Shown here: piece by piece, positions 1-55,889 of the stretch
How positions within the stretch are numbered: position 1 is the first letter of the stretch
How the letters are laid out: each line of letters begins with the position of its first letter
NCBI GenBank assembly: GCA_018457135.1
Contig: JAGGDU010000160.1
Location: 1 to 55,889 of the forward strand
DNA: 55,889 nucleotides
Reading direction: 5' to 3'
From: Trichodesmium erythraeum GBRTRLIN201
Lineage (GTDB): Bacteria; Cyanobacteriota; Cyanobacteriia; Cyanobacteriales; Microcoleaceae
The notes under the pieces: model-generated
The model's input: the letters and a program-made list of their open reading frames with translations, nothing else
The model's database searches: none
What the model was told of the DNA's origin: nothing
Made by a program: the position numbers and the translations under genes

Positions 1-49
1 GAGAGTTGATTATGCTGTTAAGTTAACGTCCTAACCTTTGCTTCGATTG

Positions 50-736
50 CTATAATTCAAATTCAATGTGTGCTAAAATGCGACGGACAAATGCTCCATC
101 ATAGTTTTTGGCGAGGTTCGTGGCAAAAATTACGACTCCATCAAATTTGTCTAGTTGAAGTAACATTACGGAACGACTAACATTAACTCCATGATCGGAA
201 CTTTGGGTGACATTAGTTAATCTTTTTCCTAAGATAGAGTCAGCTTCATCAAAGAATAAAACTGAGTCAGTTTCTTGGGCTTTTTTAAAAGCTGCGGTAA
301 TGTTTTTTGGGGTTTCACCTACATATTTAGACTCAATTTCTGCGTAGTTAACTTTGATGATTTTTTTCTTTAAAATGTGAGCGATCGCTTCTGCACAAAA
401 AGTTTTACCTGTACCTGGTAACCCAAATAAATTAATTGCGGTACGTTTACCTCTGGGGTCAATACTTTTTAAGTTCCATTGGTAATATAAAATATCGTGA
501 TATTTAATTCTATTCAGTGCTGTATCAATTCTATTTTTGACGGTTGAGGGAACTATTAGATCGTCTAAACTTCTCTGAGGTTCTTCTGGGATAAACATTT
601 CCATTCTGTTTATTTCAGTTGTTTTATCAGAGGAATTATTGGTGGGAGTTTGTTGAGGAGGTTTGTTAATATTTGTAGTTTTTATTTCCTCTGTTTTTGT
701 ATTTGTACTTTTTTGTCTTTCCCATCCTGTAGGCAT
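50..736 (-). CDS. AAA+ ATPase, C-terminally shortened
   Basis: A 228-residue classical AAA ATPase of the Vps4/spastin/FtsH-like type. Visible motifs are Walker A GLPGTGKT (105-112), Walker B VLFFDEAD (159-165), sensor 1 FATN (about 204-207) and the arginine-finger pair FVRR (216-219). The first 50 residues are polar, low-complexity and probably flexible. The protein stops right after the arginine-finger helix, so the C-terminal alpha-helical lid that such ATPases normally carry is missing; this may be a truncation or an unusually short form. It is the last gene of a leftward operon behind four small proteins, about 100 bp after the preceding stop. Inference: it remodels or extracts the membrane-anchored small proteins encoded upstream. 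Confident as an AAA ATPase, unsure about activity. Confidence 0.85.
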   Translation of the reverse strand: MPTGWERQKSTNTKTEEIKTTNINKPPQQTPTNNSSDKTTEINRMEMFIPEEPQRSLDDLIVPSTVKNRIDTALNRIKYHDILYYQWNLKSIDPRGKRTAINLFGLPGTGKTFCAEAIAHILKKKIIKVNYAEIESKYVGETPKNITAAFKKAQETDSVLFFDEADSILGKRLTNVTQSSDHGVNVSRSVMLLQLDKFDGVVIFATNLAKNYDGAFVRRILAHIEFEL

Positions 737-840
737 AAATTAATTCTCCTTATAATAATTTGCTAAATATTGAAAAATTAAGTAGTTAGTTAAAAGTTTA
801 GACTATTAAATTTTTTTCCTGGCTACAGATTAATTTATTT

Positions 841-1170
841 TTAGTCAAGTAAATCCATAATTTTGCGCTTATAATATCCTTGTTTTTCTAGTTCCTTTAT
901 AACATCTTCATCATCTATTTCACTCATATTATATTCAGTTTCTGATATGATAGTTTTCCCTGTTTTTTCAGTTTTAATAAAGATTCTAGAACGCACAGTT
1001 CCAACCATTGAATCTAGTTTAACCCAAGCATCCATTAAATCACTTTTTGCCAAACCTTGTTGACGTAACCATTTAGCAACTATTTCTCGTATATCATCCC
1101 ATAATTTAACAACAATTAATGTTCCTACAGCTGCCGCTACTAACATACCTACTGCGACTAACCAACGCAT
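841..1170 (-). CDS. Small membrane-anchored protein, unknown function
   Basis: A 109-residue protein not assigned to a named family. Residues 1-22 form a hydrophobic N-terminal membrane anchor (WLVAVGMLVAAAVGTLIVV); the rest is hydrophilic and charged, probably cytoplasmic. Near the C-terminus, about residues 82-97, the segment IDDEDVIKELEKQG resembles a degenerate form of the LPEDVRxEFLxxG motif seen in the three genes upstream. It lies 22 bp after the stop of the preceding gene and about 100 bp before the AAA ATPase, all leftward, so co-transcription is likely. Inference: a membrane-bound partner or substrate of the ATPase. Reality of the gene is well supported by its operon position; function is unknown. 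Confidence 0.7.
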   Translation of the reverse strand: MRWLVAVGMLVAAAVGTLIVVKLWDDIREIVAKWLRQQGLAKSDLMDAWVKLDSMVGTVRSRIFIKTEKTGKTIISETEYNMSEIDDEDVIKELEKQGYYKRKIMDLLD

Positions 1171-1192
1171 AATATTTATTCTCCTATATCTA

Positions 1193-1639
1193 TTAGTTAT
1201 CCCAGGGAAAATTCCAGGGACGAGTCACAATATTACTACCACTTCTGAGAAATTCTGACCTAATTGTTTCTGGTAGTTCATCCCATTTCCAACTACTAGC
1301 AACGGAAAAATATGTACCGTTTTTGTAATCTAAATTTAGACGAATTTCTATATCATTAAAAGATGATAATTTAGTAAAAGTTAGTCTAGCATAATCAACT
1401 ATTTCGTTAATCCTAGCAATTATTTTAGGATTTGCTATACCCCGAATAGTTTGTAATATTTCTTGACTGGGTATGCCTAATTTTTCTGCTAATGATATAG
1501 ATAATTTTTCCTCAAACCAGCTATCAATATTCCTGCGATTTTCTGCTTCACTTTGTTTAGTTAAAAAATAGATACCTATACCTACTCCTATAACTGCAAT
1601 AATAGAAATGGCAAGCCAGTCAATTTTGATTTGATTCAT
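1193..1639 (-). CDS. Small membrane-anchored protein with C-terminal LPExxR motif
   Basis: A 148-residue protein with one N-terminal transmembrane segment (about residues 7-26, LAISIIAVIGVGIGIYFL) and a soluble remainder of about 120 residues. Starting at residue 119 it has WDELPETIRSEFLRSG, 14 residues before the C-terminus. The downstream paralogue-like neighbour has WDELPEDVRKEFLSKG in the equivalent place. Outside this motif the two proteins do not look alike, so the motif is probably a functional tag or docking peptide and not a trace of whole-gene duplication. The gene is third in the leftward operon, about 50 bp after the preceding stop. I do not recognise a family. Confidence 0.75.
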   Translation of the reverse strand: MNQIKIDWLAISIIAVIGVGIGIYFLTKQSEAENRRNIDSWFEEKLSISLAEKLGIPSQEILQTIRGIANPKIIARINEIVDYARLTFTKLSSFNDIEIRLNLDYKNGTYFSVASSWKWDELPETIRSEFLRSGSNIVTRPWNFPWDN

Positions 1640-1689
1640 TTTTTTTTACCCTAAATACTTAATTTTTTTGAGCAAAACATACTAGTTAA

Positions 1690-2172
1690 CTAAGCAGACA
1701 TATCCATTTCGTCATCGCGATTTTTTGTTACATCAATTTCACTTTCACTTTTTCCTTTGCTGAGAAATTCTTTACGCACATCTTCAGGTAATTCATCCCA
1801 ATTAACTTTCTCTTCTGTCTCTACTTTTACAGGAACTTTTTCACCAGACTCGAGAACTTTAATTACCCAAGATGTAACTCTTCTTATCCATTTGTTTGAT
1901 GACTTTCTTTCTAGTGTTACTACTTGCTTTAACAAAAATTTACGCAACTTTTTCCAGGCTTTGCGAATGATCTTACGGGTATCAACAGCTTGATTATCTA
2001 AAGCACTAAATGCTTTTCTTACTGCACTTTCAATTGAAGGAATATTATTTTTAATCCAAGGAAAAAGACTATCTTCTGCCCAGCCTAAAATTTGATCCCA
2101 AAATATTAATGCGAAAGTTGCTGAAACCCCTAAAGCACCTGCTATAGCCCACATAAATAGTGGAATTGGCAT
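1690..2172 (-). CDS. Small membrane-anchored protein with C-terminal LPExxR motif
   Basis: A 160-residue protein. Residues 5-25 are a strong hydrophobic segment (MWAIAGALGVSATFALIFW), followed by an amphipathic, Lys/Arg-rich helical region (about 60-110) and an acidic, polar tail. The motif WDELPEDVRKEFLSKG begins at residue 125, followed by 20 acidic or polar residues. It starts 4 bp after the stop of the upstream 189-residue gene, a spacing typical of translational coupling. I do not recognise the family. The shared tail motif and operon position link it to the neighbouring small proteins and to the AAA ATPase; its exact role is unknown. Confidence 0.75.
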   Translation of the reverse strand: MPIPLFMWAIAGALGVSATFALIFWDQILGWAEDSLFPWIKNNIPSIESAVRKAFSALDNQAVDTRKIIRKAWKKLRKFLLKQVVTLERKSSNKWIRRVTSWVIKVLESGEKVPVKVETEEKVNWDELPEDVRKEFLSKGKSESEIDVTKNRDDEMDMSA

Positions 2173-2176
2173 AATT

Positions 2177-2746
2177 TTACTCCTTTGGATAAAGTTTAAA
2201 AGTTAATTTTTTTTCACCCTCGCGTAACCACTCTGAACGTACATCTTCAGGTAAACTATCTCTATCTAATTCCTGTTCTATTCTTGTTACTATTGGTTTG
2301 TTTTCTTTAATGTAATAAATTTCTATTTGACGATTATAAGTTTGAACTTTGAGTAATTCAGGTTCATAATTTACTTTAGGTTCATAATTTACTTTAATAG
2401 TTAAAATTAATGCTTTTGCGGCTTCGAGAAGTGTCGGGTTAATTTCTGATCCTTCTTTTACTAATTGTTCGTCAAACTCTCTACAAAGTTTATAGGTAAT
2501 TCTTAAACATTGGGTAATTCTTAAAGGTTCAGATCTTGGTTGAGGCAAGTTTTTTTGCAGAAATTTGGCAATGCTTTGATAAACTTCCTGTCTGTTAGAA
2601 ATATCATTGTCTGGTTCAATTTCTAAAACATTAAAAATATCGTTCAAAGCATTTTTTACTTCTTTTGGTAAATCTTTTTGGTGTAGATACTTTATAACTG
2701 TATAGAATGGTTTTTTTAATAAGCGAGATAATTCCCTTTCTTTCAT
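2177..2746 (-). CDS. Soluble protein with C-terminal LPEDVR motif, first gene of operon
   Basis: A 189-residue, mostly helical, charged protein without an obvious membrane segment, which separates it from the three membrane-anchored proteins downstream. Near the C-terminus, from about residue 161, it has DRDSLPEDVRSEWLREG, the third clear copy of the operon's shared motif. A short internal duplication, VNYEPKVNYEPE (about residues 130-141), is seen both in protein and DNA. It is the first gene of the leftward operon; its start is about 200 bp from the divergently transcribed STAND gene. I do not recognise a family. Inference: it may be the soluble adaptor or regulator of the group. Confidence 0.7.
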   Translation of the reverse strand: MKERELSRLLKKPFYTVIKYLHQKDLPKEVKNALNDIFNVLEIEPDNDISNRQEVYQSIAKFLQKNLPQPRSEPLRITQCLRITYKLCREFDEQLVKEGSEINPTLLEAAKALILTIKVNYEPKVNYEPELLKVQTYNRQIEIYYIKENKPIVTRIEQELDRDSLPEDVRSEWLREGEKKLTFKLYPKE

Positions 2747-2947
2747 AAATCAACCTAGTGACTTAATTTTTACTATCCTTCTATTGCATCACATTTTTTT
2801 TCTATTGTCAGTAGGGAATAGTCGGCATAAGTAGGGAATTTAATGATGAAAAAAAGTCTCTTTTATCATTAAATTTGGTAAAAAAAATTGTTGTGTAGGA
2901 TAATGTAGGACTACAATACATATAAAGTCCTTTACCTAACCTCATCT
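2747..2947. promoter_or_regulatory. Divergent intergenic region with direct and inverted repeats
   Basis: This 200-bp spacer must hold promoters for both the small-protein/AAA operon and the STAND gene. It contains GTAGGGAAT twice (2811 and 2831), two further GTAGGA-type words near 2896 and 2906, and an 11-bp perfect inverted repeat AATTTAATGAT / ATCATTAAATT (2837-2847 and 2865-2875). Repeats of this kind suggest an operator for a shared regulator, but no regulator binding is shown. Confidence 0.45.
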
Positions 2948-4363
2948 ATGGATATCCAAGAAATATTGAATTTAGCTGACCATCTCATCTTTAACAAAAC
3001 AGGAAAACATTTAGAAGACCTACAACAAGCTATATTAAAGGGTGTTTTTCAAGGTAAAAAATATTCAGAAATAGCTCAAGAATGTCAATGCACTAACGGT
3101 CATGTCAGGGATGTTGCTTCAGAATTATGGAAAACTTTTTCAGATACTTTTGGAGAACAAGTAAATAAATCTAATCTACGTACCACATTTGAAAGATGGC
3201 AGTTTTCAATAGTTTCATCTCCAAAGATAGAAAAAGACTTTATAGGAATTAAAAATATAAATTTTTGCCCGGAAACTTCCCCTTCTTCAGAAACTATAAA
3301 ACCTGAAAATTTGACTCAGCCAAATATTAACAAATGCCAGACTATTCCTCGACCAAAAATAAACCTATCAGATGCACCAGACTATAAAAAATTCTATGGT
3401 CGAAATCAGGAAATAAAAACTCTGAAAAAATGGATTCTCCAAGAACAAAAAAAATTAGTAATTCTCCATGGAATAATTGGTATTGGCAAAACAGCATTAG
3501 CTCTCCAACTAATCAAAAATATTCAAAATAAGTTCGACTATATAATTTGGCAAAGTCTGCGAGACTCCCCACCTCTTAAAACAATTCAAACTAACCTCAT
3601 TAAATTTATTTCTAACCAAAAATTGACTATTGAAACTTCAGGAAATTCCTATCTTCTAGAAAATTTGAGAAAGCACCGTTGCCTGATAATACTAGATGAC
3701 ATCCAAACAATATTTAGCAGTAGGAAACTAGCAAGTCATTACCTGCCAGAATATGAAAACTACAGTCAATTTTTCCAACTTATTGGCGAACTCTCTCATC
3801 AGAGTTGTTGCTTAATTATTAGTAGAGAAAAACTTAGAGAAATTAGCAGTGGTAAAAATACATCTGTTCGCTCATTACATCTGAAAGGTTTAGATGAGGA
3901 AGCAGCTATAAAAATTCTCAAAGACCAAGATCTAGAAGTAGACGCTCAAGGGCAAAAACTAATTAATTTTTATCAAGGCAACCCGACTTGGTTAAATATA
4001 ATTGCTACTACTATTAATGATTTATTTGCTGGGAGCGTCTCAGAATTATTTCAATATGACTCCCTATTTTTAGATGCAGATATCAAAGAATTATTACATC
4101 AGCAGTTTGCCCGTTTATCAGAGTTAGAAAAACAAATAATCTCTCACTTAGCAACTAAAACTGAAGCAGTGGCTATTTCAACTTTATTAGATAATTTACA
4201 AATACCACTTTCAGATTTATTGAACATAATTAAATCTTTGCAGCGACGTTCTCTAATAGAAAAACAAGAAAACAATTTTATTCTTTTACCTTTGCTGAAA
4301 CTATATTTTTTATCCAATGAAGTAGGAGCAAATTCCCATTTGTCTCTACATTCTTGCGGTTAG
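2948..4363 (+). CDS. STAND NTPase with N-terminal VMAP-type HTH
   Basis: A 471-residue signal-transduction NTPase. Residues 1-80 match the HTH domain found at the N-terminus of many cyanobacterial vWA-MoxR-associated and NB-ARC/WD40 proteins (pattern NKTGKHLEDLQQAIL, YSEIAQEC, GHVRDVASELWK). A poorly conserved linker follows, then an NB-ARC-type NTPase: FYGRNQEIKTL near 148, Walker A GIIGIGKTAL near 175, Walker B LIILDDIQ near 245, then LIISREKLRE and a winged-helix-like region to about 450. The WD40 or TPR sensor that usually follows is absent and the protein ends shortly after the winged-helix region. Such proteins are proposed to be switch components of conflict or cell-death systems. It is divergent from the small-protein/AAA operon, so a joint system is possible. 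Confidence 0.85.
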   Translation: MDIQEILNLADHLIFNKTGKHLEDLQQAILKGVFQGKKYSEIAQECQCTNGHVRDVASELWKTFSDTFGEQVNKSNLRTTFERWQFSIVSSPKIEKDFIGIKNINFCPETSPSSETIKPENLTQPNINKCQTIPRPKINLSDAPDYKKFYGRNQEIKTLKKWILQEQKKLVILHGIIGIGKTALALQLIKNIQNKFDYIIWQSLRDSPPLKTIQTNLIKFISNQKLTIETSGNSYLLENLRKHRCLIILDDIQTIFSSRKLASHYLPEYENYSQFFQLIGELSHQSCCLIISREKLREISSGKNTSVRSLHLKGLDEEAAIKILKDQDLEVDAQGQKLINFYQGNPTWLNIIATTINDLFAGSVSELFQYDSLFLDADIKELLHQQFARLSELEKQIISHLATKTEAVAISTLLDNLQIPLSDLLNIIKSLQRRSLIEKQENNFILLPLLKLYFLSNEVGANSHLSLHSCG

Positions 4364-5009
4364 TAAATTTGATAGGAGAGAAAATTTACAGCAGATTTCT
4401 GGCAAATTATGTATACAGTAAATAGTGAAAATAATGTAGTGTGAGCATCTTACTACTGTAGCTTTACTTTATAACAATGGAAAGTTCTGTATTAATAGTA
4501 TAGACACTGCTATAGCAATCTGAAATAGTTTCTAATATTAAATCTATTTGAGACACTAATTAATATTTATGAAGGCAAGGTACTTATAGGGCAAACAGGA
4601 GGTATAAGGGTTTGAAAGGAATTAAAATAAATATGTTTTTGATAACTGAACTTAGTATAATATTTGATCATAGGAGTTAAGTTTTAAAACCTAAGTTAAA
4701 ATGACATTGGAAGACTAAAACCCTAATTTTTTTTTACCAATTATTTATGAACGCTACATCTTTAATTGCATTAATTAAGTCTGATAATAGATGAGTAGGT
4801 AGTCAAAAATAGATATAATTAACAAATATAGAAAAAAATTTCATTGAGGTAAAATAATTATGCTAATGTTGTGAATTTGCTTAAATAAATTACTCTCGCA
4901 TAATTTTTACAATAGCCAAAAATAAAACTAGTAAATAAGTATATTAACAATCAAATTTATGAAAAACTAATGCCACAAGAAAAACAAGGAAATACTAAAT
5001 GCTTAAATA
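4364..5009. other. Gene-free stretch
   Basis: About 650 bp of AT-rich sequence downstream of the STAND gene. No credible reading frame or RNA gene was seen. There is no recognisable WD40 remnant that would explain the missing C-terminal sensor of the STAND protein. Confidence 0.5.
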
Positions 5010-5605
5010 CTAACAAACAAAACTGGTTAATATTCCTAAAATATTCGGTAAGTTATAAACAGAATATTCCTCTAAATCTATAACTATTGTTTTAGATTCT
5101 AACTCTATAAATTGCCAAGCATTACCAGTAGTAATAACTCCATAAATCTTGGGAATTTCTTTGCCTTTGCTTTGATTAAAAATTTGAGCAGCAAGCATTT
5201 CTGCCATACATTGAGCTAAACCATTTCTCAGGTTATCGTTTTTAGCTTCTACTAAAGTTATTACTGGTGCTTTGAGAACTATTTGCTGAGTTGATAAACT
5301 GATAATAAAGTCACAAAAAACATTTAATCCTAAATCTGGATTAACATTAAACTCAATCCCTGAAAATAAACTTATCTGGTTATTAGATATTTTTTTAATT
5401 CTGCTAATATCGGCGCAATAATAAATTCTGAACAAGCTTTTTCCGAAGCGATCGCTACTGCTAATGGTAAATAATATTCTAAAGCTTCTTGAATAAATTT
5501 ACTGGGATAAACTTCTGGTAGTTGATTAAATTTACCCAATTTTTCGACCAAGTTGAGATTAAAATTTGCCAGAACTTCTTCTAGGGTAAATCTACTATAA
5601 AACAT
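5010..5605 (-). pseudogene. Nuclease-fold conserved cyanobacterial protein, frameshifted
   Basis: Two overlapping frames together encode one protein of about 198 residues of a family common in cyanobacteria, with a restriction-endonuclease-like (PD-(D/E)XK) core. The first frame (start at 5605) gives MFYSRFTLEEVLANF to EFIIAPILAELKK; the second continues KISNNQISLFSGIEFNVN, CDFIIS and VTLVEAKN to GILTSFVC. D of CDFIIS and E/K of EAKN fit the nuclease-like acidic and lysine positions. The frames join at a run of seven T on the plus strand (5390-5396); eight would restore the frame. This could be a natural mutation, transcript slippage, or a sequencing error. The start lies inside the 563-bp duplicated unit. 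Function in the family is not established. Confidence 0.75.
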
Positions 5606-5794
5606 TATTTTTTCGACGTTGATTATTTAGTAGTTGTCCATTCTAAAGGTAGTCTATTATATTATTTTGTTGAATGAAAATGAGGAGTATCTTGCTTCTT
5701 TGCGACAGGGGTAGTAGAGTTTTTCATCTACTTCTACCATTACACAAAACAAACTACCTATTATTTTTCTATTCTTTTTTTTAGTTAAAGCTAA

Positions 5795-5864
5795 TAGGGT
5801 GAGTAAATATTTACTAATTGAGATAATTAGATCTCAAATAAAATTTACTCACCCTAATTTTTTT
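5795..5864 (+). terminator. Long hairpin followed by T-run
   Basis: A perfect 14-bp stem (left arm TAGGGTGAGTAAAT at 5795-5808, right arm at 5843-5856) encloses a smaller stem TGAGAT/ATCTCA, followed by a seven-T run on the plus strand. It has the form of an intrinsic terminator or a cruciform. A second copy lies at 6358-6427 because of the tandem duplication. No plus-strand gene is seen directly upstream, so its role is uncertain. Confidence 0.45.
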
Positions 5865-5894
5865 GACTATTTTCTAGCACGGTAAAAATAATTA

Positions 5895-6158
5895 TTAATC
5901 TATCTTTGTTGGTTGTCGGTAACACCAACCGAATAAAGTAGCACCAATAACCAATTTAATTATTTCTAATAACCAGTATCCGCCGTGCATTTGGTTCATT
6001 GCCACAGGAACTTCTTTAACTGACTCAAATAAACTTAGATTAATACCCAAAGCAGTCATTTGAGGAGTTAAACCGTAGGTATCAATTAGAACTATTCCTA
6101 ATAATATTATAGAAAAAATAATTGCTGTTTTACTCTTTTTAATAAAATTACTAGCCTT
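5895..6158 (-). pseudogene. Truncated copy of TMEM205-like membrane protein gene
   Basis: This is the duplicated 3' part of the intact gene at 6458-6970. It encodes only the last 87 or so residues (from about KASNFIKK to YRQPTKID), covering the last two membrane segments. At its 5' end it is joined to the start codon region of the nuclease-fold gene, which reads ATG TTT TAT AAA GGC and then TAG, so no fusion protein can be made. It is a by-product of the tandem duplication. Confidence 0.85.
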
Positions 6159-6457
6159 TATAAAACATTATTTTTTCGACGTTGCTTATTTAGTAGTTGT
6201 CCATTCTAAAGGTAGTCTATTATATTATTTTGTTGAATAAAAATGAGGAGTATCTTGCTTCTTTGCGACAGGGGTAGTAGAGTTTTTCATCTACTTCTAC
6301 CATTACACAAAACAAACTACCTATTATTTTTCTATTCTTTTTTTTAGTTAAAGCTAATAGGGTGAGTAAATATTTACTAATTGAGATAATTAGATCTCAA
6401 ATAAAATTTACTCACCCTAATTTTTTTGACTATTTTCTAGCACGGTAAAAATAATTA

Positions 6458-6970
6458 TTAATCTATCTTTGTTGGTTGTCGGTAACACCAACCGAATAAA
6501 GTAGCACCAATAACCAATTTAATTATTTCTAATAACCAGTATCCGCCGTGCATTTGGTTCATTGCCACAGGAACTTCTTTAACTGACTCAAATAAACTTA
6601 GATTAATACCCAAAGCAGTCATTTGAGGAGTTAAACCGTAGGTATCAATTAGAACTATTCCTAATAATATTATAGAAAAAATAATTGCTGTTTTACTCTT
6701 TTTAATAAAATTACTAGCCTTAGTACTTAACACTAATAAACCTGTTAAACCTAAGCTGGCACAAAGTAATTCAACTCGGTTAAATACAGAAAATATTACT
6801 GAACCTGCTACTGTAAAATCTGGTGTATTCATCATCCCAGAAGCATACATACTTGGCATAATTACTAGGTCTAAAACTATGCAGGCGCTTAACCAGAAAC
6901 CTAGAGTTAAACAAACTATTGTTTGCCAACGTTGTTGATTATATTTTAGATTTGGAGAAATAATTGTCAT
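6458..6970 (-). CDS. Four-helix membrane protein, TMEM205/DUF4149-like
   Basis: A 170-residue integral membrane protein with four predicted transmembrane segments (about 17-39, 66-82, 92-110 and 145-162). It contains NRVELLCA in the second helix and MHGGYWLLEIIKL before the last, resembling the TMEM205-like/DUF4149 group of small cyanobacterial membrane proteins; the assignment is by pattern only. Its 3' half was duplicated in tandem, leaving a fragment downstream. The start ATG at 6970 opens with a polar, Asn/Gln-rich stretch before the first helix. No operon partner is evident. Biochemical function of the family is not established. Confidence 0.7.
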   Translation of the reverse strand: MTIISPNLKYNQQRWQTIVCLTLGFWLSACIVLDLVIMPSMYASGMMNTPDFTVAGSVIFSVFNRVELLCASLGLTGLLVLSTKASNFIKKSKTAIIFSIILLGIVLIDTYGLTPQMTALGINLSLFESVKEVPVAMNQMHGGYWLLEIIKLVIGATLFGWCYRQPTKID

Positions 6971-7660
6971 CGACTTTTACCTTAATGTATCTAGCGACTG
7001 ATTTACAGCTTAACGAAAATTCTACTCAATTAGTATTAAGTAGTATTAAGTATTTTTACAATTTGCTTTTAATCGGAAATAAGAATAGAAAAAAAAAGAA
7101 AAATAACTATACTTCATTAACATCAGAAACGGTATATATACTTCCTAGGATAGGTTGCAACATTTTAGAAAAGAGAGTTTTGCCTCTAAACTAAAGTTAA
7201 AATGAAATTTATAAAATGGGATTTATATAACCAAACCCCTATAGTTTTTTTTCATAAATTTTCTAATAAAACCATATAGTGTTTACTAATTTGAGTAATT
7301 ACCTAAATATTTTTAGCATTGTTAAAATTTACTAAAGAATACCTATAAAATAAAAAAAAATTAAATTAAAAAACGAATGTTTAGAGAGCAAGAAAATTTA
7401 GAGCTTACTGAATAAGTTTTATGGGTGAATGTAGTCAGCAAATAATTAGAATAAATAGACATTACAGAGGATGTAGTCATAATTATTTTACCTCAATTTT
7501 TCTGCTCTTCATAACTTAAAAATTGATAATTTTAGGCTGATAATAGCAAAAAGCTTGTATCTTTTTCAGACAAAAAAAGCTAAAGCTTCATTTGTAAATA
7601 CTTTCAGTTTTTTTTTCGACAAACCCTATTTAATTATTCTCAAAAAATTATTTTTGATTT
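6971..7660. other. Gene-free stretch
   Basis: About 690 bp without a convincing gene. A short frame at 6964-7194 is lysine- and asparagine-rich and has no family resemblance, so it is not annotated. ACAAACCCTAT at 7620 resembles the outer end of a repeat word (AGGGTTTG) seen also near 39025 and 54803. Confidence 0.45.
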
Positions 7661-9442
7661 CTATATTTTTTCTAGATGCTTAAACCAAGTAAAATATAAT
7701 CCTATCGACAACAAAATAAACATTAATAATAAAATACCAAAACTATCCCACTGTTTCATCATTAAAATTATTCCCATTAAAAATAAAACCAACTGCCAAG
7801 GAATTGCAATAAATGTTGCCAGAATATCTCGTCGATTTTCTCTTTTAATTTTTGCTTGAATATTGGTTGGTAAATTCTTACTAACTACTCCCCAAAAACC
7901 AAAAGGTCGAGTTACCCGATAAAAATTATCAATCACTTCCAAATTAGTTGATGGAGTTAACAATGTTCCTAAAATACATCCTAAAAAAGAACAAATACTT
8001 GGAACTAAAAACAGAATATATTCTTGAAGTTGAGGCAGATTCAAAAAAGGTAAAATAACTGCTTTTGTCAAAATAGCTCCAACTAAACCTGCACCAGTAC
8101 CAATGGCAAATCCATAACCATTAAATCGCCACCAATACCATCTCAATACTAAAGGAATAAACAACCCAGTTCCTAACCCTAAAGTTAACCATCCCCAAAT
8201 ATCATTAATATTCGTAATATTAAAACTAAAAATTAATCCCAAACTAACAATAACAACCGAAGCTAAACGACCTTGATTAACCAATTGTTGATTATTAGCT
8301 TCAGGTTTAATATAAGCTTGATAAATATCCTTTACCCAATAGGCAGCACTAGCATTAATTATCGAATCAAAAGTTGACATTGCAGCAGCAATAAAACAGG
8401 CAACCAATAAACCTTTAACTCCCGCTGGAATATATTCAGAAATTACAGTAGGCAAGACTAATTCTGGGTCAGAAATTATCTGATTTTTCAAACCATAATC
8501 TATTCCTAATATTGCCAAAGATGTAACCAAAGGCCAGCGAAAAGATAGTAAAAAAATCCAGAATAAAGAAAGTAAACCAGCTTCCCGATCATTCTTAGCA
8601 GCGAAGTAACGTTGAATCATATAACCACCTCCTCCAGCACCGCCTTCTAGAAATACTTTAAAAACATAAAATAACATCACGCCACCAAACAAATTAAAAA
8701 TACTATAATCTCCTGGTAAGTCAATTTTAATTGGTGGAAAAAGACTGCTCCATTCTCTCAAACTCAATTCTTGTAATTGTTCCGTACCTGGAATTGAAAC
8801 CACAAAATTCTCTGGTAAGTTTACTATTTGAAAAGCCAGAAAACAGATATATATAATTGCAACAAAAATCAAAATTCCCTGGAAAACATCTGTCAAAACA
8901 ACCCCATAAAATCCACTTACAGCTGTATAGATAAGAGCCAATAAAATCAGCAATATTCCAGCAACTCTATCATCAATACCTAAAAATCCTCCTAAAAATT
9001 TTCCTCCTCCAAGAGCAAAATAACTCATGGTACCAATAGCAAAAATAATATTAGCAACCGCACTAATAATTCTGGCTATATTTCCTTCCCTATTCTTACC
9101 AAAACGTAACTCCATCCATTCTGCAATAGTCATTACTTGAGCCCGACGATTCCACTTTCCCATAAACGTCATTAGGAACGCCATAATTAATACAACTCCA
9201 CCCCGAATTTCAATAAAAAAGCCCTTAGTTCCCAGAGAATAGACTAAAGAAGTTAATAGCATAGTACCAGCTAAATCAGTATTAGAAGCCATACCAGAAG
9301 CACCCAAAATCCACCAAGGAAGATTACGATTTCCGAGAAAGTAAGACTCTATTCCTGTCGATGCTTTTCTTTGTATAAAAAATCCAAAGATTACTATAAA
9401 TAACAGATAAATTGTAACAATTATATAATCAATTTTTTCCAT
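7661..9442 (-). CDS. Sodium:solute symporter (SSS family)
   Basis: A 593-residue polytopic protein of the SSS family, importing a small solute with sodium across the plasma membrane. N-terminal features are YFLGNRNLPWWILGASGMASNT and the following helices; a conserved central region reads FEGVxQ-like FLEGGAGGGGYMIQRYFAAKND, the typical RxxxAK loop after the sixth helix; the C-terminal half keeps FIAAAMSTFDSIINASAAYWVKD, the usual sodium-site serine/threonine helix. About 13-14 hydrophobic segments are seen, as in SGLT-like members. The substrate cannot be told from sequence. The gene is leftward and stands alone, about 160 bp before the TspO gene's stop codon, so the two may or may not be co-transcribed. 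Confidence 0.9.
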   Translation of the reverse strand: MEKIDYIIVTIYLLFIVIFGFFIQRKASTGIESYFLGNRNLPWWILGASGMASNTDLAGTMLLTSLVYSLGTKGFFIEIRGGVVLIMAFLMTFMGKWNRRAQVMTIAEWMELRFGKNREGNIARIISAVANIIFAIGTMSYFALGGGKFLGGFLGIDDRVAGILLILLALIYTAVSGFYGVVLTDVFQGILIFVAIIYICFLAFQIVNLPENFVVSIPGTEQLQELSLREWSSLFPPIKIDLPGDYSIFNLFGGVMLFYVFKVFLEGGAGGGGYMIQRYFAAKNDREAGLLSLFWIFLLSFRWPLVTSLAILGIDYGLKNQIISDPELVLPTVISEYIPAGVKGLLVACFIAAAMSTFDSIINASAAYWVKDIYQAYIKPEANNQQLVNQGRLASVVIVSLGLIFSFNITNINDIWGWLTLGLGTGLFIPLVLRWYWWRFNGYGFAIGTGAGLVGAILTKAVILPFLNLPQLQEYILFLVPSICSFLGCILGTLLTPSTNLEVIDNFYRVTRPFGFWGVVSKNLPTNIQAKIKRENRRDILATFIAIPWQLVLFLMGIILMMKQWDSFGILLLMFILLSIGLYFTWFKHLEKI

Positions 9443-9599
9443 AAAAATATCTCTAAATCAAAAAAAATTAGCCTTCAAAATTTAAGTATTGAGTTCATTT
9501 TTTTTGATGTGTAAGAATGAGATTTAAACCTCTACCTCTAAAGCTGATAGCTAGTTAATTAATTTGAGTAATATTAATACTGTAGGTTGGTCAATATTA

Positions 9600-10073
9600 C
9601 TAACTCTCAGAATTAATATTACTCATTTCCCAAGTAGTATAAGTACCAATAGGACTCCAAAATATATAGGGTAATAATAAAATTATTGCCCAACTATTAA
9701 TTTGCCAGATACTCAAAATTAGGATTATACTTAATACAAAACCAGTTCCCCCAATAATTGTTCCTACCTGCAAATTTTGTGTCCTAAACATAACAGGTGT
9801 GTAAGCTATTGTCACTATTTCTAATAATAAATATAGTGCCATCAATAACCAAGTTTTTTGAGTTCCTGGTTCTTGTTCCCAAATAATATATGCAGACCAA
9901 CCGCCACAAATAAAAATCGTCGTCCAAATTAAGGGTATTAATCTTTCAAAAGTTAACCAACTTGGTCTTTGTAAACGTCTAAACCATTGAACATCACTAG
10001 AACGAATAAAGAAATTACTACTAAATGGTATTAAGAAAGTAACACTGCCAATTATTACCCAAGATTTAATCAT
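9600..10073 (-). CDS. TspO/MBR family protein
   Basis: A 157-residue membrane protein of the TspO/MBR (translocator protein) family, usual length 150-160. Five hydrophobic segments are visible. Family marks are RRLQRPSWLTFERLIPLIWT after the first helix, WSAYIIWE in the second helix, and the C-terminal LPYIFWSPIGTYTTWEM. Bacterial TspO binds porphyrins and related tetrapyrroles in the envelope and affects stress responses and pigment genes; whether that applies here is inference. It sits upstream of the symporter gene in the same direction, separated by about 160 bp. The start ATG at 10073 fits the family N-terminus. Confidence 0.9.
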   Translation of the reverse strand: MIKSWVIIGSVTFLIPFSSNFFIRSSDVQWFRRLQRPSWLTFERLIPLIWTTIFICGGWSAYIIWEQEPGTQKTWLLMALYLLLEIVTIAYTPVMFRTQNLQVGTIIGGTGFVLSIILILSIWQINSWAIILLLPYIFWSPIGTYTTWEMSNINSES

Positions 10074-10542
10074 TTTTTTTGTAGTTTATCGTTGTATAGT
10101 AAACGCGAAAAAATTTAACTATTTAGCTACTGAAGTTTAGAAATCACTAGAAAATATAAAAGTGAAAAACATAATAATTAGTCAAACAAAATAAGTAACA
10201 AATAGTTTTTAATATGTACTTAAAACAACCTCTCTTTAAGTATAATTATCTTGAACAAGATATTCAATTAGTACGTTGACATTTTTCAAGGGTAAAAATG
10301 CCAAGCAGTTACTTTTTTTCAGGTAACGTAAATAATCAGCTATTAGGCATCTATTTATAAAAATAACTCAAACTTAGCTAGATATATCAGGAAACAGGTT
10401 AATTAAATATAAAACATTTACTCTGTCAGTGTTTGATGCTATTTTTAATTTTTTTTTGCCCAAGTACTGATATTACCCAACAAAAACAATTGTCAAAAAT
10501 TTATTTTCTGTGATTAACAAACATTAGCGATATACAAATTAA
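10074..10542. other. Gene-free stretch
   Basis: About 470 bp of AT-rich sequence between tspO and a hypothetical gene, both on the minus strand. No gene or RNA was recognised. Confidence 0.45.
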
Positions 10543-11175
10543 TTAATCAAGTCGATGATTTTGTTCTACTTCTATACTAGACTCATCCTCATCATCTTCA
10601 GGAATAAGAAAATTACCATTTTGAGGTTGTAAAACAGCTTTAATTGTTTTCATAAAACGATTTGATGAAACTTTACCATTAAGTTTTTGACGTGCTTTTA
10701 CTTTTTTAACTAGATGTCGCATTACAGATAAATCTAATTCATCTATAAAATGATCAGCAATTCTTTCTCCCATTACATCAATTGCTTCCGAATACTGATC
10801 TTTCAACATTTCTATTGCTGCATAACCTTCATTATTAACTTGTTCTAAAGTATCATTTACTCCATCATTGGTATAATTATTATATTGACCATTATCTATC
10901 AGATTATTTTTGTATTCTTGGACAGATTTTTGTGACTTAATTTGACGATGTTCTATAAAAGTTTGATATTCAATAATGCTCATGCCAAGATTGTAAATAT
11001 GATGGTGTACATGATCTATTAAATCAACTTCATCTGGGCTATAGTAACCCAGACTACTATCAATATTATGTAATTGAGCCCAACTTTTTAGGTTTTTTTC
11101 ATCCTGTAAGTTGTATCTTTCTAACATTTGAATGGTAGTTAAATCACTTTGTGGCCTTACTTTAAAATCGCTCAT
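10543..11175 (-). CDS. Hypothetical protein, helical, acidic tail
   Basis: A 210-residue soluble protein that I do not recognise. It is rich in polar residues and predicted helices. A His-rich stretch IDHVHHHIYNLGM lies near 54-66, a Tyr/Asn-rich linker near 86-105, a Lys/Arg-rich helix VMRHLVKKVKARQKLNGK near 152-170, and an acidic tail PEDDEDESSIE. No signal peptide or membrane segment. It stands alone on the minus strand with long gene-free flanks. An AT-rich palindromic TATATGATATAT region lies just upstream of its start (about 11210-11240), possibly its promoter. Confidence 0.55.
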   Translation of the reverse strand: MSDFKVRPQSDLTTIQMLERYNLQDEKNLKSWAQLHNIDSSLGYYSPDEVDLIDHVHHHIYNLGMSIIEYQTFIEHRQIKSQKSVQEYKNNLIDNGQYNNYTNDGVNDTLEQVNNEGYAAIEMLKDQYSEAIDVMGERIADHFIDELDLSVMRHLVKKVKARQKLNGKVSSNRFMKTIKAVLQPQNGNFLIPEDDEDESSIEVEQNHRLD

Positions 11176-11748
11176 TAATCAATTCTCCCTAAAATTATTT
11201 CAGATATATTTATATGATATATTATATGATATATATTAACTTTAAAGATACTTTAAGTTATCAATTATGGATGAGAATAGAATCAAATTTTTATCAGTTG
11301 TATATAACTCTGAAAAACTTATAAAAATAAAATTTCAACTCAATAAATATTCCTGGTTAATCTTAAAAACAAATAAGAGAATATTATGTTTATAGAAAAT
11401 TAATTTTAGTTGTGTCAAATACTGGCTGCTTTTAGTCAAAATGTAATAAGCAACAGGCAAGAATATTTATCAGAATTTTTACTGTTTTTTCTTAAATAAC
11501 CAGAATAACCAGATTTTTTTTAGATATTATTTAAAAACGTTATATATGCCATCCAATAATATGGATAATAACTGTAATCTTACAACTTAAATTTATTAGT
11601 AAATAGTAAAAAAAGTAATTTATTTAGATTTTTCTTTGTTTACAACTTTTATAAATAATTTCTACTATAATAGAGTATCATTTACAATTAAAAAGTTAAC
11701 TGTTACTTAATAATTAAAAATTAAACTGTTAATATAGAAGCTATAACT
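11176..11748. other. Gene-free divergent spacer
   Basis: About 570 bp between two divergently transcribed genes. It is strongly AT-rich and includes repeated GATATATTATATGATATAT words close to the left-hand gene. No open frame or RNA gene was recognised. Confidence 0.45.
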
Positions 11749-12087
11749 ATGCCTGTATATGATTATTTCTGTCCAAGTAATAACCAAAAACTAGAAGTTT
11801 GGCACAGCATAAATGAAAATGTCACAACTTGGGGTCAGCTATGTAAGTTAGCTAGATGTGATGTCGGTGAAACTTCAGAAGACACTCCTGTGAAACGTAT
11901 GATCAGTGCCCCTAGAGTAATAATAGAAATGGGAATTAGTGATCTAAAAAGCCACGGATTTAGTAAATTAGTAAAACGAGATCAAGGAGTTTATGAAAAC
12001 CTAACAGCAACAAATGATGAAAGTCGCATAGTTAATATAAATGATCATAGTACCTATCCTAATTTTCCAGACAAATTAGGAGACTAA
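11749..12087 (+). CDS. FmdB-like zinc-ribbon family protein
   Basis: A 112-residue protein whose opening, MPVYDYFCPSNNQKLEVWHSI, matches the start of cyanobacterial proteins related to the FmdB/CxxC zinc-ribbon regulatory group. Cysteines near residues 8, 33 and 38 (YFC, QLCKLARC) are visible, but the usual paired CxxC is degenerate, so zinc binding is doubtful. A short conserved VKRMISAPRVI segment follows. The remainder is polar. It is a single gene with no operon partner. The molecular role of this cyanobacterial group is not known. Confidence 0.65.
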   Translation: MPVYDYFCPSNNQKLEVWHSINENVTTWGQLCKLARCDVGETSEDTPVKRMISAPRVIIEMGISDLKSHGFSKLVKRDQGVYENLTATNDESRIVNINDHSTYPNFPDKLGD

Positions 12088-12494
12088 AATTTTACACAAA
12101 TCTCCTATTTCCATCTCCACGAATTTGCTACCTATTGATCTATAAAATTAGAATTATCAAACCTTTGTAGCGCAAGTATATTGCTAGATAAAACTATACC
12201 TCACCCTTGAAGCTATCTGCTTAAAAATTGAAATACTTTACAGCTATAACCAATAGTTTTGAATTAAACATCTAATTTTTTGCAGAACATTCCGGCAAGG
12301 AAATACTTAAAGTCATAGTATTCAAATTAATGATTAATAATAGACTTTTTTTTTAAAGATTCTCCCGCCGTTATGTTCCCGTTCCCAAATTGGTATTTGT
12401 GGAGAGATATAATGAGTAAAAAACTGCTGATAATTTCCAAAGGACTTGGGAAATTTAGTTATTTTTCATTTGTGATAACCTAAAACCTAACCAC
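12088..12494. other. Gene-free convergent spacer
   Basis: About 400 bp between convergent genes. No gene was seen. No clear stem with a T-run was picked out by eye. Confidence 0.4.
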
Positions 12495-12878
12495 TTATTC
12501 TTTTCCAGACAAAAACTCTCGCAAACGAAGCAAACTAAAAGTTTGACCCAAATTTATAGGAAACATAGATATTCCTTCTAGACGAGACTGTATCCAACCA
12601 TCTCCCCAGTACCACTCATGAAATCCATCAATGCTTTGACTAAGGAGTAATCTCAAACAATTAGGCCCTACTACATCAACATAATGCTTAATTTCTATTA
12701 GGCCAACCGAAGTTTGAAACTTTACACCTTCAGATAATTGTTCTGGTAGTCCAGGAGAAAAATTCTGAGGCCATAACCATGTTTGTAACTGAGATGGACG
12801 TAACAAACTATCTCTTATGGTAGCTTCGGCAGCTTCTATCTCAATCCTGAGATGGCTTTTTTGAAAAGTACCTAACAT
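12495..12878 (-). CDS. Conserved cyanobacterial protein, possibly SRPBCC-like
   Basis: A 127-residue protein. The arrangement, with an N-terminal strand and helix (LRIEIEAAEATIRDSLLRPSQLQTWLWP), several central strands rich in aromatic residues (GFHEWYWGDGWIQSRLEGISM) and a final helix (FSLLRLREFL), suggests the SRPBCC/START-like helix-grip fold. That assignment rests on pattern and order of elements, not on a diagnostic motif. It is leftward, with its start facing the hslO promoter about 250 bp away. Ligand and role unknown. Confidence 0.6.
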   Translation of the reverse strand: MLGTFQKSHLRIEIEAAEATIRDSLLRPSQLQTWLWPQNFSPGLPEQLSEGVKFQTSVGLIEIKHYVDVVGPNCLRLLLSQSIDGFHEWYWGDGWIQSRLEGISMFPINLGQTFSLLRLREFLSGKE

Positions 12879-13133
12879 AATAATCTAGTAACTAGTAACA
12901 GTAGATATCAATTTACAGCAGATAACTCTAAGGGTGGGGTACAGCTATAGTAGACAACATGCCCGGGATACGAAACTTTTTATTTAAAAGTCGCTTGCTC
13001 GAGCGATATCTTCTTAAACCTTGTAATTCATATACTTAAAATCTGCTGTATCCCAGACAAATTTTACCTGTAGTATTCCAACAGGGTTATGATAAAGAAG
13101 TCATAATTATTAGGCAATGTAAGGATTTCTCCA

Positions 13134-14069
13134 ATGGCAGATCAACTAATTAGAGCTATGGCAGCAGAAGGCGGCATTCGTGCTGTTGGTGTAATTACCA
13201 CTCGCTTAACCGAAGAAGCAAGACAACGACATAAGCTTTCTTGGGTAGCCTCTGTAGTTCTTGGCCGAACAATGGCAGCCGGACTATTATTAGCCTCTAG
13301 TATGAAAACTCCAGAATCAAGAGTTAACATTAGGGTCCAGGGCAATGGTCCATTAGGAGAGGTACTAGTTGATGCTGGCCTAGATGGAACTGTACGAGGT
13401 TATGTTAATAATCCTACCATTGAGCTATTACCAAATAAAATTGGCAAACATGATATAGGAAAAGCAGTAGGCAATCAAGGCTACTTATATATAGTAAGAG
13501 ATATCGGCTATGGTTATCCATACTCCGGTACGGTAGAATTAGTATCTGGAGAAATTGGAGATGACATTACCCATTATTTAGCAAAATCAGAACAAACGCC
13601 ATCAGCTTTAGTGCTAGGAGTATTCGTCGATAAAGAAGGAGTACAGACGGCAGGAGGAATTTTGTTGCAGGTTATGCCCAAAGTAGCTATAGATGAAGAA
13701 TTAGTTCAAGTCTTAGAATCTCGTATAGCTTCTCTATCAGGATTTACTTCTTTACTGCACTCAGGCAAGACATTACCAGAAATTTTCCAAGAACTTTTGG
13801 GAGATATGGGCTTAAATATATTACCCGAAGCTCAAATAGTTCGTTTTAAATGTGACTGTTCTATGGAAAAAGTATTGCGGGCTTTAAGAATGTTTGGTGT
13901 AGACGAACTACAAAATATGATTGAAGAAGATAAGGGTGCCGAGGTAACCTGTGAATTTTGTTCACAATTGTATCAAGCAAGTCCAAAAGAGCTCACACAA
14001 ATTATTCAAGACTTACAACAACCTTCTACAGAAGTTCCTCTTGGACAATTACGTAGGTCATCTCATTAA
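13134..14069 (+). CDS. hslO: Hsp33 redox-regulated chaperonin
   Basis: A 311-residue Hsp33, a cytoplasmic holdase chaperone activated by oxidation. The N-terminal domain starts MADQLIRAMAAEGGIRAVGV and contains the substrate-binding core (about 1-180); the linker and the C-terminal redox switch follow. The zinc-binding cysteines are all present: C240 and C242 (CDC) and C273 and C276 (CEFC), matching the family's CxC-CxxC pattern. The start ATG is preceded by AAGGA at a normal distance. Length and motifs are typical; nothing is broken. It appears monocistronic, with gene-free DNA on both sides of the coding strand. Confidence 0.97.
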   Translation: MADQLIRAMAAEGGIRAVGVITTRLTEEARQRHKLSWVASVVLGRTMAAGLLLASSMKTPESRVNIRVQGNGPLGEVLVDAGLDGTVRGYVNNPTIELLPNKIGKHDIGKAVGNQGYLYIVRDIGYGYPYSGTVELVSGEIGDDITHYLAKSEQTPSALVLGVFVDKEGVQTAGGILLQVMPKVAIDEELVQVLESRIASLSGFTSLLHSGKTLPEIFQELLGDMGLNILPEAQIVRFKCDCSMEKVLRALRMFGVDELQNMIEEDKGAEVTCEFCSQLYQASPKELTQIIQDLQQPSTEVPLGQLRRSSH

Positions 14070-15903
14070 TACCTTCTAAATATCTAGACATCTCTAAATA
14101 TGCCTCCCATCAGCGAGGTGAAAGTGATTTTTGAATTATATTTCCACCGCCCTACTGGAAAAGTTGGTTAATATGCCACTCAATTACTGGATGTGATATT
14201 TCCTCTTGGATTTTTATGAAATATATATTAGGAAGTAGTAAACAGCCCAGTACAAGTCAACTCCATTATTGATGCTTGAACCAGAGGATTTTAGTATCCT
14301 TATCAAATGTTAATATTAAAAAACTATTGGGCAATTTATTAGAATAACATTGCTAAAATAGTTCCATTGTGTAATGTGGTGCATATTGATATCTAAAATT
14401 TAAGCTGTAAAAGGTATTTAGCAATGAGTCTTCTAGCAAAATTTTAGTTGATCAGCCCACTAAACATTCTCTACTGTAGATATTTGTCTAGGATTATCTA
14501 TAAAATTAGACTTTAGAAAACAGCATATGAGTCAACTTCTGGTATTATGCTTTATGGCGACCCTGATGAGCATTTTAATTACGGCTGGCTGATTAAATCT
14601 AAAAAACTGATATAGTAAGGATTTAAGGTATTTTACATCAGATATTATACCCTATTTTTAGCTAAAATGTATCAAGTATAAGCTATCTATAATTTATGCT
14701 CTACATACAGAATAGTAGGCCAGTGTGACATGGCACCAGAAAATTTTGAGCTGCCATTTAATGGCCAGCATTTTCTAGGTAATCCTTGGGTAGTGATAGC
14801 TAGTTTAATTGCTTCACAGGACTTGGTCGATGAATATGCGATCAATTTCTCTATATAAATAGGAGTGCCTGAGTTAAATTTTAGAATGGCATTAGGGGCG
14901 TTAATTATTAAAGAAGATTTAGAGTTTAGTCATAAAGAAGCTGTAAAACTTTTTTGGGGAGAAAACTGATTGTATTGACAATGTTTTATAGCCATTGAGT
15001 TCTATAGTAATTAACCAAATTTCGACCCCTCAAATTTGGTTCATCTTAGACAAAGAATAGGTGCTGAAGCCCATACATCAAATTAATTTATATATGATTA
15101 TCAAAACGAAGGATGAAAAAAAAGAAAAATGAAGATAAAAAAAACAACAAAATTATAATAAATAAAGCACATAAAAAAAATCAATGAAATAAATTAATCA
15201 TATATGCAACCTGCGCTAATGATAATATTATCTATATTGCATAATTAAATCTATTAAAATATGGTAAGAAAATTAATAGAAAAAATAACGCGTCTTCTTC
15301 TTTTTTAAAGATGTTTTTTATCTAATTTTATATTTGATTTGCATAAAAACCTGATCTTGAGTATTGTTTAATTATTGAAAATTGTAGTTAAATTAATTAT
15401 AATAATTAGAAAAAAGGAGAAGTCTATTCTAAGAATAATTCAGGTGCTTTAATATTTGTTCAGTAAACTCTCATTTATTCAGTAAAGTCAGATTTTACTT
15501 CTAGATTGATTGGTTTTTCAAGACTATTGGAGTTAGGTATCTAAAATGTCCTAATAGTAGGGGTGAGTTCTAGTTTAAATTAAAGAGTTTAACAATTCTT
15601 AGAAATAAATTAGCTGGAAAATCTCACCCATAAAATTAGCTGTGTGGTTACACTATACTTCCTATAGAAAAAATAATGTGGGTCTTGAAGCAACTTTTTG
15701 AGAAATAAATTTTGAGTATTCATAAAAATAGATTTAATTTCTGTATTATGAATAGACATTAAGATTTATCATAACATATTAAGGTTGCATATTGACCAAA
15801 AGTAGTGTATATCTAAGAACCGCATATAATTAAATTAATTTAATTTGAATTTAGATGAAAGCTTGTTTGTAGGCTAAATCAACCGGAAAGTAATGAGACG
15901 TTA
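14070..15903. other. Long gene-free region with IS debris
   Basis: This 1.8-kb region separates hslO from the next gene. The only recognisable content is a decayed transposase (14730-15008, listed separately). A pair of GGTGAG / CTCACC words flanks about 70 bp near 15557-15630, reminiscent of the hairpin arms at 5795-5856. The remainder is AT-rich with no usable frame. Confidence 0.5.
14730..15008 (+). pseudogene. Decayed transposase N-terminus (IS1182-like)
   Basis: One frame reads FELPFNGQHFLGNPWVVIASLI, then DLVDEYAINF, a stop (TAA near 14856), FRMALGALIIKEDLEFS, then EN, stop, LY, stop, QCFIAIEFY. This follows the order of the N-terminal part of IS1182/IS5-like transposases, which typically have a WV..A..I segment, EEYA, FRMALGALIIKE and ENPYLQYFIG. 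Several stops interrupt it and the catalytic DDE part is missing. It is a relic of an old insertion, not a functional gene. Confidence 0.7.
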
Positions 15904-18075
15904 ATGTATTCATTGCTTGCTGCTCAGGATAAAGCATATATGAATGAAAAGCACAAAACTATAGGCCAAGGCCGGATACTATCACAGATGAAGCCAAGAG
16001 ACGAAACTCAATGGCAATTGTCTGAACCTCGGAAAAACCGGCAAGAAAGGCTGCAGGAAATTAGAGCAAATGGTAGTCAGATCAAGACTTACAAATCTCC
16101 TGCAAAATACTCCAATCAACAAAAAAAATCAGTTTCCCAAATCAAAAAAACTGAGTCAAAAAAAGGGAAATCTACAAACAATCTAGGGTCTATCTATGGG
16201 CCTTTATTGATACTACTACTGGTGATAGTTCCGACTGGAGCTAGCATAACAGCTATCTCAGCTTTATTGAAGTTACCCTATAATGAAGATTGTGAGTCAA
16301 CTTACTGGCGTACTGCATCTGCTAGTAAACGTCTTTATTGTGCCCAGTTGTTAGCGACTTCTCCAACTCTTGATAGTTTGCTTAAAGCAATTGATTTAGT
16401 AGATGTTTTATCCAATGAGCATCCAATGCGTCCACAAGTAGATAGTTATATTGAAATGTGGTCAAAAAAAATATTGTCCTTGGGAGATTTAGCTTTTCAA
16501 GATGGAAAATTAGAAGAAGCTATTACCATTGCTGAAAGAGTCCCCCAGAAAGTGCCAGCTTACTCACTGGTAGAACAACAGATTCAAGAGTGGCAAAAAA
16601 CTTGGAATCAAGCGGAAGGAAATTACCAGCAGACTCAAGAATATTTGCGTGAAGAAGAATGGCATCAAGCTTCAATAGAAGCTTCTCGTTTATTATCAGT
16701 GCCAAATGTTCACTGGGGAACAAAAAAATATCAGAAATTAATTAATGATATTAAAAAAACTCGTAAAGAGGGTGCTAAATTAGAAGAAGTACGAGAACTT
16801 GGAGAAGCAGGTGGACTAAATAATCTGACTAATGGGATTAAACAAGCTCAAGAAATTGAAGAAAATAGCTATCTCTATCAGAAAGCTAAAAAGTTAATAG
16901 TAAATTTGGGAAAAAAAGTAATAGATATAGCTTTAGTCAAATTAAACGCAGGAAATTGGCAAGAGGCACTTGAAGATGTCAATAAGGTTCCCAAAAATGA
17001 TGCCTTACTGGAATTAGTAGAAGATATAGAAGTTTTAGCTCGTGCCCATTCCCCAGCTAATTTATCTACAATAGCAGGATATAAAGATGCTATTGCTCAA
17101 GTAAAAAGACTTAAGGCTGAACGACCTTTTTACAGCAAAGCTCAAGAGTTAATTAGTCTTTGGGAACAAGAAATAGCAGATGTGACTATTATTGAAGAAG
17201 GAAAAAAACTAGCCTTACCTAGAGGAATTAGTGATTTTAAAGCAGCGATCGCTAAAGTTCAGACTATTTCTCCCTATAACCCTCGTGGAAAAGAAGCAAC
17301 TACTTTGATAAAAGCTTGGAGTAAAGAACTACAGAGACAAGAGGATCAGCCTTTTTTGGAGAAAGCCAAAAAATTAGCAAGCTTTGGTGATATGAGTTCT
17401 CTACAAGCAGCAATTTCTGAAGCCAGTCAAATTGGTAGAGGTAGAACTCTATATCAGGAAGCTCAAAGTCAAATTAATAGGTGGACAGAACAAGTTGAAC
17501 GTTTTCAAGACCAACCAATTATTGCTCAAGCAGAACTTCTAGCGTCTTCAGGTAAGATAGAACAGGCAATTACCAAAGCTCAAGAAATCAAATCAGGTAG
17601 AATCCTCTATAATCAAGCCAGAGCTAAAATTCAACAGTGGCAAGCTCAACAAGATACCAAAATTAAATTAGAAAGTGCTCGTCAAGTAGCGCAAACAGCA
17701 ACAACAGATGCTTATGTTACAGCAATTGGTTTAGCACAACAAGTACCAACTTCTAGTTCTAGGCAATTAGAAGCTTCTCAATTGATTAATCAATGGAGTC
17801 AACAAATATTGTTAATTGCTATGGAGGTTGTGAAGCAAGATGTGCCACGAGCCATCTCAATTGCTAGGAAAATTCCGACGAGTACTCTAGCTTATAATTC
17901 AGCTCAGAGTCAAATTAGTATTTGGCAAAGTTGGCTTAACCTTTCTGAGCCTGTAGAAGATCGGACTCTACCTTCAGACCCATATCAGGAGTCGAGGGCA
18001 GAAAAATCAAGGATTTTAACGGATGAGAGAGATAAACCTTTGGTATCTACACCAAAATTTACTGACAATAACTAA
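15904..18075 (+). CDS. Large single-pass membrane protein with about 60-residue helical repeats
   Basis: A 723-residue protein. Residues 1-90 are basic and polar, and one transmembrane segment lies at about 97-120 (YGPLLILLLVIVPTGASITAI). The large C-terminal part (about 150-670) is made of loosely repeated helical units with the recurring pattern A.......SG....AI..A..I......Y..A...I..W, for example QAQSQINRW, QARAKIQQW and SAQSQISIW. It resembles TPR-like solenoids and is a conserved cyanobacterial type sometimes labelled chromosome-segregation-ATPase-like, but it has no Walker motifs. The first ATG was chosen; a second ATG at codon 13 is possible. Cellular role unknown; probably a periplasmic or lumenal protein-binding scaffold. 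Confidence 0.7.
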   Translation: MYSLLAAQDKAYMNEKHKTIGQGRILSQMKPRDETQWQLSEPRKNRQERLQEIRANGSQIKTYKSPAKYSNQQKKSVSQIKKTESKKGKSTNNLGSIYGPLLILLLVIVPTGASITAISALLKLPYNEDCESTYWRTASASKRLYCAQLLATSPTLDSLLKAIDLVDVLSNEHPMRPQVDSYIEMWSKKILSLGDLAFQDGKLEEAITIAERVPQKVPAYSLVEQQIQEWQKTWNQAEGNYQQTQEYLREEEWHQASIEASRLLSVPNVHWGTKKYQKLINDIKKTRKEGAKLEEVRELGEAGGLNNLTNGIKQAQEIEENSYLYQKAKKLIVNLGKKVIDIALVKLNAGNWQEALEDVNKVPKNDALLELVEDIEVLARAHSPANLSTIAGYKDAIAQVKRLKAERPFYSKAQELISLWEQEIADVTIIEEGKKLALPRGISDFKAAIAKVQTISPYNPRGKEATTLIKAWSKELQRQEDQPFLEKAKKLASFGDMSSLQAAISEASQIGRGRTLYQEAQSQINRWTEQVERFQDQPIIAQAELLASSGKIEQAITKAQEIKSGRILYNQARAKIQQWQAQQDTKIKLESARQVAQTATTDAYVTAIGLAQQVPTSSSRQLEASQLINQWSQQILLIAMEVVKQDVPRAISIARKIPTSTLAYNSAQSQISIWQSWLNLSEPVEDRTLPSDPYQESRAEKSRILTDERDKPLVSTPKFTDNN

Positions 18076-18441
18076 AGTTCAGGATGGTAATGATTGGCCA
18101 TTATGTGCTAAATGAGGATATATCTTATAAAATGGACAAAAAAAGAAGATATGCTAAAAGTGCTAATTACTAATAAAACTAAAGCTTAACTGTTTGATAA
18201 TTAAAAAAATGTCAATAGATTGATATATAATTCCATTATTAAGTATTTTTACTAAAACAAAAACTCAAATTGATAGAAATGGAGGTTGTCAGAAAAACTA
18301 GGCCCAAGAAAGAGATAAATCACAGCTATATTAGCCAATTATTCCAGAAAGTAAGTACAGTAAACTATAAGCTAAGTTAAGATTAATAAAGTATTTTTCT
18401 TTACCCTGTTGAAGCTATTTTGTGATGAGGAGATAACTAAC
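18076..18441. other. Upstream region of the ADO gene
   Basis: This 366-bp stretch precedes the aldehyde-deformylating oxygenase. No other gene is seen. It should contain the ADO promoter, but no clear -10/-35 pair was identified. Confidence 0.35.
18427..18432 (+). promoter_or_regulatory. Ribosome binding site that sets the ADO start
   Basis: GAGGAG lies nine bases before ATG at 18442. An upstream in-frame TTG at 18409 would add eleven residues but has no such site, so 18442 is the better start and gives the family-like beginning MPKLE. Confidence 0.7.
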
Positions 18442-19197
18442 ATGCCAAAGCTTGAAATAATTCCTACTATGGATTCTCAAAGTGAAACTAAACTAGAAAA
18501 AGTGAAGTCTCAAAGTGAAGGAGATCAAATAAACTTTGAAACTGAAACTTACAAAGATGCCTATAGCCGAATCAATGCAATAGTAATTGAAGGAGAGCAA
18601 GAAGCTTATAAAAATTATATTAAACTTGCCGAAATGCTTCCAGATGAAAAGGATGAGCTGATTAAGCTATCAAAAATGGAAAATCGTCACAAAAAAGGCT
18701 TTGAAGCTTGCGGTCGGAATCTTCATGTGACACCTGATATGGAGTTTGCCAAAAAGTTCTTTGAGCCACTTCATGAAAATTTCCAAACAGCAGCAGCTAC
18801 AGGGAATGTGGTAACTTGTTTGTTAATTCAATCTCTAATTATTGAATGCTTCGCGATCGCAGCATACAATATTTATATACCTGTGGCTGACCCCTTTGCT
18901 CGTAAAATTACTGAAAGTGTGGTCAAAGATGAATATAGTCACCTCAACTTTGGTGAAGTATGGCTAAAAGAATATTTTGAAGACTCTAAACAAGAGCTAC
19001 AAAAAGCAAATCGCCAAAACTTGCCTCTAGTATGGAAAATGCTAAACCAGGTAGAGAAAGATGCTAAGACTTTGGAGATGGAAAAAGAAGCATTAATTGA
19101 GGATTTTATGATTGCTTATGGTGAAGCTCTAAACAATATTGGTTTTACTACTGGAGAAATTATGCGGATGTCAGCTTATGGTCTGATTGCTGCATAG
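18442..19197 (+). CDS. Aldehyde-deformylating oxygenase
   Basis: A 251-residue cyanobacterial ADO, a ferritin-like di-iron enzyme that converts C16/C18 fatty aldehydes to odd-chain alkanes plus formate. All six metal ligands are present at family spacing: E52, E80, H83 (ENRH), E135 (IIECF), E164 and H167 (KDEYSH). Cys90 (FEACGRNLH) and the helix [16 protein letters not shown] are typical. The N-terminus has about 20 extra polar residues compared with 231-residue homologues. It is followed 460 bp later by acyl-ACP reductase, which makes its aldehyde substrate, in the usual cyanobacterial order. Acts in the cytoplasm or at membranes; hydrocarbons produced affect thylakoid membrane properties. 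Confidence 0.97.
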
Positions 19198-19657
19198 TTA
19201 ATTTTAATTAATAATGTGGAAATTAGAATGGGATTAATAGTTTTGGTTCCAAAGCTACTAATTATGCTAAAGTTCGAGAAATTAATTAGTTAAGGGTGCT
19301 TGTATATGAGGCCAGTAAGTGGCCTTATGCCTGATAAGTTACCGCTCATCTAGTTAAGCAATGTGTTTACCTCTGCTGAATTGATAAACAAGGGAAGATA
19401 ACTAGTAAAAGCCTTTATAAGGTTTTCTCGTAGACATTGGGAGAGACGTTGTAACTAGATAAACTTTTACTGTGAATTGTCAAAAAATATTAGCAAAATA
19501 GTATCATAATGACTAATGGTATAGAATTTAATAAAAAAATTTTTCATAGTAAAAATGATACTTGCTAATTTCCAATTTTATTGAGATACACAAATTCCAC
19601 TCTAATTTCCACATACCATCAACAATAACTTACTAATAATCAAAACTTACAATTTTA
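19198..19657. other. Spacer between ADO and AAR genes
   Basis: This 460-bp gap lies between two genes of one pathway. It holds a weak hairpin AGGCCA/TGGCCT (19309-19325) without a T-run, and no gene. Its length suggests that the reductase has its own promoter. Confidence 0.4.
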
Positions 19658-20677
19658 ATGTTTGGTCTAATTGGTCATCTAACTAACTTAGAACACGCCC
19701 AATCTGTAGCAAGAGATTTAGGATATCCAGAATATGCAGATCAAGGTCTTGACTTCTGGTGTAGTGCTCCTCCTCAAATAGTCGATACAATCAAAGTAAC
19801 AAGTATTACGGGTCAGAAAATTGAAGGCAAGTATGTAGAATCTTGTTTTCTCCCAGAAATGCTAGCCTCTAGCAGAATTAAAGCAGCTACTCGTAAGATA
19901 ATGAATGCTATGGCCCATGCTCAGAAGCATGGTATTGATATAACTGCTTTGGGTGGGTTTTCATCAATTGTTTTTGAGAATTTTAATTTGCAGAAGTTTA
20001 AGCAAATTCGGAACATTACATTGGAATTTAAACGTTTTACTACTGGCAATACTCACACTGCTTATATTGTCTGTCAGCAAGTGGAACAAGGGGCACAAAA
20101 GTTAGGAATTGATTTATCAAAAGCAACAGTGGCAGTATGTGGAGCAACTGGTGATATTGGTAGCGCAGTATGTCGCTGGTTGAATACTAAGACAGAAGTA
20201 GAAGAGTTGTTGTTGATAGCTCGTAAACAAGAGAGGCTTAATGCTCTGCAAAAGGAATTAAAGCGAGGCAAAATATTAGAATTAAATTCAGCTTTACCTA
20301 TGGCTGATATTATAGTTTGGGTAGCTAGTATACCGGAAGCTTTAGAAATTAACCCGAATGTTTTAAAGAAACCCTGTTTATTGATTGATGGGGGTTATCC
20401 TAAAAACATGGCTACTAAGGTTCAGCAAGAAGGAATCTATGTTCTCAATGGTGGAATTGTAGAACATTCTCTTGATATTGACTGGAAAATTATGAAAATT
20501 GTCAATATGGAAGTACCAGGTCGTCAGTTATTTGCTTGTTTTGCAGAGTCAATGCTACTGGAATTTGAAAAGCTATATACTAATTTTTCTTGGGGACGGA
20601 ATTTAATTACTGTAGAAAAAATGGAATTGATTGGAAAGTTATCTGTTAAGCATGGATTTAAACCTTTAATGCTTTGA
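19658..20677 (+). CDS. Long-chain acyl-ACP reductase (AAR)
   Basis: A 339-residue acyl-[acyl-carrier-protein] reductase that reduces acyl-ACP to fatty aldehyde with NADPH, the first step of cyanobacterial alkane synthesis. It begins [18 protein letters not shown] like its homologues (about 340 residues). The substrate-binding N-terminal half is followed by a Rossmann fold with [14 protein letters not shown] (about 162-175). The catalytic cysteine is C294 in [10 protein letters not shown], the same number as in the characterised Synechococcus enzyme. In many cyanobacteria accA follows; here instead a terminator-like hairpin and a convergent accessory cluster follow. It partners with the ADO just upstream. 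Confidence 0.97.
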
Positions 20678-20715
20678 AAAATATAGAAAAAATCTGGAAG
20701 TGAGGAGTGGCAGAT

Positions 20716-20743
20716 TTGTTCTAAAAAATTAGAACAATTTTTA
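20716..20743 (+). terminator. Intrinsic terminator after AAR
   Basis: A perfect 9-bp stem TTGTTCTAA / TTAGAACAA with a four-A loop, followed by TTTTTA, 39 bp after the AAR stop codon. Good form for a factor-independent terminator. Confidence 0.75.
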
Positions 20744-20873
20744 AGTTAGAGTTTATGACTGTTAAAGATTAAGCAGTTACAGCTACAGTTAAGGATGCTT
20801 TCACAACCAAAACAGATATTTTATCCAACTACTACTGTTGCATCTCAAATAAATTTTTCATTTTTTATTAGTA

Positions 20874-21660
20874 TTAATTATTGAATAACGTACAATGTTG
20901 ATACATTTCTTGGTATAAGACTAAACAGTCTTCTAGAAGAGGAAGAAGTTTATCTGGAAATTCCACTTCTTTCTCTTTATAGGGCATAAATCCTTGAGAA
21001 TTACTCACCTGTGAATACCAGAATTTTGCATAAGGCAATAGGTCTCCGGTGTAGAGTAGATTTGAATTTTTTAAGTTCAATTCCCAACTTAACATTTTTG
21101 GAAAAAATGTCACCCCTAGGTGATTGTCACACAATACCTTTAGACCAGATGCAGGATTTTTAATTAAATCAGTAGAGTCAATAACAAGAGGTGGTTCTCC
21201 TAATATTTCTTCAACTTCTTTAAATAGTTTGTAAAGATAGTGAATTCCTACATCGTGCTGATTGACTTTTCTCTCTTTCCCGAAAATTTTATGTAATATT
21301 TTTTGATAAGAAAGAATTACTTCTTTAGGATTTCTAATCAAAAAAAAGTTATGCAATTTTGGCAACCATTCTAAATCCAAATTCTGGTAAAGCGTGCTTT
21401 GACATCTGCTTCTGAAAAGAAAAGGATTTATCCTTCGGCAGTTTTCCTGTTATCTTTTTAATCACATTTTGATAGTTGGTATCAAACAGTTCTAAAACTG
21501 CTTTTCTCTCAGGTTCGCCAAAATCGTTTTTTAAAGCGTATGGTGGGTAAAAAGGCTCATCAATCAGCCAGCACTCATCTAACTGTTCAAAGGTTCTAGC
21601 AATCAGAGTAGAACGGCTTCTCGGAGCTGTCCACATAGCAATATGTTTGCTCTGTACCAT
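20874..21660 (-). pseudogene. Sulfotransferase-like gene, frameshifted
   Basis: Two overlapping frames make one protein of about 260 residues of the sulfotransferase-like family that includes proteins annotated as branched-chain aminotransferase-like. The N-terminal frame has the PAPS-type phosphate loop region IAMWTAPRSRSTLIARTFEQ and DEPFYPPYAL; the second frame has FFLIRNPKEVILSYQ, the 3'-phosphate-type segment. Removing one C of the CC at 21377-21378 joins them as PEFDLEWLPKLHNF, fitting the family. The start was set at ATG 21660 (MVQSKHIAMW), since the longer frame to 21735 overlaps the methyltransferase. It is third in a leftward cluster. Mutation or sequencing error cannot be told apart here. 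Confidence 0.75.
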
Positions 21661-21710
21661 ATTCTTCTTAGTTTTCTTTTTGAAAAGACTTTTGCTTTCA
21701 AACCGAGATT

Positions 21711-22358
21711 TCAATCTCCAGACACTTGAAAACAAAAGTAATAGGCTTTGATTTTCTCAAGAGGTAGATATTCATCTTCTCTTTTAGCAATCATTTTCCA
21801 CTTTTTAGCTTGTGTTAGTTCTTCTTCTACGGCTTGAAAGCGACTATTTATATCTTCATAAAAGTGCTTCCGAATACTATAAACAATATAGCCTCCCTTC
21901 TTTGTAATCCTAACCAGCTCGTGGAGAGATTCGGCAGGAGCGTGTGCTGGAGTAAAAGTCCCTACGCAAATAATAGCATCAAAACAATCAGAAGCCAAAC
22001 CAGAATCAGGTAAATAACCTTGGATAAACTCTGAATAAATATTTCGCTTTTTGGCGATATTTAACATTCCTTCAGAGGGATCAAAAGCAGTAAGTTCTAC
22101 ATTTTTGTAACCCAGTTTAGTCAGTTGTTCTCCTTGTTCCCCTGTACCTGCTCCCATGTCTAATATTTTCATCAACTCTTGGTAGGGAACAGTTTCTGCA
22201 AATAGTTCTGCTGTCACTACAACAGGAATATTTTCTCCATTACCACACAATTCATGTTTCACATGTTCATCAAATTCTTCAGCATATTGATTATAGTGAT
22301 CTATAAGGTTTTCAGGATCTATATCTTTAGTTTTAAATTTATTGCCCCAATTAGTCAT
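21711..22358 (-). CDS. Class I SAM-dependent methyltransferase
   Basis: A 215-residue soluble methyltransferase. Motif I ILDMGAGTGEQGEQL (about 65-79), an acidic residue at the end of strand 2 (LTAFDPSEGML), the strand-4 motif FDAIICVGTF and HELVRITKKGGYIVYSIR are all in order, so the fold looks complete. The substrate cannot be deduced. It is the middle gene of a leftward trio with a dioxygenase upstream and a sulfotransferase-like gene downstream; it is the only one that is intact. Such trios are typical of tailoring steps in small accessory pathways; that reading is inference. Confidence 0.9.
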   Translation of the reverse strand: MTNWGNKFKTKDIDPENLIDHYNQYAEEFDEHVKHELCGNGENIPVVVTAELFAETVPYQELMKILDMGAGTGEQGEQLTKLGYKNVELTAFDPSEGMLNIAKKRNIYSEFIQGYLPDSGLASDCFDAIICVGTFTPAHAPAESLHELVRITKKGGYIVYSIRKHFYEDINSRFQAVEEELTQAKKWKMIAKREDEYLPLEKIKAYYFCFQVSGD

Positions 22359-22444
22359 AGTAGATATTCCTCTGTGTTAGTAGGATATACACAAAACAGA
22401 ACTAAAAAATAGGTTTAAATTCTATCTCTGCTTTAATTGTTTGG

Positions 22445-23273
22445 TCAAATATTGTTTAGGACTTGATATGCCAAAGGCTTGATTGCTGCATAGTTTCGAC
22501 CTACTATGAAATCGGGACGGGGATTTTCCACAGAAACCGGAATATTTTCAAGGCTATTATAGGTGATAATAGCCATTTTTCTTGAAATTGGAGAGATATT
22601 ATTTGTCGAACCATGAACAATATTGGGATGAAAAAATAGCACAGAACCCGCCACACCTTTGGGAGCTTCTATTCCATATTTTTCGACGAGGTTACTCACG
22701 ATTTTTTCAGAGGTTGTGTATTTGAGGTTTGCCTGAAAATTCAAAGTCCATTCATCATTTTCTATAGATGCCCAATCTCTTTCAATCTGATTTAGAGAGC
22801 TAATTATTCCTTCTTTATGGGAGCCAGGGATTAGACAAAGTGGCCCATTAAATTGGTTGACTTCTTCTAGAAAGATAGCAACATTTACTGCTCTTGGTTC
22901 TGGCATTCCGTCTTCCTTTATGCCAAAAAATAAAATCTTGATGCCAAGGCCAAACTTTCTCTGTGAAGGCAGCTTTGAAGTTAATTTTTAATTGATGGAC
23001 GTAGACCTGACTTCCCAGAATTTGCATTGCAGGTTCAACAAGTTTAGGGTGTTGAGAAATCTTTTCTAATACACCCATTTTGCTTGGAACTTCATGAATT
23101 GCTCGTAATGTCTTGCCATCTTCTTCCAAAACTGTCCCTGGGATTTCTTTCCAAGAGGTACTTGATAATTTAGCGGCGATCGCTGCAACCTATTTTTGAG
23201 ACAGAAGACTTTCTAGAAGCAAAAAGCTTTTTTCTTCATAAGTTTTTTCTTGCTCTTGTTGGATATACATCAT
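22445..23273 (-). pseudogene. Phytanoyl-CoA dioxygenase-like (PhyH) gene, doubly broken
   Basis: An Fe(II)/2-oxoglutarate oxygenase of the PhyH family, about 276 residues if repaired. It starts MMYIQQEQEKTYEEKSF at 23273, hits TAG at 23190-23192 (after LLSQK), and continues VAAIAAKLSS in the same frame. A second lesion near 22913, one extra base in CTTCC, shifts frame; removing it gives WHKGDGMPEPRAVN. Iron ligands are visible: H and D of WHQDF and the distal H of NIVHGSTNN; RAVNVAIFLEEV and LIPGSHKEG are typical. First gene of the leftward trio. With both a nonsense and a frameshift it is probably inactive unless both are sequencing errors. Confidence 0.8.
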
Positions 23274-23343
23274 ACATAAATCTACCATCAAGTTTTGAAC
23301 TTAACATTAATTACCCACACAAGAAACAAAATTATCAGGACTT

Positions 23344-23472
23344 ATATCATGTCCAGTTGAATAGTTACACTTTGGAGAAAGGAGGGTACTTATGCAGAAG
23401 GCAGAAGGCAGAAGGGAAGAAAAGGTTGGAAGGGATAAAGTTTTTTGATCACTGATTATCCGGACATGATAT
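23344..23472. repeat. Inverted-repeat element with internal GCAGAAG tandem
   Basis: An 11-bp perfect terminal inverted repeat ATATCATGTCC / GGACATGATAT bounds 129 bp. Inside is a short tandem of GCAGAAG units (near 23395-23416). It has no coding capacity and looks like a miniature element or a structured repeat. It lies directly next to a second inverted-repeat element. Confidence 0.6.
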
Positions 23473-23494
23473 TATGCAGTGGTCAGGTTATAAT

Positions 23495-23585
23495 TAGGAC
23501 TTACGCCAAGGTACTATATATAGAGTCTAAAAACTATAACGTTATAGTTTTGAACGCTATATAAGCAGTCTCTGCGTAAGTCTTA
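23495..23585. repeat. MITE-like element, GGACTTACGC family
   Basis: About 91 bp bounded by TAGGACTTACGC and GCGTAAGTCTTA, with a perfect 22-bp palindrome in the middle (23530-23551). The ends match those of elements at 25813, 44125 and 51746, although the interior differs. A short palindrome GACGTTG/CAACGTC follows at 23700-23717. Confidence 0.7.
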
Positions 23586-23812
23586 ATAATGTGAAATTTC
23601 TTGGTTTGAACAAAAATAGTCAGGGTAATAAACCTGATTATACAGCATATTTTGGACAAATGATGTACAAGTTTCAATTAAGAAGGAACTAATTTGTACC
23701 GACGTTGTATGCAACGTCTCTACTTATATAGTTATTCTTTGATTAAGTCAATGCTCCTTAACCCCTAAGCAGGAAAATCATAGCTAAATTGACCAAGGCC
23801 TTTATTTCTGCG

Positions 23813-25108
23813 TCAAAAATCTTGGTGAGTAAATGGTTTAGCATTTTCACCAGAATAAGTGGCAGCAATATGACCATCACCAACAATTTGATATTTATAA
23901 GTGACTAATCCTTCTAAACCTACTGGACCTCTTGGTGGCATTTTCTGTGTACTAATTCCGACTTCAGCGCCAAAACCATAACGGAAACCGTCAGAAAATC
24001 TAGTTGAGCAGTTATGGAATACCCCAGCAGAACCTATTTGTGCGAGGAATATCTCCGCAGCTTTTCCATCCTCAGTTATGATAGCATCTGTGTGTCCGGA
24101 ACCATAATTATTGATATGAGCGATCGCTGAGTCTAAACTATCTACTACTTTAACTGATAAAACTAGATCACTGTATTCTGTTGCCCAGTCTAGATCTGTC
24201 GCTTCCTTAACTGATGATAAAATTTGCTGAGTAGCTCTATCACCCCGTAACTCAACCTGACGTTTTTCTAGTTCTGGGAAAACTTCTGAGAGAAACTTGG
24301 CAGCAACATCAGTATGTACCAACAAAGTTTCGGCAGCATTACAAGCAGCAGGATATTGAGTTTTGGCATCAATAGTAATTTTTACTGCTTTTTGAATATC
24401 TGCAAATTTATCTACATAGACATGACAAATTCCTTCAGCATGACCTAAAACTGGAATTTGGGTATTTTCTTGAACAAATTTCACAAAGGAATTAGAACCT
24501 CTGGGAATAATTAAATCCACATATTCATCTAACTTCAATAACTCCAGAGTTTCTTCCCGGGTAGTTAATAACTGTACCCCATCAGGGTTAACAGAAGTTG
24601 TAGATAAACCTTGGCGAATTGCTGTCACTAACTCAAGACATGAATTAGTTGCTTCTTTACCCCCTTTAAGAATGACGCCATTTCCTGATTTAATTGCCAA
24701 AGCTGAAATTTGAATTACAGCATCTGGGCGGGCTTCAAACACGACACCAATAACACCCAGGGGACAAGTAATACGCTTGAGAATTAATCCTGCATCGAGT
24801 TCTCGATGTATTTGTACTACACCTATAGGATCCCTAAGAGTAGCAACGTTACGTAAACCTTCGATCGCACTGTTGAGTTTAGCCTCATCCATTTTCAATC
24901 TATTGTATAGGGGTTTGGCAATTCCATCAGTTTCAGCTATTCGACAGTCAAGTTGGTTTGCTGTAATAATTTTTGGTGTAGCTTTTTCTAATGCCTGGGC
25001 AACTGCTTCAATAGCTTGATTTTTGGCTTCTGTGGATAACACTGCTGATTTTTGTGCTGCTTGGCGGGTGGTTTTAGCTATTTCAATCAAAGAAACTTCT
25101 GTAACCAT
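23813..25108 (-). CDS. proA: Gamma-glutamyl phosphate reductase
   Basis: A 431-residue glutamate-5-semialdehyde dehydrogenase, the second enzyme of proline synthesis, reducing gamma-glutamyl phosphate with NADPH in the cytoplasm. Aldehyde-dehydrogenase-fold marks include [18 protein letters not shown] (about 117-134), [12 protein letters not shown], and the catalytic cysteine in [14 protein letters not shown]. The C-terminal [13 protein letters not shown] is family-typical. Length agrees with cyanobacterial ProA. It is transcribed alone on the minus strand; no proB is nearby. The start ATG at 25108 ([12 protein letters not shown]) fits homologues. Confidence 0.96.
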
Positions 25109-25933
25109 TTTACTTTCGGCAAAATTTTAATAATTATTTTCCTACTGTATCATTTTTTGCTAATTATTATTAATTATATTTTCAACTAGGCTTTTAGACC
25201 AAGTGTGATCAATGTTTATTAAATATAGTAGAGGTGTTAGATACAATGTCTCTACATCCGAAAGAAAAAGGAAGAAGGAGAAAATATTAAAACCAAAGGA
25301 GAAATGATAGATATAACTATCTCAAATTAATTAGATATGATCTTTTTCAGCTATTTTTATTAAAAGACACCTAGTGAAGTGCATTCTTTTTCAAACTTAG
25401 TATTACTAGTACTTTGAATTTTTTAAAATTATGAGGATACTAATTTATCCTTTAAAGACAATGAAACTAATAGCTGAATACTCAAATTAATATGAGGAAT
25501 ATTTTCTATTTTCCCGTCCTGCAGATGTAGTAATAAAATTATCAGGAAGTGATATAGCTGTTGCAAGTTTGGCCGCTATATCGTCCAAGAAACAAAATTT
25601 TATTTTTCAACAAATTATCAAGTAATATTTAGGACAATTATATCATAAGTTAATGATTTAATTAACTTCTTACTATATATATGACACTACCTTCTATTTT
25701 ACCTTAAATTTTACCTAGCTACTTATCTCATTAACTAATTAGTAAAACACTAAGACTTCTGTCCGGATACTTCTACTTCCGGATAGAAATCAATCAGTAG
25801 ACTAATTTTATCAAGACTTACATACCTAATAAGAAACCAGGTTTATTGCCCCGATCATTGTTTTTCGCACTTATGGAAAATTTGGTCGAGCCAGCCAGTT
25901 TTTTTTGTAAGTCCTATGTATATCTAATAGCTT
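25109..25933. other. Gene-free divergent spacer
   Basis: About 820 bp between proA and the MscS-type gene. A MITE-like element lies at 25813-25915. Near 25229 a word ending ATGTCTCTAC is a degraded copy of the GACGTTGTATGCAACGTC palindrome at 23700. No gene was seen. Confidence 0.45.
25813..25915. repeat. MITE-like element, GGACTTAC family
   Basis: About 103 bp with ends AAGACTTACA and TGTAAGTCCT, inverted copies of the outer word seen in the elements at 23495, 44125 and 51746. The interior is not shared with those. It lies just upstream of the MscS-type gene's start. Confidence 0.5.
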
Positions 25934-27694
25934 ATGCAAATTTTTAAACTTATTTTATTAAACCTCCTGCTTATCAAAAAAAATTTATTCTACAATTGCT
26001 ATAAAATATCAAAAATTATAACTGTAATAGTGTTGAGTCTGTCAATCTTCATTCTTACCATTAACAAAAGTAACTTAGCATTAGTTAATAATTCAGAAAA
26101 AACACAAAATAGTAATATTGAAAATATCGCCCCTTTTAACTTATTAACACCTCGGAGCAACATAGTTTATAAACCTATCAAAATAGACGGTAGAGAAATA
26201 TTAAAAGTCGCAGCAATAGCAGGGCAAGAAATTCAAGGAAATAGCAATACATCTCCTCTAAATATTCGAGTCAGACTGTATGAAAATAATCTTATACAAA
26301 CGATTAAAAATTGCTTTGATGCAGATACTTTAAAATTAACTCTTGAAATCCTGGAAAACCAGACTTTAGTATTTGCTTCTGATGCAGAAGAACTAAAAAA
26401 TCAAGAATTAATTGCTATTACAGATTTAGATGCTCAGATTCATGGCATATCTAGACAAGATTTAGCTAATCAGATTATTGGTTTTATGAGAGATGCTTTA
26501 ATTAGGGCACAGAGAGAGCGACAACCAGACTATTTATTCAGGCAAACTTTAATTTCTACAGGAATAATATTAACTTTGATACTGTTGAGCTTTCTCATAT
26601 CAACTTGGCAAAAATACTGCTTCGAGAAATATCAAAAACTCCAAAAGTTAATAGAAGGTTTAAAATTTTCTTATACACAAATAGATGAGTTGAGAAATCA
26701 GCAACAATTAACTTCAGTCAAACCAGAATTAAACATTGGACAAAAACAACAGTTAATCTGGGAACAAAAGCAATATAAAAATTCTTTTTTTAGAAGTTTA
26801 TTGCAAGTAACTAAAATAATTCTATGGCTGTATAGTATTAGCTGGATTTTAGGAAATTTTCCTTATAGTCGTTGGCTACAAATTTTATTACTTTCTTACG
26901 CCACAGTATTAACTATAATCATCGGTACTTACTTAATAATTAAAATTAGTCCAGTTGTAATCAACTCGTTTACCATTAATAGTTTTCATATACTAGATAT
27001 GGAATCTTATATTCAGAGAACAGTATCAAGAGCAATTACTTTTTCCCATACATTGCAAGGAATGGTAATTTTTATATTGGTTTTTATTTGTATACTTTTG
27101 ATATTTTACCAATTAAATATTTCTATAATTATCATATTAGTTGGTTTAGGAATTATTAGTTTTGCAGTTTCTTTGGGTGGTGATAATTTAGTTAAAGACA
27201 TAATAAGTGGAATTTTTATTTTGGGGGAAGATCAATATGCAATAGGGGACCTGATTGACTTAGATAATACTATTGGTTATGTAGAAGATATGAATTTTCG
27301 GGTGACACAATTGCGTAATACTGGAGGAAGTTTAACGACTATTCCTAATAGTAAAGTTACTATTATAAATAATTTTACTAAAGATTGGGCAAGTATTGAT
27401 TTGAAAATAAAAGTTAATTTGGATACTAATTTAAGTCAAGCACTAAAGTTAATTAATAAAGTTAATAATGAGTTAATAAATGATGCAAATTGGAGAGATA
27501 AAATTATAGATTTTGCAAGTATTTTAGCCGTTAATAGTATTAATAAAATGGATGTAGAAATTACAATTAGAGTCAAAACAAAACCAAGAAAACAGTGGAA
27601 TGTAGCTCGTGAGTTTTGCTACAGATTGAAAGAAAATTTTGAGAGAGAAAACATTCCTGTTAATGCTACAATAATTTCAAAATATAAGATTTAA
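25934..27694 (+). CDS. MscS-family mechanosensitive channel
   Basis: A 586-residue membrane channel protein. An N-terminal hydrophobic segment (about 25-45) probably inserts the protein or serves as signal; a periplasmic region (about 50-200) follows, then membrane segments near 210-228, 290-310, 318-340, 372-395 and 398-420. The MscS core is visible: the pore helix region VGLGIISFAVSLGGDNLVKDIISGIF, then the beta domain DQYAIGDLIDLDNTIGYVEDMNFRVTQLRN and TTIPNSKVTIINNF, then the C-terminal alpha/beta cage. Family members release solutes on osmotic downshock. The periplasmic N-terminal part resembles larger cyanobacterial MscS types. It stands alone, rightward. Confidence 0.9.
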   Translation: MQIFKLILLNLLLIKKNLFYNCYKISKIITVIVLSLSIFILTINKSNLALVNNSEKTQNSNIENIAPFNLLTPRSNIVYKPIKIDGREILKVAAIAGQEIQGNSNTSPLNIRVRLYENNLIQTIKNCFDADTLKLTLEILENQTLVFASDAEELKNQELIAITDLDAQIHGISRQDLANQIIGFMRDALIRAQRERQPDYLFRQTLISTGIILTLILLSFLISTWQKYCFEKYQKLQKLIEGLKFSYTQIDELRNQQQLTSVKPELNIGQKQQLIWEQKQYKNSFFRSLLQVTKIILWLYSISWILGNFPYSRWLQILLLSYATVLTIIIGTYLIIKISPVVINSFTINSFHILDMESYIQRTVSRAITFSHTLQGMVIFILVFICILLIFYQLNISIIIILVGLGIISFAVSLGGDNLVKDIISGIFILGEDQYAIGDLIDLDNTIGYVEDMNFRVTQLRNTGGSLTTIPNSKVTIINNFTKDWASIDLKIKVNLDTNLSQALKLINKVNNELINDANWRDKIIDFASILAVNSINKMDVEITIRVKTKPRKQWNVAREFCYRLKENFERENIPVNATIISKYKI

Positions 27695-28540
27695 ATTGAA
27701 AAAATTATATTTTTATAAGTGGTAATTTGGGCGCATCTAAAAAAGAGCAGGAGTCTGGTAACCCCATATTTTGTGGTGAGTGGCCGCAAGAAGACTTAAG
27801 GGATTTATTAAATCTCGAGTATATAATCAAAGTATGGCTAAACCTTTTATAGCACAAGTAAATTAGCTTTCTCACAATTTAGGAATTACCGTTGTATTAG
27901 AGTATTTATACACAGATTCAAATAAGTTCTATAAATCCACTTGAGATATGCTTAGTAGGGATAGTTTGAAAGCAGAGAAGTTCTCATAAAGTCCATGGTT
28001 GGCTACTCAAATGAAGCTTAATCCTCATTATTATCGGCTATACACATATTATTGCTGTGGAGCAGACTTATATAGTTTGTAAGAGCGAGAGACATTCAAA
28101 GGTTTTAAGGAGTTACTGAAGTTTTGGCAAAAGGGTAAATGAAATTTTTCGTCTAAGTTAATCCTATCTCAGAAGTACTGAAATATCTTAAAAGTAATCT
28201 CCGTTGCTTTAGTGTGGGTATTAGTCTATGGTGACTACATCTGAAAATTGTTTGATATTCTCTCCGGCTGTTAGAAAATAAAGTAATAGCAGATGTATAA
28301 AAAACAACTAAAAAGTAGTCCTAGAACAGGGAGGCTTTAAGCCCAATTTTTCGGTAAAATAAACAGATGCTTAATTTATACCAGTCGAAGCTCAAGATTA
28401 GGACATTTATAAATGCTGAAATTTACTCAAAAATAACTTCTGAGTTCTGAGGTCTGAGTTCTGACTTGTGGGTAGCGCTATATACCCAATAATTGAGATG
28501 GTGGACCACTTGACAATTTTTCACCTAATTTTAATGACAA
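27695..28540. other. Gene-free region with stop-ridden remnants
   Basis: About 850 bp between the MscS-type gene and lptA. Short frames such as MAKPFIAQVN (stop) LSHNLGITVVLEYLYTDS and MKLNPHYYRLYTYYCCGADL (stop) are interrupted by stops; they may be the remains of one old gene that I cannot identify. Near 28440 the words CTGAGTTCTGA repeat in tandem. Confidence 0.4.
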
Positions 28541-29059
28541 ATGATACTTAATAAAAAAATATCACAATCACTGGTATTAAAAGGATTATTCTTGATATTG
28601 CCTCTAAGTATATTCAATTCTATTACATATCCTACCTTTGCTCAAATTAACCCTAACCAACCCCCAAGAAATCAAAATTCTTCAGGTCGTAGTCTTACTG
28701 TTCGCTCCGATATTCAAGAAGCTGATGCTAGAACAGGAGTTGTTACAGCTCGTGGTAACGTCCAAATTAACTACCCTGCCCGCAAAATTCAAGCAACAGC
28801 AGCTCAAGCTCAATATTTCAGCCGAGAGCGTAGAATTGTTCTTAGTGGAGATGTATTTATACTACAAGATGGCAATACAATTCGGGGAGAAACTGTCACC
28901 TATCTAATAGATGAAGGACGTTTTATTGCTTTACCCCAGTCACAAGGGCAAGTAGAGTCTGTATATGTAGTTCCTACTGGTCAAGGAGCAGATATAGAAG
29001 GTGCTGTTAGTGCACCATTTAATCCTAAGCCTGCCTTTAAAACTCCAATTAGTCCATAA
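28541..29059 (+). CDS. lptA: LptA/OstA-like lipopolysaccharide transport protein
   Basis: A 172-residue periplasmic protein with a signal peptide (about 1-35, ending near TFAQ). The mature part matches the LptA/OstA_N beta-jellyroll: RSDIQEADARTGVVTARGNVQINYP, IQATAAQAQYF, RIVLSGDVFILQDGNTIRGETVTYLIDEGRF. Such proteins form the periplasmic bridge carrying lipopolysaccharide from the inner-membrane LptBFG complex to the outer membrane. lptB follows about 450 bp downstream on the same strand, the usual cyanobacterial pairing, but the permease gene that often follows lptB is not here. The unusually long gap suggests separate transcription or later insertion. Confidence 0.9.
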   Translation: MILNKKISQSLVLKGLFLILPLSIFNSITYPTFAQINPNQPPRNQNSSGRSLTVRSDIQEADARTGVVTARGNVQINYPARKIQATAAQAQYFSRERRIVLSGDVFILQDGNTIRGETVTYLIDEGRFIALPQSQGQVESVYVVPTGQGADIEGAVSAPFNPKPAFKTPISP

Positions 29060-29510
29060 TCTAAATTATTCCCTATTCCAGGTTGCTTTCTGGGGCTGTT
29101 GCCTAAAACTTAAAGTCTTTTTATTTATAATACTTTGAATAAAGAATGCACCTGACCATAGTACGTCTAGAATCTCGATCAGAGATGCTAAAAAAAGCTG
29201 CTCCAATTCATTTGAGACAGCTATTTCTATCATTTTATCCCTCTTTTTCAATATTGACTTTTTCTTGTCTTAAGGTACTTACGTTGTATGTAATATCTCT
29301 ACCTTATTTAATAAATCTTTATCACCCTTACTATTACTAATATGGTAATTAATATAGTTAGCAATTTTTGTTAATGAATTTTATTAAACTAGTCTAGAAT
29401 TGATGGGATATTGATTATTAATATAGTTTGTTGAAAAATTTACACATTGGATTTAATTATTGAGGTTTAATATATAATTCTATGTTTAAAAGTTGGCTTC
29501 TAACTCAAAT
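29060..29510. other. Spacer between lptA and lptB
   Basis: About 450 bp between two genes that usually lie close together. Small frames on either strand are not convincing. ACGTTGTATGTAATATCTCTACC near 29280 is a degraded copy of the palindromic repeat at 23700. Confidence 0.4.
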
Positions 29511-30239
29511 ATGAAAATTGTTCTTGAGAATATTCACAAATATTATGGTAGTCGTGCCGTTGTGAGTCGAGTTAATATATTTATTGATCAGGGAGAAATT
29601 GTTGGCTTACTCGGTCCTAATGGTGCTGGTAAAACTACTACATTTTATATTGCTACGGGTCTAGAAAAACCTTCCCTGGGTACTGTTTTTTTTAATGAGT
29701 TAGATATAACAGCTTTACCAATGGATAAAAGAGCAAAACTTGGTATTGGTTATCTAGCTCAGGAACCTAGTATTTTTCGTAACCTTAGTGTCAAAGATAA
29801 TATTCTCTTGGTCTTAGAACAAACAAAAGTGCCTCGTCGTGAATGGAAACAGCGCTTAGAGTTTCTATTAAATGAGTTTCGTTTAGAAAAAATAGCTTCT
29901 ACTAATGGTTCTCAAGTTTCAGGGGGAGAACGTCGGCGAACAGAACTAGCTAGAGCTTTAGCTTCTAACCGAGATGGACTGAAATTTTTGTTTTTAGATG
30001 AACCATTTGCGGGGGTTGATCCCATAGCTATTTCGGAAATTCAAAAGATAGTAGCAAAGTTAGGAGAACAAAAGATGGGCATCTTAATTACGGATCATAA
30101 TGTGAGAGAAACTTTGGAAATTACAGATAGAGCTTATATTATGCGAGATGGACAAATTTTGGCATCTGGAACAGCAGAAGAACTTTATAACAACCCCTTA
30201 GTACGTCAATATTATTTGGGTGATAAATTTCAGTTTTGA
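29511..30239 (+). CDS. lptB: LptB lipopolysaccharide export ATPase
   Basis: A 242-residue ABC ATPase that powers lipopolysaccharide extraction from the inner membrane with LptF/LptG. Walker A GPNGAGKTTTF (about 38-47), Q-loop LAQEPSIFRNLSVKDN, ABC signature VSGGERRRTELARALA, Walker B FLFLDEPFAGVDP, and the H-loop ITDHNVRETLEI are all present, with the LptB-type C-terminus PLVRQYYLGDKF. ATG at 29511 (MKIVLENIHKYYG) matches homologues; an in-frame TTG at 29493 would add six residues. The long gap to lptA may contain its own promoter. The partner permease is not in the window. Confidence 0.95.
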   Translation: MKIVLENIHKYYGSRAVVSRVNIFIDQGEIVGLLGPNGAGKTTTFYIATGLEKPSLGTVFFNELDITALPMDKRAKLGIGYLAQEPSIFRNLSVKDNILLVLEQTKVPRREWKQRLEFLLNEFRLEKIASTNGSQVSGGERRRTELARALASNRDGLKFLFLDEPFAGVDPIAISEIQKIVAKLGEQKMGILITDHNVRETLEITDRAYIMRDGQILASGTAEELYNNPLVRQYYLGDKFQF

Positions 30240-30308
30240 TTATTATAATCGAATTAGATAGTTATCAAGTTTTTAATAATGTTAATTACTAAAGGTATAA
30301 ACTAAATT

Positions 30309-30842
30309 ATGTCAGAGATAACTAATAATACATTTCATTTAAATAAATCAAAAAGAGATTATCAAATAAAAGTTGTTGATTATTAATTTGTCTTCAATTG
30401 TTGGGATGAGATTGACGCAATTTTATATAGAGTATTTGTAGATTCAGAGTTTAATGATAATTTTGTCAGAACTCGTCGAGCAGAACATACTTTAAAAAAT
30501 CTTAGGGAACCTTATCAAGAAGGTATAAAGCATATTATTGCACTAGATTTAGATAACAATATTCTGGGAGCTTTTTTTGTTATTCCTGCTTATAAACCAG
30601 AAGGGAAAAAAGATTGTGATTTAGGGTGGATTTTTACTATCGAATTACACCTAAAGTTCCGCTATGAGGTTTTGAATGCGATTGTTTATCAAGTTCATGA
30701 AGTAACTAAAAATGCTGGTTTTGCCAGAATAATTACAGAAATGGAAACGGAGACAGGGGCAAAGTTTTTATCTAAAAAACATGCTTATATTCATACTCCA
30801 ACTCCAGAAAATCTCAATATATTGACTAAAGAATTAAATTAA
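30309..30842 (+). pseudogene. GNAT-family acetyltransferase, nonsense-interrupted
   Basis: A continuous frame from ATG 30309 encodes MSEITNNTFHLNK to KVVDY, then TAA at 30384-30386, then FVFNCWDEIDAILYRVFVD through ALDLDNNILGAFFVIPAYKP, DLGWIFTIELHLKFRYEV, FARIITEMETETGAKFLSKKHAYIHTP to LTKELN at 30842. Strands and helices follow a GNAT fold, with an acceptor-like first half and a last FLSKKHAY strand, but the usual acetyl-CoA loop R/Q-x-x-G-x-G/A is poor. Only one stop interrupts it, and no good ATG follows, so it is probably inactive. It lies between lptB and a decayed methyltransferase. Confidence 0.6.
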
Positions 30843-30990
30843 TTTACAGCATTTTTTTAGTTAATGAGTTACAAAGTTTGATAGGTTGAGAGAACCTGGG
30901 AAAAAGATTAGTAATAAACTCTACTTACTATCTTAAAAAGTACCGTAAACTAGAAAAAAATATAATTTTTAAGTAGGAGCATTTGAACTA

Positions 30991-31723
30991 ATGAACAATT
31001 AATATTAAGGAGTTGCTAAATTTTATAGTGATGCTGTTCAAAAAAAATAGAAATTATTATGAAATTGCTACTGACCTTGCTCAAATAATGGGATAAGCTA
31101 GAGATTTATTGGATATAGGAATAGGTACTGCTTTAATAGTAGAAAATTTACTGCAAATTGAACCTGACTATAGAATAACTGGAATTGATACTAGTGAATC
31201 TTTATTAGAAGAAGCTCAAAAAAGACTAGGAAAAAAAGTTGATTTATATTTTCAAAATGTTTCTGAGTTAGATATTGGTAAAAAATTCGATGTGGCTTAT
31301 TCTCGTGGTGCTGCGTAGACGTTTTTTTTTAAATAGCAATCCCAAATCAGAAACAATGTTGGCTAGCCACATTTTTAGTTTTTGATATATACAGAAAAGC
31401 TTGGATTTTGTTTCTAAATATCTTCAAGCAGGAGGTCTGTTAATAATTAGTGCTTTTAATGCTTATGGAGATAATTTAGTGAAATTGGATAATGGTATTG
31501 TTAATAAAAGAATTGCGACTACTGAATTAATTAAAAATGAATGTTATGCTATTCTTGATTATTTTTTTTATGAAAATGAGGAGTTATTAGAACAACACAC
31601 AGTAAAACTTCAATTACTCAATTATTAAACCTATACTATGATTCTAAAAAAGCAGGATTTATAGAAAAAGACATCACACTAGGAAAATCAGGAAAATATT
31701 ATACCTACTTAAAAAATACTTAA
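30991..31723 (+). pseudogene. Class I SAM methyltransferase, decayed
   Basis: Fragments in several frames add up to one methyltransferase of about 230 residues: YYEIATDLAQIMG (stop) ARDLLDIGIGTALIVENLL (motif I), YRITGIDTSESLLEEAQKRL (motif II), KKFDVAYSRGAA, a stop-ridden stretch at 31316-31400, then FVSKYLQAGGLLIISAFNAYG, IATTELIKNECYAIL and a C-terminal LYYDSKKAGFIEKDITLGKSG ending at 31723. At least two frame changes and several stops make it a clear pseudogene. Its neighbour, the GNAT remnant, is in the same direction, suggesting one former operon. Confidence 0.7.
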
Positions 31724-32787
31724 AAATTTAAGTTTATGGTTGGGATTGCAGTATATTTTGTAGCTCATAATAGTGACGATAAGTCTTTTCAAGGACCCCC
31801 GACTTACGAATTAAATAATTAGCACAGTTATAAAGATTTTTATACAAGAAATACAGTGGGTAAATTTAAGCATAAAACCGATAATTTTTCTGAATAATAT
31901 GTCTCTTAACTAATCTCATAAATTAAGGATTTCAAATCACTAAATGCTCTGAGTATTTATTAATTTTTATGATTATTGTCATTTATTCTTTAATTCTTAG
32001 ATAGTTTGATTCTACTATATGCTCTGAGTATTTATTAATTTTTATGATTATTGTCATTTATTCTTTAATTCTTAGATAGTTTGATTCTACTATTAAACGT
32101 ATTGGAGATAGTTATTAAATTTTGTCAAATATTTTAGTAGCTGGTTAGTAAAAATAGCGCGAAAATATTTGATATTAATTTGACTATATACGACTTAATT
32201 TGCTGTATAACTTTTACTATACTTCAAGTCCGAAAAATTCCAATAGATGGACTAAGGAATTAAATTAATTGGAGTTACGTATTTGCGTATCGGAATGATA
32301 TTGTATGAAAGAGTTTCGACAAGTTTTGGAATGTGTCTGTTCCCTTATAGATTCATCCCTTAATTCAATAACACCAATTAATTTGACTAAAAAAACTGAA
32401 GGAGAGTTATCAATAAAAACCAATAAGAATTATTATGACAGTTGGATTATGATTATAGTTCAGAAATGTTTGCTGAAGTAGGGTTTGAACTTCTTAATAT
32501 CTCTGGTGACGGTCAACACTATATGTGCACAAAAAAATGCGTAAGTCCTGTTTAAATCATAGGTAGTGGTGTATAGTTAGTGATTTTTGCAGTTAGATTC
32601 TACATTAATCCCTAAATTCAGCAAGGCCCATAATAACTAACAAAATACTTAGACAAAATATATCATCTATTGAAGGGTATGCTTTACAGCCAAGCGCGTA
32701 CATTTTCCTTCCATTACTACAGCTCGCCTTATACTTTAAGCTTAGAATTTAGTCCCTAAAACTTATTTTTAAATTAAGATTCAAAAA
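31724..32787. other. Gene-free region with repeat and remnant
   Basis: About 1.06 kb. It contains a 75-bp tandem repeat (31944-32093) and, at 32304-32557, a frameshifted remnant: MKEFRQVLECVCSLIDSS and, in another frame, DYDYSSEMFAEVGFELLNI, resembling the end of a methyltransferase. GCGTAAGTCCTG near 32539 is a lone end of the MITE-like family found elsewhere in the window. Nothing else was recognised. Confidence 0.45.
31944..32093. repeat. 75-bp perfect tandem repeat
   Basis: The 75-bp unit starting ATGCTCTGAGTATTTATT occurs at 31944-32018 and again at 32019-32093 without a visible difference. The unit is AT-rich and noncoding. The identity suggests a recent slippage or unequal-exchange event. 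Confidence 0.9.
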
Positions 32788-35700
32788 ATGACTGCTACTT
32801 CTTTCGCTCAGGCAAATCAACTATTTAAGGAAGGAAAAATAGAGGAAGCGATCGCTTTTTACAAAAAGGCCACCACTAAAAGTAACCAATTCTATTGTTC
32901 TCACCATAATTTAGGAGAGGCATTGATCAAAGCAGGACGCATCAAAGAAGCTGCTGCTGCTTTTCGTGAGGCATTGGCCATCAACCCTAATTCTGCTTGG
33001 TCTCTTTATAAGTTAGGGGCAATGTTAAACAAGTTAGGCCAGTATAAGGAAGCTGTGGGTTATTTGCGGCAAGCGGTGGAAAAGAAAACAAATGTGCCGG
33101 AGTTTTATTTAAGTTTAGGGAGGGCATTGGTGCATTTGGGACAATGGTCGGACGCGGAGGAATCTCTCTATCAGGTGGTTGACTTCTGTGTTGACTCTCT
33201 CCCTCTAGAGGAGGAGGCAAAGCAGGTATATGGAACTTCCTTAATGACATTCTATGTATCAGAGGCTTATTTTTACTTGGGAGACATAAAGTTTGGGCAA
33301 CAGCAATGGTCTGAAGCGGTGAAATTTTATCGTCAGAGTTGGGAAACTAATTATGGTAAATTGGAATGCTGTATGGGTTGGGCTGCAAGTTTGGGTAAGT
33401 TGGGACGATGGTCGGAAGTTGTGGAATGTTATCGTCAGAGCGCACATCTGTTTGATGAGTCTGAGGAGTTTTTGTTTGGGTTTGGTCAAGCTTTGTCGCA
33501 GTTGGGTCGATGGGAGGAGGCGGTTGTTAAGTATCGGTTAGTAGTGGAAATTAATCCGAAGTCGGCTGAGTTTCGGCATCATTTGGGGTATGCTTTGATG
33601 CAGTTGAAGTATTGGGTCCAGGCAGAGATTGAGTTACGGAAGGCAGCGGAGTTGCATCCAGCATCTGCCGTGGTTTGGCAGCACTTAGGGAATGTTTTGA
33701 GGGAGTTGGGGAAGAGGGAGGAGGCTGTTAAGGTTTATCAGCGGGGGCAACAGATTGATACTGAGTCTGTAAGTCCTAAACAGATTGCAGATAAGCAGTT
33801 GCTAGAAAGGGTGCGGAAATATTTAAAGGCGTCAAAGTCCAAAAAAAAGAACGTGGTTGTTTATACAGCCATTTGCAATAACTATGATGTATTAAAAATA
33901 CCAGAGTTTTTATGCCCTGACTGGGATTATGTTTGCTTTACGGATAGAGCGCAATATCCAGGGGAGCATTGTTGGGAAATTCGTCATTTCGATTACATAC
34001 ATGAAGATAGCACTCGCACTGCTCGATATGTAAAAACACATCCTCATATTTATTTCAATAACTATGAGTATAGTATCTGGATAGATGCGCACATTCTGGT
34101 TAAATCCAATTTTCTGGAGGAGTTTCTGAATAGTTTTATCAAAAATCAGCAATTGTTTGCAGCTATCCCTCACCCATATAGGAATTGTACTTATCAAGAA
34201 GCTAATATATGTAGCCAGCAAGAGAAAGACGACAAAGATACAATTGAAGAGCAAACTACTCACTATCAACAGGAAGGTCTGCCCTATGAATTAGGATTAA
34301 TAGAGACAGGTGTTATGATTCGTAAACATAACGACAATTGTATTAGGAACTTGCACAATTTATGGTGGGAAGAAATAGAAAAATATAGTAAAAGAGACCA
34401 GCTTTCCGTAATGTTTGCTCTATGGAAAACTGACTTAAAGTGGATTCCATTGATGAAGAAAGGGCGATCAACAAGAAACCACCCAGGATTTGGCTTCTTT
34501 CAGCATGGGTTAAGATCTACCACAAGAGATATCCCCTATCAGATACCCTCTTTCCTGCCTAAAGAATTTGCCTTTGAACAAACTCCATTTTGGCACTCAA
34601 AAACTAAGCCTTACGATCGAAATTCCTTAAAAAGCATAAGTGCTTTTCCTATTGATATTGTCATTTGTGTACACAATGCCCTTGAGCATGTTAAAAATTG
34701 TATTAATTCTGTGCTTGTCAATCTTTTGCCAAGCCATAAGATTATTATTGTGGATGACGGTTCTGATCATGACACCTGGGACTACCTAAAACAGATTGCT
34801 GCACAAAACCATAGCATTACTTTAGTTCGACATGAGATAGCTAAGGGTTACACAAAATCTGCAAATTTAGGAATGCAGATTGCTGATGCGGAGTTTGTTA
34901 TTCTTTTAAATAGTGATACTATAGTAAGCCCAGACTGGGCTTTGAAACTTTTGCAAACTGCAACGAGTAGTAATTTGATAGGTGTAGTAGGTCCCATGAG
35001 TAATGCAGCATCATGGCAATCATTACCTTTTGTCAAAGATCCAAAGAACGGTGGAATGATAATCAATGAACTTCCAGAGGGCAAGACTGTAGCTGACATG
35101 GATAAGTTCTGCGAGCAATACGGTTGGTTTGGGCATTTCCCCCGGGTTCCTTTAATTAATGGTTTTTGTTATGGTATAAAGCGCGAAGTTATTGATGCTA
35201 TTGGCTACTTTGATGAAGAAGCTTTTCCCAAAGGATATGGGGAGGAAGATGATTATTCTATGCGCGCCTTGAATGCAGGTTTTACCCATGCATTGGCAAC
35301 CCATTGCTATGTTTTTCATGCCAAATCAAAGAGTTTTGGTGCGGAAACTAGAAGTGTCCTTGCTGAAGCAGGTGGGAATGCACTAAGAGCCAGACATGGA
35401 GAGAAACGAATCAAAAGAGCTGTGATTTCTCTAAATTTTCATCCATTTCTTAAACGTTTACGGGCTTATGCTGGGGAGTATTATGGCGTTGAAGTTCTAG
35501 AAAAGGGACTTACTAAACTTTCATCTGTGCCGAAAAACACAAATTTGCCAGAAAGCTCCGATCTACCGAAAAGCACAAATTTGCCAGAAAGCTCTGGACC
35601 GTCAGATTCTCCCCAAAAATTAGCCAACTACGATTTAAGTCAGCTCACAAAAATAAATTCGGTAATTTTTCCTAAAGAGCTACTGCTGGTAAAAATTTCA

Positions 35701-37590
35701 TTACAGGAGCTACAGGAGAACAGCGTTTTTACTGAAAACATGAGAGGTAAGCCCTTAGAAGAGCCTCCAGGAAAAGTGTTATGGATTATCCCTAACTGTC
35801 GAAATATATTAGCGGGAGGAATTAGAACTGTATTTATGGTAGCCGAGGAATTTTCACGGTCCTGGAATAGTAAAAACGTTTTTTTAATTCAAATGACTTC
35901 TCCGACAGAGGTATTTTTAGACAAATCTACAATAAAAAAATTCTTCCCTGACCTAAATTTTGAATTAATTGTTTTTAATTTTGATGATAACCCAAAAGAA
36001 ATTCCCAGAACAGATATAGCTTTTTGCACAGCTTGGCATACAGCTTATCTACTTGCTCGATACAATAATTGCCAAGCCAAATTTTACTTTATGCAAGATG
36101 ATGAGTCGTTATTCTATCCAGCTGGTAGCGTGAGTGGAACGATTGATATGACTTACCGCTTTGGTTTTCATTGCATTGCCAATTCTTTAGGAATAGCGGA
36201 AAAGTACAAGCAATATGGAGATAATGTAACATACTTCACTCCGGGAATAGATCGGAGTATTTATTATCCGAAACCTTATAGTAAAAACAAACTACCGTGG
36301 CAAGTTGTATTTTATGGCAGACCGAAAAATAAAAGAAATGCTTTTGTTCTGGGGATTGAGGCTTTAAAGCTTGTCAAGTTACATTTCCAGGACAATGTAA
36401 GAATCGTCTCTGTTGGTAGCGATTGGAATCCCAAGGATTATGGCCTCGAAAGCATTATTGAGAACTTAGGTGTGCTTGACAGCTTGGAAAAAGTAGCAGA
36501 GCTTTATGGAAATAGTCATGTGGGCTTAGTCTTTATGCTGACCCCACATCCATCCTACCAACCTCTTGAATATATGGCTTCAGGCTGTGCTACAGTTAGT
36601 AATTATAACTTAGGAACTTCATGGCTTTTTCAGCACGAACAAAATTCACTGTTATCGTCTCTCTTACCCGATGATGTTGCTGGAAACATTATTCGTTTAT
36701 TAGAAAATAACCAACTAAGGGAGCAAATTATCAAAGGAGGGCTAGAAACAACAAAAAAAATGGATTGGAAATTTGCATTTGAGAGAATTAAAGAATTTGT
36801 TATTAACCCCGATTCTGATGATACAAAAAATTATAGAATATCCAATGCGGAAAAAATATCTATTAACCCAAGAGATGAATTCATAAAAATATTGCGGGAA
36901 GGAAATTTTGACTATCTTGACTTTGGTTGTTCAAAAGGAAATTCCCTAAACTGGAGCAAACGCCTTTTTGGTGGTAAACAGGGTTTGGGAATTGATATCG
37001 ATCCCAAAAAGATAGCTCAAGCGAAAGCTGCTGGTCATAATGCTGTGATATTTGATATAAACAATATTCCTACAAAAAAACTGGTAAGATTTACAGTTCT
37101 CTCCCACTTACTTCAGAATTTGCCAAGCGAAAACGATGTTAAAGCTTTTGTACGAAAAGCTTGCCAAGTATCTACTGATTTTGTTTTTATCAAGCAACCC
37201 TATTTTGATGCGGATGGTTATTTATTCCAAAATGGACTCAAATTGTTTTTCTCTGATTGGACTGGACATCCGAATCAGATGACTACTCTATCTTTGTTTA
37301 AGTTAATGAAGGAGTTAAAAGATGAAGGGCTTTTGCAGAAGTTTTCAATTCATGGTAAAAAACCAATTTTGTCCTCTGATGACAACCATGTACAGTCGAT
37401 TAATGCTCCCATAGATCAGCATCACTTCGATTCATCAAAACATCCACCTAAGATTCAGGGGTTTAAATTTGAGTTTCCAGTTTTTTATGAAACGGTTGTG
37501 ATGATCTCAATATCAGGTGTTAGCCATTATGAATACTTTAAAAAATTTCCAACAGATGCAACCTTTTTTGAAAGCTGGTCTGTTGATTAA
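32788..37590 (+). CDS. TPR / multi-glycosyltransferase / methyltransferase megaprotein
   Basis: A 1600-residue soluble protein with five parts in order. Residues 1-345 are about eight TPR units (YKKATTKSNQFYCSHHNLGEAL...). Residues about 352-560 match a DUF616/TOD1-type glycosyltransferase-like domain (VVYTAICNNYDVLK, YVCFTDRA, DSTRTARYVKTHPHIYF, WIDAHI). About 620-870 is a GT2 domain (DIVICVHNALEHV, IIVDDGSD, NLGMQIADAEFVILLNSDT). About 995-1340 is GT4/WsaF-like (VLWIIPNCRNILAGGIRTV, PGIDRSIYYPKP, VVFYGRPKNKRN, PLEYMASGCATV). About 1370-1600 is a class I methyltransferase (YLDFGCSKGNSLNW, GIDIDPKKIAQA). It probably builds and caps a surface glycan. It leads a rightward polysaccharide group. 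Confidence 0.9.
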   Translation: MTATSFAQANQLFKEGKIEEAIAFYKKATTKSNQFYCSHHNLGEALIKAGRIKEAAAAFREALAINPNSAWSLYKLGAMLNKLGQYKEAVGYLRQAVEKKTNVPEFYLSLGRALVHLGQWSDAEESLYQVVDFCVDSLPLEEEAKQVYGTSLMTFYVSEAYFYLGDIKFGQQQWSEAVKFYRQSWETNYGKLECCMGWAASLGKLGRWSEVVECYRQSAHLFDESEEFLFGFGQALSQLGRWEEAVVKYRLVVEINPKSAEFRHHLGYALMQLKYWVQAEIELRKAAELHPASAVVWQHLGNVLRELGKREEAVKVYQRGQQIDTESVSPKQIADKQLLERVRKYLKASKSKKKNVVVYTAICNNYDVLKIPEFLCPDWDYVCFTDRAQYPGEHCWEIRHFDYIHEDSTRTARYVKTHPHIYFNNYEYSIWIDAHILVKSNFLEEFLNSFIKNQQLFAAIPHPYRNCTYQEANICSQQEKDDKDTIEEQTTHYQQEGLPYELGLIETGVMIRKHNDNCIRNLHNLWWEEIEKYSKRDQLSVMFALWKTDLKWIPLMKKGRSTRNHPGFGFFQHGLRSTTRDIPYQIPSFLPKEFAFEQTPFWHSKTKPYDRNSLKSISAFPIDIVICVHNALEHVKNCINSVLVNLLPSHKIIIVDDGSDHDTWDYLKQIAAQNHSITLVRHEIAKGYTKSANLGMQIADAEFVILLNSDTIVSPDWALKLLQTATSSNLIGVVGPMSNAASWQSLPFVKDPKNGGMIINELPEGKTVADMDKFCEQYGWFGHFPRVPLINGFCYGIKREVIDAIGYFDEEAFPKGYGEEDDYSMRALNAGFTHALATHCYVFHAKSKSFGAETRSVLAEAGGNALRARHGEKRIKRAVISLNFHPFLKRLRAYAGEYYGVEVLEKGLTKLSSVPKNTNLPESSDLPKSTNLPESSGPSDSPQKLANYDLSQLTKINSVIFPKELLLVKISLQELQENSVFTENMRGKPLEEPPGKVLWIIPNCRNILAGGIRTVFMVAEEFSRSWNSKNVFLIQMTSPTEVFLDKSTIKKFFPDLNFELIVFNFDDNPKEIPRTDIAFCTAWHTAYLLARYNNCQAKFYFMQDDESLFYPAGSVSGTIDMTYRFGFHCIANSLGIAEKYKQYGDNVTYFTPGIDRSIYYPKPYSKNKLPWQVVFYGRPKNKRNAFVLGIEALKLVKLHFQDNVRIVSVGSDWNPKDYGLESIIENLGVLDSLEKVAELYGNSHVGLVFMLTPHPSYQPLEYMASGCATVSNYNLGTSWLFQHEQNSLLSSLLPDDVAGNIIRLLENNQLREQIIKGGLETTKKMDWKFAFERIKEFVINPDSDDTKNYRISNAEKISINPRDEFIKILREGNFDYLDFGCSKGNSLNWSKRLFGGKQGLGIDIDPKKIAQAKAAGHNAVIFDINNIPTKKLVRFTVLSHLLQNLPSENDVKAFVRKACQVSTDFVFIKQPYFDADGYLFQNGLKLFFSDWTGHPNQMTTLSLFKLMKELKDEGLLQKFSIHGKKPILSSDDNHVQSINAPIDQHHFDSSKHPPKIQGFKFEFPVFYETVVMISISGVSHYEYFKKFPTDATFFESWSVD

Positions 37591-37633
37591 TTTTTGTGCA
37601 AAAAAATAAAGTATATTTTTCATCAAATAAAAA

Positions 37634-38893
37634 ATGCAGAACATTAAAATAGCTGTGATTGGTTTAGGATATGTTGGTTTACCCCTTGCGGTTGAATTTG
37701 CTCAAAAGTTTCCAACCCTTGGGTTTGACATTTCACAAACGCGAGTTGAACAACTGAATCAAGGATTTGATAGCACCCTCGAAGTTGACAACGATTATTT
37801 AGCTTCAGTTATATCTGAAACAGGATTTCGCGTCACCACCTCTATTGAGGATATTGCTAATTGCAATATTTATATTGTAACTGTACCAACTCCGATTGAC
37901 CGACACAAACAACCAAATTTAGTTCCTTTAATTCAAGCCAGCGAAGCAGTTGGTAAAATTCTTAAAAAGGATGATATAGTCATTTATGAATCTACTGTTT
38001 ATCCGGGCACAACAGAGGAAGAATGCGTTCCTGTGTTAGAAAAGATTTCAGGTTTAAAATTTAACCAAGACTTTTTCTGTGGTTACTCCCCTGAGCGCAT
38101 TAATCCTGGTGACAAGATACACACAGTTACCAAAGTTAAAAAAGTCACTTCAGGTTCGACGCCTGAAATAGCTCAAAAAGTTGATGCACTCTATAATACG
38201 ATTGTCATAGCTGGAACCCATTTAGCATCTTCTATAAGAGTTGCTGAGGCAGCTAAAGTAATTGAAAACTCTCAACGAGATATTAATATTGCTTTTGTCA
38301 ATGAGTTGGCGATTATTTTTAATAAAATGGGGATCAAAACTAGGGAAGTGTTAGAGGCAGCCGCTACTAAATGGAATTTCTTGCCTTTTCAACCAGGACT
38401 GGTGGGGGGACACTGTATCGGAGTAGATCCATACTATTTAACGTACAAGGCCCAGGAACTAGGCTATCACCCAGAAATTATTCTTGCAGGACGACGCCTC
38501 AATGATAATATGGGAATTTATGTTGCTAAGCAGGTTGTTAAGCTCGCGATTAAAAAGGGGCAAAAAGTTGAGGGTGCTGCTGTTCTAATTTTGGGTATTA
38601 CTTTTAAGGAAAATTGTTCGGATATTCGTAATTCTAAAGTAATAGATTTAATTCGTGAATTAGAAGATTTTGGTTGTGTTGTAGATGTTTATGACCCTTG
38701 GGCATTGCCAGAGGAGGTTAAGCAGGAGCATGATATTGATATTTTAAGCGATCTACCAAAACTTGCTAGCTATCAGGCAATTGTACTGGCTGTTGCCCAC
38801 GATGAATTTAAACAGCTTCCTTTGGCTAAGAATGACGGGCAAGTTATTTTTGACGTCAAGTCCTTTTTGCCCTCGGCGGATGCAACGCTTTAG
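37634..38893 (+). CDS. Nucleotide-sugar dehydrogenase, TviB/WbpO type
   Basis: A 419-residue UDP-glucose/GDP-mannose dehydrogenase family enzyme. The N-terminal NAD site is [19 protein letters not shown] (about 5-23). The subtype is shown by [46 protein letters not shown] and the catalytic-cysteine segment [17 protein letters not shown], all characteristic of UDP-N-acetylhexosamine 6-dehydrogenases (TviB/WbpO). It oxidises the C6 hydroxyl of a UDP-N-acetylhexosamine to a uronate for surface polysaccharide. It starts 43 bp after the megaprotein, so the two are probably co-transcribed. Substrate is inferred from family, not shown. Confidence 0.92.
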
Positions 38894-38922
38894 AGATTGT
38901 GGCTACACAACTTAGATTAAAT

Positions 38923-39031
38923 AGGGCTTTGTTGCATGAAAGTGACGACAAAAGTCAAAACCCAGGTAATTTTTTAGGACTTAAAAAGGCTAAAACCTTT
39001 ATCTGTTTTTTATATTTAATCAGCAAACCCT
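38923..39031. repeat. Possible MITE-like repeat with AGGG(C)TTTG ends
   Basis: About 109 bp between AGGGCTTTGTTGCATGAA and CAGCAAACCCT, which are imperfect inverted copies. The first end recurs at 51663 (GGCTTTGTTGCATGAA) and the second, in inverse, at 54803 (AGGGTTTGCTGA). It lies between the dehydrogenase and the GT61 gene. Confidence 0.45.
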
Positions 39032-39084
39032 AATTAAAAATGGTGTAAAATCAAAATCCTAAGACCCAAAGTTCCCCAAAAGTT

Positions 39085-42000
39085 ATGGCCACAAATAATT
39101 CCCTTAAAATCGCTAACAAATTATTGCAGGCGGGTAAATTAGAAGATGCCCAAAAAGAGTATCAAAAACTCATCGAATTACAGCCCAATTTTGCTTGGAA
39201 TTACTATTACTTGGGGCAGTTGTTTTTTCAACAAGGAAAATGGCAGGATGCAGTTACCCAATATAGAAAAGCCATTAAACTCAATCCTAATTCTGCTACC
39301 TTGCACAATAGTTTAGCGGAGGCTTTAATAGAGCAAGGGAAATTAGATGAGGCTATTAACTATTCGCAAAAAGCTATTTTTCTAGAGCCAGACTTGGCTA
39401 TTTATAATCAAACTTTAGCCTTAGCTTATGAGGCTAAATTAGATTTATGGCAGGCATTCAAGACTTGGCAAAAAATCCTTTCTCTTCATCCAAATCACTC
39501 TCTGGCAACTCAAAAAATCTCTCGCTTGGAAACAGATATTGCTCTCAATTGTATCGATAACGGGAATAAATTAAACGAGGCAGGAAAGATCAAGGAAGCT
39601 GTTGAATTTTATCAACAAGCATTAATTCTGAATCCTCAACAACCGATGTCTATTTATCGTAGTTGTGGTAATAATTTAATGACTTTAGGCAAATTTGAGT
39701 CAGCAGAAAGGGTTTTTCAACAATTAATAAAATTTTATCCAGAACTACCAGATGGTTATGATGGTTATGCCAGGGTAACTCAGAGTTTAGGGGATTGGGA
39801 ACTAGCATTAAAACGGTGGTCGGAGGCGATTTTTAAATTCCCCGAAAATATCGGTTTTCAAGTTCAAAAAGGTAATACTTTAATCAATTTAGCCAGATTT
39901 GATGAAGCAAAAGCGGTATTTCAACATTTAAAAGAAAAGTATCCAAATCAACCTCAAGGTTATGAGAATTATGCGAGATTAATTCATAGGTTAGGTGATG
40001 GGGAGTTGGCATTAAAATTGTGGTCAGAGGCGATTATTAAATTTCCTAAACCTATCGTTTTTCAAGTTCAAAAAGGCAATGCCTTAATCAATTTATCTCG
40101 TTTTGATGAGGCAGAAGCGGTTTTTCAACAATTAAAAGAAAAGTATCCAAATAGACCTCATGGTTACGAACGTTATGCAGCTTTAACTCAGAGTTTAGGG
40201 GATTGGGAATTGGCATTAAAACGGTGGTCGGAGGCGGTATTCAAATTTCCCGAAAATATTGATTTTCAAGTTCAAAAAGGCAATGCCTTAATCAATTTAT
40301 CTCGTTTTGATGAGGCAGAAGCGGTTTTTCAACAATTAAAAGAAAAGTATCCAAATAGACCTCATGGTTACGAACGTTATGCAGCTTTAACTCAGAGTTT
40401 AGGGGATTGGGAATTGGCATTAAAACGGTGGTCGGAGGCGGTATTCAAATTTCCCGAAAATATTGATTTTCAAGTTCAAAAAGCCAATGCTTTAATCAAT
40501 TTATCTCGTTTTGATGAGGCAGAAGCGGTTTTTCAACAGTTAATAGAAAAGTATCCAAATCAGCCTGATGGTTATGAACGTTGTGCAGCTTTAACTCAGA
40601 GTTTAGGGGATTGGGAGTTGGCTTTGGAGCGTTGGGAAAATGCTATTGCTAAGTTTCCCGGCCATTTTAATTTTTATTTGCAAAAAGGGGATGTACTGGC
40701 TAATTTGTTTAGGTATGAGGAAGCAGAAATTTGGTGGGAAAAAGTTATTGCTTTATATCCCGCTCGCCATGAAGGATTATACAAAAGTGCTGCTTTGGCG
40801 AGGCTGTTGGGAAATCGGGAGTTTGCCTGGCAAAGGTTTGAACAAGCGATCGAAAAGTTCCCTGGGCATATTCCGGCATACTGTGAGGCGGCTAAGGAAT
40901 TGATAGCTATGGGGCGTTTTGCGGAGGCTGAGGAAAAATTTCTACAGGCTTTGCAAAGGAATCCCAATGATTTAACGACCTTGCTCCAGGGCGGAATTTT
41001 AGCCAGTCAACAGGGAAATAGAGAGTTAGCTCTGGAGAGATTTGAGCGAGTGATTAAATTTTATCATCCTCAAAAAGCTATTGATGCTTATATACTGGCG
41101 GCAGTGGAGTTAAAGAATTTGAGTCGGGAGAGTGAAGCGATCGCCAAGTACGAAGAGATTGTAAGTTTCCATCAGCAGCGTGGTTTATATCCAGAGGTTA
41201 AACTACTGGGGACATCTTTAACTTCTATTCAGGAATTAGGTTTGCTGCTCGACCGACTGGTTACGAAACAACCGGATAGTATTAAGGATATTGTTTCTTT
41301 AGCTAACTTAACAGATAAAGTACTATTTTATTGGAGAAGTAATCATCTTGCCCCCGTAGCGAAGGATGCTCCTCCCTTGCTGCCAAAATTAAAGATATTA
41401 AAAGAATTGTTTTCCCAAGTTATTGCTACTCAAGAGGTTCCTAAAAAGTCCTATTTGTTAATATTAAAACACTTCAATATGGCTATCCAACTTCTGAAAG
41501 AAGAATCCCAGAGATTAAATAGTAGCGAGTATAAAAGGGTTAAACTAATTCGCTCGGAAATTCCACTGCCATTGATGGATAAGTTGTGTTTTGATGGTTT
41601 GTCATCGTCGGTACGCTATATAATGGGCGCGGACGAACGGGTGCCAAAATTTCAGGTACAAGCTACGGTCAAATATTTACCCGAGTTAATGGATCGAGAT
41701 AAGGAGTATTTTGTAGCTACCGTGCGGAAATTGTCAGGTTCGTTTAAGTTGAGAAGCAGGCAAACCATAGAGATATTTAAGGATTTTATTTGCGAGTCTC
41801 CATTTTGTGTTTCTGAGGGATATATTTTTCATCGTTGTGACCCGAGAATATCTGATAAATTTGTTAAGGAATTTATTGGTGAAAAGACTGCCAGTTCGAG
41901 GGAAGACGTTGCGCCAGATGATAATTATAGTCAGATGGCAAATACTAGAGCAACTTTAGAGGAGATTGCTATTAGGAAAACAGTACTGGATAATTATTAC

Positions 42001-42726
42001 GAAGATGATGTAATTTTCAGTTTGGCTGTTATCGGTCATATTTGGGGTGCATATCAGAACTACGCCCATTTACTCCTAGACCAAATTCCTAGCTTAATTC
42101 TCTATCAAAAGCTGAATTTATCCTGCCCAATATTTGTTCCCCAAATTACGGATAGCCACTGGGAAATCTTTAGTCATTTGAACATACCAAAAGAGAAAAT
42201 TTTGGTAAAGCAAGAGCAGAAGTTTAAATACTTGATAATTAGTCGTTATCAATACGATATAGACAGGATTGATTTTTACAGACAATTGAGAGAATCAATT
42301 GTTGCAAAGCGTTCGGATATACCTCCAGAATATCGCGCTCGTTATGTGTATATTTCCAGAAGGTATTCTCCTCGCCGACCGATGGCTAACGAGGTAGAAG
42401 TAGAAGAATTGATGGCGAGTTTGGGATTTTCGATTGTTTATGCCGAAAGGTTGAGTTTTGAGGAGAAAGCGATGTTAATGCACCACACTTCTGTTTTAGT
42501 TGGTGCTATTGGCGCAGGGTTGAGCTGCATTCTTATGTGTCATCCAAATACCACTGTTGTCGAGATATTCACCGGTAGATACCTTATAGATAGGTTTTTT
42601 TACCCTGTATCTGTATTGGGCCAACATAATTTTTACCCACTATATTGCGACCAAACGCTCAATGGTTTTGAAATGAATATAGATAAATTGAAAAGAGTAA
42701 TTACCGCAATACTTAAAGGGCAATGA
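39085..42726 (+). CDS. TPR protein with C-terminal GT61 glycosyltransferase domain
   Basis: A 1213-residue protein. Residues 1-690 are TPR solenoid. From about 205 to 540 the TPRs form 68-residue double units repeated five times, with the word LSRFDEAEAVFQQL in three of them and LARFDEAKAVFQHL or related forms in the others; two consecutive units are identical in DNA. Residues about 965-1200 are a GT61 (DUF563) domain: HIWGAYQNYAHLLLDQIPSL, YVYISRRYSPRRPMANEVEV and LVGAIGAGLSCILMCHP. GT61 enzymes add sugars such as xylose or GlcNAc. Here it is predicted to act in surface-glycan assembly, last of the rightward polysaccharide group. The acceptor is unknown. Confidence 0.9.
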   Translation: MATNNSLKIANKLLQAGKLEDAQKEYQKLIELQPNFAWNYYYLGQLFFQQGKWQDAVTQYRKAIKLNPNSATLHNSLAEALIEQGKLDEAINYSQKAIFLEPDLAIYNQTLALAYEAKLDLWQAFKTWQKILSLHPNHSLATQKISRLETDIALNCIDNGNKLNEAGKIKEAVEFYQQALILNPQQPMSIYRSCGNNLMTLGKFESAERVFQQLIKFYPELPDGYDGYARVTQSLGDWELALKRWSEAIFKFPENIGFQVQKGNTLINLARFDEAKAVFQHLKEKYPNQPQGYENYARLIHRLGDGELALKLWSEAIIKFPKPIVFQVQKGNALINLSRFDEAEAVFQQLKEKYPNRPHGYERYAALTQSLGDWELALKRWSEAVFKFPENIDFQVQKGNALINLSRFDEAEAVFQQLKEKYPNRPHGYERYAALTQSLGDWELALKRWSEAVFKFPENIDFQVQKANALINLSRFDEAEAVFQQLIEKYPNQPDGYERCAALTQSLGDWELALERWENAIAKFPGHFNFYLQKGDVLANLFRYEEAEIWWEKVIALYPARHEGLYKSAALARLLGNREFAWQRFEQAIEKFPGHIPAYCEAAKELIAMGRFAEAEEKFLQALQRNPNDLTTLLQGGILASQQGNRELALERFERVIKFYHPQKAIDAYILAAVELKNLSRESEAIAKYEEIVSFHQQRGLYPEVKLLGTSLTSIQELGLLLDRLVTKQPDSIKDIVSLANLTDKVLFYWRSNHLAPVAKDAPPLLPKLKILKELFSQVIATQEVPKKSYLLILKHFNMAIQLLKEESQRLNSSEYKRVKLIRSEIPLPLMDKLCFDGLSSSVRYIMGADERVPKFQVQATVKYLPELMDRDKEYFVATVRKLSGSFKLRSRQTIEIFKDFICESPFCVSEGYIFHRCDPRISDKFVKEFIGEKTASSREDVAPDDNYSQMANTRATLEEIAIRKTVLDNYYEDDVIFSLAVIGHIWGAYQNYAHLLLDQIPSLILYQKLNLSCPIFVPQITDSHWEIFSHLNIPKEKILVKQEQKFKYLIISRYQYDIDRIDFYRQLRESIVAKRSDIPPEYRARYVYISRRYSPRRPMANEVEVEELMASLGFSIVYAERLSFEEKAMLMHHTSVLVGAIGAGLSCILMCHPNTTVVEIFTGRYLIDRFFYPVSVLGQHNFYPLYCDQTLNGFEMNIDKLKRVITAILKGQ
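40059..40466. repeat. Two identical 204-bp coding repeats
   Basis: Positions 40059-40262 and 40263-40466 are identical base for base (68 codons each, two TPRs). Third and earlier units are similar but diverged, with differences starting a few bases into the next unit (GGCAAT versus GCCAAT near 40480). Confidence 0.95.
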
Positions 42727-42736
42727 AAACCTACAC

Positions 42737-42759
42737 AGAACAGACAAGATGTCTGTTCT
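42737..42759. terminator. Hairpin between convergent genes
   Basis: A perfect 9-bp stem AGAACAGAC / GTCTGTTCT with a five-base loop lies between the stop codons of two convergent genes (10 bp after the GT61 stop). There is no T-run, so it may be a weak bidirectional terminator or a dispersed palindromic repeat. Confidence 0.4.
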
Positions 42760-42793
42760 ACGGGCCAACATAAAACAGCAGCAATTCTTTAAT

Positions 42794-44104
42794 CTATAAA
42801 GAAAAAGCTAGGTCTTCAAAGGAAGCATTCAAATAATACTGATAATTTTCCAAATTAACAGTATGGGGACGCGGTAAATCAAATACCAATTTCCCACCTT
42901 TTTCCAAGTAGTTAATCTCACTATTAATGATTTCTGGACGATAATGCCAAGCCAACACCAGAGCATAATCAGGATGGATTTCTCGTAGCTTTTCGTGACT
43001 TATAATTGGAATCCGAGTTCCTGGCGTAACCGCACCATCTTTTTGAGGTTCCAGGTCGCTAATAGCTATCAAATCTTGTGGGGTAATGCCACAATAATTC
43101 AAAACAATATTCCCCTTAGTCGAAGCTCCATAGCCATAGACTTTTTTACCAGAAGATCGCATCAGATCAAAAAATGCTCGTATCTCATGCCGATGTTGAA
43201 TAATCCGATTGTGGAATCGCTCGAAAGGAGCCATTGTTGCCAGGGGCTTTTCGGCATCAAGAATTTTCTCGATCGCCTCATGGTTAGGCTTCATCGGATT
43301 CTCCTTGCGGGCAGCTTTAATCCGAAAACTACCACCATGCATAAAATTCAAACTGACATCGAGTATTTTAAGGTCAGCGCGTTCTGCCATCCATTGAATT
43401 TGCTGCAAACCCAGGTAAGTTAAATGTTCGTGCATAATCTGGCCGTAGGTCAGATTTTTCAACATCAGGGGCATATAGGAAAGTTCAAAAACCCAAATCC
43501 CATCTGGAGCTAAAACAGAATGAATTTGCTTCATAAAGTCTATTGGATCTTCCAGGTCATAAAACATGGCAATGGAAGTAATGATTTTACATTTCTTATC
43601 CCCCACCATTTCCCGTACTCCATCAGCAGAAAAGAAATCATAGATAACTTGAATGTCTGCATCAAATTTATCTGCAGATTTTTTACTTGATGGATCCATG
43701 CCTATGCGAGTTAGGTTACGATCGCGATAAAAGTTCAGTAAAGTACCATCATTGCAAGCGATGTCTAAAACCACATCCCCAGGATTGGGTTGTACCAGTT
43801 CCAAAGCTTCTGTAACAATACCTTGTAAGTGACGGCACATTGTTGGACTTGTTGCGGAGAGAAAACCATAGTTATCACCATACATTTCCCATGCATCTGC
43901 ACTGTGTTTTAGTTGCAACGTTCGACAGCCTTCCTCACTATCACAAATTACTAAATCTAAAGGAGAAGTAGATGGATCTGGAGAGTCAGGGGACGGATAA
44001 ATTCCACTGAGAGGTTGGCTGCCCAAACTTAAAACTGGAGTAAGTTTTTCGGAGCCACAAACTCGGCATTTAGTAATTTCAGAGTAAGAAGTTGATTGAG
44101 TCAT
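42794..44104 (-). CDS. Sugar-nucleotide C-methyltransferase
   Basis: A 436-residue enzyme with the three-part layout of NDP-hexose C-methyltransferases (TylCIII/NovU type): an N-terminal zinc-binding domain (CRVCGS near 14-19, with cysteines near 54 and 60), a SAM-binding core (VVLDIACNDGTLLNFY, about 111-126), and a C-terminal domain with GYGASTKGNIVLNYCG. The active-site region YGQIMHEHLTYL is present. It would add a methyl carbon to a keto-deoxy sugar nucleotide, giving a branched sugar. It is the last gene of the sugar operon but is separated from the preceding SDR by 199 bp holding a MITE-like element. Confidence 0.93.
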   Translation of the reverse strand: MTQSTSYSEITKCRVCGSEKLTPVLSLGSQPLSGIYPSPDSPDPSTSPLDLVICDSEEGCRTLQLKHSADAWEMYGDNYGFLSATSPTMCRHLQGIVTEALELVQPNPGDVVLDIACNDGTLLNFYRDRNLTRIGMDPSSKKSADKFDADIQVIYDFFSADGVREMVGDKKCKIITSIAMFYDLEDPIDFMKQIHSVLAPDGIWVFELSYMPLMLKNLTYGQIMHEHLTYLGLQQIQWMAERADLKILDVSLNFMHGGSFRIKAARKENPMKPNHEAIEKILDAEKPLATMAPFERFHNRIIQHRHEIRAFFDLMRSSGKKVYGYGASTKGNIVLNYCGITPQDLIAISDLEPQKDGAVTPGTRIPIISHEKLREIHPDYALVLAWHYRPEIINSEINYLEKGGKLVFDLPRPHTVNLENYQYYLNASFEDLAFSL

Positions 44105-44124
44105 TTATTTTTTTCGATAATATG

Positions 44125-44216
44125 CAGGACTTACGCAAAATATGAAAATATACACCATCTGTAGGGGTTAAAGGCAGTTGACCCCTACTAGATATAGTGG
44201 TTCTGCATAAGTCCTG
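44125..44216. repeat. MITE-like element inside the sugar operon
   Basis: About 92 bp with ends CAGGACTTACGCA and TGCATAAGTCCTG. The middle has an inner hairpin GTAGGGGT...ACCCCTAC. It is clearly homologous over its whole length to the element at 51746-51836 (shared ACACCATCTGTAGGGGT-like and GATATAGTGG words). It lies between the SDR and C-methyltransferase genes. Confidence 0.85.
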
Positions 44217-44303
44217 AATATAATAATATAATATAAGTAAAACAATTTTAGTATTCTATCAGCAATGTGCTGATGTGTCAAAAATAGTCTTGAGCCAACC
44301 TAG

Positions 44304-45209
44304 TTAATCTTTGAGTTTTTTTTCACCTTCAATGGTTTGCATCAAACGTTCTTTTAAACTTTTGGCCGGATACCAACCAATTTCTTCAATGGTCTTAGTG
44401 TCAGCCTGAGAAAACATAATTTCACCCCGACGTTGAGGTAAAGCTCCAAATTTTAATTCTGTTTGAACTTGCATTAATTCTTTCAACATTTCTAGAAGTT
44501 GTCGCAATGAAGTTGCTTTACCTGTTCCTACTTCATATTCTTGATAATATTGTGAGGGTTTCGATTCTTTTTCTAGCAGCAAAAGATAGGCCAAAACTAC
44601 ATCTTCAACATGAATAAAATCTCGTTGCTGTTCCCCCGAAGTGAATTTTAACTCAGAGGCATTGCTTAAAAACTGCTGGCTCGCGTAAGATATTAGTTTG
44701 TTACGATAATCCCCTTGGCCAAAAACGTATTCTAATCTAACATTCAAAAACTTTATCTGATGAATTAGAGCAATTTGTTTTCCCCACTGCTGGAAATGTT
44801 TTTTTGAAAGAGAGTAGCTTTCTAATCCTTGATATAATATATTGCTTTTATTAACATAAGTATCCGTATTAATAAAAGTCTTGGTCTGGAAATCTTTGGC
44901 TGTTTTCAACAATTTTAAAGGAAATGCAGTATTAGCCTCAAATATTTCTATAAGACTCTCTTGACGGCGACCAGTGGCCGTTGCTGTGTGAACTACTGCA
45001 TCAATTTTTCCAAAGTCTTGAAAAGGTTTTTCTATGTTGCACCGATCTATGTCATAAGCAGTTATCTGTGACAGGCAATTCTCAATCCTTTTAGTTTCAG
45101 AAAAACTACGCTTGAGAATAATAACTCGATTGCCTTTATTCAGGAGTTGCCTAACCAAATGACTTCCCACAAATCCTGTAGCCCCAGTAACTAAAATTGT
45201 TTGTGTCAT
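44304..45209 (-). CDS. SDR reductase/epimerase, RfbJ-like
   Basis: A 301-residue extended short-chain dehydrogenase. NAD(P) motif TGATGFVGSHLV (about 8-19); the active-site area reads NTDTYVNKSN and YSLSKKHFQQWGK, giving the YxxxK pair. The wording INTDTYVNK and SLSKKHFQQW resembles CDP-abequose synthase (RfbJ) and related CDP-4-keto-dideoxyhexose 4-reductases. With RfbF and RfbH in the same operon, the likely job is reduction of a CDP-4-keto-3,6-dideoxyhexose. That is inference; a general NAD-dependent epimerase role remains possible. It starts 4 bp after the UDP-glucose dehydrogenase stop, so it is translationally close-coupled. Confidence 0.85.
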   Translation of the reverse strand: MTQTILVTGATGFVGSHLVRQLLNKGNRVIILKRSFSETKRIENCLSQITAYDIDRCNIEKPFQDFGKIDAVVHTATATGRRQESLIEIFEANTAFPLKLLKTAKDFQTKTFINTDTYVNKSNILYQGLESYSLSKKHFQQWGKQIALIHQIKFLNVRLEYVFGQGDYRNKLISYASQQFLSNASELKFTSGEQQRDFIHVEDVVLAYLLLLEKESKPSQYYQEYEVGTGKATSLRQLLEMLKELMQVQTELKFGALPQRRGEIMFSQADTKTIEEIGWYPAKSLKERLMQTIEGEKKLKD

Positions 45210-45213
45210 GTTT

Positions 45214-46569
45214 TCAATACTTTGATTTGGAGGACCAACCTATTCCTTCATAGATAGAAACACTCTGTTTACCCAACATTCTTCTGCCATCAACCACAAC
45301 TGGTGGATTATCCTTACCAGCTAATAGCCGTGGGAGAGCCTCAAACTCAGACCAGCAAGTGACTATTATTACTGCCTCTACAGCATCTAAAGCATCAGTT
45401 AAATCATCACAAAACAGCAATTCATTTTCACAAAAATACTTTTGAGCCTCCTTTTGAGCAAATGGATCGTAAGTCTTAACTATCGCACCTTGACTTAAGA
45501 GAGATTCAATGATAGGAATCGCCGGAGACTCTCGGATATCATCAGTCCCAGGTTTAAAAGCTAGACCCAAAACACTTACCTTTACCCCCTCAGTCGAAGG
45601 AAAATGCTTTTTCAACAAATCCAAAACTTTCTGAGGTTGAGCAACATTCACTCTAATCGCAGCCTCCAGAATTTCCATCTGGTTTCCCAGTTTACTGCCA
45701 TAAGCAGTTAAAGCTTTTATATCTTTAGGAAAGCAACTACCACCAAAACCACAACCTGCTTGTAAGTAGCTCAGAAAAGCAGGAGTAATGCGATCGCCAC
45801 TAGCCGTAATTGGGCTAAAGCGTTTATCCAAATGAACTCCTTGCATCACCTCAACCACATCTACACCACCAACAGCACTACAGAGATTACCTATTTCATT
45901 AGAAAACGAAATCATAGTAGCCAAAAGTGAATTAGCAGTGTACTTAATCATTTCTGCCGTAGTGCAATTTGTAGTTAGCTTTTCTATGCCCTCGAAAACT
46001 TGGTATAAAAGCTCCAGTAAGCTAATACTTTTAGCATCAATTCCACCTAAAATAATCCTATCAAGAAACATAAAATCCTCAATAGCTTCCCCTTCCCTCA
46101 AAAATTCAGGATTCATCCCCAGACCAAAATCCACCCCTGCTTTTTTGCCAGAAGTTTCCTCTAATATTGGTAACACCACATTTTCAGTAGTACCTGGTAC
46201 TACCGTACTTTTGATAACGACCAAATGATAAGAATTTTTATTCCTTAAAGCTTCCCCTATTTGCTGAGAAACCTGCTTGATATAACCCAAGTCAATTTCC
46301 TTACCATCAAAAGGAGTGCCAACAGCAATCATAGAAATTTCAGTTTCTTGTACTGCCTGTCCCAAGTCGGTGACAGCTTGTAAGCCATCACCAATATTTT
46401 TTTGCAACAACTCCTGCAAACCCTTCTCATATATTGGGGGAATGCCCTGATTAATAGAATCGACCTTATCTTGGTCAATATCTACACAAATAACCGAATG
46501 CCCCTTTTCGGCAAAGCAAACCCCAGACACTAGACCTACATATCCCGTACCAATCATAGAAACTTTCAT
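45214..46569 (-). CDS. ugd: UDP-glucose 6-dehydrogenase
   Basis: A 451-residue UDP-glucose dehydrogenase, making UDP-glucuronate from UDP-glucose with NAD. N-terminal MIGTGYVGLVSGVCFAE; the catalytic cysteine in GCGFGGSCFPKDIKAL; SVLGLAFKPGTDDIRESP at the C-terminal domain; RRMLGKQSVSIYEGIGW close to the end. Length is typical. It lies in a leftward operon directly after a UDP-glucuronate-decarboxylase-like gene (stop codon and start adjacent), which suggests that the product is used for UDP-xylose or a related sugar. Confidence 0.97.
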   Translation of the reverse strand: MKVSMIGTGYVGLVSGVCFAEKGHSVICVDIDQDKVDSINQGIPPIYEKGLQELLQKNIGDGLQAVTDLGQAVQETEISMIAVGTPFDGKEIDLGYIKQVSQQIGEALRNKNSYHLVVIKSTVVPGTTENVVLPILEETSGKKAGVDFGLGMNPEFLREGEAIEDFMFLDRIILGGIDAKSISLLELLYQVFEGIEKLTTNCTTAEMIKYTANSLLATMISFSNEIGNLCSAVGGVDVVEVMQGVHLDKRFSPITASGDRITPAFLSYLQAGCGFGGSCFPKDIKALTAYGSKLGNQMEILEAAIRVNVAQPQKVLDLLKKHFPSTEGVKVSVLGLAFKPGTDDIRESPAIPIIESLLSQGAIVKTYDPFAQKEAQKYFCENELLFCDDLTDALDAVEAVIIVTCWSEFEALPRLLAGKDNPPVVVDGRRMLGKQSVSIYEGIGWSSKSKY

Positions 46570-47682
46570 TTATGCCTCCGCTGCTTCTGAATTATCTTGA
46601 TACCATATCAGCGATCTTTTTAGCCCTTCATCAAGAGAAATACCAGGATTGTATCCCAAATCATTTCTAGCTTTAGCAATGACAGGACAACGACGATTAG
46701 GATTATCAACCAAGTAATTTTGGTCAGCACTAGCTTGACGAACAACTTTACCAGAATAATTGAATAAATCTCCTGCTAACTCCACAATCTTATTTGCCAA
46801 ATCAAGCATAGAAATCTCTGGTTTTTCCACACCGATATTGTAAGCTTCACCTTGCTTACCCTTAGTTAAAATCTTGTAATAGCCAATAATTGCATCGGCG
46901 ACATAACAAAAAGTCCTAGTGGGGGAACCATCAGAAAGCATGACAATATCCTTACCCGCCAGGATATCGCGAGCGAAATCAGGAATTACCCTTTTATCAG
47001 TAATTTTTAACCCAGGGCCATAATTATTAAAAGGACGTGCTATTTTAATCGGCAAATTGTACTGCTGGGCAAAATTCACGCACAGAGTTTCACCATAGCG
47101 TTTAGATTCATCATAACAAGCCCTCGGACCAGTGCTAGAAACATTTCCTCTGTAGGTTTCTGGAGTAGGGATATTTTCAGGAGTCGGATCGCCGTAAATT
47201 TCGCTAGTCGAATAAAATAGGAAACCTTCCACTGGTTGAGGTTTATGTTTTTGTTGTTGGCAATATTCCAACAAAAACCTTAACCCATTAACATTAGCAT
47301 CCATCGTTTCAATAGGATACTTACGATAGTATGTCGGAGAAGCTATGGAAGCTGCATGAATTATGTACTGAAAATCATCAATATTACTAGGCAGTGGTTG
47401 AGTAATATCGTGCTTTACCAAGCTAAAACTGTTTTCTTCTAAATCGGTTAACCAACTAGGTACGCCACGGATATAATTGTCATAAACTGTCAAATCTATT
47501 TTTCGAGACTTTTCTACAGACTGATTCCAGAATAAAGCTGACTTAACCAAGTAATAACCTAAAAAACCTGCACCTCCAGTTATCAACATTTTTTTTCCAG
47601 CCAAGCAAGACATCTCTTCCTTAAGAAGAGTGCAGATGTACTCTAAATCTTTCTCGACAACTGTTTGGATAGTATTTACCAT
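46570..47682 (-). CDS. SDR family, UDP-glucuronate-decarboxylase-like
   Basis: A 370-residue extended SDR. Cofactor motif ITGGAGFLGYYLV (about 34-46) follows a 30-residue N-terminal helix; HAASIASPTYY, STSEIYGDP, the active-site segment GPRACYDESKRYGETL with the YxxxK pair, and ARPFNNYGPG are visible. The GPRACYDExKR wording is typical of UDP-glucuronate decarboxylases (UDP-xylose synthases), although the Ser-Lys-Arg-Tyr variant differs from the usual Gly. Its stop abuts the start of ugd. The pair would yield UDP-xylose or a UDP-4-keto-pentose; a CDP-sugar role cannot be excluded, since it is also next to rfbH. Confidence 0.88.
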   Translation of the reverse strand: MVNTIQTVVEKDLEYICTLLKEEMSCLAGKKMLITGGAGFLGYYLVKSALFWNQSVEKSRKIDLTVYDNYIRGVPSWLTDLEENSFSLVKHDITQPLPSNIDDFQYIIHAASIASPTYYRKYPIETMDANVNGLRFLLEYCQQQKHKPQPVEGFLFYSTSEIYGDPTPENIPTPETYRGNVSSTGPRACYDESKRYGETLCVNFAQQYNLPIKIARPFNNYGPGLKITDKRVIPDFARDILAGKDIVMLSDGSPTRTFCYVADAIIGYYKILTKGKQGEAYNIGVEKPEISMLDLANKIVELAGDLFNYSGKVVRQASADQNYLVDNPNRRCPVIAKARNDLGYNPGISLDEGLKRSLIWYQDNSEAAEA

Positions 47683-47703
47683 TATTTCTATTATGTTGAA
47701 AAT

Positions 47704-49056
47704 TTATGACAAAAGAGTAACCGATGAATTAACAGGATCTTTTTTAAAGAAAACAGTAAATTGCTCAATGACATAATCTATCATTTCATCAGTTAATCCA
47801 GGAAACACACCAGTAAAAAGCGTGCGATTCATAATTATATCTGATTCTTCCAAAGTACCGTGAACTCTACGTTCAATATTCATAAATCCAGGTTGTTTTA
47901 GTATATTACCTCCAAAAACCAACCTAGTTTCAATCTGATGAGCTTCCAAATGTTGAACTAGCTCGCGACGATTTATTCCTTCCTTCACAGTAATAGGAAA
48001 ACCAAATGGTGAAGGGTTAGCCCTAGAATCAATTTTAGGTAAAATTAGGTACTCTTCGAGAGATTTTAAGCCTTCATACAGTCGCCAAAAATTATGACGC
48101 CTTTTTTCAATGAACCCTTCAACCTTCTCCTTTTGAGCAATACCAATAGCCGCCTGCATATCAGTAACTTTCAAGTTATAGCCAATGTTAGAATAAATGT
48201 ATTTATGATCGTACCCAAATGGTAGTTCGCCCAATTCCCAATTAAACCTTTTGCTACAACTATCAGATATCCCTGGAGGACACCAACAACTTCTACCCCA
48301 GTCCCGTAAAGAGAGTACCGTTTTTTTCAGACTAGCTTGATTAACAATAACGGCTCCTCCTTCACCCATTGTCATGTGGTGCGCTGGATAAAAGCTCAAG
48401 GAAGCCATTTGCCCAAAAGTACCCACCAAAGTACCATCAAAAGTTGCCCCTAAAGCATCACAGCTATCTTCTAATACCCATAGATTGTGACGTTTAGCTA
48501 CATCCATAATAATCTCCATATTGCAAGGATTACCGACAGTATGAGGAATAAAAATGGCTTTTGTCCGAGGCCCAACAGCATCCTCAATAAGATGGGGATT
48601 AATATTGTAAGTGCCCACCTCGCAATCCACAAAAACAGGTATTAAGCGGTTTTGAATGATAGGGGCTAAAGTAGTAGGAAAAGTTACAGCCGGAGTAATA
48701 ACTTCATCACCTGGTTCTAAAGGTTGTAACTGAGTATCCTTTTGGGATTTTAATTCAGGTGAACAAATAGTGCTTACCATTAGTAGATTAGCCGATGAAC
48801 CAGAATTGACAAGCAAAAAGTCTCTACTGCTGAAAAAATCGCGCATTTTAGACTCAAATTTGTTTCCATAAGGCCCTGCGGTCAACCAAAAATCCAGAGA
48901 AGAATCTACTAAATTGACCAATTCTTGATCGTCATAAACCCTTCCTGAGTAGTTAATTCGACTTTTTCCTGGTTCAAAACCAGACTTTTGATGAGCTGTT
49001 TGGTAATATTTTTTAACCAATTCTAAAATCTGCACTTTGAGATTTTCAGCTTCCAT
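47704..49056 (-). CDS. rfbH: RfbH-type CDP-4-keto-6-deoxyglucose 3-dehydrase
   Basis: A 450-residue PMP-dependent dehydrase (E1) of the DegT/DnrJ/EryC1/StrS family. The usual PLP lysine is replaced by histidine in PAHHMTMGEGG (H226), and the four cysteines for the 2Fe-2S cluster are present: C199 (EDSCDALGAT), C257 and C259 (CWC), and C267. These spacings match those known from Yersinia E1. It removes the C3 hydroxyl of CDP-4-keto-6-deoxyglucose for dideoxy-sugar synthesis. A partner reductase (E3) is not in the window. It starts 92 bp after rfbF and is followed by the decarboxylase-like SDR 21 bp later. Confidence 0.95.
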   Translation of the reverse strand: MEAENLKVQILELVKKYYQTAHQKSGFEPGKSRINYSGRVYDDQELVNLVDSSLDFWLTAGPYGNKFESKMRDFFSSRDFLLVNSGSSANLLMVSTICSPELKSQKDTQLQPLEPGDEVITPAVTFPTTLAPIIQNRLIPVFVDCEVGTYNINPHLIEDAVGPRTKAIFIPHTVGNPCNMEIIMDVAKRHNLWVLEDSCDALGATFDGTLVGTFGQMASLSFYPAHHMTMGEGGAVIVNQASLKKTVLSLRDWGRSCWCPPGISDSCSKRFNWELGELPFGYDHKYIYSNIGYNLKVTDMQAAIGIAQKEKVEGFIEKRRHNFWRLYEGLKSLEEYLILPKIDSRANPSPFGFPITVKEGINRRELVQHLEAHQIETRLVFGGNILKQPGFMNIERRVHGTLEESDIIMNRTLFTGVFPGLTDEMIDYVIEQFTVFFKKDPVNSSVTLLS

Positions 49057-49148
49057 AGTTTTTTTCCTAAAATTGTATTCAAGTCAACAAAAATAATTGG
49101 CAGATTGTGAGCTTATAACAAGCCCGAGGAAATGTTTACTTTTATATC

Positions 49149-49925
49149 TCATTCCCAAATCTTCCAAGGCGCTTGACCCAACTTCCACATCTTATTTAAC
49201 TCTTGATATTCCTTAAAAGTATCCATGGCGTAAAAGAAACCAGAATGATAATAACCCATTAATTGACCTTCTGTCGCCAACTTTTCTAATGGGTCTTTTT
49301 CTAAAACGCAATTATCCCCAGATAAATAGTCAAAAACCCGACGGTCAAAAACAAAAAAACCAGCGCTGACCATTTTATCATCTTTAATCTTCTCCCCAAA
49401 CTTTAAAACCCTAGCTTCCCTGTCAACATCTAAAACCCCGTAACGAGAAAGGGGTTGCACCGTAGTAGTCGTAGCCATTTTTCCATGACCCTTGTGAAAT
49501 TCCACCAAATTTCTAATATTAACATCTGCCAGACCATCCCCATAAGTCACCATAAATAAATCTTCATCAATATATGGTTTGACCTTAACCACTCGCCCCC
49601 CCGTCATAGTTTCCAGACCGGTATTGACCAAAGTAACCCGAAAATCCTGTTCATTATAGGCTTTGTGATAAGTAATTTTCTGAGAACGACCTAAATTAAT
49701 AGTGAAGTCATTATTTATGGCTTCGTAATTAAGAAAATAATCTTTAATTAAATTGCCCTTATAGCCCAAACAAATAATAAAATCTAAAAAGCCATAATGG
49801 GCATAAAGCTTCATTATGTGCCAAATAATGGGATATCCTCCCACTTCCACCAATGGTTTAGGACGATATTCAGTTTCTTCTCTCAGACGAGTACCAATAC
49901 CACCCGCTAGAATAACTACTTTCAT
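49149..49925 (-). CDS. rfbF: Glucose-1-phosphate cytidylyltransferase
   Basis: A 258-residue enzyme that forms CDP-glucose from CTP and glucose-1-phosphate. Nucleotidyltransferase signature MKVVILAGGIGTRLREETEYRPKPLVEVGG-type start (key residues GGxGTRLREET and RPKP), then WHIMKLYAHYGF, MVTYGDGLADV and FFVFDRRVFDYL, and the family-typical GQAPWKIW end. Length matches RfbF. It is the first gene of the leftward sugar operon. rfbG (CDP-glucose 4,6-dehydratase), which normally follows, is missing between this and rfbH, leaving a pathway gap in the cluster. Confidence 0.97.
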   Translation of the reverse strand: MKVVILAGGIGTRLREETEYRPKPLVEVGGYPIIWHIMKLYAHYGFLDFIICLGYKGNLIKDYFLNYEAINNDFTINLGRSQKITYHKAYNEQDFRVTLVNTGLETMTGGRVVKVKPYIDEDLFMVTYGDGLADVNIRNLVEFHKGHGKMATTTTVQPLSRYGVLDVDREARVLKFGEKIKDDKMVSAGFFVFDRRVFDYLSGDNCVLEKDPLEKLATEGQLMGYYHSGFFYAMDTFKEYQELNKMWKLGQAPWKIWE

Positions 49926-50388
49926 TCTTATTTCTGTTTTTTTCTAACATCCGAGAATTTGCTGTCCCAAAAGACTACCACAATTGACGCAACAAAAGTA
50001 AAATTTCCTCCAAAACACTAAAAGTAGGATATTGATCTAAAAACAGGAATATGGATTTAACATAAGTTTTGGCCAATTTAACAAGAAACTCTCATGCCAA
50101 TAGATGGCTTATACATAAAAAAAAGAGTGGTATTACATCTATGAAAAAAAGCTTTTGCCGAGCGTGGCGTTAGCTGTATCGTTGAGTATAGTATCAGCCC
50201 TATCACCTCATCATTTATAATTTAGAATGAAGAAAAAAACTTACTCAAATAACTGTGTGCTTAGAGCCTCCTACATCAGTAATACTGTTAGTAACTACTC
50301 TTTTTATAGCACTTTTTTTTCTTTATATTGCCCCCTTAAAAAATCATAAAGCTATATATTAAAATCAATAAAAACGAGTTTATTTCTA
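49926..50388. other. Gene-free region with a signal-peptide-like remnant
   Basis: About 460 bp upstream of the rfb operon. At 50141-50221 plus strand, a frameshifted piece reads MKK then LLPSVALAVSLSIVSALSP and a stop, like a lost signal peptide. Otherwise nothing was seen. Confidence 0.4.
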
Positions 50389-50525
50389 TTATTTATCAAT
50401 AGCGATCGCGCAGCCTAGTTCCTTGAGTAAACTAAGTTTATCTATTTTTGCCAAACCGATCATTGAACACGTTTGTTCAAATAAGCTACTAAAACACCTG
50501 TGTCTATAATTACTTTTTTATCCAT
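50389..50525 (-). pseudogene. PIN-domain toxin remnants (VapC-like plus DUF3368-like)
   Basis: From ATG 50525, overlapping the end of the antitoxin gene, the frame reads MDKKVIIDTGVLVAYLNKR and stops after 21 residues: the first strand of a VapC-type PIN domain with its conserved Asp. Immediately after, in another frame (50389-50463), MIGLAKIDKLSLLKELG resembles the start of DUF3368-type PIN proteins. Both are truncated, so no complete nuclease remains. Confidence 0.6.
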
Positions 50526-50710
50526 TCTTTACCAAGATTTTCCAAATATTTCTTATTGGTTGCTAAGTCTCCGGGACAAAAATTAAGAGCGCCTGCTATT
50601 TCTTTAGTTGCTTCATAAAAAGAAACTTTTTTTTCTTCTTCCTTGTCAGATGAATTTTCCGAATTACGACCAGGTTTTTGACTCAGCAAAAAGTCTAGAA
50701 AATCAATCAT
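50510..50710 (-). CDS. Antitoxin-like small protein (VapB-type partner)
   Basis: A 66-residue protein with a polar N-terminal half and a conserved-looking end SFYEATKEIAGAL, GDLATNKKYLENLGKEW, which matches the pattern of short antitoxins encoded before PIN toxins in cyanobacteria. The stop codon overlaps the start of a truncated PIN frame (ATGGATAAAAAAG), the usual toxin-antitoxin arrangement. The toxin is broken, so this is an orphan. Family naming is by pattern and context. Confidence 0.6.
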   Translation of the reverse strand: MIDFLDFLLSQKPGRNSENSSDKEEEKKVSFYEATKEIAGALNFCPGDLATNKKYLENLGKEWIKK

Positions 50711-50759
50711 TAATACTTTAAAGAAACCAGAGTCAAATCAAAAAAATCGTGGCGAAAAT

Positions 50760-50868
50760 ATGGCAAAAGCACTAGAAAAATTAGCTGAAATTAAAACTTT
50801 TGCAAATGTAGAACCCAAAACTTGGCAACAAGCAGTTCGTCAAGATAGCCCACTTCCCCCCAATCAGC
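50760..50868 (+). pseudogene. Possible antitoxin N-terminal fragment
   Basis: MAKALEKLAEIKTFANVEPKTWQQAVRQD... resembles the start of a short cyanobacterial protein type often found beside toxins. After about 33 residues the similarity ends and the frame becomes arginine- and cysteine-rich without sense. It is divergent from the antitoxin at 50510-50710. Low confidence. Confidence 0.3.
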
Positions 50869-51914
50869 TTGGAGTTCGAGACCCAACAAAATCACCTGAA
50901 ACTCTCCAGCGTCGTGGGACTTGTTGGCTTGCACAAAACCGCTGTAAAGCATGTATAATAATTCTTCCATGCCAATACATGATGGTAAAACATCGGTCAT
51001 GGCAAACTCTTATATCCTTGTAGGTAAAATTTCTACTACCTTGTTGTTGGGTTAACAGCGTAGACCATACGGTAGAGACTGAACATCAATCCGTAAAGCT
51101 TGTTTAAATGCGGACAAAGCTCTAACTGTCAAATGAGTGAGTTTGCTAGCAAAGGCTGATACGCAGAAGAATAGGAAGGTAATTAAACTCTCATTAGCGT
51201 TGACCATTCCAAAAACAGCTAAGGAATTTAGGACCAAAAGGTCAGGGGGTCAATGGATAATTATATGGGCTGGTAATTATTATCATACAGAACCCTCCGG
51301 GAGATTTTACTCTGCTAAATCAGTCGCAATAAAGGAATAAGGGAACAAGAAAACCCTCTTAGAACATCCTAGTAATATAGGTCAAAAAGCTAGGAAGCCA
51401 TTCAAGGTAATTATACACATAAGGTTGTAGGTTTTAGGAGGAGTAGGATTGAGTAAAAAGCTATAAAGCTGACTTACTCACTGTTAGATATAATGTAGAG
51501 TAATATAGCAATGAGCGCTGGCATATTTACATATTACAAAGATTGTCTTGATGTAGTACTGTGTACTGTATGACCTGCATTTTTCTTTCATAAATTAGGC
51601 GATCGCCAAACACTAAAGTTTTAAGGATGCGTGTAATGGATTTAAAATTTATAGTTCATAACGGCTTTGTTGCATGAATGTTGCTTTCGCATCCATTCTG
51701 CTATCACTGACATGACTCTCTCGCCCTCGCACCTTGGAACTTGATCAGGACTTACCCACGCAAATGCAAAGATACATCATCTGTAGGGGTCAACGGCAGT
51801 TAACCCTAGGATATATAGTGGTTATGCGTAAATCCTGTTGATTTAACAGACAAGTCAAAAATCACATTCTTGTGTGATAGCAAGCGTCTCAAAGAGCAAC
51901 TACACTAATTATTT
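50869..51914. other. Gene-free accessory region
   Basis: About 1 kb. Contains a MITE-like element (51746-51836) and an isolated repeat end GGCTTTGTTGCATGAA at 51663. Short frames on both strands lack family resemblance. A GCGATCGC palindrome lies at 51599. Confidence 0.4.
51746..51836. repeat. MITE-like element, second full copy
   Basis: About 91 bp with ends CAGGACTTACCCACGCA and TGCGTAAATCCTG and the inner GTAGGGGT...ACCCTA hairpin. Homologous over its length to the element at 44125-44216. Confidence 0.85.
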
Positions 51915-52712
51915 CTATAGCATATCTTTGCTCCCTAGGAAAAAACTTGAGGATTGGATTATGAAAGCTGCATCTACACAGTCTCTAAAATTCTTAAATT
52001 CTTTGAGTCTTGGTCTGATCCAATTTTTTAGTACAAACCACCAACGTTCTATCTTGTTAAAATCTGGTGAGTAAGGTGGTAGATACCAGATTTCACACTT
52101 GACTTTAGCTACTAATTCTTCAATATCAACTGACTTATGAAACGTTGCGTTATCCACTATGATCACTTGCCCTGGGTGTAATTTTGGTAGTAAACAATGT
52201 TCCAACCAGTTCTCAAATAAATCACGATTACAACTTCTTATAAATGTTAAAGAAGCAAACATTTTTTCTTGATTTATAGCTGCAATCCAACTTACTCTCT
52301 CAGTCCTTTTTCCTAACTTCATACCTGGTAATCTTTTTCCTTTAACTCCATAATCATAGGAATAATCTTCCCGATTATCTATTCCGGCTTCATCTACATA
52401 GACAATACTTTTGTTGTCTATTTGATTTAGTTTCAACATGAACTCTTCTATTTCTAATTCATCTCTTTCTTGATAACCAGATGTTTTTTTTAGGAGTAAA
52501 ACCAATTTTTTTAAAACCTCTACTAATAGTAAAACGACTATAATTTCCCCATTTTCCAGCCATTTGTTTTTGAGTTTGCTCATGATTAGCCTCAAGAAAT
52601 TTTTCAAATTCTTCCCAATCTTTAATTTTAGATATTTGAGGAGGAGGTACATTGGCCTTAGGGACTATTGAGCCTGTGGTTAAATATCGATCTCGCCATC
52701 TATCTATAGCAG
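51915..52712 (-). pseudogene. IS630-family transposase, truncated and frameshifted
   Basis: Two frames give most of an IS630/Tc1-mariner-type transposase. The first (from about 52712) has RWRDRYLTTGSIVPKANVPP, EEFEKFLEAN, AGKWGNYSRFTISRGFKKIG; the second has IVYVDEAGIDNRED (first Asp), GQVIIVDNATFHKS (second Asp), YSPDFNKIERWW (Glu), a full DDE triad. They join at eight T on the plus strand (52484-52491); seven would restore the frame, which corresponds to a +1 shift and not the common -1 slippage. The N-terminal HTH part is missing at the junction with the beta-lactamase-like gene, and the C-terminus is atypical. Probably inactive. Confidence 0.85.
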
Positions 52713-54008
52713 ACCATCATTATCAATTAGATATTTGGCCAACTTATTAACAGAAGCACGAATCTGAGGATCCCGTCCACCACGATTATCAATTACAGTC
52801 ATTACGTAAACTTGGCCATTAATACTAAATCCTAAAGTAGTACCCAGAGCACGAGAATTTTCTCCAGTCTTTTCACCTAACCATTTGGCTTCTGGCAATT
52901 TTTCTAGGCCAGCATATCCCAATAACCTATCTTTCTGATTAGCTAATGCTTCTATCAATACATCAGAATTTGGGTACTCGTTATTATATATTGAGACCAT
53001 CATATCTGTTAGCTCATTGCTGGTTAAACGATTACGACCTCTACCGGGATTTTTAGGCCTAATACGGTTGCCCATTAGTTTGTAGTTGACCCGAATAATT
53101 TTGTAGCCATCATCTTTGAGAACTTTATTAATATAAGGTTGCCCTAAATAATCAATTAGTTGATTTGTGGCAATATTACTACTATGGTCAATCATTTCTC
53201 CGACCAAAGTTTTCAAGGGATAACGTTTTCTAGCTCGAATTTTTGAACCATCCTCAGTAAAATTACCTCGACTCACATAAACAGGAGTATCTAAACTAAT
53301 ATTTTCTTTGGATACTTTTTGCATCAATGCTACAGCAATAGGAACTTTTATTAAACTTGCAGCACTTGCTGGTGGTTTATTACCATTTAAATCTAAGCAT
53401 TCTCGTTGGAGATTACAAACAGTAATCATCGCTTTGCTTGATAGGCCACTGTCTTTACGAATTCTCTCTAAAAATTTGGATTTAGTTAGGTTTAATTGAT
53501 CAGAATAATCATTGAGACTGCGCTTATATTCTTTGAGTTTTTTATTAGTTTTTTCTCCGATAAGTGAGTCGGTAGGAATTTCCTCTAAGTTATAAATAGC
53601 TTGTTGCCAGAGATGTTTTTGTGTTTTTCTAGTTTTGAGGCTGGGATTTTGAGATACTGATACTTTTGCAGCTTGAGCACCTAGATTTAATGCTTGTTTC
53701 CAATTATCATTAGCTCGCTGTTCAATTAATATTTGAACATCAATTTCTTGTAATTTTTGAACTAAGTTTTGTTGTTTTTCTAATGTTGTTTGATATTGCT
53801 CAGAAAAAAATAATGTTTTTCTAGGAGTAGGTAGAGATTCTAATTGATTTACGATGCGATCGCGCATCTCATAAAGTTCTTGAACAGATTTAGTATGAGA
53901 TTCTGCTGCTGAGGCACTCTGTATATTTCCAATTGAAATGATGGTAATGCTGGCCATTGTTGTTAAAGTGCCAGTGAGGATTTGTTTTATTTTTAATATT
54001 TGGTGCAT
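52704..54008 (-). CDS. Beta-lactamase-like serine hydrolase with coiled-coil N-terminus
   Basis: A 434-residue secreted protein when started at ATG 54008, which has GGGAAAA upstream; a TTG at 54026 is less likely. A signal peptide ends near SASAAES. A helical, possibly coiled-coil region (about 38-185) precedes a class A beta-lactamase/PBP-like fold: SxxK in ASLIKVPI (S218), SxN as HSSNIATN (276-278), and KTG in WLGEKTGENS. It may act on peptidoglycan or beta-lactams; no Glu166-type omega loop was identified. Its stop lies directly at the left boundary of the IS630 fragment, so the last residues (IDNDGLL) may be altered by that insertion. Confidence 0.85.
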   Translation of the reverse strand: MHQILKIKQILTGTLTTMASITIISIGNIQSASAAESHTKSVQELYEMRDRIVNQLESLPTPRKTLFFSEQYQTTLEKQQNLVQKLQEIDVQILIEQRANDNWKQALNLGAQAAKVSVSQNPSLKTRKTQKHLWQQAIYNLEEIPTDSLIGEKTNKKLKEYKRSLNDYSDQLNLTKSKFLERIRKDSGLSSKAMITVCNLQRECLDLNGNKPPASAASLIKVPIAVALMQKVSKENISLDTPVYVSRGNFTEDGSKIRARKRYPLKTLVGEMIDHSSNIATNQLIDYLGQPYINKVLKDDGYKIIRVNYKLMGNRIRPKNPGRGRNRLTSNELTDMMVSIYNNEYPNSDVLIEALANQKDRLLGYAGLEKLPEAKWLGEKTGENSRALGTTLGFSINGQVYVMTVIDNRGGRDPQIRASVNKLAKYLIDNDGLL

Positions 54009-54137
54009 ATAATTTTTCCCAAACAAATAAATAATTTTCTGCTGACTAATAAAGATAATCTTTAACTCTAAAGAAAATTAATCTATCAGTCTGAATACAA
54101 ATATACTATGTTAATCGTAAGTAATCAAAAAGCTAAC

Positions 54138-54701
54138 ATGAACACTTTAGAAAGATTAGATACAGCTCTAGAAAATGGAGGGTATAGTACAGAGCAAGCC
54201 TTAACATTTTTTGATGAGTTAGAATAGGTAGACTTGGAGTTTATGATAGGTAGGTGGCAAGGAGCTGAATTTCCTACAAATCACCCAATAGATGGCTTGT
54301 TAGAAGCTAGTGGTTGGTATGGAAAAGAATTTGTTGATGCTGAGTTTGTTCATCCTTTATTATTTTCAGATGGGAATAATAATATATTTAAGGTTGAGCC
54401 AAGTCCAATTGCCATGAATTTGGGACTTAGTTTGTCAGGTCTCAAAAATAAGGCCATGAAACCTATTTTGACCCTGATGAACTTGATGTTAAAAACAGAG
54501 AAAAGTCAGGCCAGGATTCGTATGATGGAGTATCGTCAAAAGGTTAGTGCCACCATGATTTATGATAATTTACCCATTAACGATATCTTTAGAAAAATAG
54601 ACGATAATACAGTTTTAGGTTTAATGGATTTTAAAGGTGTACCACAACCTTTCTTTTTTGTATTGAAGAGAGATATGATTAGAGGTAGTATACAACAGTA
54701 G
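54138..54701 (+). pseudogene. GXWXG/DUF4334 protein with in-frame TAG
   Basis: The full frame from ATG 54138 reads MNTLERLDTALENGGYSTEQ to FFDELE, TAG at 54225-54227, then VDLEFMIGRWQGAEFPTNHPIDGLLEASGWYGKEF, the GXWXG region, and the DUF4334 region with LLFSDGNNNIFKVEP, RMMEYRQKVSATMIYDNLPIND and a final VLGLMDFKGVPQPFFFVLKRD. Without the stop it is a complete, 187-residue member. A restart at ATG 54243 would keep nearly all of the core (about 153 residues), so partial function is possible. Function of the family is unknown. Confidence 0.75.
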
Positions 54702-55255
54702 GAAAAACATTTATCAGTATAATATTTATCATTAGTTTGTGTTCTAAATAACTCTTGTGATATGAGTTTCCTATTAATTAAAAGCCCGATGAAAACTTAG
54801 TAGGGTTTGCTGAAAAACTATTTTAAGGATTAGGGAGATAGGTAGAAACTTTGCATGGAATTTCCTTACAGAGGAACAGTGAATTTACCCACCTCTAATC
54901 CCTCCCACTCTTGGGAGTCGGATGTATTTTTCTCCTGATTATTATGCCATGGGAATGCCTAAAATGCTAACTTTTTCATCTTGAAATACTAAACACTAGG
55001 CAATTTTTTCGAGCTGCTTTTGCTTCTTTATTGTCGACTATAATTTAAGCATTTTCTATTAATTTTTTCAATTATTTATTAAAAGAAAATTAATAACTAT
55101 TTTAGTATCCTCTAGGTCCTTATTTATATTTTATTCACTAGTATATTTTTTTATCAAAACCTTAACTAAAATTATAGCTTAGTTTTGATTTTGGAGATGT
55201 CTTTTATAAAAGTTTGCTTTATTCTTTTCTATTAAGAGCCTAGACTACAAAAAAC
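54702..55255. other. Gene-free region
   Basis: About 550 bp, AT-rich, no gene. AGGGTTTGCTGAAAAAC at 54803 matches the inverse of the repeat end at 39021-39031. Confidence 0.4.
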
Positions 55256-55279
55256 AGGGTAGCTATAAAAAACTACCCT
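55256..55279 (-). terminator. Terminator-like hairpin after the repeat-protein gene
   Basis: Stem AGGGTAG / CTACCCT with a ten-base loop, followed on the minus strand by GTTTTTT, about 40 bp after the stop codon of the gene at the right edge. Form fits an intrinsic terminator. Confidence 0.6.
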
Positions 55280-55317
55280 TAAAAAATCTATCAAATACGG
55301 TTTTAAGTTACAGCTAT

Positions 55318-55889
55318 TTAACGGTGAAAATGGTTTAACATATTTACCATGTTGTTCCTGATAAATAGAACTGCTACATCCCAATAGCGATCATCTACAT
55401 CCTTAATATCGCACTTAATTTTCCATTCTCCATCATCTAGAACAGGCATGATAGTGAATGCTGTTGCTTTGTGTTTCTTCTTTGCTCCGCAATTAAATCC
55501 AGCAATAACTGCAGTCCATTCTGATCCTTGATATCCGGTTTTAATTGTGGGATTACCTTTTACCTGATAAATCTGATATTCCATAGGTTTTTGGGTTGTA
55601 TCAGTACTATCAGTAGTTGATGTGGCATCAGTAACATCACTAGTTGATGTGGTATCATTACCACCAGTAGTTAATGTGGTATCAGTACCATCAGTAGTTG
55701 ATATGGTATCAGTCCCACCAGTAGTTGATGTGGTATCAGTACCATCAGTAGTTGGTGTGGTATCATTACCACCAGTAGTTGATGCGGTATCATTACCACC
55801 AGTAGTTGATGTGGTATCATTACCACCAGTAGTTGATGTGGTATCATTACCACCAGTAGTTAATGTGGTATCAGTTCCATCAGTAGTTG
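55318..55889 (-). CDS. 3' part of repeat-rich protein; start beyond window
   Basis: The frame that ends at 55318 stays open to the right edge. From the edge it encodes about eleven nine-residue units of the form STTGGNDTT or STTDGTDTT (27-bp DNA repeat), then a bridge TTQKP and a C-terminal domain of about 90 residues: MEYQIYQVKGNPTIKTGY, SEWTAVIAGFNCGAKKKHKATAF, DDGEWKIKCDIKDVDDRYWDVAVLF. The domain has a beta-rich look with two cysteines and is not recognised. Thr/Gly/Asp repeats of this kind occur in secreted or surface proteins. An internal ATG at 55584 is not the real start. A hairpin follows the stop. Confidence 0.75.
   Translation of the reverse strand, partial: TTDGTDTTLTTGGNDTTSTTGGNDTTSTTGGNDTASTTGGNDTTPTTDGTDTTSTTGGTDTISTTDGTDTTLTTGGNDTTSTSDVTDATSTTDSTDTTQKPMEYQIYQVKGNPTIKTGYQGSEWTAVIAGFNCGAKKKHKATAFTIMPVLDDGEWKIKCDIKDVDDRYWDVAVLFIRNNMVNMLNHFHR
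55597..55889. repeat. 27-bp tandem repeat array
   Basis: About eleven copies of a 27-bp unit of the type GTGGTATCATTACCACCAG plus TAGTTGAT, with variants (TCAGTACCATCAG). All copies keep one reading frame on the minus strand without stops. The array continues past the window edge. Confidence 0.95.

Follow-up and report, generated by a model that had tools for sequence, protein, structure and literature searches.

Described AAA systems and the layout of the locus

Several described systems come close to the locus analysed here, which opens a 55,889-nucleotide stretch of DNA (the window). Pvc15, an ATPase of extracellular contractile injection systems (eCIS), recognises a tag carried by its cargo and, by its ATPase, keeps this cargo stable (PMC11495950). 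Pvc15 has three domains with tandem AAA, its clients are tagged at the N-terminus, and a phage-tail-like particle goes with it, whereas the system of the window has one AAA domain, C-terminal tails and membrane anchors. IetAS pairs an AAA protein with a subtilase, as at C27 of the same genome (Peptidase_S8 1.7e-31), and the PADLOC IetA models match the AAA of the window (3e-28), whose operon is however without subtilase. ESCRT-III/Vps4 and PspA-AAA operons share with it an AAA beside membrane-associated proteins (PMC11237479). Finally, the MoxR-vWA/STAND ternary conflict systems of Kaur et al. (PMC7159879 and PMC8195603) resemble it by a chaperone ATPase, a STAND protein and a small domain found in several proteins, and further by the CHAT protein of a Streptomyces locus; the window differs by a classical AAA instead of MoxR, by the lack of a vWA match and by C-terminal tails on small membrane proteins. 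Among the literature matches listed, no paper describes such a system, judging by titles and abstract starts.

The features of the locus are the following.

1-52, minus strand: end of an IS630-family-like element (family named by eye) interrupting the ATPase gene; contig start
50-736, minus strand: gene E, AAA ATPase cut down to its N-terminal two thirds, 228 codons (Pfam AAA, 3.7e-26)
841-1170, minus strand: gene D, a 109-aa protein with a single N-terminal TM helix, the anchor KLWDDI and a weak tail (ORF call, hydropathy)
877-918, minus strand: tail motif of D, IDDEDVIKELEKQG, residue 85, not significant (shuffles, profiles)
1193-1639, minus strand: gene C, a 148-aa protein with a single N-terminal TM helix and the tail domain at its C-terminus
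1238-1285, minus strand: tail motif of C, WDELPETIRSEFLRSG (16-mer shuffle test)
1690-2172, minus strand: gene B, 160 aa, TM helix then FWDQILGWA anchor segment, C-terminal tail domain
1753-1800, minus strand: tail motif of B, WDELPEDVRKEFLSKG (16-mer shuffle test)
2177-2746, minus strand: gene A, 189 aa, without TM helix, C-terminal tail domain
2216-2260, minus strand: tail motif of A, DSLPEDVRSEWLREG (16-mer shuffle test)
2747-2947, no strand: divergent promoter region, candidate operator (six-genome alignment, repeats)
2948-4363, plus strand: STAND NTPase with NB-ARC and, at the N-terminus, an HTH-like region; predicted operon regulator

The five ORFs between 50 and 2746 form an operon with the AAA ATPase gene last, and three of its proteins carry a single N-terminal membrane helix, both as proposed in a preliminary description of this DNA. 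The helices are those of B, C and D (best 19-residue Kyte-Doolittle means 1.99, 2.39 and 2.52), while gene A has no hydrophobic helix (0.89). The frames of A-D and of the STAND gene are open in the window. None of A-D has a Pfam or NCBIfam match above cut-off or matches a PADLOC model, and their best PHROGs match is at 0.0071. Gene D has an orthologue at the same place in genome G130, with 34% identity.

Gene E scored 92.6 bits against Pfam PF00004 (gathering threshold 21.2) and, in the alignment, contains Walker A and B, sensor and arginine fingers, which by sequence qualifies it as a classical AAA ATPase. The expected AAA is thus present, but not as an intact gene: close homologues have 341-363 aa, and the window copy stops after RRILAHIEFEL, at the end of the IS630-like element, without its C-terminal third. 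The missing part, 80% identical to that of a relative, was found in the same genome at G000:C110:30678-31058. The 33-base element end occurs at 6 places of the genome within 3 mismatches; two internal copies lie near split transposase ORFs, and a similar inverted end closes C110. Judged from these sequences, the system was probably crippled by the IS element in this genome.

A C-terminal domain common to three partners

Three otherwise unlike proteins had been said to end with a shared peptide at residues 119, 125 and about 163. Results showed that the motif starts at residue 119 in C, 125 in B and 163 in A, and that the best ungapped 16-mer triple scored 166, against a shuffle maximum of 84, with 0 of 300 shuffles as high. 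As 14 (C), 20 (B) and 12 (A) residues come after it, the motif lies near the C-terminus and not at the very end. The weaker motif attributed to D did not hold up: scores as high as those of its best 16-mers with A, B and C came up in 293, 96 and 166 of 1000 shuffles, the B-D profile probability was 11.5%, and a tail profile built without D did not list this gene at E up to 5.

The homology of A, B and C extends well beyond the motif, as hhalign gave 93.6% over 58 columns for A-B, 88.8% over 99 columns for B-C and 89.9% over 76 columns for A-C. By these profiles, the 16-residue motif forms the core of a longer unit, a C-terminal domain that is about 70 residues long, common to the three proteins and predicted as three strands, a helix and a strand. 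A fixed peptide tag was rejected as sole reading, because the homology covers 58-99 columns and Streptomyces homologues of A and B are without the WDELP letters. Therefore, what A, B and C share is a domain to which the letters belong, rather than the peptide first described. Nothing convincing was found for the tail among PDB relatives by sequence, nor by Foldseek (lowest E 0.0097; no query-normalised TM above 0.46 among the best 50 of 1284).

We also looked at where else the tail occurs. A profile built without G130 recovered the four tails of the G130 operon (E 1e-10 to 6e-8). In the 291 genomes of the class, matches outside operons were confined to one place each in 6 genomes (E 0.004-0.009), with none below E 0.004; the 3 places inspected are YchF GTPases, with a short helix likeness. 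The motif alone is, by sequence, unspecific, YchF carrying a look-alike; presence in unrelated proteins with no link to the ATPase had been named by the preliminary description as a point against its own idea. The tails of five cyanobacterial AAA proteins also fit the tail profile in motif register, above 60/60 column shuffles but weakly (10% probability), a likeness not seen in the Chloroflexi, Planctomycetota and Streptomyces ATPases.

Relatives of the operon and of its ATPase

Of the 291 class genomes, 2 contain gene B, and the same 2 contain a close ATPase (at least 73% identical to the window piece). Among 59 relatives, B is present in 7, the ATPase in 8 and both in 6, so that a lack of co-conservation, another point named in advance against the idea, proved mostly false. 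Full-length ATPase, A, B and C occur together in G027, G030, G013, G006 and G130. B is doubled in G130 and in pieces, with stops, in five relatives. G001 has an intact ATPase, with A-D not seen in a stretch that contains a run of Ns, and G012 retains remnants of the ATPase and STAND genes only, without A-C. The conserved neighbourhood with AAA and STAND genes was confirmed: the STAND gene is divergent in 6 of the 7 genomes having B (as two ORFs in G030), and the contig ends in the seventh.

The partners diverge faster than the genes around them. DNA identity to relatives is 87-88% for STAND, 79% for the intergenic region and 89-90% for the AAA gene, against 64-66% for A, 74-77% for B and 74-76% for C. 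The dN/dS values were 0.41-0.76 for B and 0.13-0.35 for AAA, below 1 in all pairs computed; the higher values may come from relaxed constraint or recombination. If the reading proposed below is true, partners that diverge this fast between a conserved regulator and a conserved ATPase would also hint at an arms race at the membrane.

The same architecture was found in Chloroflexi, Planctomycetota, Streptomyces (with a CHAT protein) and on plasmids of Comamonas and Moraxella; the Comamonas operon spans about 2.3 kb. A tail profile built without Planctomycetota recovered, among 6812 ORFs, two proteins beside the AAA of that phylum (E 4.4e-7 and 3.2e-6). The motif is kept with changes in the cyanobacterial, Chloroflexi and two Planctomycetota homologues, whereas it is missing in Streptomyces A and B, so that homologues lacking the motif, again foreseen as an objection, do exist in part. 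For the Moraxella tail alone, no clear match emerged (4.3%), and a search of 72,556 records for plasmid copies of the Streptomyces B-like protein recovered only this protein itself. Bacteroidetes, Firmicutes and Spirochaetes also have operons built to this design, with tails of unproven homology. Homology of the Bacteroidetes/Firmicutes-type tails with the window tail was dropped, considering a probability of 0.2%, 2 of 60 shuffles as high, and a similar strand-strand-helix order seen only in a model of low confidence in which the last strand is missing.

In the ATPase tree, gene E belongs to a 43-row set (100/99) that excludes five eCIS rows and adjoins these eCIS ATPases, its nearest AAA rows outside the group. 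Among the five rows, Afp15 and L115 have clear eCIS neighbours, L112 has eCIS neighbours that match below cut-off, and the label of L109 and L111 comes from length alone; Pvc15 itself is outside the rows of the tree. The Serratia pADAP protein, which we take to be the eCIS ATPase Afp15, has 31.7% identity and lies beside a tape-measure gene. Some ATPases of the 43-row group stand with different partners or with none of this kind, among them Zorya-like motors, TipAS and lone genes. The C27 AAA has a very long branch.

Membership in the known systems was rejected in each case. For eCIS, gene E is outside the clade, and sheath, tube and baseplate genes gave no Pfam match in the operon proteins and STAND or in the seven flanking genes of loci L030, L033, L034 and L067, the other neighbours of cyanobacterial loci being checked by eye. 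For IetAS, no S8 protease gene is adjacent in the window operon or the gp1 flanks, and the NCBIfam IteA equivalog scored 67.2 bits on the truncated copy, against a cut-off of 510. For ESCRT-III/Vps4 or PspA, no Snf7, PspA or MIT match was found by Pfam at E up to 1. For MoxR-vWA, Pfam found neither MoxR AAA nor vWA in the operon proteins or STAND.

Possible role of the tail and control of the operon

Taken together, we put at about 0.5 the probability that E is a tag-reading ATPase and that its anchored partners dock via the tail domain, in a conflict or envelope-stress role. A single-domain AAA chaperone or remodeller would act on the membrane-anchored B, C and D, with their duplicates, and on the soluble A; the partners, surely A, B and C, would hold their homologous domain in the cytosol, as a module through which they dock to the ATPase and/or to one another. 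Fuelled by ATP, the ATPase would then hold, assemble or dismantle the membrane-bound set. The docking part of the original proposal gains by analogy from the tag recognition of Pvc15 (PMC11495950), while its degradation part is little supported, because the operon contains no protease gene. A tail that acts as a degradation signal, with the ATPase unfolding its bearers for a protease, is indeed very improbable: the AAA-subtilase pair at C27 and an M48 peptidase in the Planctomycetota operon, whose end resembles the tail (E 3.4, not significant), point that way, but no protease was found among the ORFs inspected in gp1 cyanobacterial loci or in the Pfam scan of seven flanking genes.

The tail could instead be a homotypic assembly domain, with A-D polymerising or ringing the membrane and the ATPase disassembling them in the style of Vps4/CdvC on ESCRT-III, without reading each tail. 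We consider this unlikely. One domain in several paralogues and the doubled or fragmented B are consistent with it, as are the first NCBIfam model for gene E, CdvC (1e-18), and a match of A to the ESCRT-II family EAP30/Vps36 (Pfam, E 0.011); both matches are however far below cut-off (67.5 bits against 650 for CdvC), the CdvC match is generic to AAA and equalled by IteA/IetA models, and the Snf7, PspA and MIT searches were negative. It is more doubtful still that A-D are plain duplicates of one gene, with a tail whose job is unlinked to the ATPase. Homology beyond the motif, the B pieces and the ATPase without visible A-D in G001 would fit, but the operon is kept with its ATPase in Cyanobacteria, Chloroflexi, Planctomycetota, Streptomyces and plasmids, and in 291 genomes the tail profile matches operons only, bar the six near-threshold places. 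We give an equally low chance to a decayed remnant without current role in this lineage: the cut ATPase, the A-D genes not seen in G001, the loss of A-C in G012, the stops in B pieces and the split STAND of G030 argue for it, against the open frames of A-D and STAND in the window, dN/dS below 1 in all pairs computed and five genomes with full-length ATPase, A, B and C.

Returning to the tag-reading ATPase, its likely purpose would be a conflict (anti-phage or anti-competitor) or an envelope-stress response with variable partners. A putative defence role has its context in plasmids, proviruses, STAND and CHAT proteins, and similar clusters in other phyla and plasmids make an undescribed membrane-linked defence or stress machine possible. 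More tentatively, and with real doubt, the operons of eight phyla and plasmids may form one undescribed class, in which a tag-reading AAA serves a changeable anchored set through a common C-terminal docking domain, the tail type switching between lineages, as an inducible and diversifying immunity at the membrane. If true, this would add a membrane-anchored, multi-client member to the small list of bacterial tag-reading ATPases, and the Chloroflexi, Planctomycetota, Streptomyces and small-plasmid operons would be a ready set for testing the role of the tail.

The HTH-STAND gene, transcribed divergently, is part of the locus. Its protein matches Pfam NB-ARC (1.1e-11), with HTH-like matches below cut-off, and we infer that it turns the operon on via the shared promoter. 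Three direct repeats of GTAGG(G/A) type near 2811, 2831 and 2895, located with one substitution allowed in three gp1 regions (window, L030, L031), are a candidate operator. The region 2747-2947 that contains them has a mean column identity of 89% in the six-genome alignment.

A tail domain common to proteins A, B and C

The window covers the opening 55,889 bases of contig C160, which belongs to a genome of 7.2 Mb. ORF reading, together with a domain search for the STAND gene, placed two features there, the first being genes A to D followed by the AAA ATPase gene:

50-2746, minus strand, five ORFs
2948-4363, divergent from the operon, NB-ARC/STAND gene

An overlapping pair of minus-strand ORFs at 5010-5605 also resembles one frameshifted gene. 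The single N-terminal hydrophobic helix of the preliminary description was present in B, C and D and absent from A. The motif said to end these proteins, compared here over 16 residues, held for A, B and C, as none of 300 shuffles scored as high, while the version claimed for D was not significant. Judged from sequence, the motif belongs to a larger domain, since profile alignments extended over 58 columns for A and B (93.6%), 99 for B and C (88.8%) and 76 for A and C (89.9%). Modelling of the B tail from 13 tail sequences (pLDDT 73.8, pTM 0.50) predicted a fold of three long strands followed by the helix of the motif and a fourth strand; in comparison with PDB folds, none stood out.

We also looked at how specific the tail is. 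A profile trained without the Planctomycetota tails recovered both of them; it did not recover D and matched the end of an M48 peptidase at E 3.4 only. A second profile, trained without the distant genome G130 but with D, recovered the four G130 tails. Among 291 genomes of the class, this profile matched in eight: the own genome and G130 had four matches each, all inside the operon, and six further genomes had one match each (E 0.004-0.009). As to the motif in unrelated proteins, the three off-operon matches read among these six genomes were all YchF GTPases with a look-alike helix.

The interrupted ATPase gene and its close relatives

The last gene carries AAA motifs, as described, but its frame stops after residue 228, at the end of a multicopy element. 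The C-terminal part was found on contig C110, at most 80 bases from the end of the stretch examined, with 80% identity to that of a relative, and intact copies are present in relatives. Similar inverted sequences lie at the ends of both contigs, and two internal repeat copies are near split transposase ORFs, IS630-like in look (family assigned by eye). A motif-like tail was also seen on five cyanobacterial ATPase ends of the window type (gp1), one being the C110 part; the match of these ATPase ends to the tail profile was weak (10%), but it outscored each of 60 column shuffles and kept the register of the motif.

B was present in 7 of 59 genomes, own included, and A adjoined it in all seven. 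The divergent STAND gene was found in six, the remaining contig ending there; C was on the contig of B in five and on another contig in one, the contig ending in the remaining one. D was seen, among the loci read, in the own genome and G130 only. The genes were co-conserved for the most part: an ATPase of at least 88% identity occurred in 8 of 59 genomes, six of them with B. In G001 the ATPase is intact and B is absent, a run of Ns lying upstream; the ATPase and STAND genes of G012 are truncated and A-C are missing; in G023, B lies at a contig end and the genome has no ATPase of such identity. Additional partial copies of the tail-coding part of B, most with stops, lie beside B in G003:C1228, G013:C141, G023:C73, G027:C263 and G006:C280.

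Compared at the DNA level with four relatives (three where C and the ATPase are concerned), the window had an identity of 87-88% for STAND, 89-90% for the ATPase, 64-66% for A, 74-77% for B, 74-76% for C and 79% for the intergenic region. dN/dS was 0.13-0.35 for the ATPase, 0.26-0.50 for A, 0.41-0.76 for B and 0.30-0.68 for C. Three candidate direct repeats of similar sequence in the intergenic region were present in all three genomes scanned of six aligned.

Related loci in other genomes, plasmids and proviruses

An AAA match at 1e-30 was found in 31 of the 291 class genomes; only eight had a short AAA (302-385 aa, the cut copy of the window aside), the other matches listed having open frames of 446-764 aa. 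The cyanobacterial loci form three groups. Among class genomes, gp1 comprises the window and G130. Loci of gp2 have different small proteins, with a divergent HTH or STAND gene in three. The own genome also has a gp3 copy on contig C46, with STAND, ATPase, a 115 aa membrane protein and a 133 aa soluble protein. The gp3 membrane anchor resembles that of B (85.9% over 30 residues), and gp3 tails matched the window tail weakly (7.5 and 3.2%), each above 60 of 60 shuffles.

A scan of genome contigs retained the best 80 of 478 relatives, all covered by the tail profile scans. Neighbourhoods of 40 were inspected: three lacked a clear ATPase ORF and 11 had small tail-sharing partners. The loci by group were:

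gp1: L075; L078 (Chloroflexi); L080 (Planctomycetota, with M48 peptidase)
gp2: L083
gp3: L085, L089, L090
gp4, a fourth type: L086, L087, L101, L102

Around four gp1 loci, the seven neighbouring genes scanned encode GTPase/DUF697, GDT1 (two), an integrase, a transposase, FtsJ and one protein without a match. DUF1232 proteins lie near ATPase operons in two phyla (L080 11404-12048, L086 243-527). A scan of a viral collection retained 80 loci, all profile-scanned, and the ten inspected included one gp4 provirus, L166. Homology of gp4 tails to the window tail was not detectable by sequence comparison.

Among plasmids, a Streptomyces locus encodes A-like and B-like proteins (96.5% and 98.4%) and a CHAT protein. 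A Comamonas tail matched the window tail at 52.7%; a Moraxella tail reached 4.3% alone but matched the Comamonas tail at 6e-4, these two being the sole records found for their tail among 72,556 plasmid records. A Planktothrix plasmid encodes an HSP70-TPR protein (L246 2972-5071) together with five small proteins; its end resembles those of the adjacent small membrane proteins, and by eye and alignment the ends are gp4-like.

The ATPase group and a possible mechanism

In a tree of 49 rows, a 43-row set was split from five ATPases of extracellular contractile injection systems (eCIS) with support 100/99; three rows owe the eCIS label to their neighbouring genes (in one of them to sub-cut-off matches only), and two owe it to length. 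Single branches were formed by gp2, gp3, gp4 and the plasmid group gp5; gp1 was not one branch because the Streptomyces, Planctomycetota and Chloroflexi rows were loosely placed. The 43-row set includes ATPases without tail-sharing partners (six by Zorya-like motor genes, two by TipAS proteins, and others); it follows that the ATPase predates the tail design or has wider uses.

The eCIS ATPase Pvc15 is reported to pick out and stabilise its cargo, relying on its D2 ATPase domain and on a terminal tag (PMC11495950). By analogy, the ATPase of the window may read a module common to its partners, although in this case the module would be a C-terminal domain carried by proteins with a membrane anchor. 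STAND is predicted to control the operon. A role in conflict is suggested by a locus that is conserved at its ends and diverges in between, by carriage on plasmids and in proviruses, and by the CHAT protein nearby. No description of such a system was found in the literature searched; we regard the design as a novel form of the tag-reading ATPase theme, and there is a genuine possibility that it represents a class of its own.

Other partners of AAA proteins were also observed. In L084, L088, L091, L093, L094, L095 and provirus L165, one branch of this ATPase group stands ahead of a ~425 aa protein; six of these loci are in the tree, L091 not being placed. Most continue with a ZorA-model match (L084, 5.8e-15) and a ZorB-model match (L094, 1.2e-22), one protein of each type having been scanned, and from these matches the loci are predicted to be Zorya-like motor operons with an AAA. 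TipAS-domain proteins lie beside group ATPases at L076 8384-9810 and L244 6478-7801, the Lactobacillus one near lantibiotic genes. The own genome also carries an IetAS-like pair, an AAA and a Peptidase_S8 protein (G000:C27, L037 6552-9932).
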